A DNA stretch of 64,000 bases from a bacterium. GTDB lineage: Bacteria > Planctomycetota > Planctomycetia > Planctomycetales > Planctomycetaceae. Within the stretch, counting starts at the first letter, position 1, and the number at the start of each line of letters is the position of its first letter. Shown here piece by piece: positions 1-64,000 of this stretch. The position numbers were made by a program, and so were the translations under genes. The stretch covers positions 372,001 through 436,000 of the forward strand of contig WGME01000013.1 in assembly GCA_016125225.1 (NCBI GenBank). Reading direction: 5' to 3'. The notes beneath the pieces were generated by a model. The model was not told the DNA's origin. It was given only the letters and a program-made list of their open reading frames with translations, and made no database searches.

Positions 1-1
1 T

Positions 2-2509
2 TTTGAGTTCACACGCGATCCAATTCATCCGGAAGACTGGCCGAGTTGGCAGGCAAAAGTGAATCGCGACCGGTTGTACGACTTCTATGCAAAGGAAGCC
101 GATTACTTCCGACCCATGGACCATGTGCCGCCGATGCTGCCGGAGTTTCCCGGTCTCGATGGGGGCGTGCTCGGGCATTGGGGGAATCAGAACGAAGAAG
201 TCTGGGCGGATGACCGCTGGAACCAGACAATTCTCGGTTCCGTGCAGGCAGGCATCTTCCGTGCGAAAGATGTGCTGGTGCCGCGTGGCGTCTGTGTCCG
301 ACTCGGAGATCAGGGCGAGTTGTCCGCCTGCTTTAACCCCGAGACATTGACCTATGACGCCGTCTGGCACAAGGGGTTCGTGACCTTCTCATCGGTGCGT
401 CACGGTTTCATGCACGGCTTGCAGATGCAGGGCGAACTGTTGCCGAAACCCGCCGGGACCAAACCGACCGAGCCGTTCCGTTATCTCGGCTTCTACCGCG
501 ATGGCCCCCGAGTGGCGTTTGCCTACCGCATTGGCGATGTCGAATACCTCGATGCTCCGTGGGTCAAAGACGGCGAGTTCGTGCGTACGGTCGCTCCGAT
601 TGCCGAACACCCCATGAAGACGATCGTGCAGGGAGGCCAACCGCAATGGCCGCAGCAACTCGTGGTCACTGGTACCATGGGAACCGGCTCGCCCTATGCC
701 GTCGATACCATTCCGCTCCCGTTCGAGAACCCGTGGAAGGCCCTCATTTTCTGCGGCGATCATGACTTTCTTTCTGATGGCTCGGCTCTCGTTTGCACTA
801 TGCAGGGCGATGTCTGGCGCGTGACGGGTTTGAATGGAGATCTGTCGAAGGTCACCTGGCGGCGGTTTGCGTCGGGGCTGCATCATGCCCTGGGGCTGAA
901 GGTGGTCGATGACGCCATCTATGTCCAGGGGCGTGATCAGATCACGCGACTCTATGACCAGAACCTCGATGGCGAAGCCGATTTCTATGAATGTTTTAGC
1001 CAGGCCTTTCAGACGTCATCGGCGGGGCATGATTTCATCTGTGGGCTGGAACGCGATCCGCAAGGCAACTTCTATACGGCGTCGGGCAATCAGGGTCTGC
1101 TCAAGATTTCGCCCGATGGTCAAACGGTCGAAGTGATCGCCACTGGTTTTCGCAACCCCGATGGATTGGGCATCACGCAGGATGGCCTATTGACTGTGCC
1201 CTGTTCGGAGGGGGATTGGACACCCTCTTCGATGATTTGTGCCGTGCGGCCGGGGATCAACAACACGCACATAGATGCGGCCAAACCGGTGGGAGGATTT
1301 ATCCCACCCTACTTCGGTTATGGGGGGCCGAAAGAGGGGCGAGCCCCTGATCTGCAGCTGGTCTATATCCCCCGTGGACTCGATAACTCCAGCGGCGGGC
1401 AGATTGAAGTGACGAGCGATCGCTGGGGACCGCTACAAGGCCAGATGTTGCACTTTTCGTTTGGAACCGGGTCGCATTTCCTGTTGCTGCGAGACGAAGT
1501 CGCGGGCCAACTGCAAGGAGCCTTGGTGCCTTTGCCGGGCGAGTTTCTCTCTGGTTCCCATCGCGGACGGTTTAACCCCGCTGATGGCCAACTGTATGTC
1601 TCTGGCATGGCGGGATGGGGCAGCTACACACCGGACGATGGTTGCTTCCAGCGCGTGCGTTATACCGGAGCCGATGTGCAACTGCCGACAGGGTTCCATG
1701 TGCATCAGAATGGTGTGCGGCTGACCTTCAGTGCTCCGCTGGATCAGGGCATCGCCTCGCAGCCACGGAATCATTTTGCCCAGGCGTGGAACTATCGTTA
1801 CAGCGGCGGTTATGGTTCGGCTGAGTTCTCGACCAGGCACTATGGTGCCCGCGGACACGATTCGCTACTTATCACCCAGGCCCGAATTCTCGATGATGGC
1901 TCACTGTTTCTGGAACTGCCAGAACTGCAACCCGTTAATCAGTTGCACATACGGGTGCAGGTGGCAAAGGATCAGTTTCGCGATTTGTTCCTGACGGTCC
2001 ATCGGCTCGATGAACCCTTCTCGCAGTTGCCTGGATATCGCGCGGTAGCCAGAACGATCGCACCCCATCCCATCGTGACTGACCTGACCATTGCCACCAA
2101 CAGCGTGCCCAATCCCTGGCGGAAGCGGAACAAGCAGGCTCGACCGATCACGATTGAAGCAGGCAAGAATCTGACATTTGCCACGCGATCATTCACCGCA
2201 AAGCCCGGCGAACTGCTCGCTGTCACGCTCAAAAATCCTGATGTTGTGCCGCACAACTGGGCGCTTGTTAAACCGGGCTCGTTGTCACGCGTTGGCGAGC
2301 TGAGCAACAAACTCATCGCCGACCCGGACGCGGTTGCCCGGCATTACATCCCGCAGACCGATAACGTGCTGTTCTACTGCGATGTCGTCAGCCCGCAGGA
2401 CGAGTTCACCATCTGGTTCAACGCGCCGAAAGAACCGGGGCGGTATCCCTACCTGTGCACCTTCCCCGGGCATTGGATGGTCATGAACGGCGAGATGATC
2501 GTCGAATGA
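2..2509 (+). CDS. DUF6797 / beta-propeller protein with C-terminal azurin-like copper domain (5' end outside window)
   Basis: The reading frame is open from base 2, so the gene starts upstream of the window. The N-terminal part resembles DUF6797 (WGNQNEEVWADDRW and following). A glucose/sorbosone-dehydrogenase-like beta-propeller follows (ATGFRNPDGLGI, codons near 1140-1175). The last ~110 residues look like a cupredoxin: His in PHNW (codon at 2252), Cys in YLCTFPGHWMVM (codon at 2456), His (2471) and Met (2483). The Cys-5-His-4-Met spacing is that of azurin's type-1 copper site. The protein is probably secreted and redox-active, but no signal peptide can be checked because the start is missing. 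It ends 7 bp before a convergent rhomboid gene. The substrate is unknown. The domain order is a confident reading; the redox role is inference. Confidence 0.85.
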   Translation, partial: FEFTRDPIHPEDWPSWQAKVNRDRLYDFYAKEADYFRPMDHVPPMLPEFPGLDGGVLGHWGNQNEEVWADDRWNQTILGSVQAGIFRAKDVLVPRGVCVRLGDQGELSACFNPETLTYDAVWHKGFVTFSSVRHGFMHGLQMQGELLPKPAGTKPTEPFRYLGFYRDGPRVAFAYRIGDVEYLDAPWVKDGEFVRTVAPIAEHPMKTIVQGGQPQWPQQLVVTGTMGTGSPYAVDTIPLPFENPWKALIFCGDHDFLSDGSALVCTMQGDVWRVTGLNGDLSKVTWRRFASGLHHALGLKVVDDAIYVQGRDQITRLYDQNLDGEADFYECFSQAFQTSSAGHDFICGLERDPQGNFYTASGNQGLLKISPDGQTVEVIATGFRNPDGLGITQDGLLTVPCSEGDWTPSSMICAVRPGINNTHIDAAKPVGGFIPPYFGYGGPKEGRAPDLQLVYIPRGLDNSSGGQIEVTSDRWGPLQGQMLHFSFGTGSHFLLLRDEVAGQLQGALVPLPGEFLSGSHRGRFNPADGQLYVSGMAGWGSYTPDDGCFQRVRYTGADVQLPTGFHVHQNGVRLTFSAPLDQGIASQPRNHFAQAWNYRYSGGYGSAEFSTRHYGARGHDSLLITQARILDDGSLFLELPELQPVNQLHIRVQVAKDQFRDLFLTVHRLDEPFSQLPGYRAVARTIAPHPIVTDLTIATNSVPNPWRKRNKQARPITIEAGKNLTFATRSFTAKPGELLAVTLKNPDVVPHNWALVKPGSLSRVGELSNKLIADPDAVARHYIPQTDNVLFYCDVVSPQDEFTIWFNAPKEPGRYPYLCTFPGHWMVMNGEMIVE

Positions 2510-2516
2510 TCGGTAT

Positions 2517-3392
2517 TTAACGGCGACGCCAGTTTCGCCAACCGGCATCGATGGCTCCGAGCGTCACACCGACCAGCAAGCCGCCCCAGTGAGCCAAGTT
2601 TGCGAGTCCCATATTGCTGAACCAACAGATGGCGAACCAGACCAGCATCCACAGGGCGCTCTGTTGATCGATGCCGATGCCGTCGCTGGGGTCGAGTTGA
2701 CCTTTCACCCAGACATAACCAAACACGCCAAAGACGACCCCCGAAAGTCCCAGGAACCATGGTCCGCCGAACTGAAACTGCATGGTGTTCGACACGGCGG
2801 CGATCAACAGGGCCATGCCGAACAGTGCCGCGGAACCTTTCCGCCGTTCGATCATCCCCCCGAGCTGCCACCACCACATCAAGTTGAACAGAATGTGCAG
2901 CGGCCCGCCGTGCATGATCGCGGGGGTCACAATCCGCCAGTATTGACCACCCTCGATCGCCGACCAGGTACTGTCCGTCGAGAAGAACAAGAGTTCGCGC
3001 AGCCCGCGCTGATTCCCCGTCACCCAGGTATCCGCAAACACAAAGACGCACAGAATGATCACGCCGATGGTGATCGGGCAGTCTCCCGAGGATCGGGAAT
3101 TCCATCGCTGCGATAGGTTGACGGTATTGCGACGGGCCGCTTTGCGTTGTGCGACCAGTTCTTTGAGCCGCGCATCGGCCTGTTGCCGTGCGATGAGATA
3201 CTCTTCCGCATCGGGACTCGCCTGAAACTTTTCCAGTTCGGTTTTGGCGAACGGCATGTCGTCGTCATCATGGACCCAGATCGCGGTGCCTGTGGCGTCA
3301 TCGTCAAGACTGCATTTCTTGCCCCGCGCAATGAGGAAGTCCTGGAATCGCTCGGCGTGATCCCGACGAGGCAGGGTCACCAGATGACGCAT
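2517..3392 (-). CDS. Rhomboid family intramembrane serine protease (GlpG-like)
   Basis: The 291-residue protein has a soluble N-terminal ~100 residues rich in charged residues (TELEKFQASPDAEEY), like the cytoplasmic domain of GlpG, followed by about six hydrophobic segments. The rhomboid signature is complete: HGGPLHILFN (His161, His166, Asn170), the catalytic serine in GLSG (Ser217) and the catalytic histidine in NLAHWGG (His268). It should cleave transmembrane helices of client proteins within the inner membrane. It lies 42 bp downstream of the sugar-ABC permease on the same strand and could be read through from that operon, but no functional link is evident. The substrate is unknown. Confidence 0.92.
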   Translation of the reverse strand: MRHLVTLPRRDHAERFQDFLIARGKKCSLDDDATGTAIWVHDDDDMPFAKTELEKFQASPDAEEYLIARQQADARLKELVAQRKAARRNTVNLSQRWNSRSSGDCPITIGVIILCVFVFADTWVTGNQRGLRELLFFSTDSTWSAIEGGQYWRIVTPAIMHGGPLHILFNLMWWWQLGGMIERRKGSAALFGMALLIAAVSNTMQFQFGGPWFLGLSGVVFGVFGYVWVKGQLDPSDGIGIDQQSALWMLVWFAICWFSNMGLANLAHWGGLLVGVTLGAIDAGWRNWRRR

Positions 3393-3434
3393 GGGCGGAA
3401 ATCCATTTCAGTGGGATCGAATCTGTGCGAAGGT

Positions 3435-4541
3435 CTATTCGCGACGCTTCACCAGTCGACCATGAATGACCAGTGCGAGCAAGAGTACCACCCCTAACAG
3501 AAATGGTCGCAAGAGATCGAACTGCGTCACCCAACTGGCTTCCAGCCATTGAGACTTCCAGCCAGCGGGTAGTGGGCTTTGCTTGATGAGCCGCTCGACA
3601 TTCATCAGATTCAGACCGACTTTCAGCGTGGTGAAGGTGAGCACGCCGATGATCGTGCGGCCGATGCTTCCTTCGCCGCCAAACAGACTGGTGCCACCCA
3701 GCACCACACAGGCGACGGCATCGAGCAGGAGATCGGCATTCTGATCGAGACTCACGCTGTTCAGCCGCCCGGCGTTCACCAGTCCCCCGATCGCCGCAGT
3801 CAGTCCGCAGATCGCGAGGCAGCGAATGACCACGAGGTCGGTTCGCACGCCAGCCAGCCGGGCTGCTTCTCGATTCCCGCCGGTCATGTAGACATAGCGA
3901 CCAAAACGCGTGTGCTCCAGCACGATGTGAGCCACCAGCATTACCACGGCGGCCAGCACCGCCGATTGCGGAATTCGTAACCCACCGAACAGCCGCCAGC
4001 CATCGTTACCAATTTTCGTCAGTACGCCCGGTACCGCGAATTTCTCGCTCTTGGTGAGAAAGCGGGCCAAACCCAAGGTGATGTTCATCATCGCCAGGGT
4101 GATGATGAAGCTCGGCAGCCCCGACGAAATCGTCAGCCGCCCCGAGATCCACCCGCAGATCGTGGCCAGCACGATGGGAACCCCGATGACGAAAACGATG
4201 GTCAACGCACTGGCCGCATGAGCCGTGCCTTTCGCTCCCGCCGCCCAGGGTTGTTCCCACATCACTCCGCACACGCAGGCAGACAGCAATGCCACCATGC
4301 CGACCGAAAGATCGATCTCGGCACACAGCAGCACATATGTCAGCCCGGTGGCGACGATGGCCAGTACCGCGCTCTGCTGCAGGACGAGGGATAACGTTCC
4401 AAAACTCCAGAACTGGTCGACCAGCAGGGTGAAGACACCCATGATCAGCGCCAGCGACAGGAGCGGAGCATAGTCGGCCCAGTGAATTTGCCGCGGAGTG
4501 GCCGATGCTTTGGCTGTGGCCGGCTGCGCATTTTCAGTCAT
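3435..4541 (-). CDS. Sugar ABC transporter permease (RbsC/XylH type)
   Basis: The product is a hydrophobic protein of 368 residues with about ten membrane segments of the BPD_transp_2 family, e.g. QQSAVLAIVATGLTYVLL and ACVVLGGTSLFGGEGSIGRT, the latter being the usual cytoplasmic-loop motif. I chose the ATG at 4541 (MTENAQPA) over an upstream in-frame ATG at 4568. It sits in an ATGACTGA overlap with the stop of the ATPase gene, which suggests translational coupling. It forms the membrane channel of the importer encoded with the two upstream genes. The sugar is not identifiable from sequence; ribose, xylose and related monosaccharides are typical for this class. Confidence 0.93.
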   Translation of the reverse strand: MTENAQPATAKASATPRQIHWADYAPLLSLALIMGVFTLLVDQFWSFGTLSLVLQQSAVLAIVATGLTYVLLCAEIDLSVGMVALLSACVCGVMWEQPWAAGAKGTAHAASALTIVFVIGVPIVLATICGWISGRLTISSGLPSFIITLAMMNITLGLARFLTKSEKFAVPGVLTKIGNDGWRLFGGLRIPQSAVLAAVVMLVAHIVLEHTRFGRYVYMTGGNREAARLAGVRTDLVVIRCLAICGLTAAIGGLVNAGRLNSVSLDQNADLLLDAVACVVLGGTSLFGGEGSIGRTIIGVLTFTTLKVGLNLMNVERLIKQSPLPAGWKSQWLEASWVTQFDLLRPFLLGVVLLLALVIHGRLVKRRE

Positions 4542-6054
4542 GACGTTCCAGCTCCCGTTCGGCTGCATGCATCAGATCGGCCTTGGTCACGAGTTTCCCC
4601 GAGAACTCCGCAGTGACCTGTCCGCGGCTGAAGGTCAAAATGCGATCGGCGTAGGTCAGCAGCATTTCCGGTTCGGTCGAGGCCAGAATCACGGCCGCCC
4701 CCAACTTCTGCTGTTCTCGCACCAGTCGCATGATTTCGGTCTTGGCATGCACATCCATCCCACGCGTCGGCTCTTCGAGCAGCAGCACATGAATGGGGCC
4801 CAGCAGCCATTTCCCCAGCACCACCTTTTGCTGATTGCCGCCAGAGAGCTGGCCCGCCGGTTTGCAGGGATCGGGGGGGCGACAGCCGACTTGCTCGAGC
4901 ACAGGTTGACTCACCATAACTTCCTTGCGGGTGGTGATCCAGCTTCCCACGGAAGTCGCCAGATGAGCCAGTGTGATATTGCGGGCAATGCTGGCTCCAC
5001 GGACCACCGTCTGGCCGCGATCGGCCCCCACCAGCACGACACCCTGTTCAACGGCATCAGCGACATGCCGAATACGACGAGGGGAATTATCGATGCGGAT
5101 TTCCCCGGCCTGTACCGGTTGCGCTCCGGCGATGGTATGCAACAGTTCCTGATGCCCCGCGCCCACAAACCCGTACAAACCCAGGCATTCCCCTCGATGA
5201 ACCTTGAAGGACACACCCGTGAAGCAGCCACGACGGGTCCAGCGATCAACGCGCAAACGGATCGGCTCCTTCGATTCTGGTTTCAAGGTGACTTCCGTGG
5301 CATCCTGACCCGCCGCCGCTGTTTCTCCACCCACCATCTGTTCGATGATGGCCCGGCGATTCAGTTTCGCGGACTGATCCGTCAGCAACTTGCGGCCGTC
5401 GCGCAAGATGGTGACGCGATCACAGACGGTGAGCACATCTTCGAGAAAATGGCTGATGAAAATCAGCGAGACACCGCGCGACTTCAAGGTTCTCATCAAC
5501 TCGAACAGACGGCGAGCTTCCGGAAGGCTGAGCGCACTGGTCGGCTCATCGAGAATCAGCACGCGCGCACCGCTGTGTAGCCCGCGGGCAATTTCGACCA
5601 TCTGCCGGATGACGAGCGGAAACTCTCGCAGCGGTCGTGAGACATCAATATCGATGTCGAGTTCCGCGAGTGCCTGCCGCGCTTCGCGCCGCATTCTGCG
5701 CCAGTCAATGTTGCCGAACCGTGTGCGGGGTTGGCGGCTGAGAAACAAATTCTCGGCGACGGAGAGTTGCCCGATGCCCGATAATTCCTGATAGACCATC
5801 GCGATGCCATGAGCGATGGCCCGCCGTGGGGAATCAAGCCGGATCGGCAGTCCGCCGAGGTGGATCTCGCCGGTGTACTGCGGGACGACGCCAGCCAGGA
5901 CTTTCATCAGCGTGCTTTTGCCGGCTCCGTTGCAGCCAACCAGGCCGTGGACTTCTCCGGCCTGCACATCAAAATCGACATCGACCAGCGCGGAGACGCC
6001 GTGGTAGGCGACACCGATCTGGCGGCAGTCGAGCAGGGGAGTGGGGTCGGGCAT
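4534..6054 (-). CDS. Sugar ABC transporter ATP-binding protein (tandem NBD, RbsA/XylG type)
   Basis: This 506-residue protein has two ABC domains, as in RbsA, MglA and XylG. The first has Walker A GCNGAGKSTLMK, an altered signature region (REFPLVIRQMVEIARG) and Walker B VLILDEPTSAL. The second lacks a normal Walker A (LYGFVGAGHQELLHTI, the standard degenerate form in this family) but has the signature QLSGGNQQKVVLGKWL and LLLEEPTRGMD. It powers uptake through the adjacent permease. It is 50 bp downstream of the binding-protein gene and overlaps the permease start by 8 bp, so the three genes form one operon. No odd features beyond those usual for the family. Confidence 0.95.
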   Translation of the reverse strand: MPDPTPLLDCRQIGVAYHGVSALVDVDFDVQAGEVHGLVGCNGAGKSTLMKVLAGVVPQYTGEIHLGGLPIRLDSPRRAIAHGIAMVYQELSGIGQLSVAENLFLSRQPRTRFGNIDWRRMRREARQALAELDIDIDVSRPLREFPLVIRQMVEIARGLHSGARVLILDEPTSALSLPEARRLFELMRTLKSRGVSLIFISHFLEDVLTVCDRVTILRDGRKLLTDQSAKLNRRAIIEQMVGGETAAAGQDATEVTLKPESKEPIRLRVDRWTRRGCFTGVSFKVHRGECLGLYGFVGAGHQELLHTIAGAQPVQAGEIRIDNSPRRIRHVADAVEQGVVLVGADRGQTVVRGASIARNITLAHLATSVGSWITTRKEVMVSQPVLEQVGCRPPDPCKPAGQLSGGNQQKVVLGKWLLGPIHVLLLEEPTRGMDVHAKTEIMRLVREQQKLGAAVILASTEPEMLLTYADRILTFSRGQVTAEFSGKLVTKADLMHAAERELERHD

Positions 6055-6104
6055 GGATTGTCATTCACGAAGAAACAGCGCTCGGCGTTGCCTCGCGGCT
6101 AATC

Positions 6105-7160
6105 TTACACGAGGCAGTGCGTGTCGTCGGCGAGGTAGTACATCGCCGCGAGGACGTTTGGATCATCCCGCGTGACCAGCGGGCCAGGCGTGATGATTTC
6201 CAACGGCACGGTGTCCATCGCTTCCTTGTTGCGAGCAATAAACTGGCCAATCACGAGCGCGGTGCGATGGATCCGGCAGACCGGGTTCACCGCGGTGGCG
6301 GCGAGGCGGCCATCTTTCACGGCGTCTAATCCATCACGCTGGCCATCAACTGCTGAAATCACCATGTCTTTGTGAATGGTGTTCTGAATGGCATCGACAC
6401 ACGCCAAGGCCATGTCGTCACTGTGGAAGAAAGCCCCGGCGATGGGTGTCGTTTCCTGTTGCAGCAGTGATTCAAATGTGTTGCGGGCCTTCTCTTTCTT
6501 CCAGTCGCACCAGCGGACTCCGCCGCCGAGGACTTCAGCATCCGGATAATTGGCGACCACGTTTTCAAAGCCTTGCTTGCGGCCTTGAGCGCCGCTGTGA
6601 GCACTCAACCCGCCGATGTGAATCACCTTGCCCTGGCCGCCAATCTTCTTGAGCATATATCCGGCCGACATCTCGGCCATGTTGACATGATCGGGAGTGA
6701 CTTCGCACCAGACACCGGTGTCACGCATCTGGTCCATGGCGACCAGCAGCGTGTCCATCGAGATGACAGGAATGCCACGCTCTTGCAATTGCTTGACCGG
6801 GGCGGCGAGGGAATCGATCTGCACCGCCTGGAAGCAACAGAAGTCCCAGTCGCGATGGACGATGGCATCGATCTTGTTGCGTTGTTTCTCAGGATCGAAT
6901 TCGCCGTCGATCCATTCGACTTCGATATTGAGCAGTTGGCCCCAGAGTTCGGCGGTCTTCTTTCCCAAGGCACACCAGGTGCTTTGCAGTCCGGCATTGG
7001 AGAAGCAGGCTTTGAGCGGCCGCGAACCCTGAGCGGACGCGGATGAACCAGCAGGCTGGGGGATTTCGCCGCTACATCCGGCGACACCCGCGGCGGCGGC
7101 AAGAGAACTGACACCAGCCAGGTGCAGGAAGTCACGACGTGATGCGGGAGCGTCCGCCAT
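6105..7160 (-). CDS. Sugar ABC transporter substrate-binding protein (Tat/lipoprotein signal)
   Basis: The product is a 351-residue periplasmic-binding protein of the ribose-binding type (Peripla_BP_4). The N-terminus has a twin-arginine motif (SRRDFLHLAG, Arg8-Arg9) followed by a hydrophobic stretch and a lipobox-like GVAGC ending at Cys29. It may therefore be a Tat-exported lipoprotein. Two Rossmann-like lobes follow: KACFSNAGLQSTWCA begins the first, and AGAFFHSDDMALACVDAI carries the typical ligand-site aspartates. It is the first gene of the importer operon. The ligand is unknown. Just downstream is a DUF58 gene that belongs to a separate unit. Confidence 0.9.
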   Translation of the reverse strand: MADAPASRRDFLHLAGVSSLAAAAGVAGCSGEIPQPAGSSASAQGSRPLKACFSNAGLQSTWCALGKKTAELWGQLLNIEVEWIDGEFDPEKQRNKIDAIVHRDWDFCCFQAVQIDSLAAPVKQLQERGIPVISMDTLLVAMDQMRDTGVWCEVTPDHVNMAEMSAGYMLKKIGGQGKVIHIGGLSAHSGAQGRKQGFENVVANYPDAEVLGGGVRWCDWKKEKARNTFESLLQQETTPIAGAFFHSDDMALACVDAIQNTIHKDMVISAVDGQRDGLDAVKDGRLAATAVNPVCRIHRTALVIGQFIARNKEAMDTVPLEIITPGPLVTRDDPNVLAAMYYLADDTHCLV

Positions 7161-7238
7161 AGTCGACTCACTTTTTGACAGAGGTGCAAAACTGATAGAT
7201 GAGCCGTTATGGTGACCGACCGCGAGACCTGACGCAAG

Positions 7239-8147
7239 TTACCGCGTGCGCAGCAGCAGTTCGCGCTCATTCAGATATTGCACGAGGGCATCAGCCGGGC
7301 TGTGGCTGGTATCGACTTCGACACGTTCCACGCGATTCCGATGGCAGAGATCGTCGAACTCCTCGCGAAACTTCCGGACTGCTGAGAGATAGGCGGTTTT
7401 AATATCCTCGGTCTGGGTCAGAACTTCATCGGTCGATTCGAGACCCTGGAACTTCACCATGCCCTTCAGGTCGAAGGTCAATTCGTGATGATGGAGGACG
7501 TGGAACAGCACGACTTCGTGCCGGGCATATCGCATCCGCTGCAGCACGTCTTCGAGGGCACTGAGATCGGTGAAGAAATCGCTGAAAATCATCACGATTT
7601 CGCGGCGATCCATGCGGCTCAAGAGTTCCAACAGGCACTCGGCCATGTGGGTTTTCTCGACAGGTTGAATCTCATCGAGATGTTGCGTGAGTTTGACGAT
7701 TTGTGCCGGGGTGTTGCCGGGGGGGACATGACCGCGGACTTCGTTATCAAACGTGGCAAGGGCCACTTTGTCATGCTGGCGGACAATGGAATAAGCCAAG
7801 GTTGCAGCGAGTTGCGAAGCATACAGCAGTTTCTGCTCGCGACCTTCGCCGTAGCGCATGGATGCGGAAACATCGAGCAGCAGATGGCAGACGAAGTTCG
7901 TCTCCATCTCGTACTGCTTGATGAAATAGCGATCGCGTTTGTAGTAGACCCGCCAGTCGATGTGTCTCGGGTCGTCGCCAGCAACATACTCCCGGTGTCC
8001 CGCGAACTCGACGGCAAATCCAGCCAGCGGCGATTTGTGTCCGCCCGCGAGATTCCCCATCACGAGCTGCGAGGGCTCGATCGGCCGTTCCGCGGTCTGT
8101 TGCAGAACTTCCGGGTCGAGATAACGCGAGAGCACGCTGGCGGACAT
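7239..8147 (-). CDS. DUF58 domain protein (VWA-like), last gene of the MoxR operon
   Basis: This 302-residue soluble protein has the DUF58 hallmark SPLAGFAVEFAGHREYVAGD followed by DPRHIDWRVYYKRDRYFIKQY. It continues into a von Willebrand A-like fold with a MIDAS motif (LLDVSASMRYG, Asp-x-Ser-x-Ser). DUF58 proteins commonly pair with MoxR AAA ATPases and membrane VWA proteins; the partnership is thought to be chaperone- or maturation-like. Here the gene is 14 bp downstream of a membrane protein and follows moxR, at the end of the long minus-strand block. A paralogue with the same signature lies at 47855-48760 with no moxR beside it. Confidence 0.93.
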   Translation of the reverse strand: MSASVLSRYLDPEVLQQTAERPIEPSQLVMGNLAGGHKSPLAGFAVEFAGHREYVAGDDPRHIDWRVYYKRDRYFIKQYEMETNFVCHLLLDVSASMRYGEGREQKLLYASQLAATLAYSIVRQHDKVALATFDNEVRGHVPPGNTPAQIVKLTQHLDEIQPVEKTHMAECLLELLSRMDRREIVMIFSDFFTDLSALEDVLQRMRYARHEVVLFHVLHHHELTFDLKGMVKFQGLESTDEVLTQTEDIKTAYLSAVRKFREEFDDLCHRNRVERVEVDTSHSPADALVQYLNERELLLRTR

Positions 8148-8161
8148 ATCAACAGGTTCCT

Positions 8162-9094
8162 TCAGGCCGGCTCAACGGCTTCGGTGATTTCCAACGCGTC
8201 TTGTTCTGCGGTTTCCACGGTATCGCCGCCGGAGATCCATTCCATCAGGAACGGGAATTTCTGGATAAAGGCCGCGATTTCCGGTGGATCGAGTTGCCAG
8301 AATTTGAGCACATGGGATGACTTGCGGTTGCCATCTTTATTCGGTGGGCCGAACTCGGTGAGTGTCAGATAGACTGGTTCGTCACCCTCGGAGTTACGAT
8401 GTGGCGGGCAGATCCAGAACTCCGCCTGGGCATAGCCCGGTTCTTCCGTCTCCAACGGAACCAAAGCCGCGATCAGTTCGGGATGGGAGCGGGTCACCAG
8501 CGCTTGTGCTGCGGCGAGAGCACTGCCAGCCTGAAACTTGACGGATTTAGAAACCATCCAGCAGCGAGCTGATTCTGCATAGGGTTTATTGCCAGCGGTG
8601 GCGGCCATTCCGGCGGCGATGCAGGCCATCATGAGCCATTCGACGGCACTCATAATCATGTTCATGTAATAGTTGGGCGGACCATGAGCCTTCCCGACGT
8701 CGCCGATGGTATCGACTTCCCAACGCATCATCATGTAATCGGGCAGGATATCCACCCGATGCCAATGCTCCCAGCCGGCATTGGAAAGCATGTCGAGGTG
8801 ATAGTGTCCGAGATAGGTCAGCGTGCCCATGCCGAAGCCGATGATGCCGGCGAGCAGCCAGTTCCGGCAATGTGACTGCCGGACGATTAACATAGCCAGC
8901 CCACCGACGGCGAATCCGGCCGCCAAGGGGACCAGAATAAGCAGGTAAAAGCCGATGTACTGTAACCCCATCATCGCGGCGGAGACTGCCAGGGCCGCGA
9001 TGCTGCCCATGAACACGCCCCACAAGAACGAGAAGAAGCGCACGCGTCCTGAGGTGGAGTATACGGCCCGGTCGGGTGGGGGTTTCAGTGCCAT
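8162..9094 (-). CDS. Hypothetical membrane protein between moxR and DUF58
   Basis: I do not recognise the family of this 310-residue protein. Residues ~20-95 form three close hydrophobic helices (e.g. YIGFYLLILVPLAAGFAVGG and NWLLAGIIGFGMGTLTYLG). Another hydrophobic segment follows near residue 150 (MIMSAVEWLMMACIAAGMAA), and the C-terminal ~130 residues are soluble. A clustered HYHLDML lies at the membrane edge. It sits between moxR (96 bp upstream) and DUF58 (14 bp downstream), so it is probably co-transcribed with the MoxR system and may anchor or feed it. That role is inference from position only. Confidence 0.8.
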   Translation of the reverse strand: MALKPPPDRAVYSTSGRVRFFSFLWGVFMGSIAALAVSAAMMGLQYIGFYLLILVPLAAGFAVGGLAMLIVRQSHCRNWLLAGIIGFGMGTLTYLGHYHLDMLSNAGWEHWHRVDILPDYMMMRWEVDTIGDVGKAHGPPNYYMNMIMSAVEWLMMACIAAGMAATAGNKPYAESARCWMVSKSVKFQAGSALAAAQALVTRSHPELIAALVPLETEEPGYAQAEFWICPPHRNSEGDEPVYLTLTEFGPPNKDGNRKSSHVLKFWQLDPPEIAAFIQKFPFLMEWISGGDTVETAEQDALEITEAVEPA

Positions 9095-9190
9095 CGCAAA
9101 GACCTTGGATGCGGACTGACGGGTTCGTGAAGTGCTTGGTCCTTAGTCTGCCGAGTGACGGGGACAATGTCGAGCCAAAGGAGCCATTCT

Positions 9191-10222
9191 TCACGCGACC
9201 TTCGCGGGGCGATAGGTCCGCTCAGGTGAGACATGTTCCAGCAACAGATCAATCAGGCGATCGCTGTTGACCCCGGCGGCTTGAGCGGCATAGTTCGGGG
9301 CAATGCGGTGACGTAACGCCCCGCGCGCGACGGCCTGCACATCGCCCACGGTCGCATGATAACGGCCATAAAGAATGGCCCGGGCTTTGGCGGCGGTCAC
9401 CAGAGTCAACACACCGCGCGGACCTGCTCCCCAACTGACCCATTTGTTGACGAATTCCGGGGCTTCATCGCTCCGTGGTCGTGACGAACGGACGAGCATC
9501 CAGGCATACCCCAAGACCTGATCACTGACGGGAACGTTGGTCACCAGTTTCTGGAACCCGACAATTTCCTCGCCGGAAAGAATGGGCGTGATGCTGCCGA
9601 GTTGGCCAGACGTCACACGGCGGGCGACTTCCCACTCGTCATCACCCGTGGGGTAATCAACCCGGATGTGCAGCAGAAAACGATCGAGCTGGGCTTCCGG
9701 CAGGGGATAGGTTCCTTCCTGTTCAAGCGGATTCTGAGTGGCCAGCACAAAGAAGGGATCGGGCAGACGGTGGATCTGACCGCCCACCGAAATCTGCCGT
9801 TCCTGCATGGCCTCCAGCATGGCCGCCTGGGTTTTGGGGGGCGTGCGGTTGATCTCGTCGGCCAGGATCATGTTCGCAAACAAAGGGCCCGGAAGAAATT
9901 TATACTCCCGTTGGCCCGATTGGAGATTCTCCTGAATCACATCAGTGCCGGTGACATCGCTGGGCATCAGGTCGGGGGTGAACTGCAGCCGTTTGAACGA
10001 CAGATGCAAGGCCTGTGCGAGCGAACTGACGAGCAAGGTTTTCGCCAATCCCGGAACCCCTTCCAGCAGGGCATGTCCGCGTGCGAAAACGGCGATCAAG
10101 ACCTGTTCGATAACATCGGCCTGGCCGACGATCACCTTGGACAGTTCATCACGCAGTTGGTTGTAAGCCTGTTCGCAGCGCTGCACCGCGGCGACATCGT
10201 CTTGCGGGACCGGTTCGGTCAT
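9191..10222 (-). CDS. MoxR family AAA ATPase
   Basis: The 343-residue protein starts at MTEPVPQDDV. Upstream in-frame codons overlap the preceding intergenic hairpin and look unlike protein. It is an AAA_3 ATPase with Walker A GVPGLAKT (residues 55-62), Walker B MILADEINRTPPK, sensor FVLATQNPLEQEGTYPLPEAQLDRF and a C-terminal lid domain. MoxR proteins act with VWA/DUF58 partners to assemble or activate other protein complexes. The upstream neighbours (two VWA-type membrane proteins, a DUF4175-like protein and a coiled-coil protein) and the downstream DUF58 gene make a full MoxR locus. All key ATPase residues look intact. Confidence 0.95.
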   Translation of the reverse strand: MTEPVPQDDVAAVQRCEQAYNQLRDELSKVIVGQADVIEQVLIAVFARGHALLEGVPGLAKTLLVSSLAQALHLSFKRLQFTPDLMPSDVTGTDVIQENLQSGQREYKFLPGPLFANMILADEINRTPPKTQAAMLEAMQERQISVGGQIHRLPDPFFVLATQNPLEQEGTYPLPEAQLDRFLLHIRVDYPTGDDEWEVARRVTSGQLGSITPILSGEEIVGFQKLVTNVPVSDQVLGYAWMLVRSSRPRSDEAPEFVNKWVSWGAGPRGVLTLVTAAKARAILYGRYHATVGDVQAVARGALRHRIAPNYAAQAAGVNSDRLIDLLLEHVSPERTYRPAKVA

Positions 10223-10266
10223 TCTGGAAATCCTGATGGTCGAAGGTCTAATGTTTATGTTCGATG

Positions 10267-10295
10267 GTTGAAAAGCCGCCACCGCTGAGTGGCGG
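10267..10295 (+). repeat. Hairpin repeat copy 1 (terminator-like), between the coiled-coil gene and moxR
   Basis: The stem is CCGCCAC / GTGGCGG (10276-10282 with 10289-10295). On the plus strand it is followed by GGGA and a run of seven T, and on the minus strand by CTTTTC. It could attenuate minus-strand transcription between the coiled-coil gene and moxR. The same 29-nt block occurs at 47781-47809 with two differences, both in or beside the loop. Confidence 0.7.
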
Positions 10296-10331
10296 GGATT
10301 TTTTTCCTTGGTCGGTCGTTCTGCTCTTTGC

Positions 10332-13300
10332 TCAATCGACGCTTTGGAAATAGCGTCGCAGTTTGTCTTCGTAGGCTTTGGGGGCCTTCTGCTGGGTGCC
10401 GGACCGCATCGCCTTGCGGAGTTCTGGTGGCAGTTTGGCGAACCAGGGTTGCTCCTGAAGTTGGCGGGCGGTGATCTCCGCATCGCCGACACGCTGGCCG
10501 CCCTGGGTATCTCCCAGATCGGTGCCTTCGGCCTGATCTTGCAAGGGACCATCTTTGACACCGGTATTGTCAGTTTGTCCGGCTTGGCGGCGGTTCGTCT
10601 GCATGGCGGAACCCGCTTGAGCGGCTGGTTCCTGACTTGCGGTCTGAGCCTGGCTGTTGGTTTCTAACGGCTGGCCAGCGGGGCTGGTCTGGGCATTCTG
10701 AGAATTCGGTGTGCCGGGTTGATTGCGGGCGACCTCAGCGGCGGCGGCCTGTTGCATCGCTTGCGCCAACTGCGGACCCGCCATCATCTCTGCCGTCTTC
10801 TCGGGAGATTGGGGGACGAATCCCGTATCGCTGGGCATCGATCCCGACTGTCCTTGAGCCTGGCCGGGAGTTTTGGACGTTCCTTCTTTCGAATCGGCTG
10901 AATCGGAATCCAGGGGTGTACCTGTCGTTTCAGCTGGGGACAACGGATCACTGTTGCCGGGGGCTGCCTGTTGAGCCATGGCAGCCGCCTCTGCGAGAAA
11001 CTCTGCAGGGGGCATGGGCACAGTGGCAGCCAGTAGCGATTGGGCCATTTCCAGCGCGTCTCGCAACGGCGCGTTCGCCACCTGTTGCTGACCCGAGAGT
11101 TCGACGGCCCCTTGTCCGGTGGCCATCTGGGCATCTGCAAAGTTTCGTGCGGCCTCTGCGGCCTGCGTGGCATTCACCTGGGGAGCTGTCTCGGGCGATT
11201 CGGCCACTTGACGTTGAGTGGCGAGCATCTCGGCAGCCTGTTGCTGCTGCGTCGCCAATGAAGCCAGCGCTTCCGCAACGGCCTGATCCCGTCGCACTTC
11301 CTGTTCCCGTGCTGCGAGTGAGGCGATAGCTCGTTCGAGTTGACGTTCGGCCGACGTGGCGGCAGCGGCTTGCGTGTCATTGGGCGACAGGGGATCGCTG
11401 CCTGACATGGCTGCCTGTTCGGCTGCTTCGAGCGCGGTACCGGCAGACGGATCGAGCGAGGATGTGGGATTGGATAAAGGGCCTGCTTTCTCTGCGAGCT
11501 GGGCCAAGGCTTCAGTCTGCTGGCGAGCCAGATCCTGCATAGCCGCTGACAGTTTCTGCTGTGCCACATCCAGAGCTTGCTGGGCTGCCTGTTGTTGTTC
11601 CTGCGTTTTCGGAAGGTTCTGCTGGCCGAGGGCCGTTTCGGCTTCATCACCGGCCTCCGCGGCTGTCATGAGAGATTGCGCTGCATCGGAAGCATCGCCT
11701 TGAGCCAATTCGGCGGCGGCTTCTGCGGCCTGTGCAGCCTTCTGTTGTGCCTGTGCATTCGGGGCCGTTGTGGCTTCGGCGGCTTGCGATTTTCTGGCGG
11801 CCGACTGGGCTTGAGCCAAGGCCTGTTGCAATGCCGCATGAGCTTTTTCTTGTGCGGCATCGGCGGCTGCGGTTTCATTATTCAGTAACTGACGAGCCGC
11901 TTCTTGTGCTTCTGTCTGAGCGATTTTCAAAGACGCTGCAGCGGCCTGCAATTCATCTTGCGCGGCAGCATTTTTCTGGGTATGACGATCCGCTTCTTCG
12001 GCAAAGTCTGCGGCCGCTTCCGCTACTGCTTGTTGAGCGGCGACAGCTTTCAAGGGCGTCGCCGCCTCACCCCGTTCCCATTGCCCGGTGGCATCTTCTG
12101 CGGCGGCCTGTGCAGTTTGTGCAGCGGCAATCTGCTCGGCCAGTTCCATGGCCTCTGCGGCATTCGGACGACCTGCCGCCCGCAGCTGATCTGCCGCTGC
12201 TTGTCGAGCTTTGTGTTGGGCCGCAGAGAGTTGCTGCATTCGTTCGTTCAAGGATTGGGTGAGAGGTGATTTTACTGCTTCCACCGCTTCACGAGCCTGA
12301 GCCAACGCGGCGGCTTGTTGAGCACTTTGTGCGGCGAGGGCCTCGGCAGCGGCTTGAATCTGCGATCGCAAATCGCTGGCGGCATCGGTCAGTTGATTCG
12401 CCGTGGCTTCGGCCTTGGCTTTCGCTGGCTCGGTGGCTGTTTGGCGATTGGCTTTCGATTGTGCGGTCTGAGTCAGTTCCTTGCCGACCTGCTGGGCATT
12501 CTCAGCCGCCTGCGCGACTTTCTCTCCCACTTCGGGGGCAATATTCGCCAAGCCTGCCGAGACTTTTTCCGCAATGGCCGCGACTTCATTCTGGCGAGCG
12601 GCCAATTGTTCCGTAGAGGCTGCCGAGCTTTCCGGTGCCGACATGGCCTCTGCGAGTGCGTGGGCAATCTCCCGTTCTTCAGCGGCCGTCCGTTCCAGCA
12701 CTTCAGCGGCTCGGGCCAGTTCACCGATCTTGACCGCTGCAGCGAGCCGCTCAGCATCGGCCAATTCGGCGGTGACGGTGGCCAATGCTGCGTCGATCGC
12801 ATGATCGGCAGCATTCACGGAAGCTTGATCGGTGGCATCGTCGTCCGGGGTGACTTCCGCCAACGCTTCCGCAGCCGATTTCAATTCCCCTTGCGCGTCC
12901 ATGAGCGCTGCAGCAACAGCGTCAGGCAGATCGGCCGTCGTCGCCAGCTCAGCAATCTGGGCTGCCAGGTTGTTTTCTGCTTGAGCCACTTCGGCGGCAG
13001 TGGCGTCGGTCGCTTCAGGTAAAGCCTTTTGTTGAGCCACTACCGGTTCCAGTTGTGCTTTCACGTCCTTGAGCTTGGCGACCTCTTGAGCTAGCTCGGC
13101 CGCTGATCGATCACTGAGGGCCGTCCGCTCACCACGCTTCAAAATCTCTTCCAATGCCGAGAGATTCGCCAGTGTTTCGGTTTGCTTTTCGATGGCGGCG
13201 GTATTGTCGGCTTCCAGCAACTCTTCGGCAGCGGTGGCGGCTGCCTGTTCAGCCTTTTCGGCCAGATGCTCGCCTGCCGCGGTTTGGGGCAGTTGCTCCG

Positions 13301-14264
13301 CTAACGCCTGAATCTGCTGCTCGATCTCAACCTGCTGTTCCACCATCTCTGTGGAGGCCGGGGTATTGGGCAGCAGCTTTTCCGCCTGAGACTTCAACTC
13401 CGATTGCTTCTGGGCAATCGCCTGAAGTTTCTCCAGTGCCGCATTTCGTTCAGCTTGCAACAGGCCCTGCTGACGTTGCAGAAGCTTCAGGAAATCGTTG
13501 AGTCCCTTGATCACTCCGGCTTGATGTTCCAAGGCCGTAGGCAGATGGGTTGCCACGAGTTCGACCTCGGCCTGATCGACATGTTCTCCGACGTCACCGG
13601 CTTTCAAAATCCGCAGACCGTCCACCGCAGTCTCGGCAATGGGCCCGCCCCAGGTTCGAATGTCGTCCAGCGTATCGACGAGATGCAGGAAAAGTTCCTT
13701 CACATCGCGTTGATCTTCCTGGTTCTTCAACAGGGTCGCCTCTCGGCGTTGTTCGGCTTCTTCTGGCAGCAGCCGTGTCGTGGTTTGCACATCGGTCTGC
13801 ATGGCAATCAGGCGGTGTGCCTGTTCCACCAGTTCGGCGGCTTTCAGGCGTCTCAACAGGCTTTGTCGCTCGGCCGACAACCGCACCACCACCGTGCGTA
13901 CCATCTGGCGGGCTTCGACAAAAGTGGCGTCGCGATCTTGTGTGGAGCCCGACTGCGCACGAGCCAGCAGTTCGACCACTTTGACCATTTCCTGGTCGAC
14001 GATGTCCTGCAGGTGCTCGCGCATCAGACCGATGTCGCGATAGACGGGCAGATCTGTCAGACCATTTTCCTCCAGTTGCTGCCGCTGTAACTGCAACACA
14101 CCATCGAGCAGTTGCCGCGTCATCGCCCGGGCACGTTCCTGGTCTTCCTGCTTGCGTAGCAGGTCCGAACGTTCGACACCCTGAGCATGTAACAACCCGG
14201 CGGCAGAGCACCCGAGTCCACCCAGAAGGAGAACTACCCGCATGATTTCTGAGAGACGCTTCAT
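10332..14264 (-). CDS. Giant Ala/Gln/Glu-rich coiled-coil secreted protein of the MoxR/BatA operon
   Basis: This 1310-residue protein has an N-terminal signal-like helix (MRVVLLLGGLGCSAAGLLHA; a start at 14243 is also possible). Almost everything after it is low-complexity heptad-like sequence rich in Ala, Gln, Glu and Lys, consistent with very long coiled coils. The last ~150 residues are Gln/Ser/Thr/Pro-rich and end in a compact basic tail (LRKAMRSGTQQKAPKAYEDK) that may be a conserved terminus. The start ATG overlaps the stop of the DUF4175-like gene (ATGA), so translation is probably coupled. It is likely an extracytoplasmic structural or scaffold partner of the membrane VWA proteins. That is inference; no enzyme domain is visible. 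Confidence 0.85.
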   Translation of the reverse strand: MKRLSEIMRVVLLLGGLGCSAAGLLHAQGVERSDLLRKQEDQERARAMTRQLLDGVLQLQRQQLEENGLTDLPVYRDIGLMREHLQDIVDQEMVKVVELLARAQSGSTQDRDATFVEARQMVRTVVVRLSAERQSLLRRLKAAELVEQAHRLIAMQTDVQTTTRLLPEEAEQRREATLLKNQEDQRDVKELFLHLVDTLDDIRTWGGPIAETAVDGLRILKAGDVGEHVDQAEVELVATHLPTALEHQAGVIKGLNDFLKLLQRQQGLLQAERNAALEKLQAIAQKQSELKSQAEKLLPNTPASTEMVEQQVEIEQQIQALAEQLPQTAAGEHLAEKAEQAAATAAEELLEADNTAAIEKQTETLANLSALEEILKRGERTALSDRSAAELAQEVAKLKDVKAQLEPVVAQQKALPEATDATAAEVAQAENNLAAQIAELATTADLPDAVAAALMDAQGELKSAAEALAEVTPDDDATDQASVNAADHAIDAALATVTAELADAERLAAAVKIGELARAAEVLERTAAEEREIAHALAEAMSAPESSAASTEQLAARQNEVAAIAEKVSAGLANIAPEVGEKVAQAAENAQQVGKELTQTAQSKANRQTATEPAKAKAEATANQLTDAASDLRSQIQAAAEALAAQSAQQAAALAQAREAVEAVKSPLTQSLNERMQQLSAAQHKARQAAADQLRAAGRPNAAEAMELAEQIAAAQTAQAAAEDATGQWERGEAATPLKAVAAQQAVAEAAADFAEEADRHTQKNAAAQDELQAAAASLKIAQTEAQEAARQLLNNETAAADAAQEKAHAALQQALAQAQSAARKSQAAEATTAPNAQAQQKAAQAAEAAAELAQGDASDAAQSLMTAAEAGDEAETALGQQNLPKTQEQQQAAQQALDVAQQKLSAAMQDLARQQTEALAQLAEKAGPLSNPTSSLDPSAGTALEAAEQAAMSGSDPLSPNDTQAAAATSAERQLERAIASLAAREQEVRRDQAVAEALASLATQQQQAAEMLATQRQVAESPETAPQVNATQAAEAARNFADAQMATGQGAVELSGQQQVANAPLRDALEMAQSLLAATVPMPPAEFLAEAAAMAQQAAPGNSDPLSPAETTGTPLDSDSADSKEGTSKTPGQAQGQSGSMPSDTGFVPQSPEKTAEMMAGPQLAQAMQQAAAAEVARNQPGTPNSQNAQTSPAGQPLETNSQAQTASQEPAAQAGSAMQTNRRQAGQTDNTGVKDGPLQDQAEGTDLGDTQGGQRVGDAEITARQLQEQPWFAKLPPELRKAMRSGTQQKAPKAYEDKLRRYFQSVD

Positions 14265-15937
14265 CGCGACGTCCTTCCGATTCCGAGTTCGCGTTCGATG
14301 ATTTCGTCGAGCTGTCTGGCCGATTGCTGATCGATTTCGAGCAGGCTTTCGAGGATCCCGTTGCGGTCGGTCACTTCAAAAATGAGAGGTTCGCTTTGAC
14401 CGACTTGCGATGGAAAGGTTCCCCGTTCATCGGCTGCGACAACCGTCACTCGGACTTCGTCTCCCTTTTGGAGTTGCCAGGCAGCCAACGGCAATGGGTA
14501 CTCTCCTCGAACCGATCGCAGGTTCGGGCGAGTCGGCGATCCGGCGTTGGGCCAGATGGGCTGGTCGTACGTTTTCTGTTCGCCTTCCATCCGCACCACT
14601 ACGATCTGAGCCGTGAGGGATTTCAGACCGAAATCATCGGTGGCTCCATAGCTCAGCACCGGCGTAGCGGTTGGCAGGACTTTGCGGCTGACCACCGCCA
14701 CCGCGACATGAGGAACACGATCGGTCTGCAGGCGAATCTCGCCGGTCAGCGGTGGTTGAGGCGAAAGGCCGTCCTGGTCGATCGCCGACACCTGATATTT
14801 CAGCGGTGCACTAAGGGAATCGAGCGCTGTTCCCTCAGGCAACCGCCATGTTGCAGCGGCATCCGACGTGGTGGGCTGCAGCGTATGAATTGTCTCGTCG
14901 AGTTTTAGGCTGACCGAACGCAAGAGCTTGTTCTTGCCCGAAACGAGCAGTTCGATCCGTGACCCCTGCAATGCCGAGACCGTGCGTGACCCGGTGGACG
15001 CCGGTGGGACGATGGTTGACTGTGCATAAGTCGGCGGCGTGACAGTCCAGGTGAGTTCCACAATCGGCAGAGGGACAACGTCAATGATGACCGGGTCAGA
15101 TTCTGCATCTCCCGCGAGCAATCGGACCTGCAATGTTTCGACCAGCTGCGAAGAACGCCACTGAAAGGTTTCGGCCGTGGTCGCCGTCAGATTCCATCGC
15201 GTTCGTTCTCGACGATCGCCGCTCCGGACATCCGCCATGACATTGTCCGGCAGTTCACCTGCCAGTTTTAACGTCAATTCCAGCGGTTGCCCCTGCGGAA
15301 TCGCCAGACGATATGTCCCCGTGTGGTGCACCGGTATCTGTTGCCCATTGATGGTCAGTTCCGCCATTTCTGTCCGGGTGGGATAGCGGGCGGAACCCAA
15401 CCAGAAGCGTTGCCAGAAGGCGTGAGTTTCGGCCGGGCAGAGAACGCCGGTTCCGAATGTGAGCAGCAGGCTTCCAAAGGCAAGACCGGCCCGCTTGGGA
15501 AGATGCTGCCAGTCGAAATCGCGGTAGACATCGAGCGATTCGCTGAACTCGGCGACATAATTCACCACGGCGGCTGAGAGCCGCGGAGAACCCCAGGCCA
15601 GTGAGCGGTCTTCATCAAATTCCAGGGCAGCCACGAGATCGCTATCGATATCGTGGGCTCGTTCCACCACCAAGGCGACTTCCGCCAGGGATTCCCGCAC
15701 AGAGAGCCAGGGCCACAGCCAACGGTGGATCACCGCTGAAACGGTGGCACCAAACCCGATCAGGACGATGGCACGCAACCACCAGGCCAAGTGCAGCGAC
15801 CAGTCCATCAGAAAGGCAGCCGCCAGGAACGCCACGACAACGGTGATCAGTACCGCCGCCGCATTGCCCCAGCGGACAGCAGTACGCCACAAGCGAAGTT
15901 GCTGCAGTCGAGAACGTAATCCGTGGAGTCGGTTCAT
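14261..15937 (-). CDS. DUF4175-like membrane protein
   Basis: The product is 558 residues from the ATG at 15937 (MNRLHGLRSRLQQL). That ATG overlaps the upstream stop codon (ATGA), so I preferred it to an in-frame ATG at 16018. Two hydrophobic helices at residues ~25-70 (AAVLITVVVAFLAAAFLMDW, AIVLIGFGATVSAVIHRWLW) and a third near residue 145 are followed by a long extracytoplasmic beta-rich region with Ig-like stretches. The C-terminus has ILESLLEIDQQSARQLDEII. The arrangement matches DUF4175-type proteins found with BatA/VWA and MoxR genes in Planctomycetes. It probably contacts the coiled-coil protein encoded next; partner and function are unproven. Confidence 0.78.
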   Translation of the reverse strand: MNRLHGLRSRLQQLRLWRTAVRWGNAAAVLITVVVAFLAAAFLMDWSLHLAWWLRAIVLIGFGATVSAVIHRWLWPWLSVRESLAEVALVVERAHDIDSDLVAALEFDEDRSLAWGSPRLSAAVVNYVAEFSESLDVYRDFDWQHLPKRAGLAFGSLLLTFGTGVLCPAETHAFWQRFWLGSARYPTRTEMAELTINGQQIPVHHTGTYRLAIPQGQPLELTLKLAGELPDNVMADVRSGDRRERTRWNLTATTAETFQWRSSQLVETLQVRLLAGDAESDPVIIDVVPLPIVELTWTVTPPTYAQSTIVPPASTGSRTVSALQGSRIELLVSGKNKLLRSVSLKLDETIHTLQPTTSDAAATWRLPEGTALDSLSAPLKYQVSAIDQDGLSPQPPLTGEIRLQTDRVPHVAVAVVSRKVLPTATPVLSYGATDDFGLKSLTAQIVVVRMEGEQKTYDQPIWPNAGSPTRPNLRSVRGEYPLPLAAWQLQKGDEVRVTVVAADERGTFPSQVGQSEPLIFEVTDRNGILESLLEIDQQSARQLDEIIERELGIGRTSR

Positions 15938-18372
15938 GGCAGATGGACCATCTTTCGCAAGAACCACTCGGTCATCATCAAGGCAATGACGACGACGAAC
16001 GTCAACCAGGTATCCCACAACGATACGATTTCCAGCGACGTTTCGCGCGGCCGCGGCGGCTGAAAGTCGGTCAGGAAGTTCGATAACGTTGTCAGCTCAT
16101 AGCTTCTCCCCCCCGTCGCTTGGGCCAATTCCGACTGCAGTCCGACATTCCGCACGGGGTTCCGACGCTCTATCGACAAGTCAGAAACCTGAATCGCAAT
16201 TTCGGACGGCACTTGGGTGATGGGGTCGGTGACCCGCAGGCGATATTCCCCATCTTGGGAGACGGTCAGCCGCGATTCAAACACCCCCGGCCGCAATTGG
16301 CGAATGGCAAATCGAGACGTGCGCTCACCGTCGTCATTGACCACTGGCGTCTGCCATTCCGCCTGCAACTGGTGATCCGGAATCATCGCATCGTTCAAGG
16401 GATTGAAGTCTTCGTCATAGGCTTCGACAGTGATCAGTACATCATCGCCGCTGCGGTATTGCCGACGGTCAGTCCGGACCACAAACCGCTTCTGATCTCC
16501 CAACGCGTGGCTCAAACCCAGCCGGTGAATTAGTTGTCCCCAGAACTGACGATAGTATTCTTCGCCATGCAAGCGACGGAGTCGCCAGAGTTCGTTGAAG
16601 GCCACATAGACCACTTCGCCGCGACCATACGGGCGAATCGCGATCAAGGGTTGCTTGGTCTGGCCGTCGGCGCACACATCCACTGGATGTTCCGCCAGCA
16701 CGGTGGCTCGGGGATCGACCCGCTGCACGGGTTGGTACCAGGGCATCTTGTTCAAGTTCGACCACGGTTGTGGTGACGTGGCATCGGTGGCCCCGAGATG
16801 CATGAAATCGTACTGGTCGGCCAATGGTGTCAATTGAATTGCGAAGGGACGACGGTCTCGCAACCGCGCATTGGGATCAACGATGACCGGCAGCATGTCG
16901 GCCAGAGGAGTTTCTGCCAGTTGACCGGGGCCGAAGCGGGGACCGGCGAGTACCACGAGTCCGCCCCCAAACTGATCGACGAATTCTTTCGTCATTTCAC
17001 CAAAGCGCGTGCTGAGAGCGCTGGCGGGCAAGTCTCCCAGAAAGATGACATCGGCCGAAAAGAATTCATGACGGGGCAACGTGAGATTCGAGACGAACAG
17101 CTCGTTTGATTCTCGTACAATCGGATCGGCCGATCGCAGGAAGGTGCGGAAGCCCCGCGTTCCCACGAGTTTGTCGCGATGAAAGACTTCCTTGATGAAC
17201 CGCCATTCCCATGTGGGTTCGTATTCCACATACAGCAGCCGCAGGAAGTCATCGATGATGCGCACATCGCGGCGTGAGGTGTTGTTTTGTGTGACCGACT
17301 CGCCGGGGACGGGGGCGACTTCGGCAACAAAGACATATCGACCAGTTACCTCCGGCGTGAAAGAGAATTCCACCGTTTGTGTCGCGGCGGTGAGCAACAC
17401 GGTTTGCTCACCCACGGGGATGGGAACTGCATCGGTCATGCCGAGCGGTTCCGCCCAGACGCGAACCACGACCTGCGTTTGATCAAGTTCGCGCTGCCGA
17501 ACCGTGACTGAAAGGGTCGATGTTTCGGCTTGCTTCATGGTCGGCGGTGCCAGCAGATCGACGCTGACATCCACCGCAGATTCCGGACCCACTCCCACCG
17601 TGAAGATCGGAACCCCTAACCGCTGAGCACTGGCGATCGGCTCTGGGCCCGAGTTCTGATCAAAATCACTGAAGAGGACCACGCCCGCCAGTTGCTCCCC
17701 CGCCTGGCGACGCGACAGATCTTCCAGACTTTCCCCCAAAGCGGTGACTTGTCCCGTGGTGGACCAGCGGGCGATCGCAGCTGGAAATGGGGGAGTCGCC
17801 GTGGCTTGGTCGTCCGTCTGTGAGAGCAACGATTCGACACCCCGTTCTGTCGACAGGGCGAAGAGTTGAATCTGGAACCTCTGAGACAACTCGGTTAACC
17901 AGGCCGCCTGATTGGTCGTCAAAAAGGCTCGCACATCATCGGCACGGGTGGGCAAGCTAGTCTGGCTATCCCCTTGACTGGTTCGGCCCGTGACACGATC
18001 GAGTTCTTGACGTTCTTCGGCCGGTAACTCGTCGGCAATCGCCATGCTGTCGCTGCCATCCAGCCCGACCCATAACACCGGCGGGGGATAGCGAACGAAG
18101 GTGATTTCCAGAATGGGGTCCGCGAGAATCAGGATCAGCAGGAACAAACTGAGCGTGCGTAAAGACACCAGCAGTAGGCGCAGTGACGGACGGGTAACGT
18201 TCTGCAACCGGAAGTAGAACCAGGCTGTCGCGGCAGCGGTTGCCAGTCCGGCGAAGAGCACCAGAGCCGGGCTGGAATGTGCCCAGCTGGCACCGAACGC
18301 AAGCCGCCAGTGATCGATCTGGGTGACATCGGAGGTCCCGAGCGAGCGTCCCAGGAGTGACGACAGATTCAT
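15934..18372 (-). CDS. Membrane protein with VWA-like and glutamine-amidotransferase-like regions
   Basis: The 812-residue protein starts at MNLSSLLGRS, whose ATG overlaps the upstream stop (ATGA). Two N-terminal membrane helices (residues ~35-80) precede a VWA-like fold with a MIDAS-type DGSDSM. A central region resembles the class I amidotransferase-like domain seen in related membrane proteins (FVDQFGGGLVVLAGPRFGPG), and a C-terminal beta-rich part ends in a last hydrophobic helix (LWDTWLTFVVVIALMMTEWF). This resembles the large BatB/glutamine-amidotransferase-like proteins of MoxR loci. No catalytic Cys typical of active amidotransferases is obvious, so that domain is probably structural. 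It is part of a four-gene ATGA-linked chain. Confidence 0.82.
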   Translation of the reverse strand: MNLSSLLGRSLGTSDVTQIDHWRLAFGASWAHSSPALVLFAGLATAAATAWFYFRLQNVTRPSLRLLLVSLRTLSLFLLILILADPILEITFVRYPPPVLWVGLDGSDSMAIADELPAEERQELDRVTGRTSQGDSQTSLPTRADDVRAFLTTNQAAWLTELSQRFQIQLFALSTERGVESLLSQTDDQATATPPFPAAIARWSTTGQVTALGESLEDLSRRQAGEQLAGVVLFSDFDQNSGPEPIASAQRLGVPIFTVGVGPESAVDVSVDLLAPPTMKQAETSTLSVTVRQRELDQTQVVVRVWAEPLGMTDAVPIPVGEQTVLLTAATQTVEFSFTPEVTGRYVFVAEVAPVPGESVTQNNTSRRDVRIIDDFLRLLYVEYEPTWEWRFIKEVFHRDKLVGTRGFRTFLRSADPIVRESNELFVSNLTLPRHEFFSADVIFLGDLPASALSTRFGEMTKEFVDQFGGGLVVLAGPRFGPGQLAETPLADMLPVIVDPNARLRDRRPFAIQLTPLADQYDFMHLGATDATSPQPWSNLNKMPWYQPVQRVDPRATVLAEHPVDVCADGQTKQPLIAIRPYGRGEVVYVAFNELWRLRRLHGEEYYRQFWGQLIHRLGLSHALGDQKRFVVRTDRRQYRSGDDVLITVEAYDEDFNPLNDAMIPDHQLQAEWQTPVVNDDGERTSRFAIRQLRPGVFESRLTVSQDGEYRLRVTDPITQVPSEIAIQVSDLSIERRNPVRNVGLQSELAQATGGRSYELTTLSNFLTDFQPPRPRETSLEIVSLWDTWLTFVVVIALMMTEWFLRKMVHLP

Positions 18373-20960
18373 GCCGTCTCCTTTCGCCCGCCTGATGTGC
18401 CCAGAATCAGCATCTCGCCGCAGAGACCGAAGAGGCTGGCGAGAATCGACCATCGCCAGAGTCGTTCGCCCCGTCGCGAACCACCTTCGAGTCGGATCGG
18501 TTCGCCTTGTTCCAGTACGCCCACGGATGAACTAGCGGTCGCCGTCCGCATGTCGTAAGGCGCGGCTCCCATCAGTTCCGATTCCGAGGTGGGAGCCTGG
18601 ACCGACCAGCGGGCTATCGTGGTGGTACTGTCTCGATCGGTTGTCGCCGCTTCTGTGGATTGAGTCTGAATGGCGTAGACACCATTCGTACGGGTCTGAC
18701 GGATCACCAGTCCCGACAGGTTGGCACCGAGCGCTTCAATGGCCAGCGGTTCGATGCGGCCATCCGGTTGCCGAAGTTCATAGCGGACATGACCCGCGGC
18801 CGCCTGCGGCCAGATGAACCGCTCGCCGGTTTGCAGATTGCGCTTGGCCAAAGTGCCAGACATCAGGCGGAACAAGGCCCGATGGAACACATACATCGCA
18901 CTGGAGCTGCGGAGCAGATTCCAGTCGGAGGTTACGCCGCTGGAGAAAAAGAGAACCGTGCCGGCTCCGATCTGCCGTTCCACCACCCAGGGCAGGGGCG
19001 GGTTAGTGTAACGGGCCAGCACTCGCGGACGTTCACGCTCGGCCTGTTGCTCCGGGGTGAGAGATTCGTTCGCTGCGGTGGGTGAACTCCGCCAGCGCCA
19101 CCAGGTGGGTTCAGGAGTAACCGGTCCTGATGTTTGCCCATCTTTGGCTCGAGCCGCACGTAGATCGCTGGCCCGCATTGCCACCCCGTTGTCCATCAGG
19201 CTTGGTTCCGCCAATACCGGAATGGCCTTGAAGAACGGGGTGGTTTCGAAGAGTCCCGCTAAGGTTTCCGGGTCTTCCCCCTCGATCAGAAAGTCACGAT
19301 GCTGCAGACTGGCGAAGTCGACGAAGAACGGATGCAACTTGGTGGCGGCAGTTGGCAAACTTCCGACCGGTTCCGGACCGAGCGGCAATGGCAAGATCCC
19401 CTGGCCATCACGCCAACCCCAGGCCAGCCACGCCTGCGGGTCAAAGTCGCCACCCGCCAGGATCGCCAGTGGCCCACCTTGTTGCACGTACTCGCGCAGC
19501 ACATCGGCGCAAGGTTCAGGAGACTGAACACCCGCCATGACAACCAGCCGCGCGGTCTCCAGCAGTTCCTCGGTGACATTCTCCGGCCGGACATGTTCGA
19601 TATGAATGAGCCGTCGCGGGGCTTCATCACTGGCGATCCGCGGCGCTAACAAATGCCGCAACGCATAGGTTTCACCAATGCGGCCTCGTTTTGCGTCTTC
19701 TTCGCTTCCGTACTCGTCAATAAAGACGACGGGAACGGCATCGAGGACGGGGACCACGATTGTGGTACTGTTATCTGCCAGCAGGCGGTCTTGAGACGGG
19801 TCATCGGTCGTAATCGCAATGGTCGCGGTGTTCCATTGAGGGCGGCCGGGTTCGCCTGCGACTTCAAAGCGATGCGAGAATTCCAGTTCTCGCGTCTGAT
19901 CGGCTGAGAGTTCCACAACCTGACTGGCCATCGTGACGTCATCAATGCGAAAGGTCGCTGTCACCATGACCGGAGCGGAGAGATGATGTGCCGCCAAGCG
20001 CGCACGGAACAATGTCTCGCTTTCTGCCCCGGCGAGACCATCCTCGACAACCCACTCGGCGACGGCGACATTCTGGACCGCCCCATCGCTCACATGTGCC
20101 AGTTGCAAGCCAGGAAACTGCTGTGACCAGTGTGGCCAGTCAATCTGTTGCCAGCTTGCGGACTGCCAGTCGGAGAGCAGTACGACACGTTTGGATTCGG
20201 GGTCGGTGATTTGTCTCGCGGCCTGCTCGGCATAGTCCAATCCCGCAGCCAGATTGTCGGCCGCATCGACGACGGTGATCTCATTCAACGCCCGCAATGC
20301 CTCACTGGAATTCGTGAAAGCATCGGTCGAGAAGGGAATATCCAGTCCGGGGACGGGGATGAGTGTGATGCGACTCTCGGCGGGGAGTTCACTCAGGAAT
20401 TGCCGGACGAGTTCTTTGGCCTGATCGAGCCGAGAACCGGCCGCCGATTCGGCCCCCATGCTGCGGCTGTTATCGATCACCAGAATGGCATGCACTGGGA
20501 CACGTCCGGTTGAGCCCACCAGACCACGGCCGTCACTCGCCAGACTGCTCCAACCCCAGAGACTCACGAGGACGATGCCACTGATGCCAGCCAGCCCTGC
20601 CGCCAGCATTCGGTGTCGACGTTCGGTTAATGTGGCAAAGGCGGCCAGTGAGACGGCGGCCACGAGACACAGCAGGAAAAAGAATCCTGCGCCGAGGGCA
20701 CTCCCGGCACTGGACCCAGGCAGATAGGGACGAGCCAATGCCAGACCAAACAGCAGCACGGCGAGCACCCGCAGTAACAACAGCAACAGATCGCGGAGTT
20801 GAATCGCCTTCCGCTGCCGCTGCATGGCTTGCCGCAGAAAGTCCATCGCTCCCCAGGCAACCACGCGGAAGCGGCGACGATTCAGCAGGTGCACAATCAC
20901 CGGTCCCGCTGCGGCAAGGATGCCAGCCAGAGCAAACAGCGGTGCACCGAACGACAACAT
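18369..20960 (-). CDS. BatA / VWA domain membrane protein
   Basis: The product is 863 residues from MLSFGAPLFALAG. The N-terminal BatA domain is clear: two membrane helices, the motif VIVHLLNRRRFRVVAWGAMD, then a cluster of helices (RDLLLLLLRVLAVLLFGLAL). A VWA domain with the MIDAS motif AILVIDNSRSMGAESA follows, then a long extracytoplasmic region and a C-terminal helix (WSILASLFGLCGEMLILG). BatA-type proteins were first linked to aerotolerance in Bacteroides and are common membrane partners of MoxR ATPases. It is the first gene of the four-gene overlap chain running down to the coiled-coil protein, so the locus promoter probably lies just upstream (20961-21055). Confidence 0.9.
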   Translation of the reverse strand: MLSFGAPLFALAGILAAAGPVIVHLLNRRRFRVVAWGAMDFLRQAMQRQRKAIQLRDLLLLLLRVLAVLLFGLALARPYLPGSSAGSALGAGFFFLLCLVAAVSLAAFATLTERRHRMLAAGLAGISGIVLVSLWGWSSLASDGRGLVGSTGRVPVHAILVIDNSRSMGAESAAGSRLDQAKELVRQFLSELPAESRITLIPVPGLDIPFSTDAFTNSSEALRALNEITVVDAADNLAAGLDYAEQAARQITDPESKRVVLLSDWQSASWQQIDWPHWSQQFPGLQLAHVSDGAVQNVAVAEWVVEDGLAGAESETLFRARLAAHHLSAPVMVTATFRIDDVTMASQVVELSADQTRELEFSHRFEVAGEPGRPQWNTATIAITTDDPSQDRLLADNSTTIVVPVLDAVPVVFIDEYGSEEDAKRGRIGETYALRHLLAPRIASDEAPRRLIHIEHVRPENVTEELLETARLVVMAGVQSPEPCADVLREYVQQGGPLAILAGGDFDPQAWLAWGWRDGQGILPLPLGPEPVGSLPTAATKLHPFFVDFASLQHRDFLIEGEDPETLAGLFETTPFFKAIPVLAEPSLMDNGVAMRASDLRAARAKDGQTSGPVTPEPTWWRWRSSPTAANESLTPEQQAERERPRVLARYTNPPLPWVVERQIGAGTVLFFSSGVTSDWNLLRSSSAMYVFHRALFRLMSGTLAKRNLQTGERFIWPQAAAGHVRYELRQPDGRIEPLAIEALGANLSGLVIRQTRTNGVYAIQTQSTEAATTDRDSTTTIARWSVQAPTSESELMGAAPYDMRTATASSSVGVLEQGEPIRLEGGSRRGERLWRWSILASLFGLCGEMLILGTSGGRKETA

Positions 20961-21055
20961 CACACATCCACGAACCGAATGGTTCAACAGAAAATTATCT
21001 TAGAAACCACATCATCAAAGGCAGAGTTGCCGTTTATGACATCATCGAGCGACCG

Positions 21056-22186
21056 TCATTCTCCCAGTTGCTGCAGGCCTTCAATTTTGCCTTCCTGCAG
21101 AATGGGCAAGTATCGATTAGGAATCGCCAGCAGGAAACAACTGACGGCGGTACCATAGAGCATCCCCGGGCGGCCATGCACCCAGCGGGTGTCGCGCCAT
21201 GAACCATCTTCGCCTGGGTTTTCCGGTCGACGCAGTTGGGCCTGCACCAGGGCATCTCTGAGTGGAGGGTAGTTCGTTTTCCACGGCTCTCCGCCGACCT
21301 GGTAGATGGCCTGACCGACATAGTACAGCGTGTAAGCATCAAACGGGACTTCTCCGTTCCCTTTCGGCGTGCGGAGTCGTTCGATTTCGAGTTGAATCAC
21401 GTCGAGATTTTTGCCAATTCGCCAGTCATCGTACTGACCGAATTCCTGCAGACAGACGACGCCACAGGCCGCCATGGCCAACGTGGAGCGATTACCATCG
21501 TAGGTGAACTGCCCCGGACCGAGCCGTGCCTGTTCATCGAGGCCACGACTACCGTTTTCCGCCTTGTAATAGTCACGCACACTTTGAATGGCGAGACGGA
21601 TGACGTCTTCCCGAACTTCAAACCCACTATCGACAGCACTGCGTAGGGCCTTGGCCTGCATCACCGCCAGACTCAAATCATGGCCGTGACGCTGGCGACG
21701 AGCGCGATAGTCCCAGCCCCCATCTTCGCATTGCGTCTGGGCGATCAGCTTCAACGCTTTGTCCAAAGCGCGACCCAACCGTTGATCATCGGTCATGCCA
21801 TAGGCCTGGCCGAGCACAAAGGCCGCCAACCCGTGGTTGTACATATCGCGCTGCGCGTCCGCGGAGTTGATCAACCCCGAGGGCTTGACCCGTTCGAGCA
21901 CAAAATCCAGCGACCGATTGACGTGTTCTCCATAGGGGCCGCGACCTGGCATATGTCCGGCGGCGAGAAATGCCATCGCCCCCAAGCTCACAAGTCCGAG
22001 ATCGTCCGATTCCCAGTTCCCTTGCGCGGTCTGATTGCGGGCCAGCCAGGCCAGACCTCGTTCCAGCGCCTGTTCGCTTTGCGGCGTGACTTCCCATTCT
22101 CCCTGAGCATGGAGCGCTGGTGAAGTCCCCCACAGCAACGAACAGACGGCGAATAGAATCAGGCAGCAGCGGGTACGAAACTTCAT
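21056..22186 (-). CDS. Secreted prenyltransferase/squalene-oxidase repeat protein
   Basis: The product is 376 residues from MKFRTRCC, followed by a clear signal peptide ending near ALHAQG. It contains several alpha/alpha-toroid repeats of the prenyltransferase/squalene-cyclase type (e.g. QGNWESDDLGLVSLGAMAFL and CEDGGWDYRARRQRHGHDLS). I do not see the DxDD acid motif of true squalene-hopene cyclases, so it is unlikely to cyclise terpenes. Such secreted repeat proteins are common in Planctomycetes and mostly unexplained. It lies 95 bp upstream of the BatA gene on the same strand and may be co-transcribed with the MoxR block. Confidence 0.85.
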   Translation of the reverse strand: MKFRTRCCLILFAVCSLLWGTSPALHAQGEWEVTPQSEQALERGLAWLARNQTAQGNWESDDLGLVSLGAMAFLAAGHMPGRGPYGEHVNRSLDFVLERVKPSGLINSADAQRDMYNHGLAAFVLGQAYGMTDDQRLGRALDKALKLIAQTQCEDGGWDYRARRQRHGHDLSLAVMQAKALRSAVDSGFEVREDVIRLAIQSVRDYYKAENGSRGLDEQARLGPGQFTYDGNRSTLAMAACGVVCLQEFGQYDDWRIGKNLDVIQLEIERLRTPKGNGEVPFDAYTLYYVGQAIYQVGGEPWKTNYPPLRDALVQAQLRRPENPGEDGSWRDTRWVHGRPGMLYGTAVSCFLLAIPNRYLPILQEGKIEGLQQLGE

Positions 22187-22265
22187 CCCGACGACCAGAT
22201 GCGAAGAGGTAGACCTGTCGCTGGTATTTGAAGATCGCTGGCCGATGGTTACGCCTTTGCGCCAG

Positions 22266-22727
22266 TTATTCCGCGAGAATTTCGAAGATGGCCTCGATCT
22301 CCACGGCCACACCCGTCGGCAACTGAGCAAAGCCCACCGCACTACGGGCGTGATAGCCATCACCGGTTTTCCCGTACAATTGATGCAACAGGTCCGAGGC
22401 GCCATTGATCACCAGATGTTGATCGGTGAAATCCAACGTCGAGTTCACGCAGCCCAGCAGCTTGATGACTTTGAGACCGTTGATGGTCCCCTGTGTGTTC
22501 CAAACGGAATTGAGAATCTTCACCATCACTTCCCGAGCCGCCTGATATCCCTCATCCACAGTCACTCCGGCACCGAGTTTGCCCTTCAGCGTGCTGACAT
22601 GCCCCGAGGTAATGAGCAGCGAACCGGTTTTCGCGCACAGGTTCAAATAACCCGGCTCTTGCTTGGTGAAGACAATGCCCAACTGCTCGGCGGTTTCCTG
22701 CGGCGACATGGCTCGACTTTCCGTCAT
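22266..22727 (-). CDS. RidA family (YjgF/YER057c/UK114) protein
   Basis: This 153-residue protein is of the RidA superfamily, which deaminates reactive enamines/imines formed by PLP enzymes. The C-terminal signature is ARSAVGFAQLPTGVAVEIEA, close to the family's RxxVxVxxLPxxxxVEIE pattern. The internal AREVMVKILNSVWNTQGTIN segment also fits. A start at 22709 (MSPQETAEQL) has better Shine-Dalgarno spacing (GGAAAG, 7 nt) and would remove six residues. The family is usually ~130 residues; the extra N-terminal part is typical of the longer YjgF/Rv-type subgroup. It is 79 bp upstream of the secreted repeat protein; no link is evident. Confidence 0.9.
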   Translation of the reverse strand: MTESRAMSPQETAEQLGIVFTKQEPGYLNLCAKTGSLLITSGHVSTLKGKLGAGVTVDEGYQAAREVMVKILNSVWNTQGTINGLKVIKLLGCVNSTLDFTDQHLVINGASDLLHQLYGKTGDGYHARSAVGFAQLPTGVAVEIEAIFEILAE

Positions 22728-22998
22728 ATCCTGTGAACATCAATGCACTTCGGGAGCGCGAACACAGCACGATTGTGCCGCGGGAACCCGTCGTGGTCTA
22801 CCAACAGACCGGCAGAATCTTCGAGACCTGCGGTCGGTCGGAATTCTGATCTTTCCTCAACGGAAGTTTTCTCCTAAAACTCGCTGGATACGTGGCAAAA
22901 TCGGCCGATGGTGTGCGCCGCGTTGACCTATCTCCAAGATTTTCTCCTCTGATCCTGAAAAATCCTCATACTGACCGCTGAGGCAGCGGAGGCAGTCG

Positions 22999-23970
22999 AT
23001 GTCAGCACTGTTATGCGACAGTCGGATTCGATTGGCCCGCCGAACTCATTCCCGCGATGCGAATGCCTTTGTGACCATGACGCCAGACGCCACGCCATCG
23101 ATTCACATCCCCGTGTTAATGCGGGAAGTGCTGCGCGGACTGGAACTTTCCGCGGGGCTGACCGTGGTGGATGGCACATTCGGCGGTGGTGGACATGCCC
23201 GCAAAATTCTGGAAGCCATCGGTCCGACCGGGCGGTTGATCGGACTCGACCGCGACCTCGATGCCATCCAGCGGGCTCACGCGTCGCCTCTGCCCGAGAA
23301 TCTGACGGTAAAACAGGCGAGCTACTCAGAACTGCCCGCCATTCTGACGGCATTGCAAATCGAATCGGTCGATCGCATCCTGGTCGATCTCGGATTTTCT
23401 TCCGATCAACTGGGAACGTTGTCGCGGGGATTTGGTTTTCTCTCCGAAAGTCTGCTCGATCTCCGGTTCGACTACACGCAAGGTGTACCAGCCTGGCAAC
23501 TGTTGCAGTCGGCACCTGAACCGGAATTGCGGTCGATCTTCGATGAATTCGGCGAAGAACCCGCCGCGCGAAAATTGGCCGCCGCGATTGTGGCTCAACG
23601 CAGTCAAATGCAGATGATCTCGGCGAAGCGCTTTGCAGAATTCGTGGCGGCCACGATTGGGACTTCGGGCAGCCGCGAACGTCATCCCGCAACACGTGCC
23701 TTTCAGGCTTTGCGAATCGCCGTGAATCGCGAACTCGAACATTTGAAAACAGCGCTCGAACAGAGTTTTCCTCAGGCGTTGAAAGCCGGGGGAATTCTCG
23801 CCGTCATTACCTTCCACTCCCTGGAAGACCGGCTCGTCAAAGATGCGTTCAAAGAGTCGGACGTGTGGGAGAATCTGACGCCGAAGCCGATCGGACCAAC
23901 TCCGGCCGAAGAACGCTTCAATCCGCGTTCGCGATCGGCCAAGCTACGGCTGGCACGTCGCAAACCCTGA
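22999..23970 (+). CDS. rsmH: 16S rRNA (cytosine(1402)-N(4))-methyltransferase RsmH
   Basis: The enzyme uses S-adenosylmethionine to methylate C1402 of 16S rRNA. Motifs seen are HIPVLMREVL at the usual N-terminal position, the SAM-binding VVDGTFGGGGHARKIL and GLDRDLDAI, VDRILVDLGFSSDQL, VITFHSLEDRLVKD, and the terminal RSRSAKLRLARRKP. A strong Shine-Dalgarno (GGAGG, 6-nt spacing) precedes the ATG at 22999, giving 323 residues. A second start at 23077 (MTPDATPSIH) gives the more usual ~297 residues but lacks a visible ribosome site. It opens a plus-strand division/cell-wall cluster. The mraZ gene that often precedes it is absent here. Confidence 0.95.
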   Translation: MSALLCDSRIRLARRTHSRDANAFVTMTPDATPSIHIPVLMREVLRGLELSAGLTVVDGTFGGGGHARKILEAIGPTGRLIGLDRDLDAIQRAHASPLPENLTVKQASYSELPAILTALQIESVDRILVDLGFSSDQLGTLSRGFGFLSESLLDLRFDYTQGVPAWQLLQSAPEPELRSIFDEFGEEPAARKLAAAIVAQRSQMQMISAKRFAEFVAATIGTSGSRERHPATRAFQALRIAVNRELEHLKTALEQSFPQALKAGGILAVITFHSLEDRLVKDAFKESDVWENLTPKPIGPTPAEERFNPRSRSAKLRLARRKP

Positions 23971-24012
23971 ACTTCAAGACATGTATCGAGGTCAGTCAGA
24001 AGGACCTGAACC

Positions 24013-25872
24013 ATGACCCGCGAAACCAAATTTGGACTGCTGTTCGTGTTCGTCTTAACCGGCGTCTTCGGGATGCTGGTCTACAAGCGACTGCATCAAC
24101 CAGCCGATCTGGTGGCCGGTACCGAAAAGGAAACGGAAACGGCGGACAACGACGGTGGCCCCGGCGATGCTGGGGATGGCACATCATCCCCGACGGCGGT
24201 TGCCTCCACCGATGCTGATCCCACCTTCGGAGACGATCCGTTTGCCTCGCCGCCGAGTAAGCCGGTTTCGCCCACCAAACCCGATGTGCGGAAACCGTCC
24301 GGGGCACCGACTCCAACAGTGGCCGATTTTGGGGCGGATCTGACACCAGCCGCTTTGCCCACAATCCAGACCACGCCAAAGTTGCCCACAGAGATTCCTG
24401 ATGATGACTTCTTCAGTGCGCCGGCACCCAATACCACGACCGCACGTTCGACTCCCGTGACTCCACCGACCGACGAAGTCGATCCATTCGGAACGGCAAC
24501 GGCGGCCACGTCCCCATCACAACCAGATGTCCCGGATTTCGCCAATCCCTCGGAAGTCGCCGGGACCAATAGCCCTGCATCAACACCCACGGACTCGTCG
24601 TTCGATCCCTTTGCCGATCCCGCGCCGACAACCGCAAACCCGACCAGTCCTTCGGAAATGGCAGCCAAGGCTTCCGAAGCGGACCCGTTTGCTGACGGTC
24701 CGGCGATCGATAATGGGCCGACAGAAACCACAACGACGATGGCTGCCACTCCGGTCGCGTCCTCGCCTGCCGCGGACTTTCCGGGTGATGACGATCCGTT
24801 TATGGCACCCACCACGGCCCAACCGACGCCGACAGACGTGGCTCAATCTGATCCACCGGCATTTGATGAGTTCGATACCCCGGCCAAGCCAGCGGTAAAA
24901 GAATCGGCTCCGGCACCGGAATTGGAATTTGATGAAACGCCGATCGCAGTCACGCCCGCGAAACCGGTGATCGCCACACCGGCGGCGATGCCAGCGACTC
25001 CGGTGGATGATCCTTTTGCAGTGGATGAGACACCGGTGACCGCTCGTACTGCCACGCCTGTGCCCACGGATCTGGGCGAAACAGAAATCACCAGTCAGCC
25101 GACTCGTCCTGCTTTGCCGACTGAGCTTGATGAGTTTCCTGTTGCCTCGCCTCCGCCTGCCAAACCCGTGGCGGAGATGCCCGATCTCGATCCTCCGAAA
25201 GTGGCCAGCGCGATTCCGGAGATGACATTGCCAGCCAACGATCCGCTCGGCAATCCTCCGAAGCTCATTGATGAACCCGATCCGTTTGGTTTCCCGGAGA
25301 ACGAAACTCCACTACCGACGACGAAACCCGTCGCGATTCCGAAACCCGTGGCGACACCAATGCCGGCGACTCCCCGGCTGGCGGTCAATACCGGTACCTA
25401 TGAGGTGCAACATACGGATAGCTTCTGGACCATCTCGAAGCAGGTGTATGGAACAGGCCGGTATTTTCAGGCTCTCGCAAAACACAACGCGACCGTGGCC
25501 AACGATCCGCAGAAGCTGAAGCCCGGCAGCATCATTGAAACACCCCCCGCCGAAGTTCTTGAAACGCGATATCGGGCAGAGATTCCGTTGGCCAATGCTG
25601 CGGACACAGCAAGCACTGCAGTCGGAGAGGAAGATGATGCCGGGTTCTTCGTCGATGACACAGGCCGGGCGATGTACCGTGTTGGTTCGAACGATACGCT
25701 CAGCAGCATCTCCAAGGCCCATTTAGGCCGCGCGTCCCGCTGGATTCAGATCTTTGAAATGAACCGTACAATCCTCAAGGATGGCAATACCCTGAAAGTG
25801 GGCGCGGTGTTGCAACTTCCGGCCGATGCCAGCCAGGTTCAGATGGTCGACTTCCAGCAACCGGGCCGATGA
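24013..25872 (+). CDS. Membrane-anchored LysM protein with Asp-Pro-Phe repeat linker
   Basis: The product has 619 residues, with AAGGA 8 nt before the ATG. Residues ~6-25 form one membrane helix (GLLFVFVLTGVFGMLVYKRL). A ~420-residue Pro/Thr/Asp/Ala-rich disordered region follows. It carries repeated DPF/DPL motifs with flanking acids (DDPFASPP, VDPFGTAT, FDPFADPA, ADPFADGP, DDPFMAPT, DDPFAVDE, NDPLGNPP, PDPFGFPE). The C-terminus holds two LysM-like domains (YEVQHTDSFWTISKQVYGTG near residue 458; MYRVGSNDTLSSISKAHLGR near residue 555), which should bind peptidoglycan or another glycan. It lies between rsmH and the FtsL-like/PBP genes, so a cell-wall or division role is likely but unproven. 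Confidence 0.85.
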   Translation: MTRETKFGLLFVFVLTGVFGMLVYKRLHQPADLVAGTEKETETADNDGGPGDAGDGTSSPTAVASTDADPTFGDDPFASPPSKPVSPTKPDVRKPSGAPTPTVADFGADLTPAALPTIQTTPKLPTEIPDDDFFSAPAPNTTTARSTPVTPPTDEVDPFGTATAATSPSQPDVPDFANPSEVAGTNSPASTPTDSSFDPFADPAPTTANPTSPSEMAAKASEADPFADGPAIDNGPTETTTTMAATPVASSPAADFPGDDDPFMAPTTAQPTPTDVAQSDPPAFDEFDTPAKPAVKESAPAPELEFDETPIAVTPAKPVIATPAAMPATPVDDPFAVDETPVTARTATPVPTDLGETEITSQPTRPALPTELDEFPVASPPPAKPVAEMPDLDPPKVASAIPEMTLPANDPLGNPPKLIDEPDPFGFPENETPLPTTKPVAIPKPVATPMPATPRLAVNTGTYEVQHTDSFWTISKQVYGTGRYFQALAKHNATVANDPQKLKPGSIIETPPAEVLETRYRAEIPLANAADTASTAVGEEDDAGFFVDDTGRAMYRVGSNDTLSSISKAHLGRASRWIQIFEMNRTILKDGNTLKVGAVLQLPADASQVQMVDFQQPGR

Positions 25873-25948
25873 CCACCGGAGCCAACCGTTGTGACCACGG
25901 CACGCCCCCGTTCCGGACGGTGGCCGTTGTGGTCACCGTACTTCGGAT

Positions 25949-26266
25949 GTGTCGATGTTCTTCCGTTTCGCAGCTGCGATGGCGCTCGTCGTGCTGATCT
26001 CGCTCTGCGGGACAGCACTGGATAAAGAGGCGTTCGCGCTCCGACGACGCGTCAGTCAGCAGCAATATCGCCTGGAAATGCTGACCGAACGGCATGCCAG
26101 GATGCGGGCTCAGGCACAGCGTCTGGGCACACCTGTGCGGTGGTTAAACGATCTCGATCGGCATCGCGGACCCATGGGCCGTATCGCACAACCCCCTGCT
26201 TCGCGCACCGCACGAACCCCGTTGCTGAACTGGACCGCTCCCGCCACGGAACCTGTCACGCGTTGA
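25949..26266 (+). CDS. Small bitopic coiled-coil protein, FtsL-like
   Basis: The product is 103-105 residues, starting at GTG 25949 or ATG 25955. One N-terminal hydrophobic helix (FAAAMALVVLISLCGTALDK) is followed by a charged coiled-coil-like stretch (RRRVSQQQYRLEMLTERHAR) and a Pro-rich tail. Size, topology and position directly before a class B PBP match FtsL, which is usually encoded between rsmH and ftsI. Sequence identity among FtsL proteins is too low to confirm by eye. If correct, it would help localise or activate septal peptidoglycan synthesis. An unrelated small membrane protein remains possible. Confidence 0.6.
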   Translation: MSMFFRFAAAMALVVLISLCGTALDKEAFALRRRVSQQQYRLEMLTERHARMRAQAQRLGTPVRWLNDLDRHRGPMGRIAQPPASRTARTPLLNWTAPATEPVTR

Positions 26267-26304
26267 GGCCACGTAATCCCCAGGTTTGAGGTGATGTTCC
26301 CGCG

Positions 26305-28056
26305 ATGACCGCCAGTTCCGCCAGCCCGCTGCTATTGAGACGCCGCGCAGGTTGGCTCGTGACGGCGGTCGGGCTGGCCTGGTGCCTGCTGGCAGGGCGA
26401 TTGATCCAGTTGCAGAGTTGGCAGAATCACGAACTGAGCCAACGGGCCAACCGTCAAAGCCGTGTCGCGGAAGAGGTCATCCCGCGGCCGGGGGACATCT
26501 ACGATGCCCAAGGTCGCTTGCTGGCAACCACAATTCGCACTCGCAGCTTGTTTGTGGTACCCACCGAGGTCGAAAATCGCTGGACGTTCGCTAGTGACAT
26601 TGCTTCAGCTCTCTCCCTTGATGCCAATGAATTGTATGCCCGCCTGGGACAGTACTCGGAGAAACAGTTCCTGTGGATCAAGCGACGACTTAATGAGTCG
26701 GAAGAAGAAAGGGTGCGCGAACTGACATTGCCTCCGGCGTCGTGGGGCTTCCGTGAAGAGTATCAACGGGTCTACCCGCAGGGAGCCATCGCGGCTCAAG
26801 TTCTCGGCTTGCGTGATATCGATGGCATCGGACGAGGGGGCATCGAAGAAAGCTGCGATGCCACATTGCGGGGTCAACCGGGGAAGCGCTGGCTCACACG
26901 TGATGCCCGTGGCCGTGTGATTGATGTCATCGACGACCCGGAGCAGCTTGCATCGCCCGGAAGTGATGTGCGTCTGACGATTGATAGTGTACTGCAACTT
27001 TATACCGAGCAGGCTCTCGATGATCTGGTCCGTGACCGTCAGCCGGAAGCCTGCTGTGCGATCGTGATGCACCCGGCCTCGGGGCATGTGCTCGCCATGG
27101 CATCGCGTCCCACTTTTGATCCTAACGCCCCCGACAATGTGCCCGAAGACGCTTGGAAAAACCGGGCCATCAGCGACATCTATGAACCCGGTTCGACGAT
27201 CAAACCCATCTTTGTGGCCTATGGGCTCGATCGTCATCGGTTAGCCATCGATGATGCCTTCGACTGCGAATGGGGCCGTTATCGCATGGGCAAACGCCTA
27301 CTGCACGATCATCATCCGTATGGCACGTTGAATCTGACCGATGTGCTGGTCAAGTCGAGTAACATCGGCATGGCGAAAGTCGGTGAACGGCTGACGAACG
27401 AAGGTCTATTTCAATCTGCCACGTTGTTCGGTTTTGGTCGAGTGACCGGGATCGAACTTCCCGGTGAACAACCCGGCCTGCTGCATCCCTTGGATGAGTG
27501 GACCAGCTATTCCACCGGTTCGATTCCCATGGGCCATGAGATCGCCACAACGCCGTTACAACTCATCACAGCTCATGCGGTGCTCGCCAATGGGGGGCAG
27601 CATGCACGACCTCGCATCCTGCTGACCGACGACGCGGAAGCCTCGGCGTTGCAATCTCTCTCGACGCCGTTGATTTCACGTGAAGTGGCTGACTGGGTCG
27701 TGCAGGAACCAATGCGGCAAGTAGTGACGCGGGGAACGGGACGTAAGGCTCAGTTGGACGGCTACATCGTGTTCGGAAAGACGGGCACGGCACAGTGTCT
27801 TTCGCCACACGGGGGGTATCTGCACGGCAAGTACATCAGTTCGTTCTTGTGTGGAGCTCCGGCCGAACAACCGGAAATTCTGGTGCTGGTGGTGATCAAT
27901 CAGGCTTCGGGATCGGGGGGGGAAACGTTTGGCGGGCAAGTCGCCGCCCCGGTGGCAGCCCGCATTCTCCGCGATGCTTTAGTTCATCAGCACGTTTCGC
28001 CAACAGTCAAGACTGCTCCGCTGGCAACACGACCGGGAACCTCCCGCCTCCGTTGA
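26305..28056 (+). CDS. ftsI: Class B penicillin-binding protein / peptidoglycan transpeptidase (FtsI-like)
   Basis: This 583-residue protein has an N-terminal membrane anchor (residues ~15-35) and a PBP dimerisation domain (RPGDIYDAQGRLLATTI). Its transpeptidase domain has all three catalytic motifs: STIK with Ser297, SSN at 351-353 and KTG at 492-494 (FGKTGTAQ). It should cross-link peptidoglycan stem peptides in the periplasm. No PASTA domains are present. It ends the rsmH-LysM-FtsL-like-PBP run; murE, mraY and the rest of the usual division and cell-wall cluster do not follow. The ftsI symbol rests on gene order, and an elongation-type PBP2 is the alternative. Confidence 0.9.
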   Translation: MTASSASPLLLRRRAGWLVTAVGLAWCLLAGRLIQLQSWQNHELSQRANRQSRVAEEVIPRPGDIYDAQGRLLATTIRTRSLFVVPTEVENRWTFASDIASALSLDANELYARLGQYSEKQFLWIKRRLNESEEERVRELTLPPASWGFREEYQRVYPQGAIAAQVLGLRDIDGIGRGGIEESCDATLRGQPGKRWLTRDARGRVIDVIDDPEQLASPGSDVRLTIDSVLQLYTEQALDDLVRDRQPEACCAIVMHPASGHVLAMASRPTFDPNAPDNVPEDAWKNRAISDIYEPGSTIKPIFVAYGLDRHRLAIDDAFDCEWGRYRMGKRLLHDHHPYGTLNLTDVLVKSSNIGMAKVGERLTNEGLFQSATLFGFGRVTGIELPGEQPGLLHPLDEWTSYSTGSIPMGHEIATTPLQLITAHAVLANGGQHARPRILLTDDAEASALQSLSTPLISREVADWVVQEPMRQVVTRGTGRKAQLDGYIVFGKTGTAQCLSPHGGYLHGKYISSFLCGAPAEQPEILVLVVINQASGSGGETFGGQVAAPVAARILRDALVHQHVSPTVKTAPLATRPGTSRLR

Positions 28057-28128
28057 TCCACTCTCGCTCAAGTCTCCGACATCGGCTATGGTGACGTGGT
28101 CTGGAATCACGTGAGAGGAATGTTGCCG

Positions 28129-29352
28129 ATGTGGACTCGATCGACTTGTGGACTTGCGTTATCACTGCTGTTAGCACCGGTGGTCTTTGCGGGAGATTGG
28201 CCGCAGACTCTCGGACCCCATCGCAACGGCATTGCCAGTGACGAGACGTTTACGGGGACTGCGGTCCGTCCCGCCTGGAAAGCCCGTATCGGTTCCGGTC
28301 TCGCCGGCGTGGCGGTGCAAGGGAGCACCACGGTTCTTTTTCACCGCGAAGGTAACGAGGAACTGCTTACGGCCTTTAAGACCGACAGTGGTGAATTTCT
28401 ATGGAAACGCGGCTTTCCCACTCAGTTTCAGCCGCAGATCATCAACGATGATGGACCGCGTGCGGTGCCGACCATTCATGAAGGCAAGGTGCTTGCCTAT
28501 GGAGCACAAGGGGGGCTGTATTGCGTCGATTTTAAATCGGGACGAGAACTCTGGGCGCGAGCCACTCATAAAGACTTCAAAGCCCCCGAAGGATATTTCG
28601 GTGCGGGGAGCGCCCCGCTGGCGGTCGGTCGTCTGGTCTTCGTGAATGTCGGCGGACCGCAGAACGCGGGGGTCGTGGCATTCGATCTTGCCACCGGCAA
28701 GACGGTGTGGCAATCGACCAATGAACTCGCCAGCTATGCCGCTCCGATATTCCTGGCCGACAAATCACTGCAAGATCCCAAACCGCAGTTGCTCGTCATC
28801 ACCCGGCTCAACTTCCTGGGTCTCGATCCCGGCAGTGGCAAGGAACTCTTTCGGCTGCCATTCGGCAGTCGCGGCCCCACTGTCAATGGAGCCTTACCCG
28901 TGATGGTCGGCGATCAGGTGCTCTTGACCTCGAGCTATGGCATCGGTGCCCGGTTGGTGAATCTGGATGTCTCGCCGGTGACGTTCACCTGGGAAGATGA
29001 CGTTCTCTCCAGCCAGTACACCACACCCATCGTTCAGGGGAGCACGATTTATGGCGTCGATGGTCGCCAGGATGGCGGCCCTGTCACGCTCAAATGTTTT
29101 GACGCACTCACAAAAAAGGTCTATTGGACCCACGCTTTACCCGAGTACGCCACACTCATCGCAGCTGATGGCAAACTGTTGATCATGCAAACTGACGGAA
29201 CCTTGCGGATCGCCGCACTGGAACCAAGTGCCTACAAAGAACTCGCCGTCCACACCCTCCTGACAGGCACCACTCGCGCCCTGCCAGCCCTGTCGCAAGG
29301 CAAACTCTTCATCCGCAATGAGAACACCTTGCAGGCAGTGGAGTTACGGTGA
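28129..29352 (+). CDS. Secreted PQQ-type beta-propeller protein
   Basis: The product is 407 residues from the ATG at 28129 (MWTRSTCGLALSLLL). I preferred it because GAGAGGA sits ~10 nt upstream, too close to the other possible start at 28120. A signal peptide ends near VVFAG. The mature protein begins DWPQTLGPHRNGIASDE, the typical opening of planctomycetal PQQ-like/BamB-like propellers. Repeated blades contain patterns such as GLYCVDFKSGRELW and VVAFDLATGKTVW. The role is unknown: BamB-like scaffold or periplasmic binding. It is 72 bp after the PBP gene and could be read through from the division cluster. Confidence 0.88.
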   Translation: MWTRSTCGLALSLLLAPVVFAGDWPQTLGPHRNGIASDETFTGTAVRPAWKARIGSGLAGVAVQGSTTVLFHREGNEELLTAFKTDSGEFLWKRGFPTQFQPQIINDDGPRAVPTIHEGKVLAYGAQGGLYCVDFKSGRELWARATHKDFKAPEGYFGAGSAPLAVGRLVFVNVGGPQNAGVVAFDLATGKTVWQSTNELASYAAPIFLADKSLQDPKPQLLVITRLNFLGLDPGSGKELFRLPFGSRGPTVNGALPVMVGDQVLLTSSYGIGARLVNLDVSPVTFTWEDDVLSSQYTTPIVQGSTIYGVDGRQDGGPVTLKCFDALTKKVYWTHALPEYATLIAADGKLLIMQTDGTLRIAALEPSAYKELAVHTLLTGTTRALPALSQGKLFIRNENTLQAVELR

Positions 29353-29366
29353 TCGAAACAGCCGTA

Positions 29367-29711
29367 TTACCTCCACACTACCGTTGGGTAGCCACTCTCA
29401 GAAAACACTAATCCTTCAGGACAAATGAAATTCTCTGGGCGCAAATCAATGATGAGTCTTGTGCCCATATCGAGTTCAATCTCCATGCAAGTGTCCGTTA
29501 GAGTGACATCAGTCACTGCCCTACCAAGAATCATCTCCGAGACGAGCAACTCTGACGATTGCACTGATTCATATGTTTCGTCATCTAACAGAACAACAAG
29601 AAATGGAACAATCACAGTCAGGATCGACTTGTTAAATCCGAACTGCCAATAATCTTCAACCTTCTGGGAAAAAGTAACGCTTTTCCCAAGAATCGATTGC
29701 AGTCGAGACAT
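29367..29711 (-). CDS. Hypothetical 114-residue protein
   Basis: I do not recognise this protein. It is soluble and rich in acidic and hydrophobic residues, with a short hydrophobic stretch (LTVIVPFLVVLLDDETYE). AGGA lies ~8 nt before the ATG. The gene is visibly more A+T-rich than its neighbours. Together with the next gene it forms a small minus-strand insert between plus-strand cell-wall genes and the acyltransferase. Its size and composition resemble small immunity-type or niche-specific orphan proteins, but nothing in the sequence shows that. Confidence 0.6.
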   Translation of the reverse strand: MSRLQSILGKSVTFSQKVEDYWQFGFNKSILTVIVPFLVVLLDDETYESVQSSELLVSEMILGRAVTDVTLTDTCMEIELDMGTRLIIDLRPENFICPEGLVFSESGYPTVVWR

Positions 29712-29756
29712 GTAAATGTCCTGTTCCGTTGCTATCCGAATGGAGTTGATCCGCCC

Positions 29757-30230
29757 TCAACGCAACACCCGCGTGTCTTTCACACCACACACGCTGCGGG
29801 TGATGGGTTCGCAGAGCACGGAGATGTAGACGGCGAGTCCGCCGAAGGTTCCCAGGCCGCCGCAGAAGGGGACCATAAGAAGCTTAAGCCGCAGCTCATT
29901 GCCGCGAAAGAGGAAGTAGCCGCCAACGCCTCCCGCAACGAAGCCAATCGAAGCCATGATGATCATGTTCTTGCGGGAGCAGAGAAAGCGATGCAGCGGT
30001 GTGGCCTTCGCCCCATGGCGCGCGTAATACGCCAAGACCGCTTCGTTCGTATCGACCCATTCATACTCTGACAGAGGGAAGAAGCTCTCACACTGCGAGC
30101 ACCAGGTTCGGGCCATGTCCGAAAGCGGATTCGACATCACTTCAAAGGGCTGACCACTGATTGTGGTGACGGAACGACAGGCGAGATGGCGATAGTCGCG
30201 CGATTCGGGGATGTCGACATCGTCAGACAT
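29757..30230 (-). CDS. Small membrane protein with Cys-x-x-Cys motif
   Basis: The product is 157 residues from MSDDVDIPES, with GGAAGG 7 nt upstream. A soluble N-terminal part has CSQC (a possible zinc knuckle, TWCSQCESFFPLSEYEW) and DTNEAVLAYYARHG. Two membrane helices follow (MIIMASIGFVAGGVGGYFLF and LMVPFCGGLGTFGGLAVYIS). The hairpin topology with a zinc-like N-terminus is seen in uncharacterised planctomycetal proteins. It lies 45 bp upstream of the 114-residue gene on the same strand, so the two may be an operon. Function unknown. Confidence 0.72.
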   Translation of the reverse strand: MSDDVDIPESRDYRHLACRSVTTISGQPFEVMSNPLSDMARTWCSQCESFFPLSEYEWVDTNEAVLAYYARHGAKATPLHRFLCSRKNMIIMASIGFVAGGVGGYFLFRGNELRLKLLMVPFCGGLGTFGGLAVYISVLCEPITRSVCGVKDTRVLR

Positions 30231-30371
30231 GCGTGGCCTTCCAGAAATGTGAGTCGAAGGCAAATCAACGAAGAGATTGGTCTGAGAATACCCTGCCGCT
30301 GCGTGATGTCAACCACCTTATCAAAGGCGATCAGGGCGAAGACCCTGCCAAGGCAATGATACAACCGGTCC

Positions 30372-32300
30372 TTACTGCAGTCGCGAGGACTGATGATCAA
30401 CCCGCTGGGTCACTGCAGGGCGATACGACGAGAGCAACTGATGTAGCAGCGGCTTCAAGCGACGGGCACCGGCGAGGGAGATGTGGTGGCGATCAGAGTA
30501 GAGGCATTCGCCATCGAGGACCACGCGACAGAGGTCGTTCTCATCGAGAAAGTAAGGAGTTGGGTCGGCCAGGGTGACATGCTTACCCGCGAGTTGTAGC
30601 AAGGCGGTGTCCGCTGTCTGTTGGAATTGCCGGTGCTCTGCGAGGGCGATCCCGATTTGACTTAACTCAATGCCTTGTCGCAAGGGGGCTGCGATCAGCG
30701 AACCTGTGTTGCCGTGTTGAATGGGAATATCACGCAGCAGAATCACGTGGGCACCGGCTCGGGTGAGTTCGTCGATGGTCTCTTTCAAGGAGGCACAAAA
30801 GTCGGAATCGTTACAGTCCCTGGTCCAGAAGCCAGCCAGAATGACAATCGAGATCCGATCCTCGAGAATCAGCTTCAGCACGGCTTCATCATATTCCGCG
30901 GGGGCACAGCCAGACCGTTGAGACGTGAAGTCGACCAGGGGCAATGTGCCCGCATAGGTCGCTTGCGAACCACGGATGTGCAGTTCACGGCAAACCTCAT
31001 CGAGGGCAGGAATCAGCGCCATGGCGTGACTATCGCCCCAAATCAGGCAGCGGAGCTGGCCCGACTTATCGCCGAACTCAGGCAGGCGGCGAGCAGAGAC
31101 ATCGGCGATGGGGACCGTTCGCTGATAACGTGGATGCTTCATGGTCTCCAGCAGCCGTTGCATTTCGGGAGAGAAGCGATTGGGAAATCCGTCTTCGTGT
31201 TGGATCGCCCAACTGAAGAGGACGACCACGCCGGTGGCCGAGAGACTGGTGATCCATACCGCTCGACGGCTGTAGTGACGGAATCCGTGTCGGAACGGGG
31301 TTTCAATCCATCGCCATGAGAGTTCCGCGACGAGGATGCTCGCCGCAACGGCCAGCCAGCGAGTGGAATACGTCAGATCGTCGGCCTGACGGTACTTGAG
31401 ATACACGAGCAAGGGCCAATGCCACAGGTAAAGGGAGTAGGAGATCTGGCCAATGTGCACCAGCGGTGGTTGAGCCAGAATGGTTCGCAGCCACGATTGA
31501 GGATGGCCATTGGCATACAGCAGGAGCACTGTCCCGGCACAAGGCAGTACCGCCGCAAGTCCGGGGAATGGTGTATTCGAGTGATAAAGCAGGGCCGCCA
31601 TTGCGATGGCGATGAATCCTCCAAATCCGGCACATTGAATCGCCAAAGCACGTCGTGGAGACGGAGCGGGCAAGGCACAGAGGAGACCGCCGAGCAGCAT
31701 TTCCCACGCGCGAAAGGGGAGCAGAAAGAACGTCGCACTGGGCATGTGATTCACGCCCCACACGCTGGCCCCGAACGACAAGCCTGCCAACAGAGCCAGG
31801 GTGGCGAATAACCAGCGGGGAGCCGTTCGAACTATGCCCGCCAGAAGCAGGGGATATAACAAATAGAACTGCTCTTCGACGGCGAGCGACCAAGTGTGCA
31901 ACAAGGGTTTCAGGTCTGCCGGGCCATCGAAGTAGCCCGTTTTCTGCCAGAAATAAATGTTCGAAGCCATGACGGGCTGGGTTAATGCCGAGGCTCCCAG
32001 TTCTTCAAAGTCGACAGGGTACAGGCACCAGGCTCCCAGAAGCAGGGTGACCAGCATCATCAGCAGCGAGGCGGGAACGATACGCCGAACACGGCGGACC
32101 CAGAAGTCGGCTAAGCTGAAACTGCCGGACGCAAGATCACGCAAAATGATGCCGGTGATCAGATAGCCCGAGATGACGAAGAAGACGTCGACACCCACAT
32201 ACCCACCGGGAAACCCCAATTCGGCGTGGAACAACAAAACGAGCAGCACCGCTACAGCTCGCAAGCCGTCGATATCGGGACGATAGGCATGTCGGGACAC
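30372..32300 (-). CDS. OafA/YrhL-type membrane acyltransferase with C-terminal SGNH domain
   Basis: The 642-residue protein has a GTG start at 32300 with GGAAGG 6 nt upstream. The N-terminal acyltransferase-3 domain begins YRPDIDGLRAVAVLLVLLFH and carries FFVISGYLITGIILRD and LHTWSLAVEEQFYLLYPL. It has about ten membrane helices to residue ~370. The C-terminal soluble domain has SGNH motifs: GDSHAMALIPALDEV (catalytic Ser) and DRHHISLAGARRL (Asp-x-x-His). Such two-domain proteins O-acetylate lipopolysaccharide, capsule or other cell-surface glycans. No glycan cluster is nearby, so the acceptor is unknown. It is transcribed alone. Confidence 0.93.
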   Translation of the reverse strand: MSRHAYRPDIDGLRAVAVLLVLLFHAELGFPGGYVGVDVFFVISGYLITGIILRDLASGSFSLADFWVRRVRRIVPASLLMMLVTLLLGAWCLYPVDFEELGASALTQPVMASNIYFWQKTGYFDGPADLKPLLHTWSLAVEEQFYLLYPLLLAGIVRTAPRWLFATLALLAGLSFGASVWGVNHMPSATFFLLPFRAWEMLLGGLLCALPAPSPRRALAIQCAGFGGFIAIAMAALLYHSNTPFPGLAAVLPCAGTVLLLYANGHPQSWLRTILAQPPLVHIGQISYSLYLWHWPLLVYLKYRQADDLTYSTRWLAVAASILVAELSWRWIETPFRHGFRHYSRRAVWITSLSATGVVVLFSWAIQHEDGFPNRFSPEMQRLLETMKHPRYQRTVPIADVSARRLPEFGDKSGQLRCLIWGDSHAMALIPALDEVCRELHIRGSQATYAGTLPLVDFTSQRSGCAPAEYDEAVLKLILEDRISIVILAGFWTRDCNDSDFCASLKETIDELTRAGAHVILLRDIPIQHGNTGSLIAAPLRQGIELSQIGIALAEHRQFQQTADTALLQLAGKHVTLADPTPYFLDENDLCRVVLDGECLYSDRHHISLAGARRLKPLLHQLLSSYRPAVTQRVDHQSSRLQ

Positions 32301-32425
32301 GATTCGCCTTCCGTGGCGGACTAGAAACGAGTGCCCAGATTCGTCGGAGATGATTCGGAGGAGAGCTGGACAATAACAGAAGGCCAGTACTTAAAGGAAG
32401 AGTACTTTGCGCTCTATGCGATTTT

Positions 32426-33334
32426 TCATTTTAGTAAGAACGGAAAGAGCTGCCGGATTTCGGCGTCGGTGGGTTGGCGGCCATACTCGCAGATCTCGAA
32501 GGCTTCCGCGAATTTCACGGTTTTGCCCGCGTCTTCACCATACCATTTGATCAGGGCTTCGCGAGCACGGTCGGCTTCCCCTTTCTGGCGAGATTCCCAA
32601 CGTTCCCGCAGCCAGGCTTTTCGTTCCTGCACGGCGCTCGCCGCGGGAACTTTGGCGACATAGTCCGCATTGCCACTGGCCCCGCCTTCATACACCTGCG
32701 ATTCGAGTTCATGCACGGCGTTCAATTTGGTGTCGAAGACGTCATCGAGAGACACCGCAATGTCGGCTTCGAAGGGATAAGGCTTCTGAAAGCGATCGCT
32801 GGAGTACAGGAACAGCGGATTCTTGGTGAGATGCGGCGTGTCCGGACAGATAAAGGGCACGGTCACCATGAAGGCGGCGTCCTGTACCAGCACGCCGACA
32901 TACCGATGATCGGGATGATAATCCCACGGGCGGTGGGCAATCACGATGTCGGCTTTCCATTCCCGAATCAGCCGCGTGATCTTTTTGCGGTTCTCCAGAT
33001 TCGGTTCGAGTTCGCCATCGTGAATATCGAGGACTTGGGCATGGGTACCCATCACTTGGGCAGCGGCCTGGACTTCGGCGGCACGACGCTGGGCGAGCGG
33101 ACCGCCCGCCATCTGCCAATGCCCGATATCGCCGTTGGTGACCGACACCAGCTTGACATGATGTCCCAACTGAGCCCACTTGATGGCAACGCCACCCGCT
33201 TTGAACTCCGCGTCATCCGGATGCGCACCGAAGACGATGATGCGGAGCTTGCCATCGTCAGCAGGGATATCGGATGAGGAAACAATCGTCGTGAGACCGA
33301 GCCAGACTGCGCATGTTGTCGTGAGCCAGTTCAT
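32426..33334 (-). CDS. PIG-L family deacetylase (secreted)
   Basis: This 302-residue protein has a short signal-like N-terminus (WLTTTCAVWLGLTTIVSSS). The zinc site of the PIG-L/LmbE family is present: AHPDDAE near residue 38 and HPDHR near residue 140. Members remove acetyl groups from N-acetylglucosamine-type substrates. Secreted planctomycetal versions are widespread, with unknown substrates. AGGGA precedes the ATG by 6 nt. It is 41 bp downstream of the MFS transporter on the same strand, so uptake and deacetylation of a related sugar compound is a reasonable guess. Confidence 0.92.
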   Translation of the reverse strand: MNWLTTTCAVWLGLTTIVSSSDIPADDGKLRIIVFGAHPDDAEFKAGGVAIKWAQLGHHVKLVSVTNGDIGHWQMAGGPLAQRRAAEVQAAAQVMGTHAQVLDIHDGELEPNLENRKKITRLIREWKADIVIAHRPWDYHPDHRYVGVLVQDAAFMVTVPFICPDTPHLTKNPLFLYSSDRFQKPYPFEADIAVSLDDVFDTKLNAVHELESQVYEGGASGNADYVAKVPAASAVQERKAWLRERWESRQKGEADRAREALIKWYGEDAGKTVKFAEAFEICEYGRQPTDAEIRQLFPFLLK

Positions 33335-33375
33335 GGTGATTCCCTGCAGATGAAAGTGATCTCAAGAGAAGATGT

Positions 33376-35076
33376 TCAACCGGCGGACTCGGGTTCCAAA
33401 ACTTGCCGGGAATCCATCAGCCAGCCGCCGACACCCGAAACCAGAAAGGCGAGGGCACAGAAGCCGAACATCAGGTTCCAGGTCGCGAGTGTCGCCTCTT
33501 CGCCAATGATGAGGCTGTACAGAGGTGGGGCTAACGCGGCTCCGAGATTGCCCCACATATTGCCCCAGCCGAGGACGGCCGCCGTATGTCGACCGGCGAT
33601 ATCCTGCGCGAAGGCCCAGGTTGCCGCGACGCCGAGGTCTGTGGAAATCGCGACAATCGCCAACCCGGCAATCACGGTCCAGATCGCGGTCTGCGATCCT
33701 AATGGCCCGGCGATATCGAAGGCCACGAGAATGCAAAGGCCATACCCCATGGCAGCGGTGATGCGTGTGATCACCACCGGCAGTCGACGACCCCAAAGGA
33801 CGCCAAGCCGTTTTGTGAGACCGTCGGTCCAAGGGCCACCGACAAGCATGCCCCCCATCCCCGCGAAGATGGGGACCGACGTGTAAAACCCACGTTCGAC
33901 CACGGGAACCTTGTGAACTTCATCGAGGTAACGGGGCAGCCAGGTCACCAGGAACATCCAGCCGAGATTGGTGGCGAACTGACCCAGACAATTCCCCCAG
34001 AGCGAGACGTTGCTGAGAATGGCGACCCACGGGAAGGGCGAATGCGTTGTGGTCCGGGCGGAAACGGCTTCCTCCCCATCGACCAGCCGCTGTTCAGCGG
34101 GATTGGCCCACGGATGTTGAGCTGGGTTGTTACGGAAGACCGCCCAGAAGAGCGCGGCGACAAAGAGTCCCGAAGCCCCGTAGAGAATTAGAGTCATCCG
34201 CCAACCGCGGGATTCGATCTTCTTCACCATGCCGGGCAGTAATGTTTCCCAGGCTTGGCGGTGATCAATCTCCGCCGCGGGATCGGAACGGGTCACACGC
34301 TCCAAGATTTTGGGATCGATACCCGCTTGCGAGTGGTCCATTCCTCGGAGCCAGTCAGCCGGTCGCCAATGGTTCAACCAGTCGGCGACCTCTGCGGCGG
34401 TCAATTCTGTGCTAGCGCCGCCTCGCGTGACAGGCAGAGTGACTCCCGTCGTGGTGGCGTCGGGATGATTGGCAAAAGTTTCGGCCCAGAACGGGGCAGG
34501 CTGGTCGAGAGTGCCCAGCAATGTGCCGACGATCTTTTCCGGTTCGAGGATTTCCTCGGCCAGAAAGACGGGATCGCTGCTCTGAGTGGCGAGGAACAAC
34601 ATGAGTGCTCCGGTGAGGACGGGGGCAATCGCGCCGCCCATACGTCCGCCGAACGCGACGATGCTGCTGGCCGTCCCTCGCTGGGTCAAAGGCATCCAGT
34701 CACGTACCGCCTTGGCACAACTCGGGTAGGCCCCCGCCTGGGCAAGTCCGCAACCCAGTCGGCAGGCGATGAGGGCCGTGATGCCGGTGGAAAACCCCAG
34801 CAGTGCCGTGAACAGCGACCACAGCAGGATGTACCAGGTGAGGGTGATGCGAATGCCAAACCGGTCGCTCAATCCGCCCGCCGGCACCTGTCCTAAGGCA
34901 TAGGACCAGAAGAAGGCACTCAGGAACCAGCCCATCTGCTGCTGCGTTGCACCGGTATCGACCCGGATCGATTCCAGGGCCAGAGCCACGCAATTTCGAT
35001 CCAGATACAGCAGCACGCTCGACAGCGTCGTCACCGCCAGAATGGCCCAACGCACGCGGGTAGGTGACTCAGACAC
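33376..35076 (-). CDS. MFS transporter (anion:cation symporter type) with long loop between TM5 and TM6
   Basis: The product is 566 residues from GTG 35076, chosen because AAGGA lies 8 nt upstream; an ATG at 35148 would add an unlikely extension. It has twelve membrane helices of the MFS. TM1 ends LYLDRNCVALAL, the loop 2-3 motif is GGLSDRFGIR, and TM4 has CRLGCGLAQAGAYPSCAKAV, as in ACS-family hexuronate/galactonate/organic-acid transporters. Between TM5 and the TM6 segment (WRMTLILYGASGLFVAALFW) is an inserted hydrophilic stretch of ~125 residues, absent from ordinary members. It would face the periplasm. The PIG-L gene follows 41 bp later. Substrate unknown. Confidence 0.9.
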   Translation of the reverse strand: MSESPTRVRWAILAVTTLSSVLLYLDRNCVALALESIRVDTGATQQQMGWFLSAFFWSYALGQVPAGGLSDRFGIRITLTWYILLWSLFTALLGFSTGITALIACRLGCGLAQAGAYPSCAKAVRDWMPLTQRGTASSIVAFGGRMGGAIAPVLTGALMLFLATQSSDPVFLAEEILEPEKIVGTLLGTLDQPAPFWAETFANHPDATTTGVTLPVTRGGASTELTAAEVADWLNHWRPADWLRGMDHSQAGIDPKILERVTRSDPAAEIDHRQAWETLLPGMVKKIESRGWRMTLILYGASGLFVAALFWAVFRNNPAQHPWANPAEQRLVDGEEAVSARTTTHSPFPWVAILSNVSLWGNCLGQFATNLGWMFLVTWLPRYLDEVHKVPVVERGFYTSVPIFAGMGGMLVGGPWTDGLTKRLGVLWGRRLPVVITRITAAMGYGLCILVAFDIAGPLGSQTAIWTVIAGLAIVAISTDLGVAATWAFAQDIAGRHTAAVLGWGNMWGNLGAALAPPLYSLIIGEEATLATWNLMFGFCALAFLVSGVGGWLMDSRQVLEPESAG

Positions 35077-35223
35077 GCACAAAATCCTTGGCGAAAGACA
35101 GATCGACGAGCGTTGATGGACGCTACGAAGTGCGCTGATCCAGGTCAAGCGGACGGGGCAACGGAACGCAAACTTGGTACGATTCTCACCGTCTTAACCG
35201 CTGAAATCGCAGAAAGATCTGAT

Positions 35224-35847
35224 ATGTCGAGTTCCAGTTTTCCGACGGTCGTCCTCGGGAGCCGTAACCGCAAGAAAATCGGTGAAATGGCGGAACTGCT
35301 GTTACCGCAGGGGATTACGCTGATCGGTGTCACGGATTTCCCCGATGTGCCCGACGTTGTTGAAGATGGCAATTCCTTTGCGGAGAACGCCCGGAAAAAG
35401 GCGCAGGAGACCGCTCGGCAAGTCCGGCATTGGGTCATCGCCGAGGACAGCGGGTTGTGTGTAGATGCGCTGAAAGGAGCCCCCGGTATCTATTCGGCTC
35501 GCTATGCCGGCAAGCAGGGAGAAGACGAAGCCAATAACCAGAAATTGCTGCATGAGTTAGAAGGGGTGCCGCCGGAAAAACGGACCGCATACTACGTCTG
35601 CTATGCGGTACTGGTCGATCCCGAGGGGGCGATCCAGTTCGAAGCCGAGGGACGCTGTCATGGACAGATTCTCACGAAGTACCACGGCAGTAACGGGTTC
35701 GGATATGACCCCCTGTTTCTTGTCCGCGAGTACCACCTGACTTTTGGCGAGCTTGCCCCGGCGGTGAAACGGCATATCAGTCACCGGGCGAAAGCCTTTG
35801 AACGACTGATTCCCGGCATGCTGCGCTGCTTCTCCCAGCTCACATGA
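35224..35847 (+). CDS. rdgB: RdgB/HAM1 family non-canonical purine NTP pyrophosphatase
   Basis: The product is 207 residues from MSSSSFPTVV, which puts the family's first strand in register; upstream codons are an open extension without protein character. Motifs: VVLGSRNRKKIGEM (the SxNxxK-type nucleotide site), NSFAENARKKAQ, VIAEDSGLCVDALKGAPGIY (catalytic Asp), SARYAG, and SNGFGYDPLFLV, SHRAKAF. The enzyme hydrolyses ITP, dITP and XTP to monophosphates and so keeps deaminated purines out of nucleic acids. It is monocistronic and divergent from the MFS gene 147 bp away. All catalytic motifs are intact. Confidence 0.95.
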   Translation: MSSSSFPTVVLGSRNRKKIGEMAELLLPQGITLIGVTDFPDVPDVVEDGNSFAENARKKAQETARQVRHWVIAEDSGLCVDALKGAPGIYSARYAGKQGEDEANNQKLLHELEGVPPEKRTAYYVCYAVLVDPEGAIQFEAEGRCHGQILTKYHGSNGFGYDPLFLVREYHLTFGELAPAVKRHISHRAKAFERLIPGMLRCFSQLT

Positions 35848-36192
35848 CCTCAGGTGTCGTATCGCCGGAGTCACCGGGGCTCTTGGACTCTGACGATTGA
35901 GCAAACTCGTCGTGGTTTAACCGCAGTGCAAGAAGCCCTGAATGCGCCGAGGTGAATTCATGATGTGCCGAGAACCTGCGGGAATCGCTGACGTCACGAT
36001 TTCAGAACCGCCGAAAATTAACGGGCCGGTGTCATGAGACATCGCCTAGCCCACGTCAGGAAGTCGCCCTCGTTCAACCGATGTTCACAGCTCAGACCTG
36101 TGAGATCGTGCGGTCGGTGTCCGTTTCCGATCCCTGACGACTGTTGGCTCTCCCCCATCGCTTGAGATCGCATCGTTGAGAGGGCTCCAAGT
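35848..36192. other. Intergenic stretch, no gene seen
   Basis: These 345 bases between rdgB and the DUF1571 gene hold stop codons in all frames at short intervals and no convincing reading frame with a ribosome site. No strong hairpin or repeat was noticed. The 3' part presumably holds the promoter of the DUF1571 gene. Confidence 0.5.
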
Positions 36193-37182
36193 ATGTTGCG
36201 CTGGCTGCGCCGTCGTATGGATTGGACTCCGGAACAACGTGCCAATGGATTGGCCGGTTTCATCTCGTTCGCAGCACTTGGCCTGCTCTATCTCGAAGCC
36301 CCCCCCATACCAGCCGGTTCGGAAACCACCCGGCTGATGTCCTTGAAATCACGCGCCATTCATCTGCAATCGGCAAAACCTGCCACACAGGTGATGGCGA
36401 GCGTCAGCGAACCTGTGCTACCGACATCGGTCACGCCGGGCGACATCGAAGCCAAACCGGCTGACCTAATCTATGACACCCTGAACCGCAAGGTGGCTCT
36501 GCTGGAACAGGGGCGGACTTTCCTCAACGAAGTGCCCGATTACACCGCCGTCTTCAGCAAGCAAGAACTGGTCGGCGGGGAACTGCTGGATGTTCAGGAC
36601 ATCTACCTGAAATGTCGTCACCAGCCATTCAGCGTTTATCTGCGTTGGCTCTCGGGCGATGAAGGCCGCGAGGTGCTCTACACCGCCGGTGCCAATAATG
36701 GGGAAATGATTGTCCATGGCGGCGGCTGGAAAGCCCGGTTGCCTGCGTTATCAATTTCCCCCAGTAGCCCCCTGGCCATGCAGGAATGTCGCTATCCCGT
36801 CACCAAAGCGGGCATCCTCGGTACGGTGGACATCATGCTCGATTGCCATCGCGAAGATCTGCAATCACGACGGGTCGCCAAGTGCGAGCAACTGGAAGAT
36901 CAGGAATTTGATTCCCGGATGTGTTCGGTCTTTGTGCTTGAATATGCCGATGCCAAAACGTCGCCGACCTATCGGAAATCGATCACGTTCATCGACAAAG
37001 AATGGAACGTGCCCCTGTACACCGAGAACTTCGGTTGGCCGACCGCTCATGAAACCGCGACCGGTGACGAACTCGACGAGGCCACACTGATCGAACTGTA
37101 TACCTTCACCGAAGTGGAATTTCGCCAGCAGTTGGTCAATGCGGACTTCGAGAAAACAAACGAAGAATACCGTTTCCACTAA
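36193..37182 (+). CDS. DUF1571 domain protein
   Basis: This 329-residue protein has one N-terminal hydrophobic segment (GLAGFISFAALGLLYLEAPP) that probably acts as an anchor or signal. The rest is the DUF1571 domain, recognised from FLNEVPDYTAVFSKQELVGG, QPFSVYLRWLSGDEGREVLY and ETATGDELDEATLIELYTF. Proteins of this family are extracytoplasmic and nearly confined to Planctomycetes; the fold resembles the lipoprotein carriers LolA/LppX. Function is unknown. It stands alone and is closed by the strong hairpin at 37201-37248, shared with the convergent HemQ gene. Confidence 0.9.
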   Translation: MLRWLRRRMDWTPEQRANGLAGFISFAALGLLYLEAPPIPAGSETTRLMSLKSRAIHLQSAKPATQVMASVSEPVLPTSVTPGDIEAKPADLIYDTLNRKVALLEQGRTFLNEVPDYTAVFSKQELVGGELLDVQDIYLKCRHQPFSVYLRWLSGDEGREVLYTAGANNGEMIVHGGGWKARLPALSISPSSPLAMQECRYPVTKAGILGTVDIMLDCHREDLQSRRVAKCEQLEDQEFDSRMCSVFVLEYADAKTSPTYRKSITFIDKEWNVPLYTENFGWPTAHETATGDELDEATLIELYTFTEVEFRQQLVNADFEKTNEEYRFH

Positions 37183-37200
37183 TCGGGAAGTCTGATCAGT

Positions 37201-37248
37201 TAATAGAAGCAGCCCGGGGAAATCACTTTCTCCGGGCTGCTTCTATTA
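37201..37248. terminator. Bidirectional hairpin terminator
   Basis: A perfect 17-bp inverted repeat (37201-37217 with 37232-37248) extends inward by about five further pairs to a TCAC loop. It sits between the ends of two convergent genes (DUF1571 and HemQ). The outer arms are A/T-rich (TTCTATTA on the plus strand, TTCTATTAACT on the minus strand), as expected for a terminator working both ways. Confidence 0.85.
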
Positions 37249-37261
37249 TGGTCCGAGTCAA

Positions 37262-38107
37262 TTAAGCCAGCTTGAGATGCTTGATCGCATCCGCCGGCGG
37301 CATCACATAGCTGACGTAGAACGGTCCGAATTCTGCGTACTTGGCCGACGCCGTGTCGAACCGCATCGTATAGACGATATCTTTCAGGTACAGCGGCGAA
37401 CGCCCCCACAAGGTCACACCCCATTCCCAGTCATCCAGCCCCGTTGATGAGGTGATGAGCTGCGATACCTTTCCCGCAAACGCGATACCGCTGGTGGCGT
37501 GTTCCGCCATCAGGGCGGACCGCACACTGAAGGGTTCGGTGTACCAGTTGGCCAGCGGATGCCGGGCCTTGTTCATGGGGTAAAAGCAGGTCACTGGCCA
37601 TTCCGGAAAGTCAGGATAGAGCCGCTGCTTGTTCATCATGGGTAGTCGCTGCTCGTAGGCTTTGAGACGAGCGGCGTGAGAGGGGTTATCGGGCCCCAGA
37701 CCATCCGCAGTCAGCTTGGCCGCGTATTGTTCCAGTGTGGGCACGTACTCGGAGATTTCTGTCAGCGAGACGAAGGAGTACGTGGGGACCAGCACCGCTC
37801 CCAATTCGCTGCCGCGAATGCCTTGCCGGACGGTATCGATCACCAGCGGATCAGGGTCCATAATCATCAGGGCGAGATCGGCCTTATGGCCCGAGACCAC
37901 CGAAGTCTGCACCCGTTGGGGGGCACCCTCGCGCTGTGGATCAAGCCAGTGTTGAACGGTTTCGCACCCGGCTTGCCGCTGCTGGGGTGTTAAACGATCC
38001 CAGGCGGCCTGATCGACGCGGTAATACAGATGCAGGCAATGCCAGCCTTCATTGAGAATCGGACTGGGAGGAGGCAGATCGACAGGCGGAGCAGGGGGGC
38101 GATTCAC
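37262..38107 (-). CDS. hemQ: Chlorite dismutase family protein, coproheme decarboxylase HemQ type
   Basis: This 281-residue protein has a GTG start. Key segments are GHKADLALMIMDPDPL, CFYPMNKARHPLANWYTEP (YPMxKxR holds the reactive tyrosine of HemQ) and MAEHATSGIAFAGKVSQLIT (site of the proximal heme histidine region). The ending is DWEWGVTLWGRSPLYLKDIV. In the coproporphyrin-dependent pathway HemQ decarboxylates coproheme III to heme b. A true chlorite dismutase would need a distal Arg motif that I do not see. The gene follows a 122-residue hypothetical gene by 59 bp. The symbol is by motif only. Confidence 0.85.
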   Translation of the reverse strand: MNRPPAPPVDLPPPSPILNEGWHCLHLYYRVDQAAWDRLTPQQRQAGCETVQHWLDPQREGAPQRVQTSVVSGHKADLALMIMDPDPLVIDTVRQGIRGSELGAVLVPTYSFVSLTEISEYVPTLEQYAAKLTADGLGPDNPSHAARLKAYEQRLPMMNKQRLYPDFPEWPVTCFYPMNKARHPLANWYTEPFSVRSALMAEHATSGIAFAGKVSQLITSSTGLDDWEWGVTLWGRSPLYLKDIVYTMRFDTASAKYAEFGPFYVSYVMPPADAIKHLKLA

Positions 38108-38166
38108 GGTCGGTACTCAAGCTTTCATCAGACAGGACAAGAAAATCGGCGGGTCAGAGTTCGTGA

Positions 38167-38535
38167 TTATTCGGAGGGCGGGGCTTCCACTTTCGGATAA
38201 CCGGTCCACCCGAGCGGCTTGGCGGCCATCGCCGTTTGTCCCGATTCCAGAAGTTTCAGGATGTTCTGCACGGTCATATTGGTCGGCAGCTCGCGCTTCA
38301 ATCGCTGCACAATGTCGGGAGTGACAATGCTGGCACCGGGGCCGGCATCTCCCTCCAGGAAGGCTCGCTTCTGATCGAAAACGGCCCAGAAGATTGTCCG
38401 GGCATGCGTTTTGGCACCATCCCGCGTTTTTATGGCGGCCCCACCTTTGCTGCGGTTGCCATTCACCCGGTACATGTCTTTGCGTTCAAAAATGACCGCG
38501 ATGACATTCCAATCGCGTGTGCTGAACAAGCCCAT
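38167..38535 (-). CDS. Hypothetical 122-residue protein upstream of hemQ
   Basis: I do not recognise this protein. It starts MGLFSTRDWNVIAVIFERKD; the ATG at 38535 has GAGG 9 nt upstream, better than one at 38544. It is basic in the middle (NGNRSKGGAAIKTRDGAKTH) and contains IVQRLKRELPTNMTVQNILK near the C-terminus. It is short and soluble, without a signal peptide. It reads in the same direction as hemQ with 59 bp between them, so they are probably co-transcribed. Whether it takes part in heme synthesis is unknown. Confidence 0.7.
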   Translation of the reverse strand: MGLFSTRDWNVIAVIFERKDMYRVNGNRSKGGAAIKTRDGAKTHARTIFWAVFDQKRAFLEGDAGPGASIVTPDIVQRLKRELPTNMTVQNILKLLESGQTAMAAKPLGWTGYPKVEAPPSE

Positions 38536-38702
38536 AGCATCCATCCTCAACGGCTGGCGAACCTCTGCGAATTGTAAGGTGTACCATGCGGTAAGAAAAC
38601 TCACCACTTTCCCCAGGAGAGTTTGCACACGGGTCGCCAATTCGTTGTGTCGCCGCCATAATGCAGGCACAGGACGTCTTGGTTTTGGCTGATTGAGAGC
38701 CC

Positions 38703-39734
38703 ATGACAGTGGTGGATGACAATCGCAGTGACGACCCGATGTTTGCCGGCCGACCGGACTGGAGTGAATCGCCCGTCCCACCGCCGCGTTCCTCGCTGTC
38801 ACAAGCCACGAAGATTTCCATCCTGCTATTCCTGGCGACCTGCGCCACCACATTCCTGGCGGGGACCGGTATCGGCAAAGTCACCGACGAGACCACACTC
38901 AACGATTACCTCTGGTATGGGTTGAGCTATTCCGTCCCCATCATGGCGATTCTGCTCTTTCATGAGATGGGGCACTTTCTGACAGCACGAGCCCATGGTG
39001 TTCCTGCATCACCCCCGTTTTTCATACCGATGCCGATCCTGGGGCTATTCGGCACGATGGGGGCCGTGATTCTTCAGCCGCGTGGCTGTGGGAATCGCCG
39101 GGCCATCTTCGATATTGCCATCATGGGTCCGCTCGCGGGACTGGTGGTCGCCGTTCCCGTCGCCTGGTTGGGGGTGCAGCAGGCGGAGGTCGCGGAGTTC
39201 GATCCGTCCGTCGGCAGCATCACTCTGCACGATCCGTTGCTGCTGAAATGGATGGTGCAGGCGAGGTTTGGCGTGTTGCCACCGAATCACGATGTCGAAT
39301 TGAACCCGCTGCTGTTCGCCGGTTGGGCCGGGTTGTTTCTGACGGGCTTCAATCTCTTACCGATTGGCCAGTTCGACGGGGGCCATATTCTGTACTGTCT
39401 CCTGCGGAAATGGGCACATCCCGTTTCCTACCTCATCGTGGCTTTGGGGGTCTTGAATCTGGTGCTGTCGCAGTCACCCACGTACTTTCTGGCGCTCTTT
39501 CTGCTGTTCATTATCGGCGTGAAACACCCACCGACACAGAACGATCGGGTGCCGATCGGTTGGGGGCGGACCGTTTGTGGCTGGTTGACGATCGGCCTGT
39601 TTTTCCTCTGCTTCACGCCCGAGCCGATTACCATCAACACACCGGAACCCTTCAAAGACCCGGCCGATGCCTTGCAGCCGATCAATGGATCACCAGCGGC
39701 ATCGATGAATGAAGGTTCAAACGCGCGCCCGTAA
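38703..39734 (+). CDS. Site-2 protease family (M50) membrane metalloprotease
   Basis: The product is 343 residues with about seven membrane helices. The zinc motif is HEMGHF (LLFHEMGHFLTARAHGVPAS) and the second motif is FDGGHILYCLLRKW, the usual D/NxxPxxxxDGGHI region. It cleaves membrane-spanning substrates such as anti-sigma factors in this family; here no anti-sigma gene is adjacent. There is no PDZ domain, so it belongs to the compact group related to SpoIVFB/archaeal S2P rather than RseP. Its 3' end overlaps the convergent isomerase gene by 18 bp. The start ATG is divergent from the 122-residue gene. Confidence 0.92.
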   Translation: MTVVDDNRSDDPMFAGRPDWSESPVPPPRSSLSQATKISILLFLATCATTFLAGTGIGKVTDETTLNDYLWYGLSYSVPIMAILLFHEMGHFLTARAHGVPASPPFFIPMPILGLFGTMGAVILQPRGCGNRRAIFDIAIMGPLAGLVVAVPVAWLGVQQAEVAEFDPSVGSITLHDPLLLKWMVQARFGVLPPNHDVELNPLLFAGWAGLFLTGFNLLPIGQFDGGHILYCLLRKWAHPVSYLIVALGVLNLVLSQSPTYFLALFLLFIIGVKHPPTQNDRVPIGWGRTVCGWLTIGLFFLCFTPEPITINTPEPFKDPADALQPINGSPAASMNEGSNARP

Positions 39735-40664
39735 GCCAGCCTGTTCGAATGCGCCCCGCAATTTGAGATAGCAGCGCTCGGCGGCGATGATCGGGTTGTA
39801 GTCGGGTTTGTTCCAGACCTGACCGGAAACCTCGACGCAAACGGCACCCTGGTACTTCGCCTCGGTCAGATACCGCAAATAGGCGGAGTAGTCGGTGGCC
39901 CCATCGCCTGGCAGTACAAATTCCACCTTGCCATCGGGCAACGTGACATTGTCCTTGATATGAATGAAGACCGTTTCCGGGAGCACTTCGAGCAGGCTCG
40001 CTTTAAGTGGTAGGCCTTGACGTTCAAAGTGGCTGTAATCGTAAGCCGCTTTGATCCAGGGGCTATTGATCTGCCGGACCATCCAGACGACATCGGCGGG
40101 GCGGTGGAGTGCACCCGACACGTGGGCCTTGATGGCAATGATGATTCCCGCTTTGGCCGCGACTTTTTCCCAGTCAGCGAGGGCCGTGAGCATGGGGTCT
40201 TTCAGCATCTCCCATTGATCGGGACGCCCCCCCAGCACGGTTTCCACGACCGGTGGATGATCTCCAATTTGCAAATCATGGGCCAGTTGCGTGACCAGCT
40301 TTAGACGTTCCAGATTGTTGCGATGTTCGTCTGCCGGGACCGCCAGTCGCAGGTTCTCCATTAGACAGGGCAACTCCAAGGACAACGCCTGCATCTGCTG
40401 ACGAAGTTCCTTGCGTTGATCGTCATTCAGAACGGCGGCGTCGCAGGGCCAACCCGTCATACAGGCGAGTTCCACGCCGCTGTAACCAATGTCGGCACAG
40501 ACGCGTAAGGCACGTCCCAGAGGCAAGGCCTTCATGCCATACAGACTGAAGGCAAAGGGAATGCTGGCTTTCTTGACGGTGGCCGCATGGGCCGAGCCAC
40601 CGACGAAGGCATAGATGCCCGCGGCTCCGAGTGCGGAAAGTGCCGATCGGCGTGACATGGTCAT
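39717..40664 (-). CDS. Secreted sugar phosphate isomerase/epimerase-like TIM-barrel protein
   Basis: The product is 315 residues from MTMSRRSALSALG, with AGGGG 8 nt before the ATG. The twin-arginine signal (SRRSALSALGAAGIYAFVGG) points to Tat export. The rest is an AP-endonuclease-2/xylose-isomerase-like barrel: ADIGYSGVELACMTGWP, metal-site segments in IAIKAHVSGALHRPADVVWM, IKAAYDYSHFERQG, ETVFIHIKDN and GAVCVEVSGQVW. Exported versions are very numerous in Planctomycetes and rarely characterised; they are presumed to act on sugars or keto-sugars. It is divergent from the sulfatase gene, with a shared 209-bp upstream region. Confidence 0.9.
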   Translation of the reverse strand: MTMSRRSALSALGAAGIYAFVGGSAHAATVKKASIPFAFSLYGMKALPLGRALRVCADIGYSGVELACMTGWPCDAAVLNDDQRKELRQQMQALSLELPCLMENLRLAVPADEHRNNLERLKLVTQLAHDLQIGDHPPVVETVLGGRPDQWEMLKDPMLTALADWEKVAAKAGIIIAIKAHVSGALHRPADVVWMVRQINSPWIKAAYDYSHFERQGLPLKASLLEVLPETVFIHIKDNVTLPDGKVEFVLPGDGATDYSAYLRYLTEAKYQGAVCVEVSGQVWNKPDYNPIIAAERCYLKLRGAFEQAGLRARV

Positions 40665-40873
40665 AGCGAAACCCCTGCAGTCCAACAGGTTCCCTGGGGA
40701 ACAGAACATTGTTAGTGTCGGTCGCCCGGCAGGTTGAATCAAGGCTGAATCTTCATGACAGGCCCTGGAGCAGAGTTTTCCTCAACGTTTCCAGGCGGTA
40801 CGCTAATGCAGACCTCAATTTGATTCATCGGACGGATTCTCCGTTGGCGATCACTTTCACCCAGAGTCACATC

Positions 40874-42517
40874 ATGCGCCGAACCTTGTCGATCGCTGCG
40901 ATCTTATGTGCTGTGTCTACGTCTGCCCTGATGGCAGCGGAGGCGAAGCGGCCGAACATTCTTTTCGCCTTTGCGGATGACTGGGGCCGCTATGCCAGTT
41001 GCTATGCCGCCGTGGAAGGCCCCGGTACTCCCAACGATCTGCTGAAGACGCCGAATTTTGACCGCATTGCGCATGAGGGCGTGTTGTTCCAGCACGCCTT
41101 TGTCACGGCCCCCTCGTGCACACCCTGTCGCAGTTCAATTCTCTCTGGGCAGTACTTCTGGCGGACAGGTCGCGGGGCCATCCTGCAGGGAGCCCAGTGG
41201 GACAGTTCCATTCCCGCCTACCCGCTGCTGCTGAAAGACAACGGCTACCACATCGGCAAGATGTACAAGGTGTGGAGCCCCGGCACGCCAGCCGATGCCC
41301 CTTACGGGCAACAGGCCCATGCCTACCAGAAACATGGCGGCCGCATGAACCAGTTTTCGCAAGTCGTCACCGCTGCGATGGCGAAAGGCCAATCGGCCGA
41401 CGATGCGAAAGCCGAAATCTATGGCGAAGTCCGGGGCAACTTCCAGGATTTTCTCGCCGCAAAACCCGCCGACCAACCCTTCTGCTTCTGGTTCGGTCCG
41501 ACCAATGTCCATCGCAAATGGATCAAAGGTTCGGGGAAAGCGATCTGGGGGCTCGATCCGGAACAACTCACTGGCAAACTGCCCAAGTTTCTGCCCGATG
41601 TCCCCGAGATCCGCCAAGACTTCGCGGACTATCTGGGGGAAGCCATGGCCTTTGATGGGGCCCTCGGAGTCATCCTTGCCGAGTTGGAAGCAAAGGGCGA
41701 GTTGCAGAATACAATGGTCGTCATCAGTGGCGATCATGGTCCGCCGGGGTTCCCGCATGGGAAGTGCAATCTCTACGATTTTGGCACGGGCGTGTCATTG
41801 GCCATCAAAGGGCCGGGCATTCTTGGTGGTCGCGTGGTCGAGGACTTTGTCAATCTGATGGATCTCGCTCCGACGTTCCTTGAGGCCGGGGGCGTCGTCC
41901 CTCCCGCAGTCATGACCGGCCGCAGTCTGTGGCCGACGTTGAAGTCCTCCGAGCAGGGGTTGGTTGATCCGACACGTACCTGGGTCATCACGGGCCGCGA
42001 GCGGCATGTGGCCACCGCGCGGGATGACTTTCTGCCTTATCCGCAACGTGCCCTACGGACCGCCGATTACCTTTATATTCACAACTTTCACCCCGAACGC
42101 TGGCCGCAGGGGAACCCGTACAATCTCGATCAGACGCCCGGCCCTTCGGTTGAGGATCTGACTGAAAACACCTATGTCACCTTTCATGATGAAGACGCCG
42201 GTCCCGCAAAGGCCTGGCTAGTCACGCATCGTGATGATTCAGAGTGGAAACCCTATTTTGACCGAGCTTACGGACAGCGGCCGCAGGAAGAACTCTACGT
42301 CTTGAAAACTGATCCGGATCAGATCACCAATGTCGCTGATCAGGCCAACATGGCGGCGATCAAGCAGCAATTGCACGATCAGTTGATGGCCGAATTGAAA
42401 CGAACCCACGATCCCCGCGTGATCGATGATGGCAAATTCTTCGAGACGCCCCCGATGGCCGGGCCGGTGGAATCTGGCGGGAATAACAACGCGAAGAAGA
42501 AAAAAGCGGCGCGGTAA
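40874..42517 (+). CDS. Secreted sulfatase (formylglycine-dependent, Cys type)
   Basis: The product is 547 residues from [10 protein letters not shown], followed by a signal peptide ending near LMAAEA. The metal site starts with [10 protein letters not shown] (Asp35-Asp36). The formylglycine motif is C-T-P-C-R (Cys82 to Arg86 in [12 protein letters not shown]), so activation requires conversion of Cys82. Further metal ligands lie in [16 protein letters not shown]. The C-terminus is Lys/Ala/Asn-rich. Such sulfatases release sulfate from algal or animal glycans and are strongly expanded in marine Planctomycetes. The partner maturase gene is not in this window. It could also be a phosphonate hydrolase-like relative, but Cys-x-Pro-x-Arg favours sulfatase. 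Confidence 0.93.
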
Positions 42518-42532
42518 TGGTCGATTCATTTT

Positions 42533-42589
42533 GCCCCCCGTTGCTTGTCAACGGGGGGCGTATGACCCCGGGTTGCGAGCAACCCGGGG
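42533..42589. repeat. Two consecutive G/C-rich hairpins
   Basis: Hairpin one has an 11-bp stem (42533-42543 with 42549-42559) around CTTGT. Hairpin two has a 10-bp stem (42566-42575 with 42580-42589) around CGAG. The two contain related loop-proximal blocks (CGTTG/CAACG and GGTTG/CAACC). They lie between the convergent sulfatase and ispD genes, and so can serve as terminators, although no long T-run follows either. Confidence 0.75.
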
Positions 42590-42612
42590 CTAAATGAAAT
42601 CGTAGGAAAACA

Positions 42613-43368
42613 TCACGGCCAGCGCGGGTCTTCGTCGGCGAATGGATGCAGTAACCCCAGCTTGCGATCTTCGGGCACCAGGGGCAACAACTTTTCCGCG
42701 ATACGGAAATCATCGCCCGTGGTGATTTTCAGATTGAGCGGCGATCCCGGCACCACGGTGACTTTGTAGCCCGCCTGCTCCAAGAGTTGAGCTTCATCGG
42801 TCGCGGAGAGTTTTCCCCGTTTGGCGAACGCATCCAGCAACCAGTCCCGTCGAGCGACCTGCGGCGTCTGGGCTTCCCAGAGGTGTTCGCGGGAGACCGT
42901 GGCTTGAATGGCCTGATCACTTCCGACTTTCTTCAGGGTGCTGGTGACCGGATTGCCAAGGATTGCGGCCCCTGTTTTCGCGGCCGTTTCGAAGACCTGA
43001 TTGATCCACGATTTGGCCACCAGCGGGCGGGCAGCATCGTGCACCGCGACAAAATCGACATCGTCCCGGACTTGGGCCAAGGCGTTCTGCACCGAATCCG
43101 CACGTTCTTTGCCACCCAAAACCAGAGTCACATCGAGAAACGCCAGATTCGGGCGAAACTTGTCGCGGAACCATTCCTCATCGTCTGGCGAAATCACGAC
43201 GAGAGTTTGCACCACATCCTCGCGATTCACGAACGCCTCAACCGACCGTACCCACACCGGTCGCCCCTGCAATTCGGCGAACACCTTTTTACGGCCCGGT
43301 CCTTTGTAGCGGCTGCTCTGACCCGCGGCGGGCAAAATCACGGCGAATTTTGGCATCGGTCGATTCAT
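42613..43368 (-). CDS. ispD: 2-C-methyl-D-erythritol 4-phosphate cytidylyltransferase IspD
   Basis: The 251-residue protein has the IspD signatures AVILPAAGQSSRYKGPGRKK (CTP-binding glycine-rich loop with basic residues), FVAVHDAARPLV and EAQTPQVARRDWL. It ends with the KITTGDDFRIAEKLL motif. The enzyme makes CDP-methylerythritol in the non-mevalonate isoprenoid pathway. The gene stands alone; ispF is not adjacent. Family length is ~230; the C-terminal extra 20 residues (EDRKLGLLHPFADEDPRW) are a modest extension. Start MNRPMPKF at 43368; MPKF at 43356 is a possible alternative. Confidence 0.95.
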   Translation of the reverse strand: MNRPMPKFAVILPAAGQSSRYKGPGRKKVFAELQGRPVWVRSVEAFVNREDVVQTLVVISPDDEEWFRDKFRPNLAFLDVTLVLGGKERADSVQNALAQVRDDVDFVAVHDAARPLVAKSWINQVFETAAKTGAAILGNPVTSTLKKVGSDQAIQATVSREHLWEAQTPQVARRDWLLDAFAKRGKLSATDEAQLLEQAGYKVTVVPGSPLNLKITTGDDFRIAEKLLPLVPEDRKLGLLHPFADEDPRWP

Positions 43369-43411
43369 TTTCTACGCGAACACGTGAACTGCTAAAAATC
43401 AGAGTAATAAA

Positions 43412-43441
43412 GAAGCCCAGGGATCGCTATCCCTGGGCTTC
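43412..43441. terminator. Perfect hairpin in a divergent intergenic region
   Basis: The stem GAAGCCCAGGGAT / ATCCCTGGGCTTC (43412-43424 with 43429-43441) is a perfect 13 bp around CGCT. It looks like a terminator, but it lies between the divergent starts of ispD and the alpha/beta hydrolase, where no transcript should end. It may be a mobile palindrome or may act on the leader RNA of the hydrolase gene. Confidence 0.65.
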
Positions 43442-43556
43442 CGTCGCCATGTTGATCATCAATTCCCACTCGATTGGACACACGGCTCGCAGAGCCGTGG
43501 CACCAAAGGACTGCACACTGGACGATCTCACTCGGTTGCGAGAAGATACCTCAGTG

Positions 43557-44291
43557 ATGACTGCACCCGCGACGACGACTTCTGATCCGAATTCCTGGCC
43601 GCTGATTTTGCTGCCGGGGATTGGCACCAATGCTCAGGTCTTTGCCTTGCAGAAGTCGGCGTTTCCCCAGGTGCTTGTGCCTCCGTGGCTGGAGCCGGAA
43701 CGCCGCGAGACGCTGGCCCATTATGCGGCGCGGTTGGCCGAAAAGCTGGCGATCACCGGGCCGTGTCTGGTCGGGGGGATGTCGTTTGGTGGGTTGGTTG
43801 CACAGGAACTGGCAGTCCATCTTGATGCGCGGGCCTGCTTTCTGATTTCCAGTTTGCGATCCCGTCACGACCTGGCCCGGTGGATGAAACGCTGGGGGCG
43901 GTTGGCGTGGCTGTTACCGCCACGGACCGACCGTTGGGCCTCGTGGTTCGGCTGGCTGACACTCAAAACGATCGGCCCGGTCTTGCCCGCCCGGTCCCGG
44001 CAACTGCTGACCCATTTCAGCAAAACGAAATCACCGATCCTCACATGGGCGTGCCAGCAGACGGTAAACTGGGAAGGCCCCAGCCGACCGTTGACGTGCC
44101 CGGTCTATCAACTGCACGGGACGGCAGACGCCATCTTTCCGCTGGGAACCATGCAGCCCGACCGGTTGGTAGAGCAGGGAGGGCACACGCTGCCATTGTC
44201 GCATCCCTTTGTGGTCAATGCGTTTCTGCGTGAGGGGCTGGATCGGTTGATCGCGGAACACTCGCTGAACTCGGTGAATTCTCCGGCATAG
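43557..44291 (+). CDS. Alpha/beta hydrolase
   Basis: The product is 244 residues from MTAPATTTSD; codons further upstream belong to the hairpin region and lack protein character. It opens WPLILLPGIGTNAQVFALQK (oxyanion loop) and has the nucleophile elbow GGMSFGGLVAQELA (Ser in GxSxG). It continues with YQLHGTADAIFPL (acid-strand region) and GGHTLPLSHP (catalytic His). It is a cytoplasmic hydrolase of unknown substrate, possibly an ester or thioester. It is 93 bp upstream of the 532-residue secreted protein, which has its own leader. Confidence 0.88.
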   Translation: MTAPATTTSDPNSWPLILLPGIGTNAQVFALQKSAFPQVLVPPWLEPERRETLAHYAARLAEKLAITGPCLVGGMSFGGLVAQELAVHLDARACFLISSLRSRHDLARWMKRWGRLAWLLPPRTDRWASWFGWLTLKTIGPVLPARSRQLLTHFSKTKSPILTWACQQTVNWEGPSRPLTCPVYQLHGTADAIFPLGTMQPDRLVEQGGHTLPLSHPFVVNAFLREGLDRLIAEHSLNSVNSPA

Positions 44292-44384
44292 ATCAAAATC
44301 GCTAGACAAATAGCAGGCTGATCGCTGTCTTGTTGGTATCACAAGTCTGATTGGTGACTCTCCATTCTGGATGAGGTACGACTA

Positions 44385-45983
44385 ATGTTCGCATTCTCCA
44401 ATCGTTGGTTGTCTTCCACTGTTGTTCTCGGATTCGGCTTGGGATCGATGGCGTTGGCTGCGGAAAAGAGCAGCGAGCCCCAGCCGCCGCTGATAACCCC
44501 TTCCAAGGCTACGACCAATGTCACGGGCCCGCTGGATGCTGACGGCTATGTCGATTTTGTCGCTGCCCTCAATGAGCAACTTGGGGCTGGAGTGAGTCCC
44601 AATGAGAATGCCGCGATTCCCTTGTTGCAGGCCATGGGGCCGTGCGAGGGGAACTCGGTCGTCACGAATCTGGTACTGAAGGAACTCGGTCAGCGACCGT
44701 GGCAGCCCGGGGATCTCGATTTTCAGTCGATGGGAGAACTTGGCCGCGCACGTTTCGGAGACAATCAAGCGGCTGCGCAAGCCTTCTACAACCAACAAGG
44801 TCAGGCCGGATCGCGTCCGTGGACCGAGAAAGATTTCCCGGACATGGCAGCGGTATTGAGCACCAATGCCCAATCCTTGACCGCTATTTCCGAGGGGCTG
44901 AAACGACCGAAGTATTACCGTCCACTAGTCCGTCGCGATTCCAACGACACCATGATCATGTTGCTGCTCCCCGACATTCAGGAATCACGCGACGTGGCGC
45001 GACAACTGCAGATGCGGGCCATGCTGCATTTGGGTCATGGCCGTTTGGCGGAATCGCGACAAGACTTGATGAGCCTGCACTGCTTGGCCCGGCACATTGC
45101 CCGGGGGGGCACGTTGATCGAAGGTCTGGTCGGCATTGCCATCGACGCCATGGCCATGCATTCCGATTCCGTCTGGTTGCATCATCCCGCTCAAACGGCT
45201 GAAACGATCGCCGAGTATCGTGCCGAGTTGCAGGCCTTACCCGCGGTCGGCGACGTCGCTCGGCAGATGAATCTCACCGAACGCTACTGCGGGTTGGATG
45301 CCACGCAGGCGATTGCACGTGGTCGACATGGGAGTGTGATGTCCCTCTCTGCCTACGATGCAGGAGAGCTGGGCGTTGATAATTTTGACCGCTGGATGAG
45401 CCCCGAAGGCTTTGCCGATGCCTTGGTGGCGATGTCCGTCAACTGGGATGTCGCGATGTCCACCATGAATGGCTTGTACGATGACCTGTCCAAAGTGGCC
45501 GCTGCGTCCACACGTCAGGAACGGCTGGCCGTGCTGGGGGAACTCGATAAACGGCTGCTGCAGATTCGAAGCGATGCCACCTCGGTGAAGGGTGTCGTCA
45601 GCAGCGTGTTCGGTGGCAACAAAGCCCGGGGCAAGAATCTTGCAAACGTGTTGGCGAGCCTGTTGATTCCCGCGGTCGGCAGTGCCTGTGAAGCCTACGA
45701 CCGCGCTGCCACTCGCCGGGAAGTGCTTGATGTGCTGTTTGCTGTCGCGGAGCTTGAGAAGACGGAAGGCATGCCGCCGGAGTCACTCGCTGTGCTGGTC
45801 CCCAAGTATTTGAAATCGGTTCCGATCGACCGTTACAGCCTGGAACCGATGCGTTACCTGACCGATGGAACAGCCGTGAAGGTTTACGGCGTCGGTCCCA
45901 ACGGCGTCGATAACCATGGACTGACATACGGTCAGGGCGAAGGCAACGACGATCTGGTTTACAGTTTGCCACCCACGCCGTGA
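44385..45983 (+). CDS. Secreted hypothetical protein of a planctomycetal type
   Basis: The family of this 532-residue protein is not recognised. It has a signal peptide (LSSTVVLGFGLGSMALAAEK). The body is mainly helical with a repeated theme of small helices, e.g. QLQMRAMLHLGHGRLAESRQ and LMSLHCLARHIARGGTLIEG, which resembles the helical arrays of unnamed planctomycetal exported proteins. The C-terminus carries PIDRYSLEPMRYLTDGTAVK and GQGEGNDDLVYSLPP, which look like the pseudopilin-like end of secreted proteins with a DUF-type tail. Function unknown. Transcribed on its own, 93 bp after the hydrolase. Confidence 0.85.
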   Translation: MFAFSNRWLSSTVVLGFGLGSMALAAEKSSEPQPPLITPSKATTNVTGPLDADGYVDFVAALNEQLGAGVSPNENAAIPLLQAMGPCEGNSVVTNLVLKELGQRPWQPGDLDFQSMGELGRARFGDNQAAAQAFYNQQGQAGSRPWTEKDFPDMAAVLSTNAQSLTAISEGLKRPKYYRPLVRRDSNDTMIMLLLPDIQESRDVARQLQMRAMLHLGHGRLAESRQDLMSLHCLARHIARGGTLIEGLVGIAIDAMAMHSDSVWLHHPAQTAETIAEYRAELQALPAVGDVARQMNLTERYCGLDATQAIARGRHGSVMSLSAYDAGELGVDNFDRWMSPEGFADALVAMSVNWDVAMSTMNGLYDDLSKVAAASTRQERLAVLGELDKRLLQIRSDATSVKGVVSSVFGGNKARGKNLANVLASLLIPAVGSACEAYDRAATRREVLDVLFAVAELEKTEGMPPESLAVLVPKYLKSVPIDRYSLEPMRYLTDGTAVKVYGVGPNGVDNHGLTYGQGEGNDDLVYSLPPTP

Positions 45984-46089
45984 TTTACCGAGCGACAACG
46001 CTCGCCTCCGGCTTGCGGCTAACAATCGGGTGACGAGATCCAGTATCCTCTGGCAGACAACGACAGGTCTTCCAGAGGATGCTTCTTTG

Positions 46090-47091
46090 ATGCGGTCCGT
46101 GATTTTTGAACGGTTTGGTGAACCGGCCGAAGTGCTGAAGGTGGTGGATCGTCCGGTTCCGGAACCGGGAGCGGGGCAGGTTCGGGTGCGGATGATTGCC
46201 AGCCCGGTCAATCCGTCCGACCTGATGACCATCCGCGGGACCTATGGCAAACGCCCCGATCTGCCGGCAGTTCCTGGCTATGAAGGCGTGGGCATCGTCG
46301 AAGCATCCAACGCGGGACTGTTCGGCAAGTTTCTTCTGAGCAAACGCGTCGCGGTGCTGAATTCCGTGACGGGAAACTGGCAGGACCAGGTGATTGCGGC
46401 GGCGAAGTCGGTCATTCCCATCCCGGGTAAAGTGGACGATCAGCAAGCGGCCATGTTTTTTGTGAATCCGGCCACGGCTTATCTCCTCACGCGAAAACTT
46501 CTCGCCGTGCCTCAAGGTCAATGGCTGCTGCAATCGGCCGCCCATTCAGCCGTCGGCAAAATGGTGATTCGGCTGGGCCAACGTTTTGATTTTCGCACGG
46601 TGAATGTGGTCCGCAATGCGGCTCAAGTCACGTCACTGAAAGAGTTAGGGGCTGATGCGGTGGTCTCTTTTGATCCCAAGTCCGATCCTGCGGAGCAACT
46701 CATCGACCAGGTGCGAGAAGTCGTCGGTTCCACCGGCGTGAAGCATGCCATTGATCCGGTCGGCGGTGCCGTTGGGTCCGCAATGATTCCATGCCTGGGA
46801 GAGCAGGGCCGGTTGATCGCCTACGGTACTCTCTCTTCCGAGCCCCTTTCATTTTCCGCCCGGCATCTGATGACCACCGGTAGCCGCGTGGAAGGGTTCT
46901 GGCTGAGTCGTTACATGGCCACACAGGGTTTGCTGGCGAAGCTGAAACTCATCGGCGAACTGGGAAAACTGATTCAGGCCGGCGTTCTATCGTCTCAGGT
47001 CGATGCCAGCTTTCCCTTGGATCAGGTCTGCCAGGCCGTGACGGCTTCCGAAGCTCCGGGCAAATCGGGGAAGGTTTTGCTCACGTTTTGA
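46090..47091 (+). CDS. Zinc-independent quinone oxidoreductase / enoyl-thioester reductase-like MDR protein
   Basis: The product is 333 residues from MRSVIFERFG. It is a medium-chain dehydrogenase/reductase: ASPVNPSDLMTIRGTYG, LPAVPGYEGVGIVEASN, then the NADPH-binding fold at LLQSAAHSAVGKMVIRLGQR. The combination resembles mitochondrial-type 2-enoyl thioester reductase (MECR/ETR) and quinone oxidoreductases. The catalytic zinc ligands of alcohol dehydrogenases (CxxH and the four-Cys lobe) are absent, so reduction of a double bond is more likely than alcohol oxidation. It is 104 bp upstream of the isochorismatase gene. Confidence 0.88.
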   Translation: MRSVIFERFGEPAEVLKVVDRPVPEPGAGQVRVRMIASPVNPSDLMTIRGTYGKRPDLPAVPGYEGVGIVEASNAGLFGKFLLSKRVAVLNSVTGNWQDQVIAAAKSVIPIPGKVDDQQAAMFFVNPATAYLLTRKLLAVPQGQWLLQSAAHSAVGKMVIRLGQRFDFRTVNVVRNAAQVTSLKELGADAVVSFDPKSDPAEQLIDQVREVVGSTGVKHAIDPVGGAVGSAMIPCLGEQGRLIAYGTLSSEPLSFSARHLMTTGSRVEGFWLSRYMATQGLLAKLKLIGELGKLIQAGVLSSQVDASFPLDQVCQAVTASEAPGKSGKVLLTF

Positions 47092-47194
47092 TGGAATTCG
47101 GCAAGTCGATGAATGCTGTAGAAATCCGCCTTGCATGGTAAACTCAATGGGCCACGATCTCTTGCCAGCCCATCGACTGAGGAACCAGGACGGT

Positions 47195-47785
47195 ATGACG
47201 TCGACCTACTTACGCAGCTATGAATTGCACGACCGTGGTCGGTCGCAGTTGATTCTGATCGACCTGCAGGAGCGGTTACTCGCCGCCTTACATGATGCGC
47301 CGGATGTGGTGAAGGCCAGTGAAAGTCTGGGAGATGTGGCCCGCCGTCTGCACATTCCCATCGCCATCACTGAACAATATCCGCAGGGCCTCGGAACAAC
47401 GGTAGCGTCCATCGCTCGGCTGTCTCAGCGCCGCTGTGAAAAGCAACGGTTCAGTGCCACGGAAACATTGGAAGTTCCGGCCGTCAGTGATGAACTAGGC
47501 ATCCGTGAACAGATTGTGCTCGCCGGAGTGGAAACGCATGTCTGCGTGTTGCAGACCGCTTTTGATTACTTGGCCTTGGGATATCGCGTGACCGTGGTGG
47601 CTGACGCCGTTACCAGTCGCCGCAGCCGGGATACCGAGATGGCATTGGCCCGCATGCGAGACGTCGGGGTCACCATCACCACCGCCGAAGCCGTGATCTT
47701 TGAATGGTGCGAATCGGCCGCCGATCCGGAATTCAAGTCGATCAGCGGCGTCGTCAAAAGTCGTGGATTGAGGTTGGAAAGTTGA
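47195..47785 (+). CDS. Isochorismatase family cysteine hydrolase
   Basis: The product is 196 residues from MTSTYLRSYE, with AGGA upstream at ~7 nt. The triad of the family is visible: Asp23 (LILIDLQERL), Lys83 (CEKQRFSATE) and Cys117 (AGVETHVCVLQTAFD). Members hydrolyse amides or carbamoyl compounds such as nicotinamide or N-carbamoylsarcosine. The HVCVLQT form resembles the YcaC/ISOC1-like group, whose substrates are mostly unknown. Its stop codon lies inside the second copy of the 29-nt hairpin repeat. DUF58 starts 69 bp later. Confidence 0.9.
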   Translation: MTSTYLRSYELHDRGRSQLILIDLQERLLAALHDAPDVVKASESLGDVARRLHIPIAITEQYPQGLGTTVASIARLSQRRCEKQRFSATETLEVPAVSDELGIREQIVLAGVETHVCVLQTAFDYLALGYRVTVVADAVTSRRSRDTEMALARMRDVGVTITTAEAVIFEWCESAADPEFKSISGVVKSRGLRLES

Positions 47786-47809
47786 AAAGCCGCCACCGCC
47801 GGGTGGCGG
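47781..47809 (+). repeat. Hairpin repeat copy 2, before the second DUF58 gene
   Basis: The block differs at two of 29 positions from the copy at 10267-10295. The stem CCGCCACC / GGTGGCGG has one more pair than copy 1. It begins over the stop codon of the isochorismatase gene and ends 45 bp before the DUF58 start, so it may attenuate or separate the two genes. Confidence 0.7.
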
Positions 47810-47854
47810 ACATGCGGTTTCAGGTTGTCGATGGTCGACCGATGAGCTTTTGTG

Positions 47855-48760
47855 ATGCAAACGTCAACCCATTTGCTTGATCCCGCCCGGCTCAGCGAAT
47901 TGGCCGGGTTGGAGTTGAAAGCCCGGCTGATTGTCGAAGGCTACCTCTCCGGATCGCACCGCAGCCCCTTTCGCGGATTCTCCGTCGAGTTTGCCGAGCA
48001 TCGGGAGTATGTCCCGGGGGACGACCTGCGCTATGTCGACTGGAAAGTCTTCGGCAAGTCGGATCGCATCTATCTTAAGCAGTACGATGAAGAGACCAAC
48101 TTCGGTTGCACGATCTTGTTCGATGCCAGTGAATCGATGAACTACCAGTCGTCGCAGGCGGCGGTGACGAAGCTGGAGTTTGCCCGTTGGGTGGCGGCTT
48201 CGATGGCTTATCTCGTGATCCGCCAGCACGACGCGATCGGCCTGATGACGTTTGATCAATCCTTGCGAGATGATTTGCCACCTTCCAGCAGCGCGGCACA
48301 ATTACGAGAAGCGTGCCGAAGGTTGGAAGCCTTGCCCGGAGCAGGGGAGACACCACTGGGGGAGATGCTACCGAAGGTGGCAGAACGGTTATCCCGCCGG
48401 GGCGTGGTGGTTGTGATCAGCGACTTCTTCGATGAGTTTTCGAGTTTGGAGCGGGGCTTACGGAAACTCAGCTTCCGTCGTCACGATGTGTTGTTGTTAC
48501 AAACCATCGACCCTGCCGAACGCGACTTTCCCTTTGAAGAGCCCACCCGATTTGAGGGTTTGGAGAACTGGGGCGATGTGCGGGCCAATCCGAAGGCGAT
48601 CCGGAAGGCCTATCAGCAGGAATTCGAACAGCATCTGGCTCGACTCAAGGGTTTGGCCCGTGACTTGCGGTTCGATTACCTCTGCTTGCGGACCGATCAG
48701 CCCCCCACTCCGGCTCTCGCCGGGCTACTGGGGCAGAGGCGGGCTCGTCGCGGTTCTTAG
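47855..48760 (+). CDS. DUF58 domain protein, second paralogue
   Basis: The product is 301 residues from ATG 47855. The core matches the DUF58 protein at 7239-8147 (HRSPFRGFSVEFAEHREYVP and DLRYVDWKVFGKSDRIYLKQ) but is diverged elsewhere. The MIDAS motif is FDASESM. The C-terminus ends in a basic tail (LLGQRRARRGS). Unlike the first copy, it has no MoxR, BatA or DUF4175 gene beside it in this window. It may therefore use the MoxR at 9191 or one outside, or act alone. DUF58 proteins normally depend on a MoxR-type ATPase, so an orphan copy is notable but not rare. Confidence 0.92.
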   Translation: MQTSTHLLDPARLSELAGLELKARLIVEGYLSGSHRSPFRGFSVEFAEHREYVPGDDLRYVDWKVFGKSDRIYLKQYDEETNFGCTILFDASESMNYQSSQAAVTKLEFARWVAASMAYLVIRQHDAIGLMTFDQSLRDDLPPSSSAAQLREACRRLEALPGAGETPLGEMLPKVAERLSRRGVVVVISDFFDEFSSLERGLRKLSFRRHDVLLLQTIDPAERDFPFEEPTRFEGLENWGDVRANPKAIRKAYQQEFEQHLARLKGLARDLRFDYLCLRTDQPPTPALAGLLGQRRARRGS

Positions 48761-48977
48761 CAACCTTTCGAAATCGGGTGTAACTCTGCAGAAACAGGCC
48801 CCACCAGCTTTCTAGAGCCGAAGACTCTGGTTTTGACAGGTTGTGATCACAAAAATCCCGTGCCGAATCGACGAAAATTCCCACAGGGGACTCGACGATC
48901 GGCTGAGAGATGCGTAGGCTTTGATGCGTGTGCGGTCGCGTGGCCGCTGCGGACGTTCCACTCAGGAGAAGGTTTCA

Positions 48978-49526
48978 ATGCTCAAGTATTCTGCAATGGT
49001 GGCGGCAGTGTTGATGGTCGGCGGCATCGCGATGGCGGCCGAACTGCAATCGGGTTTGCCGAAGGGCGAGTTCGTCCCGGCGTTCACCGTCTCGGACATC
49101 ACCGGTCCTTCGAAGGGCAAGGATCTCTGCTATCGTTGCCAGTACGGCAACCGTCCCGTCGTGAGCATCTTCGCCCGCGAAATGACTCCGGAAGTCGCTC
49201 AACTCGCCAAGGCCATTGATGGCCAGATCGAAAAGAACAAGGATGCCCGGATGGCCGGCTTCCTGGTGCTGCTCTCCGATTCACCGGACAAGGCCAAGCC
49301 GGTGCTGGAAGAAACCGCCGCCAAGTCCATGATCAAGAACGTTCCGCTGACCACCTATGAAAACGCCAAAGGTCCCGGAGCTTACAAGATCAGCGACAAG
49401 GCCGATGTCACCGTCATGATGTGGCTCGACTCGGAAGTCACTGTCAGCAAGGGTTTTGAGAAGGGCAAGCTCGACAAGGCTGCCATCGATCAACTCGTCG
49501 CCGACACCAAGACCATCCTCGACTAG
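48978..49526 (+). CDS. Secreted thioredoxin-like protein with CYRC motif
   Basis: The product is 182 residues from MLKYSAMVAA, with AGGAGAAGG 6 nt upstream, a strong site. A signal peptide ends near GIAMAAEL. The fold looks thioredoxin-like: FVPAFTVSDITGPSKGKDLC then CYRCQYGNRPVVSIFARE, where C-Y-R-C could be the redox pair. It has ALAKAIDG-type helices and ends in KLDKAAIDQLVADTKTILD. It probably acts as a periplasmic disulfide or reductant-type protein; Cys positions at the edge of the fold are unusual, so a purely structural role is possible. It is monocistronic with a terminator at 49561. Confidence 0.85.
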   Translation: MLKYSAMVAAVLMVGGIAMAAELQSGLPKGEFVPAFTVSDITGPSKGKDLCYRCQYGNRPVVSIFAREMTPEVAQLAKAIDGQIEKNKDARMAGFLVLLSDSPDKAKPVLEETAAKSMIKNVPLTTYENAKGPGAYKISDKADVTVMMWLDSEVTVSKGFEKGKLDKAAIDQLVADTKTILD

Positions 49527-49560
49527 TTCGGCGGCAGTCACCGACTGATCGAACAAGCCA

Positions 49561-49597
49561 AGCCCGGCGGGACAACTTCCTGCTGGGTTTCTTTATT
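49561..49597 (+). terminator. Rho-independent terminator after the thioredoxin-like gene
   Basis: The stem AGCCCGGCGGGA pairs with TCCTGCTGGGTT (with two G-U pairs) around CAACT. It is followed by TTTCTTTATT. It starts 34 bp after the stop of the secreted thioredoxin-like gene and fits a terminator for it. Confidence 0.8.
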
Positions 49598-49649
49598 GGG
49601 TGCAATACTCTTTCTAACTTGAACCAGCGCGTTGTGTATACGGAGCGGC

Positions 49650-49805
49650 GTAGATGGTTTGCCTGAGGGGGGCGTCGAGCACTGCAGTTCGCCTGGCTTT
49701 GAGGGCATCTTGTTCGAGGTCGTCGTAGGTTACGTAGGCCCGGTTGCTCCAGTAGTGGCTCTTCAAGTTCTGTTCCGTCTCAAATCGCTTCCGCGATAGC
49801 TTGCC
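49650..49805 (-). pseudogene. Decayed C-terminal fragment of an IS630-type transposase
   Basis: On the minus strand the frame beginning at 49805 reads LKSHYWSNRAYVTYDDLEQD and then ALKARRTAVLDAP. The pattern HYWSNRAYxxYDDL is the conserved end of IS630-family DDE transposases, normally preceded by an LNPIENLWHWLK-like segment. Here the preceding segment reads FETEQN, so the join is damaged, and no start or catalytic domain is present. No terminal inverted repeats were seen. It lies downstream of the ceramidase-like gene, at the edge of the sugar-acid locus. Recognition is by pattern only; other transposase families are possible. Confidence 0.5.
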
Positions 49806-49971
49806 TTCTCCCTAGCCAGGCCCGATTTCGACGAGTTTGTCACTCACAAGACGGACTCGTTATGAGGGGGCAGGTCACTTCCATGCCGCCCGGTGAGCGG
49901 CCTGCCTGCAGCGGCTGCGTGACAACCTTGATGTCCGGAGAGAACTCAAGGATCGGTGCCAACGGGTTGGG

Positions 49972-51441
49972 TCACTGGAGTGCCTGCCAGGCCTGTGCCT
50001 GCTTAAGCAGGACCGTCAGACGGCGGGAGATGGTTTCGATCAAGGATTCGAGGCAACCGGGTGATGTGGCGGCGATAACTTCCTGGTAGATCTCATATCC
50101 ATAGGTGCTGGCCGGCGGGATGTAACCGGGCTGCCAGTCGTTGGTCAATGTCGTCACATACACAGGATGAGTCGCAAAGCGTTCACGCAGCGTCAGCTGA
50201 AAGATCTGATACAGTTCACCGGGCACAAAGACCCATATGGCTTCTCCCAGGATTCCGAGCCGCAACGTCAAAGGATAGGACCGCCCGGGGACCAGGTTGT
50301 TCAAGCGGGTGAGCTGCCGCGTGCGTTGTTCGACCTGTGCCCGACAATCGCGGACGCGAAGTTCATCGGTCTCGGCACGAGCTTGTGACTCTTCAGCAAG
50401 CCAATGGTCCCGCTCAGACGTTGTCTGCTCTAACGTCGGCAGATCGAGTCGATAGGGCAGGTCGACAACCAGTTGCTCCCAGTGCCAGTGGTCCATGCCA
50501 TGCGGGACTTCCTCATCGAGTGGTTCGTGGCGCCAGGTGCCGATCGCAGTGCCGGAGATCACTGCCCCGGCATAGCGATACTCGGTTCCCGGTGGCGGAA
50601 AAGTGGCGAGTGCCGAGAGGGCCGCGTGCCCGACTTGGCGGCCGTTGCGGTCAGCGATAGCCATATCACCGACGAAGCCTTCCCGCGGTCCCAGATCACC
50701 CGATGCACCCTGCAGAAACAGGCAGTGGCCCCCCTCCGTCTGCTCGATGACTTCGCGCATCGCACCGACCCAATCGGGACTGATCAAAGTATTATCCCAA
50801 GCCAATGTCGTGGGATGGCAGGCGTAATTGACAATGGTCGCCAGAGTGGTCCCGGCCGCGTCGGAGACTCTGGCGAGGAGCAGTGTGTCGTCCGCGCAAC
50901 CGTCGGGATTGAAGCCGCACACAAAGCGCTTCCGCTGCTCATCGAAGTAGTCACGATGGGTCGCCAAGTGACAGCGACCTGTTCCGTAGACAATGAATGC
51001 TGGTGCGACACGACATTGCACCTCTTGAGCGAGCAGACCCATGCGCTCCGCCAAGCCGTCGAGATAGGGCTCGAGCAGTTCGCCGCCGGGGAGATCGCTG
51101 CGCGTGCGCGACATCCAACCGGAGCCGTGCGTGTGGGACAACGTCACGAGAATGTTCTCGTAGGCGACCTGTGTTCTGTCCTGAATCGATTGCCGGATCC
51201 TCTGGAGTTCCTGGGCGTCAAGAATGCAATGATCCAGAGCCAGAATGATCTGCGCTTCGCCGGCTTCTGGAACTCTCGGCTCCAGCCACAGCAGGGTGGC
51301 TTCGAGCGGACGATGGACCCCGGTGGCACGGTCGTGCAGCGCGGCTCCCCACATGCGATGGTAGATGCCGACCGGTGGTGTGATGTCACACCGTGCGATG
51401 GCAGCACGACAGCGAGCTTGAGGGGTCTTAACCACCTGCAT
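49972..51441 (-). CDS. Neutral/alkaline ceramidase-like zinc hydrolase
   Basis: The product is 489 residues starting MQVVKTPQARCRAAIARCDI; GGAG is 6 nt before this ATG (51441), better than one at 51447. The gene overlaps the MFS gene by 14 bp. The N-terminal domain is that of the neutral ceramidase family: AIARCDITPPVGIYHRMWGA, the zinc site ILVTLSHTHGSGWMSR and NYACHPTTLAWDN, and FLQGASGDLGPREGFVGDMA. No signal peptide is seen, unlike secreted ceramidases. In bacteria such genes are common in sugar and sugar-acid loci, so an amide or lactone substrate is more likely than a lipid. Confidence 0.85.
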   Translation of the reverse strand: MQVVKTPQARCRAAIARCDITPPVGIYHRMWGAALHDRATGVHRPLEATLLWLEPRVPEAGEAQIILALDHCILDAQELQRIRQSIQDRTQVAYENILVTLSHTHGSGWMSRTRSDLPGGELLEPYLDGLAERMGLLAQEVQCRVAPAFIVYGTGRCHLATHRDYFDEQRKRFVCGFNPDGCADDTLLLARVSDAAGTTLATIVNYACHPTTLAWDNTLISPDWVGAMREVIEQTEGGHCLFLQGASGDLGPREGFVGDMAIADRNGRQVGHAALSALATFPPPGTEYRYAGAVISGTAIGTWRHEPLDEEVPHGMDHWHWEQLVVDLPYRLDLPTLEQTTSERDHWLAEESQARAETDELRVRDCRAQVEQRTRQLTRLNNLVPGRSYPLTLRLGILGEAIWVFVPGELYQIFQLTLRERFATHPVYVTTLTNDWQPGYIPPASTYGYEIYQEVIAATSPGCLESLIETISRRLTVLLKQAQAWQALQ

Positions 51442-52717
51442 CGTCATCTCCAAACAGCGTGCCCTGGGGATTCAAGAACGCCCAGCACAGGGCATCGATT
51501 GCCATAACAACGGCGAACAGAAACAGAATCAAATTCCAGTTGCCGGTCTGCGCGACGAGCCAGCCCGCGGTGACGGGAAACAAAGCCGCCCCCATGTTGC
51601 CGAACATGTTCATCGTGCTGAAGACCGTGGCGACGTGTCGTCCGCCAAAGCTGATGGCTACGGTATAACCGCTGACACCACCAAACGTGGCACAGAACGC
51701 GCCCAGCGAAATCAAGGCGATACTCTGATTGACATCACGGACGAAATACGAAGCCACGATCAGCAACGAGCAGAGGCTCATGCCCACGACGGCGATTCCC
51801 TGGCGACTGAGCCGTTTGTTGCCGGTGCGTTGCAACAACCAATCGGAGAAGAAACCGCCGGTTAAACTGCCGACCACGCCTCCCACGCCAGCCACCGTGG
51901 TAAGAATTCCCGAGCTGAGTAGAGAGACGTCGCGTGTTTTCTGCAGAAACGTCGGAAACCACGTCATGAAAAATACCATGCCCGCAGCCCGGAAGAATTG
52001 TTGCCCACACAGCAAAGCTAACGGCCAACTTCGTAGCATTCGTGACCAGTCGATGCCCAGCCGAAGGCCATTCGACAGTGACGCCTCGGGGAGTTTTTTG
52101 CGTGAGATCATCCCCAGAAACGCCACTGTCCAGAGAATGCCCGGGATCGCATAAGCGGCGAGCAAGAGTCGCCAACGATCCATGTGCATGTCCTCAGCCC
52201 ACGGTTTGAGAGACTCCAGAAACATCGCAGTCAGAACAGGAGCCATGGCACCACCAATCGTCATCCCGCAGGCCAGCATGCCGGTCGCGCGGGCTCGTTC
52301 CGTCTCTGGAAAAATGCGTCCGAGGGCTTTGGCGGCACAGGGAAACGCACCAGCTTGTGCGGCTCCCATCAGTCCCCATATCACCAGCAGCGACAGAAAA
52401 TCGGTCGCGACGGCCGTTAACAGTGTGGCTAACGACCACACCACGGAAAAGATGGCCAACGCTCGCCGACTTCCCAGCCGATCTGCCACCCAACCGCTGG
52501 GAATCTGCATCAGTCCATACGACAAATACCAGGCCGACTGAATCCAGCCCATCTCCCGGGCGAGATCAGCAAACTCCAGATCTTGGGCAATCTCAGCCGC
52601 AGGCACGCTGAGGGCGGCTCGCTGGATGTAAGCGATGGCCGCGGAAAGGCACAAGAACATCAGCACCTGATAGCGACCGTGGTGGGCATCAACCTCATCA
52701 GTGGAGATGCTGGACAT
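51428..52717 (-). CDS. MFS transporter of the ACS family (sugar-acid type)
   Basis: The product has 429 residues and twelve membrane helices. TM1 reads LSAAIAYIQRAALSVPAAEI, loop 2-3 reads IPSGWVADRLGSRRAL, and TM4 has GLMGAAQAGAFPCAAKALGR. These match ACS-family hexuronate/galactonate and related organic-acid transporters. AGGGA lies 6 nt before the ATG. It lacks the long periplasmic insert of the MFS protein at 33376. It is encoded between the DapA-like lyase (9 bp upstream) and the ceramidase-like hydrolase (overlap), so it most likely imports the sugar acid that the locus degrades. Confidence 0.93.
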   Translation of the reverse strand: MSSISTDEVDAHHGRYQVLMFLCLSAAIAYIQRAALSVPAAEIAQDLEFADLAREMGWIQSAWYLSYGLMQIPSGWVADRLGSRRALAIFSVVWSLATLLTAVATDFLSLLVIWGLMGAAQAGAFPCAAKALGRIFPETERARATGMLACGMTIGGAMAPVLTAMFLESLKPWAEDMHMDRWRLLLAAYAIPGILWTVAFLGMISRKKLPEASLSNGLRLGIDWSRMLRSWPLALLCGQQFFRAAGMVFFMTWFPTFLQKTRDVSLLSSGILTTVAGVGGVVGSLTGGFFSDWLLQRTGNKRLSRQGIAVVGMSLCSLLIVASYFVRDVNQSIALISLGAFCATFGGVSGYTVAISFGGRHVATVFSTMNMFGNMGAALFPVTAGWLVAQTGNWNLILFLFAVVMAIDALCWAFLNPQGTLFGDDDAGG

Positions 52718-52726
52718 GCAAGGTCC

Positions 52727-53650
52727 CTATCGGCTGGAAAGTAGACTTCGCTGCAGCAAGGCAAACAGTCGATCAACTTCCGCAGAAGTCTCCGCATCGA
52801 GCTGCCAGCCACAGGGCTGAATTTGCAACGTATTGGAAAACAACCCACGTTGTTTCAGCAGGTATTTTTCAATGGCGAGAAAACCATCGAGACCGGCTTG
52901 CAACTGCAACGCCGTGATGGCGCAAATGGGCAGCGACAACGGATAAATGCGTTCTTCATCACCGGCCTCCAAGGCGCGCCACAAGGCCACGATTCCATCC
53001 AACAGATCGGTCCCGGGCATCGTGCCGACGATGCCGCGGCGGTAGCAATCGACAAGATTGATGCCCCCTGATCCTTCAAAAATGCGTGCCTTTCCTTGAG
53101 AGGCGTCGCGTAGTTTGGAAAGATTCGGCCCCAACGGACTGGCCTCGGGTTTGAAATAGATCCGTTCTTCCCCAAACTCGTCCAGTAATCTCAGATAGAC
53201 ACTCAGATCGATCGCCGCACCGACGTAGCTGGAAGCATCCTGCACCACCAGCGGGATCGAAAGACCGCGGGCGATGGCTGCGAAGTAATCGCCGGTTTGG
53301 GGACCACTCAAAGATGTCGCAACGGGCGGAATTGCCATCACCGCACTCGCTCCCAACTCCTCAGCGTGGCTGGCAAAGTCCAGAGCTTCGCGAATGCTTT
53401 CCGCACCGACACTGATCACCGTGAAGCCGCGGCCTTGTACCGCCTCACAGGCATACGTGGCCAGTTCCTTGCGACCGTGATAACCCAGCCGCAGGATCTC
53501 GCTGACCATTGCGATGACCACACCATCGGCTCCCGTTTGAAACGCCCAGTCGATCTCGCGTTCAAGCACCGGACGATCAATCGAGCCATCCTCGTTCAGC
53601 GGTGTGTGCAGAACGGGCAGGACACCGTGTAACAGAGGGGCTGCAGGCAT
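52727..53650 (-). CDS. DapA-family lyase, atypical active site
   Basis: The product is 307 residues and follows the DHDPS/N-acetylneuraminate lyase fold. The Schiff-base lysine is Lys167 (YFKPE). The usual GTTGE phosphate/carboxylate loop is replaced by MVSEILRL near residue 48. The proton-relay tyrosine of YNxP is replaced by Gln137 ([10 protein letters not shown]). By family it would cleave or form a keto-acid such as 2-keto-3-deoxy sugar acid to pyruvate plus an aldehyde. It is 9 bp upstream of the MFS gene and 82 bp downstream of the dehydratase, which supports an aldolase step, but the missing Tyr leaves the reaction uncertain. Confidence 0.88.
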
Positions 53651-53732
53651 GGTGGTGGGAAACTCCGTTCAGGTTCAAATTCTGCTGGTGTCGTCTTCGC
53701 TGTGCGAGAATACCAATGAAAATGGGCCTTTG

Positions 53733-54911
53733 TTACCAGTCACCGACTCCCCCATCGCGATAGAACACACGTTGCAGGAGCTCCTGCTGGAAGGGGTGCT
53801 TGCGAACTTCGTCTTCGTTGATAGTGACTCCCAAGCCAGGCTGCGTGTTGGGTGTGACGGTGCGCGTGGCCTTGTCGATCTGAAAACCTTCCTGCACCAC
53901 GTCATTCCGCCAGGGAACATCGTTGTGGACCGATTCACAAATGATATAACTCGGCTGCGAGAACCCGAACTCGATTGACGCCGCCGTGCTCACGGGGCCC
54001 TGCGGATTATGCGGAGCTAATGCGATCCGATACGCATCCGCGAGTGCCGCTACGCGTCGTGCCTCACTGAAGCCGCCGCAATGGGTGATGTCCAACTGGC
54101 AGATTTCGCAGCCGCGTACTGCGAACAAGTCACGGAAGGCGGCCAAATGCGTCATCCGCTCTCCGGTCGCAATCGGCGTCGTTACGGCCGCGTTGATCGC
54201 CGCCAGTCCTTCAAGACTTTCCGGCCAGCAGGGTTCTTCAAGAAAATACAACCCATACGGATCGAGAGCCTTGGCGAACTGCATTCCCATCGCGGGCGAG
54301 GGACGGGCATGGCAATCGACCATGATATCGATCTTATCGCCGACAGCTTCACGCATCGCCGCGACGCATGCTTCGGCCGCTTTGATCGGCTGCAGACCTT
54401 CGATGGGCATCGTCGAAGGCACGGCCATCGATTTGAAAGCCGTAAAGCCGTCTGCGACCGCTTCCTGAGCCAGTTCGGCGAACCGTTGTGCATTGTCGGT
54501 CGGAGTTTCGTAGAAGCTCTCCATCGAGCCGCCACCCAGGTGACAATAAAGCCGGATGAAGTCCCGCACCGGCCCCCCCCACAACTTGTGACAGGGCACA
54601 CCGTGCAGCTTGCCGACAATATCCCACAAAGCGATATCGATCCCGGCGATCGCGGTCGACCGGACAATTCCATTTCCATGCCAGAAGTGCTGCCGCCACA
54701 TCATCTGCCACAAGTGTTCAACGCGGGTCGGGTCTTCACCAATCAGTAGTTGGGAGATGTCTTCAATTGCACCGACGACGCTGCGGGTATGCCATTCGAG
54801 CGTCGCTTCCCCCCAGCCGAACAGTCCCGGCTGATCCGTGAGAACTTTGACGAACACCCAGTTTCGCATCCGCGCATGACAGATGAGCGTTTCGATACCA
54901 GTGATTTTCAT
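53733..54911 (-). CDS. Enolase-superfamily sugar-acid dehydratase (galactonate/mannonate dehydratase type)
   Basis: The 392-residue protein is of the mandelate racemase group. The metal ligands are Asp199 (MVDCHARPS), Glu225 (YFLEEPCW) and Glu251 (ATGERMTH). The acid/base histidines are His201 and His301 (APHNPQGP). The 2/26/26/50 spacing is that of D-galactonate and D-mannonate dehydratases, so a sugar acid losing water to a 2-keto-3-deoxy acid is expected. Which sugar acid cannot be read from sequence. It is the first gene of the minus-strand locus, divergent from the regulator, with the paired boxes 53-95 bp upstream of its start. Confidence 0.93.
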
Positions 54912-54963
54912 CGGCGATGATCACCCGGGTCAGAGTGAGAATGCATGCCTGCGCCCCAGACAT

Positions 54964-55006
54964 TTGCTTCTGTCGACAAGATATTTGTTTTTGTCCACAG
55001 AAACAA
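54964..55006. promoter_or_regulatory. Paired GntR-type operator in the divergent promoter region
   Basis: Two 16-bp arms (TTGCTTCTGTCGACAA at 54964-54979, TTGTCCACAGAAACAA at 54991-55006) form an inverted repeat with 14 of 16 matches. Each arm also contains a GT-NN-AC box as preferred by GntR proteins (GTCGAC centred at 54974.5, GTCCAC at 54995.5). The box centres are 21 bp apart, two helical turns. It lies between the divergent regulator and dehydratase starts, so the regulator probably controls itself and the locus. Confidence 0.65.
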
Positions 55007-55019
55007 GTATGCTCAAGTC

Positions 55020-55898
55020 ATGATGATTGCCACGTTTATCAAAGATGATCTGGCAACCCGCTTAAGGTCCGGGCAGGATCTTCCCGCGCCGCTGACGATC
55101 GACGCGCTCTCAGACCATTATCAGGTGAGTTTCTCGCCGGTGCGGACGGCGATTGCGGAATTGATCGACGAAGGACTCGTGATCAAGGGACCGAATCGGC
55201 GGCTGATGGCCGTGCCGCAAAATAAGCGAGGCACCCGTTCCGCGAAGTTGCTCAAGCTGCCAGAACTACCGCCCGATCCCTTCAAGATCATCTCCAGTGA
55301 TCTGGTGAAGTTATCACTTGAGGGCGAAGCCATCTTTCTGCGCGAAGAGGCGACCGCTGAGAAATATGGAATGAGTCGCTCTGCCATTCGCAGCATCTTG
55401 CATCGGCTGGCGGGGGAAGGTGTCCTGGATCACGTGCCGCGGCGTGGCTGGCGGTTACGGCCTTTTCGTCAAGATGACCTGCAAGCCTTTATTGAAGTCC
55501 GCGAGGTGCTAGAGCGGAAAGCCCTCGAACTGGCACGCTCGAAACTTGTCGCCGACGACTTGCAACGGATGCTCGCTGCGAACCATCTGCCGGTGACTGG
55601 TAGCGGCCAGCCGCACATCGACGAGAGTCTGCACGATTACCTCATCGCCAAGGCCGGCAACAACTACATCCGCGAATTCTTCGAGCGTCAGGGGCGGTAT
55701 TACAAACTCTTATTCGAGTGGGAGGATCACGATCGCAAAGTTGCAGCGGAAACCGTCCGGCAACACCGCGAGATCCTGACAGCCCTGCTGGAAAAGAACT
55801 GGCCCGCTGCGAGAAAGGCTCTGACGCACCACATTCTCGAGAACCACCCAATCCTCGGCCAACAGGGAAGACCGGGAGCGGAAAAGCAGCGGAGTTGA
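55020..55898 (+). CDS. GntR-family regulator with two winged-helix domains and FCD domain
   Basis: The product is 292 residues from ATG 55020 (ATG 55023 also possible); the frame is open to 54945, but that start would run through the operator. Two helix-turn-helix segments are visible. The first is DALSDHYQVSFSPVRTAIAE near residue 30, followed by LIDEGLV. The second is EATAEKYGMSRSAIRSILHR near residue 108, followed by LAGEGVLDHVPRRGW. The FCD ligand-binding domain begins at DLQAFIEVREVLERKALELA, with metal-type histidines in LHDYL, QHREIL and HHILEN. Standard FadR/GntR proteins have one HTH. It likely senses the sugar acid or product of the divergent dehydratase locus and represses it. Confidence 0.88.
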   Translation: MMIATFIKDDLATRLRSGQDLPAPLTIDALSDHYQVSFSPVRTAIAELIDEGLVIKGPNRRLMAVPQNKRGTRSAKLLKLPELPPDPFKIISSDLVKLSLEGEAIFLREEATAEKYGMSRSAIRSILHRLAGEGVLDHVPRRGWRLRPFRQDDLQAFIEVREVLERKALELARSKLVADDLQRMLAANHLPVTGSGQPHIDESLHDYLIAKAGNNYIREFFERQGRYYKLLFEWEDHDRKVAAETVRQHREILTALLEKNWPAARKALTHHILENHPILGQQGRPGAEKQRS

Positions 55899-56374
55899 TG
55901 CCTGCCTGTGATTCCGTGATTGTTCACAAATCGATGCCAAAACCACTGAGGCTGATCTTCCCCTATCCCTCTCACCGCGCAACTTTGTACTCGATAAAAC
56001 TCACGTAGTCGGCGAGTAAGATTCACGAGGCCGTGATTGGGAAGCATCGCATTTTGCACCTCGGACTAATTTGGCACGTGCTACGTTTCTGCATGAGTTC
56101 TCATCTCATGGTCTGTGCAATTCGTCGCACGGATAGACTCGGTGTGAGGTGGCGTGTCAGCAGTGCAAAAGATCCCGCATCTCAAGTGATGAAGACTTTC
56201 GATTCGTGCGCGAACTTAAATGATCCAATCCCTGTCTCCAGAGAGTTTCTACAAATCTCGACAGGGCACCGGTTGTCAAGCCATTTTCTTGGTCGGTAAG
56301 ATCCAAGGACATCCAGAGAACACTGCTCGAGCTCAGACAGGTTGCATTGAATTACTTCATGCCAGAGGGTGGAC
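55899..56374. other. Intergenic stretch of 476 bp, no convincing gene
   Basis: A possible 88-codon frame (56033-56299, plus) has no ribosome site and no protein-like composition; the minus-strand frame 56182-56469 is similar. Base composition becomes more A+T-rich here and stays so to about 56880. I see no long repeat or strong hairpin. The 3' end includes the ribosome site AGAGGG of the small gene at 56375. Confidence 0.5.
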
Positions 56375-56623
56375 ATGATTGTCGGTAGTCTGTTGGGGGA
56401 GTCGCGAGAGCAGCTTCTTCTCCTCAAGTACGATGTCGCTACCGGACGGTTCGTCTTTCGCGACAGCATTTTTTCCGCTTATGCCAACGGTGAGACCACG
56501 GAGCCGGGACCCTACCAGACCGGAAGTTCTCAGATACGTATCGAAACCTCTGTCGCAGTTCCTCTGATTGTGCAAGTCTTTGACGAAATGCCGCATGTGA
56601 TTATTCACATGAAACGACAGTAA
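56375..56623 (+). CDS. Small orphan protein (82 residues)
   Basis: The start is ATG 56375 with AGAGGG upstream at ~5 nt; a GTG at 56369 is possible. The protein reads MIVGSLLGESREQLLLLKYD and later VRIET-like strands (SQIRIETSVAVPLIVQVFDE), suggesting an all-beta fold. No signal or membrane segment. I cannot assign a family. It lies between the regulator and the AAA gene in a more A+T-rich stretch, in the same direction as the AAA gene and 265 bp upstream of it, so the two may be functionally linked, but this is not shown. Confidence 0.55.
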   Translation: MIVGSLLGESREQLLLLKYDVATGRFVFRDSIFSAYANGETTEPGPYQTGSSQIRIETSVAVPLIVQVFDEMPHVIIHMKRQ

Positions 56624-56888
56624 CGCCCAGAACTCCGACAATTCATTCTGCTATGACTCCCGATTTTTCCGAGGCTCGGCGGCTCATGGCAAACCATCGC
56701 GAGACACGGCGAGTTTCATTGGAGTTTATCGCAAGGTGTCTCAAAGATCATTAAAGATACAAACGAAAGGTATTCTCTCGCGAACCTGGCTTGAGTTTCG
56801 GTGTCAGGATTGACAAATTAATGGGAAGTCATCTGCATCGCGATGGCTTTCCGGCTCCTTTCATTACGTCTATCGTGGCGCTATTCTC

Positions 56889-58394
56889 ATGCCGACACTC
56901 TCACCTTCTCAACAAACCGTCTGTGATTCCCTGCAGGCCGTCTGGTCTTATCACAATCTGTTTCAACTGTGGTCCTACTCTGGCCTCGGGCGAACGACGA
57001 TGGTGGCAGAACTCCACCACCGACTTGGTGGAATTCGTCTCGGAATCCAGGACTTCGTGAGCGCACAAATTGGTCGCGACCCAACGGCAATCGAGGACAC
57101 GATCTACTGTGTCGTGAGGGACGCGCTCCAGGCTGCGGATCACGTGTTCGTCGACGACTGGCATCTCCTGGCCGATAGCATGTCCCCGTGTGGCCACTAT
57201 CCTCGCGCGGGATATCTCGAAGCGGTCGGTGCGGCTATCGCGGCCCTCGCAACAGCGTCACGCAAGCGGCTCCTGATCGCCTCGGAAAGCGGCCTCCCCC
57301 AATCGATGAATTCTCAGTGTTTTCCGCAGGGAATTGGGGAATTCGATGTTGATGACTATCGCCATCTCTGTCACGCGTATGGAGGTGATGCGACAGGCAC
57401 TTTGGACTTTGAGCAACTCTATCGCTTTGCACCACGGCTCAATGCTTATCAGCTGCGTGAAGTCTGTGACCATTTCGTTCGCACGGATGTATGGTCGACA
57501 GATTCGTTCATCGATTATCTTCGTGAGCGTCAGTTGGTCAGTAACGTCCGTTTGGCAGAAGTCGCTCCAGTTCGTTTTGAAGACCTCATCGGTGTCGACG
57601 ATGTGATTGAAGGACTGCTCAAGCATATTGTGATGCCTCTGGAAAATGACACACTCGCCCAGCAGTTTGACTTGAAACCGAAGCGTGGTGTGTTGCTGCT
57701 TGGCCCGCCGGGAACCGGTAAAACCACAATTGGCAAAGCACTGGCGCATCGCCTTCGTGGCAAGTTCTTCCTGATCGACGGGACGGTGATTTCTGGCACT
57801 GACAGATTCTATCACCAGATTCATTCGATCTTCCAATTGGCGCGCGATAACGCCCCTTCAGTCATCTTCATTGACGATAGCGACGTAATCTTTGAGAACC
57901 AGCAGGAGCACGGACTGTATCGGTATCTGTTGACGATGCTGGATGGACTGGAGGGACAAAGTAACGGCCGGGTCTGCGTCATGCTGACGGCCATGGAGTT
58001 GCAACATATCCCTCCGGCACTGATGCGGTCTGGGCGTGTGGAACTCTGGCTGGAAACCCGATACCCATCCACGGCTGCCCGTGTCGAATTACTACAGCGG
58101 TTGACGGCTTCACTGCCAGCCGAGATCGCGGGTTTTGATTTGGATTCGGCAGCCTTAGCCACGGACGGTTGCAGCGGTGCGGATCTGAAACGCCTGGTCA
58201 ACGATGCCAAGACGTTGTGTGCCTGGGACAAATTCCAAGGCCACGAGATTCAGCCCTTCTCGGCGTATCTGCTCCAGGCCGTGTCGTCATTTCATGAGAA
58301 ACGGGCAGAATATCACGCCGCAGAAAACCGCGGCCGCAAACAGCGGGCAAATCGTCCTGCCTGGTTTGATGTGGCTACCGGAAAAGACAATTGA
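56889..58394 (+). CDS. Two-module AAA ATPase with degenerate first module
   Basis: This is a 501-residue protein. The second module is a classical AAA domain: Walker A GPPGTGKT at 272-279, Walker B VIFIDDSD at 325-332 (Asp-Asp instead of Asp-Glu), a sensor-1 region LTAMELQHIPPALMRSGRVE that lacks the usual Asn, and the final SGADLKRLVNDAKTLC. The first ~200 residues look like a decayed P-loop module: SGLGRTT at 31-37 (Arg in place of Lys) and VFVDDWHLL with Asp89-Asp90. It resembles Cdc48/Vps4-type ATPases in the second half only. No ribosome site is obvious. Substrate and partner are unknown; an unfoldase or an NTP-sensing switch are possible. Confidence 0.85.
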   Translation: MPTLSPSQQTVCDSLQAVWSYHNLFQLWSYSGLGRTTMVAELHHRLGGIRLGIQDFVSAQIGRDPTAIEDTIYCVVRDALQAADHVFVDDWHLLADSMSPCGHYPRAGYLEAVGAAIAALATASRKRLLIASESGLPQSMNSQCFPQGIGEFDVDDYRHLCHAYGGDATGTLDFEQLYRFAPRLNAYQLREVCDHFVRTDVWSTDSFIDYLRERQLVSNVRLAEVAPVRFEDLIGVDDVIEGLLKHIVMPLENDTLAQQFDLKPKRGVLLLGPPGTGKTTIGKALAHRLRGKFFLIDGTVISGTDRFYHQIHSIFQLARDNAPSVIFIDDSDVIFENQQEHGLYRYLLTMLDGLEGQSNGRVCVMLTAMELQHIPPALMRSGRVELWLETRYPSTAARVELLQRLTASLPAEIAGFDLDSAALATDGCSGADLKRLVNDAKTLCAWDKFQGHEIQPFSAYLLQAVSSFHEKRAEYHAAENRGRKQRANRPAWFDVATGKDN

Positions 58395-58696
58395 ATCATT
58401 CCCGAGCAGTCAATATCGACTGTACCGTCCCGACTGAAGTTCCCGTGCATGAATTGCGAAGTCCGGTGAGGTCGAATCTGGTGTAAGGAATGCTCGGACA
58501 AGCCTGCGGGCGTACTGAGCGCGGGGATGCCTCGGGCAACCTTCGAGCATTCTTTAACCTGGCCGGTAAATCCTCCAATCCTCCCTATCGGCTTCAACAG
58601 ACGATTTGCGAACGAGTACCAGGTGCTTGTACAATGCACGCTGCGCTGTGCCACCGCTGTGTACGATCTTGAACTCACAGTAGAGAACCAATCGTC
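58395..58696. other. Intergenic stretch of 302 bp with one structured element
   Basis: No gene is seen. The stretch holds the long-range hairpin at 58484-58556, and presumably the promoter of the esterase gene in its last 100 bp. Short minus- and plus-strand frames here lack ribosome sites. Confidence 0.5.
58484..58556. ncRNA. Possible structured RNA or terminator hairpin
   Basis: A 13-bp stem (58484-58496 with 58544-58556, one G-U pair) encloses a 47-nt loop. On the plus strand it ends in TCTTTA then ACC, weakly terminator-like. The loop is G/C-rich and larger than a normal terminator loop, so a structured leader or small RNA is possible. It lies after the AAA gene and ~140 bp before the esterase start. 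Confidence 0.35.
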
Positions 58697-59578
58697 ATGA
58701 ACTGCAGACTTATCGGCTGCACCGCATTCCTGCCCCTTTTGTTCGTCAATCTCGCCGCAGCTCAGACGCTCTCCTCTGATGTACCCTACGTCGAAAATGG
58801 GCATAAGCGTCATGTGTTGGACATTTACACGCCGGAAAAGGGGGCCGACAAAAGCCTGCCCGTGATGTTCTGGATTCATGGCGGGGGATGGCAGGCGGGT
58901 GACAAAAGTGATGTGGCGTTGAAGCCGAAGGTGCTGACGGAGCGGGGCTTTGTCTTCGTATCGACGAACTACCGACTCCTGCCCGACGTCGAGATGGACG
59001 TCCTGACCCGCGATGTCGCCACGTCGTTAGGCTGGGTGCACAAGAACATCGCCAAGTATGGTGGTGATCCCAACAGGATTTTTGTTGGTGGTCATTCGGC
59101 CGGAGCACAACTGGCAGCCTTGCTCTGTATCGATGACCGTTACCTGAAGGAGCAAGGCGTCTCGTTTGATGTGCTGAAAGGTTGTGTGCCGGTGGATGGT
59201 GACACCTACGACATTCCCAAAATCATTATGACGGCTGAACACCGGCAGACATTGTATGGCGGCAAGATGTTTACCTTTGGCCATCGGCAGAAGTTCGGGA
59301 ACGACCCCGAGAAGCATGTTGATTTCTCTGCCGTGACACACGTCGCAAAAGAGAAAGGTATCCCGCCGTTCCTGCTGCTTTACTTCTCTGGCAACCCTGA
59401 TACCGGTGCCCAGGCCAGGCGATTGGAAGCCGTGTTGAAGGAGTCGGGAATTCCGGCGGCGTCGTATGGAAAATCGGACAGCAACCATAGCCGTTTGAAT
59501 AATGACCTCGGCCAGCCCGACGACCCGGCCACACAGGAGCTTTTCAAGTTTCTCGATGGATTAGTGAGTGGAATGTAA
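58697..59578 (+). CDS. Secreted alpha/beta hydrolase (esterase/lipase)
   Basis: This 293-residue protein has a signal peptide ([19 protein letters not shown]). It is an alpha/beta hydrolase of the esterase/hormone-sensitive-lipase-like group: the oxyanion motif [14 protein letters not shown], the nucleophile in [13 protein letters not shown] and a catalytic His in [10 protein letters not shown]. It is exported and probably acts on a plant or algal ester, perhaps on deacetylation of polysaccharides. It is 55 bp upstream of the DUF1592 gene, in the same direction. No cap domain of the classical lipases is visible. Substrate not inferable. Confidence 0.9.
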
Positions 59579-59632
59579 GCCGCATCTTCCTCTTGGTCGA
59601 AGCCACGAAACTGACGTCTGCAAGGGAAGAGA

Positions 59633-62305
59633 ATGATGCGAGGCTTGTTATATCGATCGCATACCATCCTCGTGTTTGGCTCGATTGCGACAGTATGTCT
59701 GCTGGCGTCGGTTCTGACATATGCCGCTGACCCCGGCGGTTCTGGCAATTCGCCAGAACGTTTGCAATCCAGCGAGTTGCCTCCGTTATCCACAGCTCGG
59801 GATGCGGGACGTTCCAAGTCTGCTTTGCTGACATCGACTGTACGAAAGGCAGCTCCTGAATCGACGGCGGAACGGAAGGCGAATCTTGCGGACTTCGAAA
59901 AGCATGTGAAGCCAGCACTCACACTGGCCTGCGTGAAGTGTCATGGTGCGGAACTTGCGGAGAGACAGATTCGCATCGATACGTTGAATCCCGACCTGTT
60001 GCAAGGCGGAGACGTCAAACGCTGGCTCGAAGTTCGCGATGTCATTTCCAACGGAGAAATGCCACCAGAAGATGCCGAACAGAAATTGGCCGACGCGGAT
60101 TTGCGTCGGATTATCGAGTGGCTGAATCAGGAGATTCAGTGGGCATCCACAGTGCGTCGCGGTGAAGAGAGCTATTCGTCGTTCCGCCGCATGGCCCGGT
60201 ACGAATACAACTACGCACTGCAGGATCTGCTTGGCCTGCCGTATGACTTCGCTGATAACTTGCCCCCGGAAACGGCTTCTGAGGACGGCTTTCAGAACAA
60301 TTCCGAATTGCTGCAAATCTCGACCATGCAGTTCGAGACTTTCCGAGAGATCGGACTCAAAGCTCTGAAACGAGCCACCGTCATTGGGGAGCGACCGGAA
60401 CCGGTGACCTACATCATCTCGATGCAGGATGAAATGACAAAAGCCGCGACAGACCCTTCAAAGCTCTTCGACAAAGTCGACGAAACCAATCAGAGTAAGA
60501 GAAACCGTCCGCATCTCTTCAATCGTGAAACGGGCCAGGGACTTCCCTATGCCGAGGGCAAATTTCTGCCAACGACGGATGCCGTCGCAGGCCAGACACC
60601 CGCGGTATCCCCCATCGTATTGGCTCTCCCGCGATCCACAGAGGTCAAGTTAGACCTGGACCGCTTCCTTCCCGATGAAGGCATCATGCATGTGCGGATT
60701 CGTGCCGGGCGCACCACCATGGACCCGGAAGAATTTGCGAGCCTCCGTTTGATCTTCAGTGCCCATACCAGCAACAACGCCAATTTCTCCCAGATCGTCA
60801 GCCAGCATGATATTCCCGTAACGGCATCGGCAGACAATCCGGAGTTCATCCATTTCGACATTCCCTTGGGCGACATCCAGCGCAATCCCTTCCGCAAGCT
60901 GGAAACCACATTCCCCAGGCGTGATGAGTTCCTGCATATTCACAATGTCTCCAATGCCCGGAATCAAAACGAGCCGCTGCATGTGCTGATCGATTCCATC
61001 GAAATCAGCGCACCATATTACGAACAATGGCCACCGAAAACGCATACGGACATCTTTTTTGACAGCCCGCACCGCAGTAATGAGGAACTCTATGGTCGAG
61101 AGGTGTTGGAGCGATTTCTGCGACGAGTCTGGCGTCGCCCGGTGACTTCGGCCGAAGTGGATCAGTTCATGGGCTTGTTTGCGGAATATCGCACACAGTT
61201 CACAACGTTTGAGGAGGCCATGATAGAGGTATTGGCAACAACGCTGGCGACGCCGGAGTTTCTCTATCTGACTCAGAAGTCGGCGGCCGATGATGCTACG
61301 GGGCCGGAGATGATCAGTGATGTAGAACTGGCCAGCCGACTGTCATTCTTTCTCTGGTCAAGCATCCCCGATGAGCCACTGATGCAACTTGCTGAACAAG
61401 GTACGCTGCATGAAACGGATGTGCTGACGGCGCAGGTCAGCCGCATGCTGGCCGACCCGCGTTCGCAGCGGTTCTCTCAAAACTTCGTGCAGCAGTGGCT
61501 TGGTCTCGATGGTCTGCAGAGTATCACTCACGTCACAGACAGCTCTCTGCTGGAGGCTATGGAGGAGGAGCCGATTGCTTTCTTTGCTGAGGTGTTGGAG
61601 CGGAACGGTAGCCTCTTCGATTTCATTCATTCCGACTATGTCGTGGTCAATGAACGACTGGCACGACACTATGGCATTCCTGGGGTGTACGGTCCGCATT
61701 TTCGTGCCGTACCAGTTGAAGCCAGGCAGAATCGCGGCGGCGTATTAACCCATGCGGCGGTCTTGACGATGAACTCTGACGGCCAGGATTCTCATGTGCT
61801 GAAACGAGGTGTCTGGCTGCTGGAACGGATGCTTCAAGATCCCCCGCCCCCGCCTCCACCGAATGTTCCGCAAGTCGATTTGACTGATCCGAATATCCTG
61901 AAAATGACTCTAAAAGAGCGGCTAATCAATCACCGTAGCAAGCCCGCCTGCATCTCCTGTCACTCGAAAATCGATCCTTGGGGCATCGCGTTCGAGAATT
62001 ATGATGCCTTAGGGCTCTATCGGACGACAATCAAGAATACGCCGGTGGATGCGCAGGCTGAGTTGTTCAATAAGCAGGAATTGGCGGGGATGGATGGCCT
62101 GAAACGCTATCTGCTCGCAGACCGTCAGGACCAATTTGTTCGAGCCATGGTTCAGAAAATGACGTCATATGCTCTTGGCCGATCGTTGTCGTTCAGCGAT
62201 CATGCGGACATTGACAGTCTGGCAGTCCAATGCCGGCAAGAGGGAGATCGCCTGGGCGCTCTTGTGCGATTGATCGTCACCAGTGACATCTTCAGATCAA
62301 AATGA
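59633..62305 (+). CDS. DUF1592 domain protein (PSCyt/DUF1587/DUF1592/DUF1588/DUF1585 array)
   Basis: This 890-residue exported protein has an N-terminal signal helix. Domains in order: a planctomycetal cytochrome-like segment with CVKCHG (heme or metal Cys-x-x-Cys-His, near residue 99); DUF1587 (RYEYNYALQDLLGLPYDFAD); DUF1592 (LASRLSFFLWSSIPDEPLMQ); DUF1588 (DPPPPPPPNVP, then CISCHSKIDPWGIAFENYDA with a second CxxCH near 773); DUF1585 (MTSYALGRSLSFSDHADIDS). This family is found mainly in Planctomycetes and is nearly always followed by a DUF1552 gene, as here (ATGA overlap). The pair is thought to work in the periplasm; function unproven. Confidence 0.95.
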   Translation: MMRGLLYRSHTILVFGSIATVCLLASVLTYAADPGGSGNSPERLQSSELPPLSTARDAGRSKSALLTSTVRKAAPESTAERKANLADFEKHVKPALTLACVKCHGAELAERQIRIDTLNPDLLQGGDVKRWLEVRDVISNGEMPPEDAEQKLADADLRRIIEWLNQEIQWASTVRRGEESYSSFRRMARYEYNYALQDLLGLPYDFADNLPPETASEDGFQNNSELLQISTMQFETFREIGLKALKRATVIGERPEPVTYIISMQDEMTKAATDPSKLFDKVDETNQSKRNRPHLFNRETGQGLPYAEGKFLPTTDAVAGQTPAVSPIVLALPRSTEVKLDLDRFLPDEGIMHVRIRAGRTTMDPEEFASLRLIFSAHTSNNANFSQIVSQHDIPVTASADNPEFIHFDIPLGDIQRNPFRKLETTFPRRDEFLHIHNVSNARNQNEPLHVLIDSIEISAPYYEQWPPKTHTDIFFDSPHRSNEELYGREVLERFLRRVWRRPVTSAEVDQFMGLFAEYRTQFTTFEEAMIEVLATTLATPEFLYLTQKSAADDATGPEMISDVELASRLSFFLWSSIPDEPLMQLAEQGTLHETDVLTAQVSRMLADPRSQRFSQNFVQQWLGLDGLQSITHVTDSSLLEAMEEEPIAFFAEVLERNGSLFDFIHSDYVVVNERLARHYGIPGVYGPHFRAVPVEARQNRGGVLTHAAVLTMNSDGQDSHVLKRGVWLLERMLQDPPPPPPPNVPQVDLTDPNILKMTLKERLINHRSKPACISCHSKIDPWGIAFENYDALGLYRTTIKNTPVDAQAELFNKQELAGMDGLKRYLLADRQDQFVRAMVQKMTSYALGRSLSFSDHADIDSLAVQCRQEGDRLGALVRLIVTSDIFRSK

Positions 62306-63720
62306 AAGCCGGGAATCGCCTGATGAATACGAAGACACTTTCCATCAGTCGTCGAAACTTTCTGCGCGGAACCGGCGTGGCGTTGGCATTGCCCTGGTTC
62401 GAATCGTTTGCCGTGGCTCATCCCGGTAACGAGACCACTCCCCGACGATTTCTCAGCGTCTATCATCCGGATGGGGTGGGCTTGCCTCTCAAATCTGATC
62501 CTGCGTGCGAAGATTGGAGCTGGTTTCCTCGTGGCGGCGAGAAGGATTTCCAGTTGACCAAAGTGCTCGACGTGCTCGAGCCTTTGCGGAGCGACATTAC
62601 CATCTACTCAGGATTGTCGCACCCGGCGGCCAGAACTGTTCACGGCCACTCCAATGCTGATCAATATCTGACAGGTGCGGCGACCGGCGGCCATGGACCC
62701 TACAAAAATTCGATTTCCGTCGATCAGGTTTACGCAGCCTATGCCGGGGAATTCACTCGCCATGCTTCACTAGTCATGTCCACCAACGGCGGAATTGGTG
62801 GCCCTCGTGGCGCACAAACGCAATCGTTCAACAGTGCGGGGCGGCCAATTCCCGCGATGAACAAACCCAAGCAGATCTTTGACATGCTGTTTGTTACCAG
62901 CGGCAAAGAGTCTGCCGCAAAACTGGCCAGAAGCAAAAGTGCCCTCGATCTGCTCATCGCCAACACGCGATCGCTGGAGCAGAAGCTGTCACAGCGGGAT
63001 CAGCAGACTCTTCAGCAGTATCTCGATGCCGTTCGCGATACGGAAATCAAATTGGCCCGAGCTCAGCGATGGATGGACACACCAGTGCCACAGGTCGATC
63101 CCGGAAATTTGCATCTGGATGCGGAACCCGCAGAAGCTCGGCTCTATTTTCAGACCATGTACGAATTGATTTATCTGTCTTTCCTCAGTGACTCGACCCG
63201 CGTGGCCACATTCCAGTTGGGCCGAGAAAATGGCGAAGGGCCGCACGATCTGTTATCGCGGGCCGTTGGACTCGGCGGTGCGCATGGCCTGACACACGCC
63301 GTGAAAGAACCAAATGGCTGGCAGAACCTCGGCACCTACAATCGCTACCAGGCCGAAGAGTTCGGGCGCTTCGTGCAGAAACTCAAGGACACAGCAGAAC
63401 CAACCGGTAATGGGAACATGCTGGACAACACCTTCGCCATGCATGGATCAGCATCCAGCAGCTTCCACCTCTCGCGTAACTACCCGATTATTTCCGCCGG
63501 GGGTAAGAATCTCGGCTTCGAGAATGGCCGGTATCTCAAATTTGGCAAAGGCAATGAAGACAATCAGGCGGGGGCCGGTATCGTGACCGATGCGGGCTGG
63601 CGAAGCAAAACCGAAGTCGAAGAACTGCCTCTGTCACACCTGTTCGTAACGATCCTGCAAAAGCTCGGCGTCGAAACCGAATCATTCGGCGGAGCCACCG
63701 GGACGTTAACCCGCGTGTGA
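62302..63720 (+). CDS. DUF1552 domain protein with Tat signal
   Basis: The product is 472 residues from the ATG at 62302 that overlaps the DUF1592 stop; a start at 62323 (MNTKTLSISR) is also possible. The Tat motif is SRRNFLRGTGVALALPWFES. The body is DUF1552, related to alkaline-phosphatase/DUF1501-like folds: GLPLKSDPACEDWSWFPRGG, ITIYSGLSHPAARTVHGHSN and the C-terminal MLDNTFAMHGSASSSFHLSR. Domains with DUF1592 and DUF1552 in order are a planctomycetal hallmark. Which compound they handle is not established. Confidence 0.94.
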   Translation: MKAGNRLMNTKTLSISRRNFLRGTGVALALPWFESFAVAHPGNETTPRRFLSVYHPDGVGLPLKSDPACEDWSWFPRGGEKDFQLTKVLDVLEPLRSDITIYSGLSHPAARTVHGHSNADQYLTGAATGGHGPYKNSISVDQVYAAYAGEFTRHASLVMSTNGGIGGPRGAQTQSFNSAGRPIPAMNKPKQIFDMLFVTSGKESAAKLARSKSALDLLIANTRSLEQKLSQRDQQTLQQYLDAVRDTEIKLARAQRWMDTPVPQVDPGNLHLDAEPAEARLYFQTMYELIYLSFLSDSTRVATFQLGRENGEGPHDLLSRAVGLGGAHGLTHAVKEPNGWQNLGTYNRYQAEEFGRFVQKLKDTAEPTGNGNMLDNTFAMHGSASSSFHLSRNYPIISAGGKNLGFENGRYLKFGKGNEDNQAGAGIVTDAGWRSKTEVEELPLSHLFVTILQKLGVETESFGGATGTLTRV

Positions 63721-63857
63721 TTAGTCGCTGCGACATTCTTCCTATCGTAGGAAAATGACACATCCGGAAATTCAGTTGAGATAACTCTGACTGAGTTTAC
63801 TTCTGTTACGGACTTGCTTGTATTGGCAACCGTCAAATGGCTGGTACGGCCCAGAAT

Positions 63858-64000
63858 TCAAAATAATTCACTGATTGGTCGACCGTGGTAGATGTGATGG
63901 GGGCGGTTGACATCGTCGCGCCAGGCCGCGGTCGATGGTATCCCAAGAGCTGAGTAGATCGTGGCTGCCATGTCTTCGGGCTTTTGCGGCGCTTCCACGG
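63858..64000 (-). CDS. C-terminus of a DUF1501 protein (5' end outside window)
   Basis: The minus-strand frame ends with stop TGA at 63858-63860 and is open to the window edge, giving ~47 residues. It reads PEDMAATIYSALGIPSTAAW, then RDDVNRPHHIYHGRPISELF and stop. The PEDMAATIYxALGI plus HHIYHGRPI pattern is the end of exported DUF1501 proteins (sulfatase-like fold), another planctomycetal hallmark. It converges with the DUF1552 gene 137 bp away. Confidence 0.75.
   Translation of the reverse strand, partial: VEAPQKPEDMAATIYSALGIPSTAAWRDDVNRPHHIYHGRPISELF

Follow-up and report, generated by a model that had tools for sequence, protein, structure and literature searches.

A rare family of Cdc48-like double-AAA proteins, most likely of Planctomycetota, with an Asp-Asp Walker B motif and a sensor-1 Met in its D2-like half

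We analyzed a double-AAA protein encoded in a stretch of bacterial DNA of 64,000 nucleotides (referred to as the window here) and found that it belongs to a distinct, rare family, most likely of Planctomycetota, whose members are Cdc48-like double-AAA proteins that lack an N domain. In the C-terminal, D2-like half of these proteins, Asp replaces the catalytic Glu of Walker B and Met replaces the sensor-1 Asn, and both changes hold as family traits, beyond chance. The N-terminal, D1-like half is degenerate. This combination possibly reflects a ring or switch that is held by ATP.

The frame is uninterrupted over 501 amino acids and represents a real gene, as full-length homologues are found in 12 other genomes. 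The features of the protein are given in Table 1. The C half matches the AAA family PF00004 over residues 268 to 386 with 89 bits (gathering cut-off, 21.2), and the lid family AAA_lid_3 barely passes (27.9 bits versus a cut-off of 27.2). In line with the preliminary description, which could name no family for the protein, none of the best 25 of the 66 curated NCBIfam models that match it reaches its cut-off; the best one is CDC48 (TIGR01243), with 118.4 bits against a cut-off of 802.65. An N-terminal substrate or adaptor domain is absent from the best 25 of 36 matching Pfam families, and there is no room for one, given that the alignment of the N-half AAA core begins at residue 24. A full-length AF2 model, built with Cdc48 proteins as alignment, has a mean pLDDT of 70.9; it is reliable in the C half alone, with block means between 75 and 97 for residues 221 to 490, and falls below 50 at residues 92 to 172. 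According to Foldseek, the C half matches FtsH, p97, and PAN-like folds, with a Ycf2-FtsHi motor subunit as the top match.

Table 1. Features of the double-AAA protein and its gene; positions are those of the window, and fractions refer to the 13 family members
Feature	Positions	Strand	Basis or conservation
Double-AAA protein, 501 aa	56889..58394	+	Open frame; 12 full-length homologues
N half: AAA core and lid, D1-like but degenerate	56889..57551	+	Profile comparisons
N-half P-loop GLGRTT, residues 32-37	56982..56999	+	Residue 35 is R in 7/13, K in 6/13
N-half Walker B VFVDD, residues 86-90	57144..57158	+	D89 in 13/13, D90 in 12/13
C half, classical AAA module, D2-like	57552..58232	+	Pfam, AF2, Foldseek
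Walker A GPPGTGKT, residues 272-279	57702..57725	+	Lys278 and Thr279 in 13/13
Pore-loop-1 region without the usual motif	57777..57812	+	Displaced Phe307-Tyr308; FY in 12/13
Walker B VIFIDDSD, D329-D330	57861..57884	+	Asp330 replaces Glu
Inter-subunit signaling (ISS) motif LDG	57939..57947	+	Asp-Gly in 13/13
Sensor-1 strand end TAM	57987..57995	+	Met369 replaces Asn
RSGRVEL	58026..58046	+	First Arg finger R383 and second-place Leu386, both in 13/13
Sensor-2 GAD, as in classical AAA proteins	58176..58184	+	Family alignment
Predicted C-terminal tail helix with Tyr475, as in Cdc48-type D2	58257..58349	+	AF2 prediction for the window protein only; Tyr in 10/13

To delimit the family, we searched with the whole protein and with each half. 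Among 59 relatives, the whole protein found, beyond its own gene, only general AAA matches, mostly to the C half and 26 to 36% identical to it among the matches listed; four other AAA matches lie in its own genome. The N half alone is a specific query. It retrieved 5 further homologues in a phylum sample of 392 genomes (E of 3.5e-15 or better), and an N-half profile added 7 more in a class sample of 397 genomes. This yielded 13 full-length members, all of one phylum and including the window protein, of which ∼12 are independent, since two of them (L158 and L159) differ at just 16 of 484 residues. Identity to the window protein is 35 to 55% for the first five homologues and 43 to 52% for the other seven (BLAST). 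A C-half profile at an E of 1e-45 recovered the same nine of the 397 genomes as the N-half profile, showing that the two halves co-occur in the class sample.

Because scoring in the large profile searches was limited to the 6 to 17 best candidates of each genome, the counts are lower bounds: members occur in at least 6 of the 392 phylum-sample genomes, at least 9 of the 397 class-sample genomes, and at least 6 of 170 genomes of the bacterium's own family, its own genome included each time. Three other classes, each chosen for holding a known member, gave 1 of 6, 1 of 23, and 2 of 20 genomes. Matches were found in 9 genomes of the phylum sample and 12 of the class sample, from which we left out weak partial matches in the former (G029, G037, and G094) and partial ones in the latter (G491, G589, and G606). 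Two further genomes of the genus were searched, one of them 64% complete, and gave no match. Outside the phylum, a full-length match was found in none of 33 records (32 genomes and one plasmid), and 4 of the 33 held partial matches of 45 to 116 positions (E of 8.9e-6 to 9.3e-4). At least 80 loci from a profile search of genome contigs are ordinary AAA proteins, and members may be missed by that search. A limited literature search brought up no description of a bacterial family of this kind.

In a tree of 87 rows, calculated with a quick method and containing long branches, the 13 C halves form one clade (SH-aLRT, 99; stem, 2.67) that groups with neither Cdc48 D1 nor Cdc48 D2. A long-branched viral row (L123) joins the base of this clade at 83, a position flagged by the program as possibly false. 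For the L158/L159 pair, dN (0.018) is well below dS (0.359), so at least this pair is under purifying selection.

The features that the preliminary description had read from the C half are borne out across the family. Walker A is intact, and residue 330, where it had noted Asp for the catalytic Glu and had proposed that homologues be compared, is Asp in 12 of the 13 members; a single one of the 12 homologues (L025) carries Glu. The position at which it had seen no clear sensor-1 Asn, counted 11 residues N-terminal to R380 in RSGR, holds Met in 12 of the 13 and Ser in the remaining one (L024). The pattern is thus not absolute, with Glu in L025 and Ser in L024, and both changes occur together in 11 of the 13 members versus none of 182 control domains. 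These controls are the full-length AAA domains among 214 that were gathered by similarity to the window protein (the other 32 were not full length), and they lean toward proteins that we labeled, by their length and record titles, as Cdc48-like and FtsH-like, and are silent on more distant AAA+ groups. Their Walker B reads Asp-Glu in 180 cases, Asp-Gln in 1, Glu-Asp in 1, and Asp-Asp in none, and their sensor 1 is Asn in all 181 readable domains (one was unreadable).

Invariant in all 13 members are the C-half residues K278, T279, D329, D332, D352, G353, T367, A368, R380, and R383. Sensor 2 reads GAD or AAD throughout, with Asp432 kept in each member. By a loose pattern scan, the usual pore-loop-1 motif is present in 0 of 13 members versus 169 of 182 controls. 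A Phe-Tyr pair (12 of 13) lies about 4 residues past the usual pore-loop site, where it begins the next predicted helix, and could still touch a substrate. At the second Arg-finger place, Leu is found in every member, whereas the controls have Arg in 140 cases, another residue in 41 (7 of them Leu), and 1 unreadable position; given that 41 of 181 readable controls also do without Arg there, this Leu is less telling.

The family member with Glu (L025, positions 1489 to 2967) still carries the sensor-1 Met. In a Cdc48-like protein from a Deltaproteobacteria assembly (L116, 1 to 1932), Asp-Gln replaces Asp-Glu in the Walker B of the second domain, which makes it a natural counterpart of the usual laboratory trap mutation. 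The AAA protein of a viral contig (L123, 3327 to 6029), on a very long branch, has the Walker B order reversed to Glu-Asp.

The N half of the window protein alone matches no Pfam family at an E of 1, and AAA families match weakly (E up to 1) in the N halves of 4 of 6 members. Compared with solved structures, the N-half family profile retrieves the AAA domains of a VCP-like ATPase with a whole-sequence E of 5e-7, although single stretches of this match are weak (0.13 and 0.34). In hhalign, the N half aligns with the C half of its own family over 84 columns (E of 4.8e-11). On the basis of these profiles, we take the N half as a degenerate AAA core that is related to AAA modules, and not as the unrelated domain that the preliminary description had considered. 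The remnants of a P-loop and of a VDD motif that it had pointed out are present as GLGRTT and as D89-D90, and its claim that Asp-Asp is common to both halves stands, the pair being kept in both across most members. The same cannot be said of its Arg-for-Lys change in the P-loop: R35 is there in the window protein but is not fixed in the family, and it carries no weight in what follows. The second Walker B residue of the N half is Asp or Asn (the latter in L024 alone) and never Glu among the 13 members. Visual inspection of residues 118 to 158 revealed neither an RxGR motif nor a clear Asn at sensor 1, and a single-sequence structure model of the N half has a low pLDDT of 44.3. It is unlikely that this D1-like half hydrolyzes ATP. 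Ycf46-like AAA proteins may be built alike, having ∼500 amino acids and a single AAA module next to an N half that is degenerate.

The family resembles Cdc48/VCP/p97 and archaeal VAT, which give the best NCBIfam and PDB sequence matches, in its two tandem AAA modules and in a classical C half that has GAD, the Asp-Gly of the ISS motif, and, by prediction, a tail helix bearing Tyr (described for Cdc48-type D2 in PMC5070193). It differs from them in having neither an N domain nor the usual pore-loop motif, in its Asp-Asp and Met, and in its degenerate N half. The altered site itself has a precedent in NSF D2, which shares the Asp-Asp and likewise has a residue other than Asn at sensor 1: in solved structures, its Walker B reads VVVDDIERLL and its sensor 1 TTSR, where the Ser aligns with the sensor-1 Asn374 of NSF D1. 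Ser is described as an accepted sensor-1 residue. According to a review, NSF D2 binds ATP at 30 to 40 nM, forms hexamers, and hydrolyzes slowly, a slowness that its authors explain by Lys631 and the lack of Arg fingers and not by the Asp-Asp (PMC11532144). Comparably tight binding would be expected for the present family. NSF D2 is described as having no functional Arg fingers or tail helix and Lys/Arg at sensor 2, whereas the present family retains one Arg finger, the sensor-2 GAD, and a predicted tail helix. NSF D1, in turn, is a working ATPase, in contrast to the degenerate D1-like half found here. Pex1/Pex6 is alike in its degenerate D1 without a canonical Walker B, with Arg fingers described as not conserved; however, Pex6 D2 is reported to drive ATP-dependent motion, while the D2-like half of our family is altered too. 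An Asp for the catalytic Glu is also reported for ABCC1 (MRP1), an ABC transporter and hence a member of another ATPase class, in whose degenerate site D793 occupies this position and activity is restored by D793E (PMC10353158). Further papers drawn on in this work are PMC6160233 and PMC4490564.

What this site does is best explained, at slightly less than even chances, by a ring or switch that is held by ATP and hydrolyzes it slowly in the manner of NSF D2, rather than by a threading motor. The D2-like half would bind ATP and close the ring via an Arg finger in trans, Asp330 and Met369 would make it slow or unable to hydrolyze, and the ATP-bound ring would act as a stable scaffold or a nucleotide-responsive switch that threads no substrate. 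ATP binding is probably kept, since Walker A and D329 are retained, and hydrolysis should slow strongly, since both catalytic residues are changed in one site. The preliminary description had proposed a slowly hydrolyzing, ATP-bound switch; the conserved pattern fits this idea, and NSF D2 and ABCC1 are partial parallels, but we infer, and do not show, that the protein forms a ring, binds ATP tightly, hydrolyzes it slowly, and acts as a switch. Several points weaken the switch reading: Glu in L025 and Ser in L024 depart from the pattern, the slowness of NSF D2 is ascribed to its lack of Arg fingers and to Lys631, while our family keeps one Arg finger, and the GAD sensor 2 and predicted tail helix, both absent from NSF D2, are kept here.

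These same points speak for a working, if slow, ATPase that remodels its substrate, in which Asp330 would serve as the base, Thr367 or the backbone would stand in for sensor 1, and Phe307-Tyr308 would form a displaced pore contact. A QM/MM study of p97 identifies Glu305 as the base and has Asn348 orient the water, which is also strongly bonded to the main-chain amide that links Thr347 and Asn348 (PMC12529919). By analogy, a side-chain change at sensor 1 need not be fatal. Asp330 could still act as the base. The first Arg finger, the ISS Asp-Gly, and Asp432 in 13 of 13 members and the tail Tyr in 10 of 13 are what such an enzyme would keep, as are Thr367 (13 of 13) and the Phe-Tyr pair (12 of 13), and one member has Glu and another a sensor-1 Ser. 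The NSF review's own account of the slow D2 and the second Arg-finger counts of the controls add to this. Nevertheless, the coincidence of both catalytic changes in 11 of 13 members and 0 of 182 controls, together with the absence of the usual pore-loop motif from all 13, makes a slow remodeling ATPase rather unlikely.

A third reading is an inactive subunit that would form a mixed ring with another, active AAA protein of its cell, like Pex1/Pex6 or FtsHi. The chloroplast FtsHi proteins are inactive subunits in a mixed AAA ring. R383, present in every member, could serve the site of a neighboring subunit, the four other AAA matches of the genome would be candidate partners, and the top Foldseek match is a Ycf2-FtsHi motor subunit. 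We consider this improbable, given that comparisons across the 13 loci found no AAA partner gene beside the family gene and no neighbor that recurs outside one genus, that the family forms a clade of its own (SH-aLRT, 99), and that the Foldseek match reflects the general AAA fold. That the gene is decaying, as its rare and patchy occurrence might suggest, is hardly credible at all: the full-length frame is open in 13 of 13 members, most of them share the same changes, and dN is well below dS in the tested pair. The conserved pattern and, for that one pair, dN/dS likewise rule out a local mutation or a pseudogene.

The Asp-Asp site as such is not new, as NSF D2 and ABCC1 precede it. The novelty appears to lie in the combination: a family of bacterial proteins in which a degenerate D1-like half is joined to a D2-like half with Asp-Asp, Met, and an altered pore loop, while the sensor-2 Asp, the Asp-Gly of the ISS motif, and a single Arg finger are retained, as is the tail Tyr in 10 of 13 members. 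If the ATP-held ring is the right explanation, a Cdc48-type machine has become a scaffold that binds ATP in bacteria as well, with changes like those of NSF D2 at Walker B (Asp-Asp) and sensor 1, but in the sole well-preserved module. It is doubtful, though conceivable, that the family is an all-pseudo-ATPase relative of Cdc48, in which neither ring hydrolyzes usefully and which serves across several classes of its phylum as a reader of ATP levels or an ATP-locked scaffold. The natural members with DD or DE and with Met or Ser offer a ready test of the share of each residue in AAA hydrolysis.

In its genomic surroundings, the gene has a composition near that of its neighbors, as judged from its GC content (0.551 versus 0.542 to 0.582) and third-position GC (0.594 versus 0.609 to 0.677). 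No neighbor recurs outside one genus among the called genes of the 13 loci, several of which are short or stop close to the family gene, and in one of which (L032) the gene caller missed that gene itself; neighbors recur only among L169, L170, and L172, which belong to that one genus. Three further flank-to-flank matches are scattered among the 13 loci, none involving the window, and ten neighbors from 6 of these loci belong to unrelated Pfam families or to none. A defense system was considered and rejected, as there are only general AAA matches (IetA in PADLOC; phage families) and no recurring neighbor outside one genus. The NCBIfam equivalog of IetA, the ATPase of the anti-phage system ietAS, scores 47.8 bits, below its cut-off of 510. 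The ietA gene is adjoined by a gene for a subtilisin-like protease; none of the seven ORFs of the window that were scanned with Pfam matches peptidase S8. A phage or plasmid origin was rejected too, since no phage or plasmid record covers 80% of the protein. The 36 viral loci matched by the whole-protein profile all match from residue 191 onward, and 11 viral stretches match the N-half pattern, none of which encodes a relative.

The small orphan gene that the preliminary description had placed beside the AAA gene, probably the upstream 84-amino-acid ORF at 56369-56623 (+), has a GC content of 0.514 and a third-position GC of 0.576, and it does not seem to be an orphan. Over 77 positions, it is 51% identical to residues 421 to 497 of another frame of 501 amino acids, in L185, the remainder of which has no match with a good E value anywhere in the window. 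The ORF looks like a gene remnant; resembling the end of the L185 frame, it was rejected as a partner of the double-AAA protein and carries no weight in our argument. By eye, the L185 frame begins with a signal-peptide-like stretch. Neighboring genes in the window belong to planctomycete-type Pfam families, such as PSD2 to PSD5, PSCyt1, and PSCyt3, which point to a planctomycete as the host, and the region 59633-63720 (+) holds a DUF1592/DUF1588/DUF1585/DUF1595/DUF1587 protein followed by an ORF of 472 amino acids that overlaps it by four bases.
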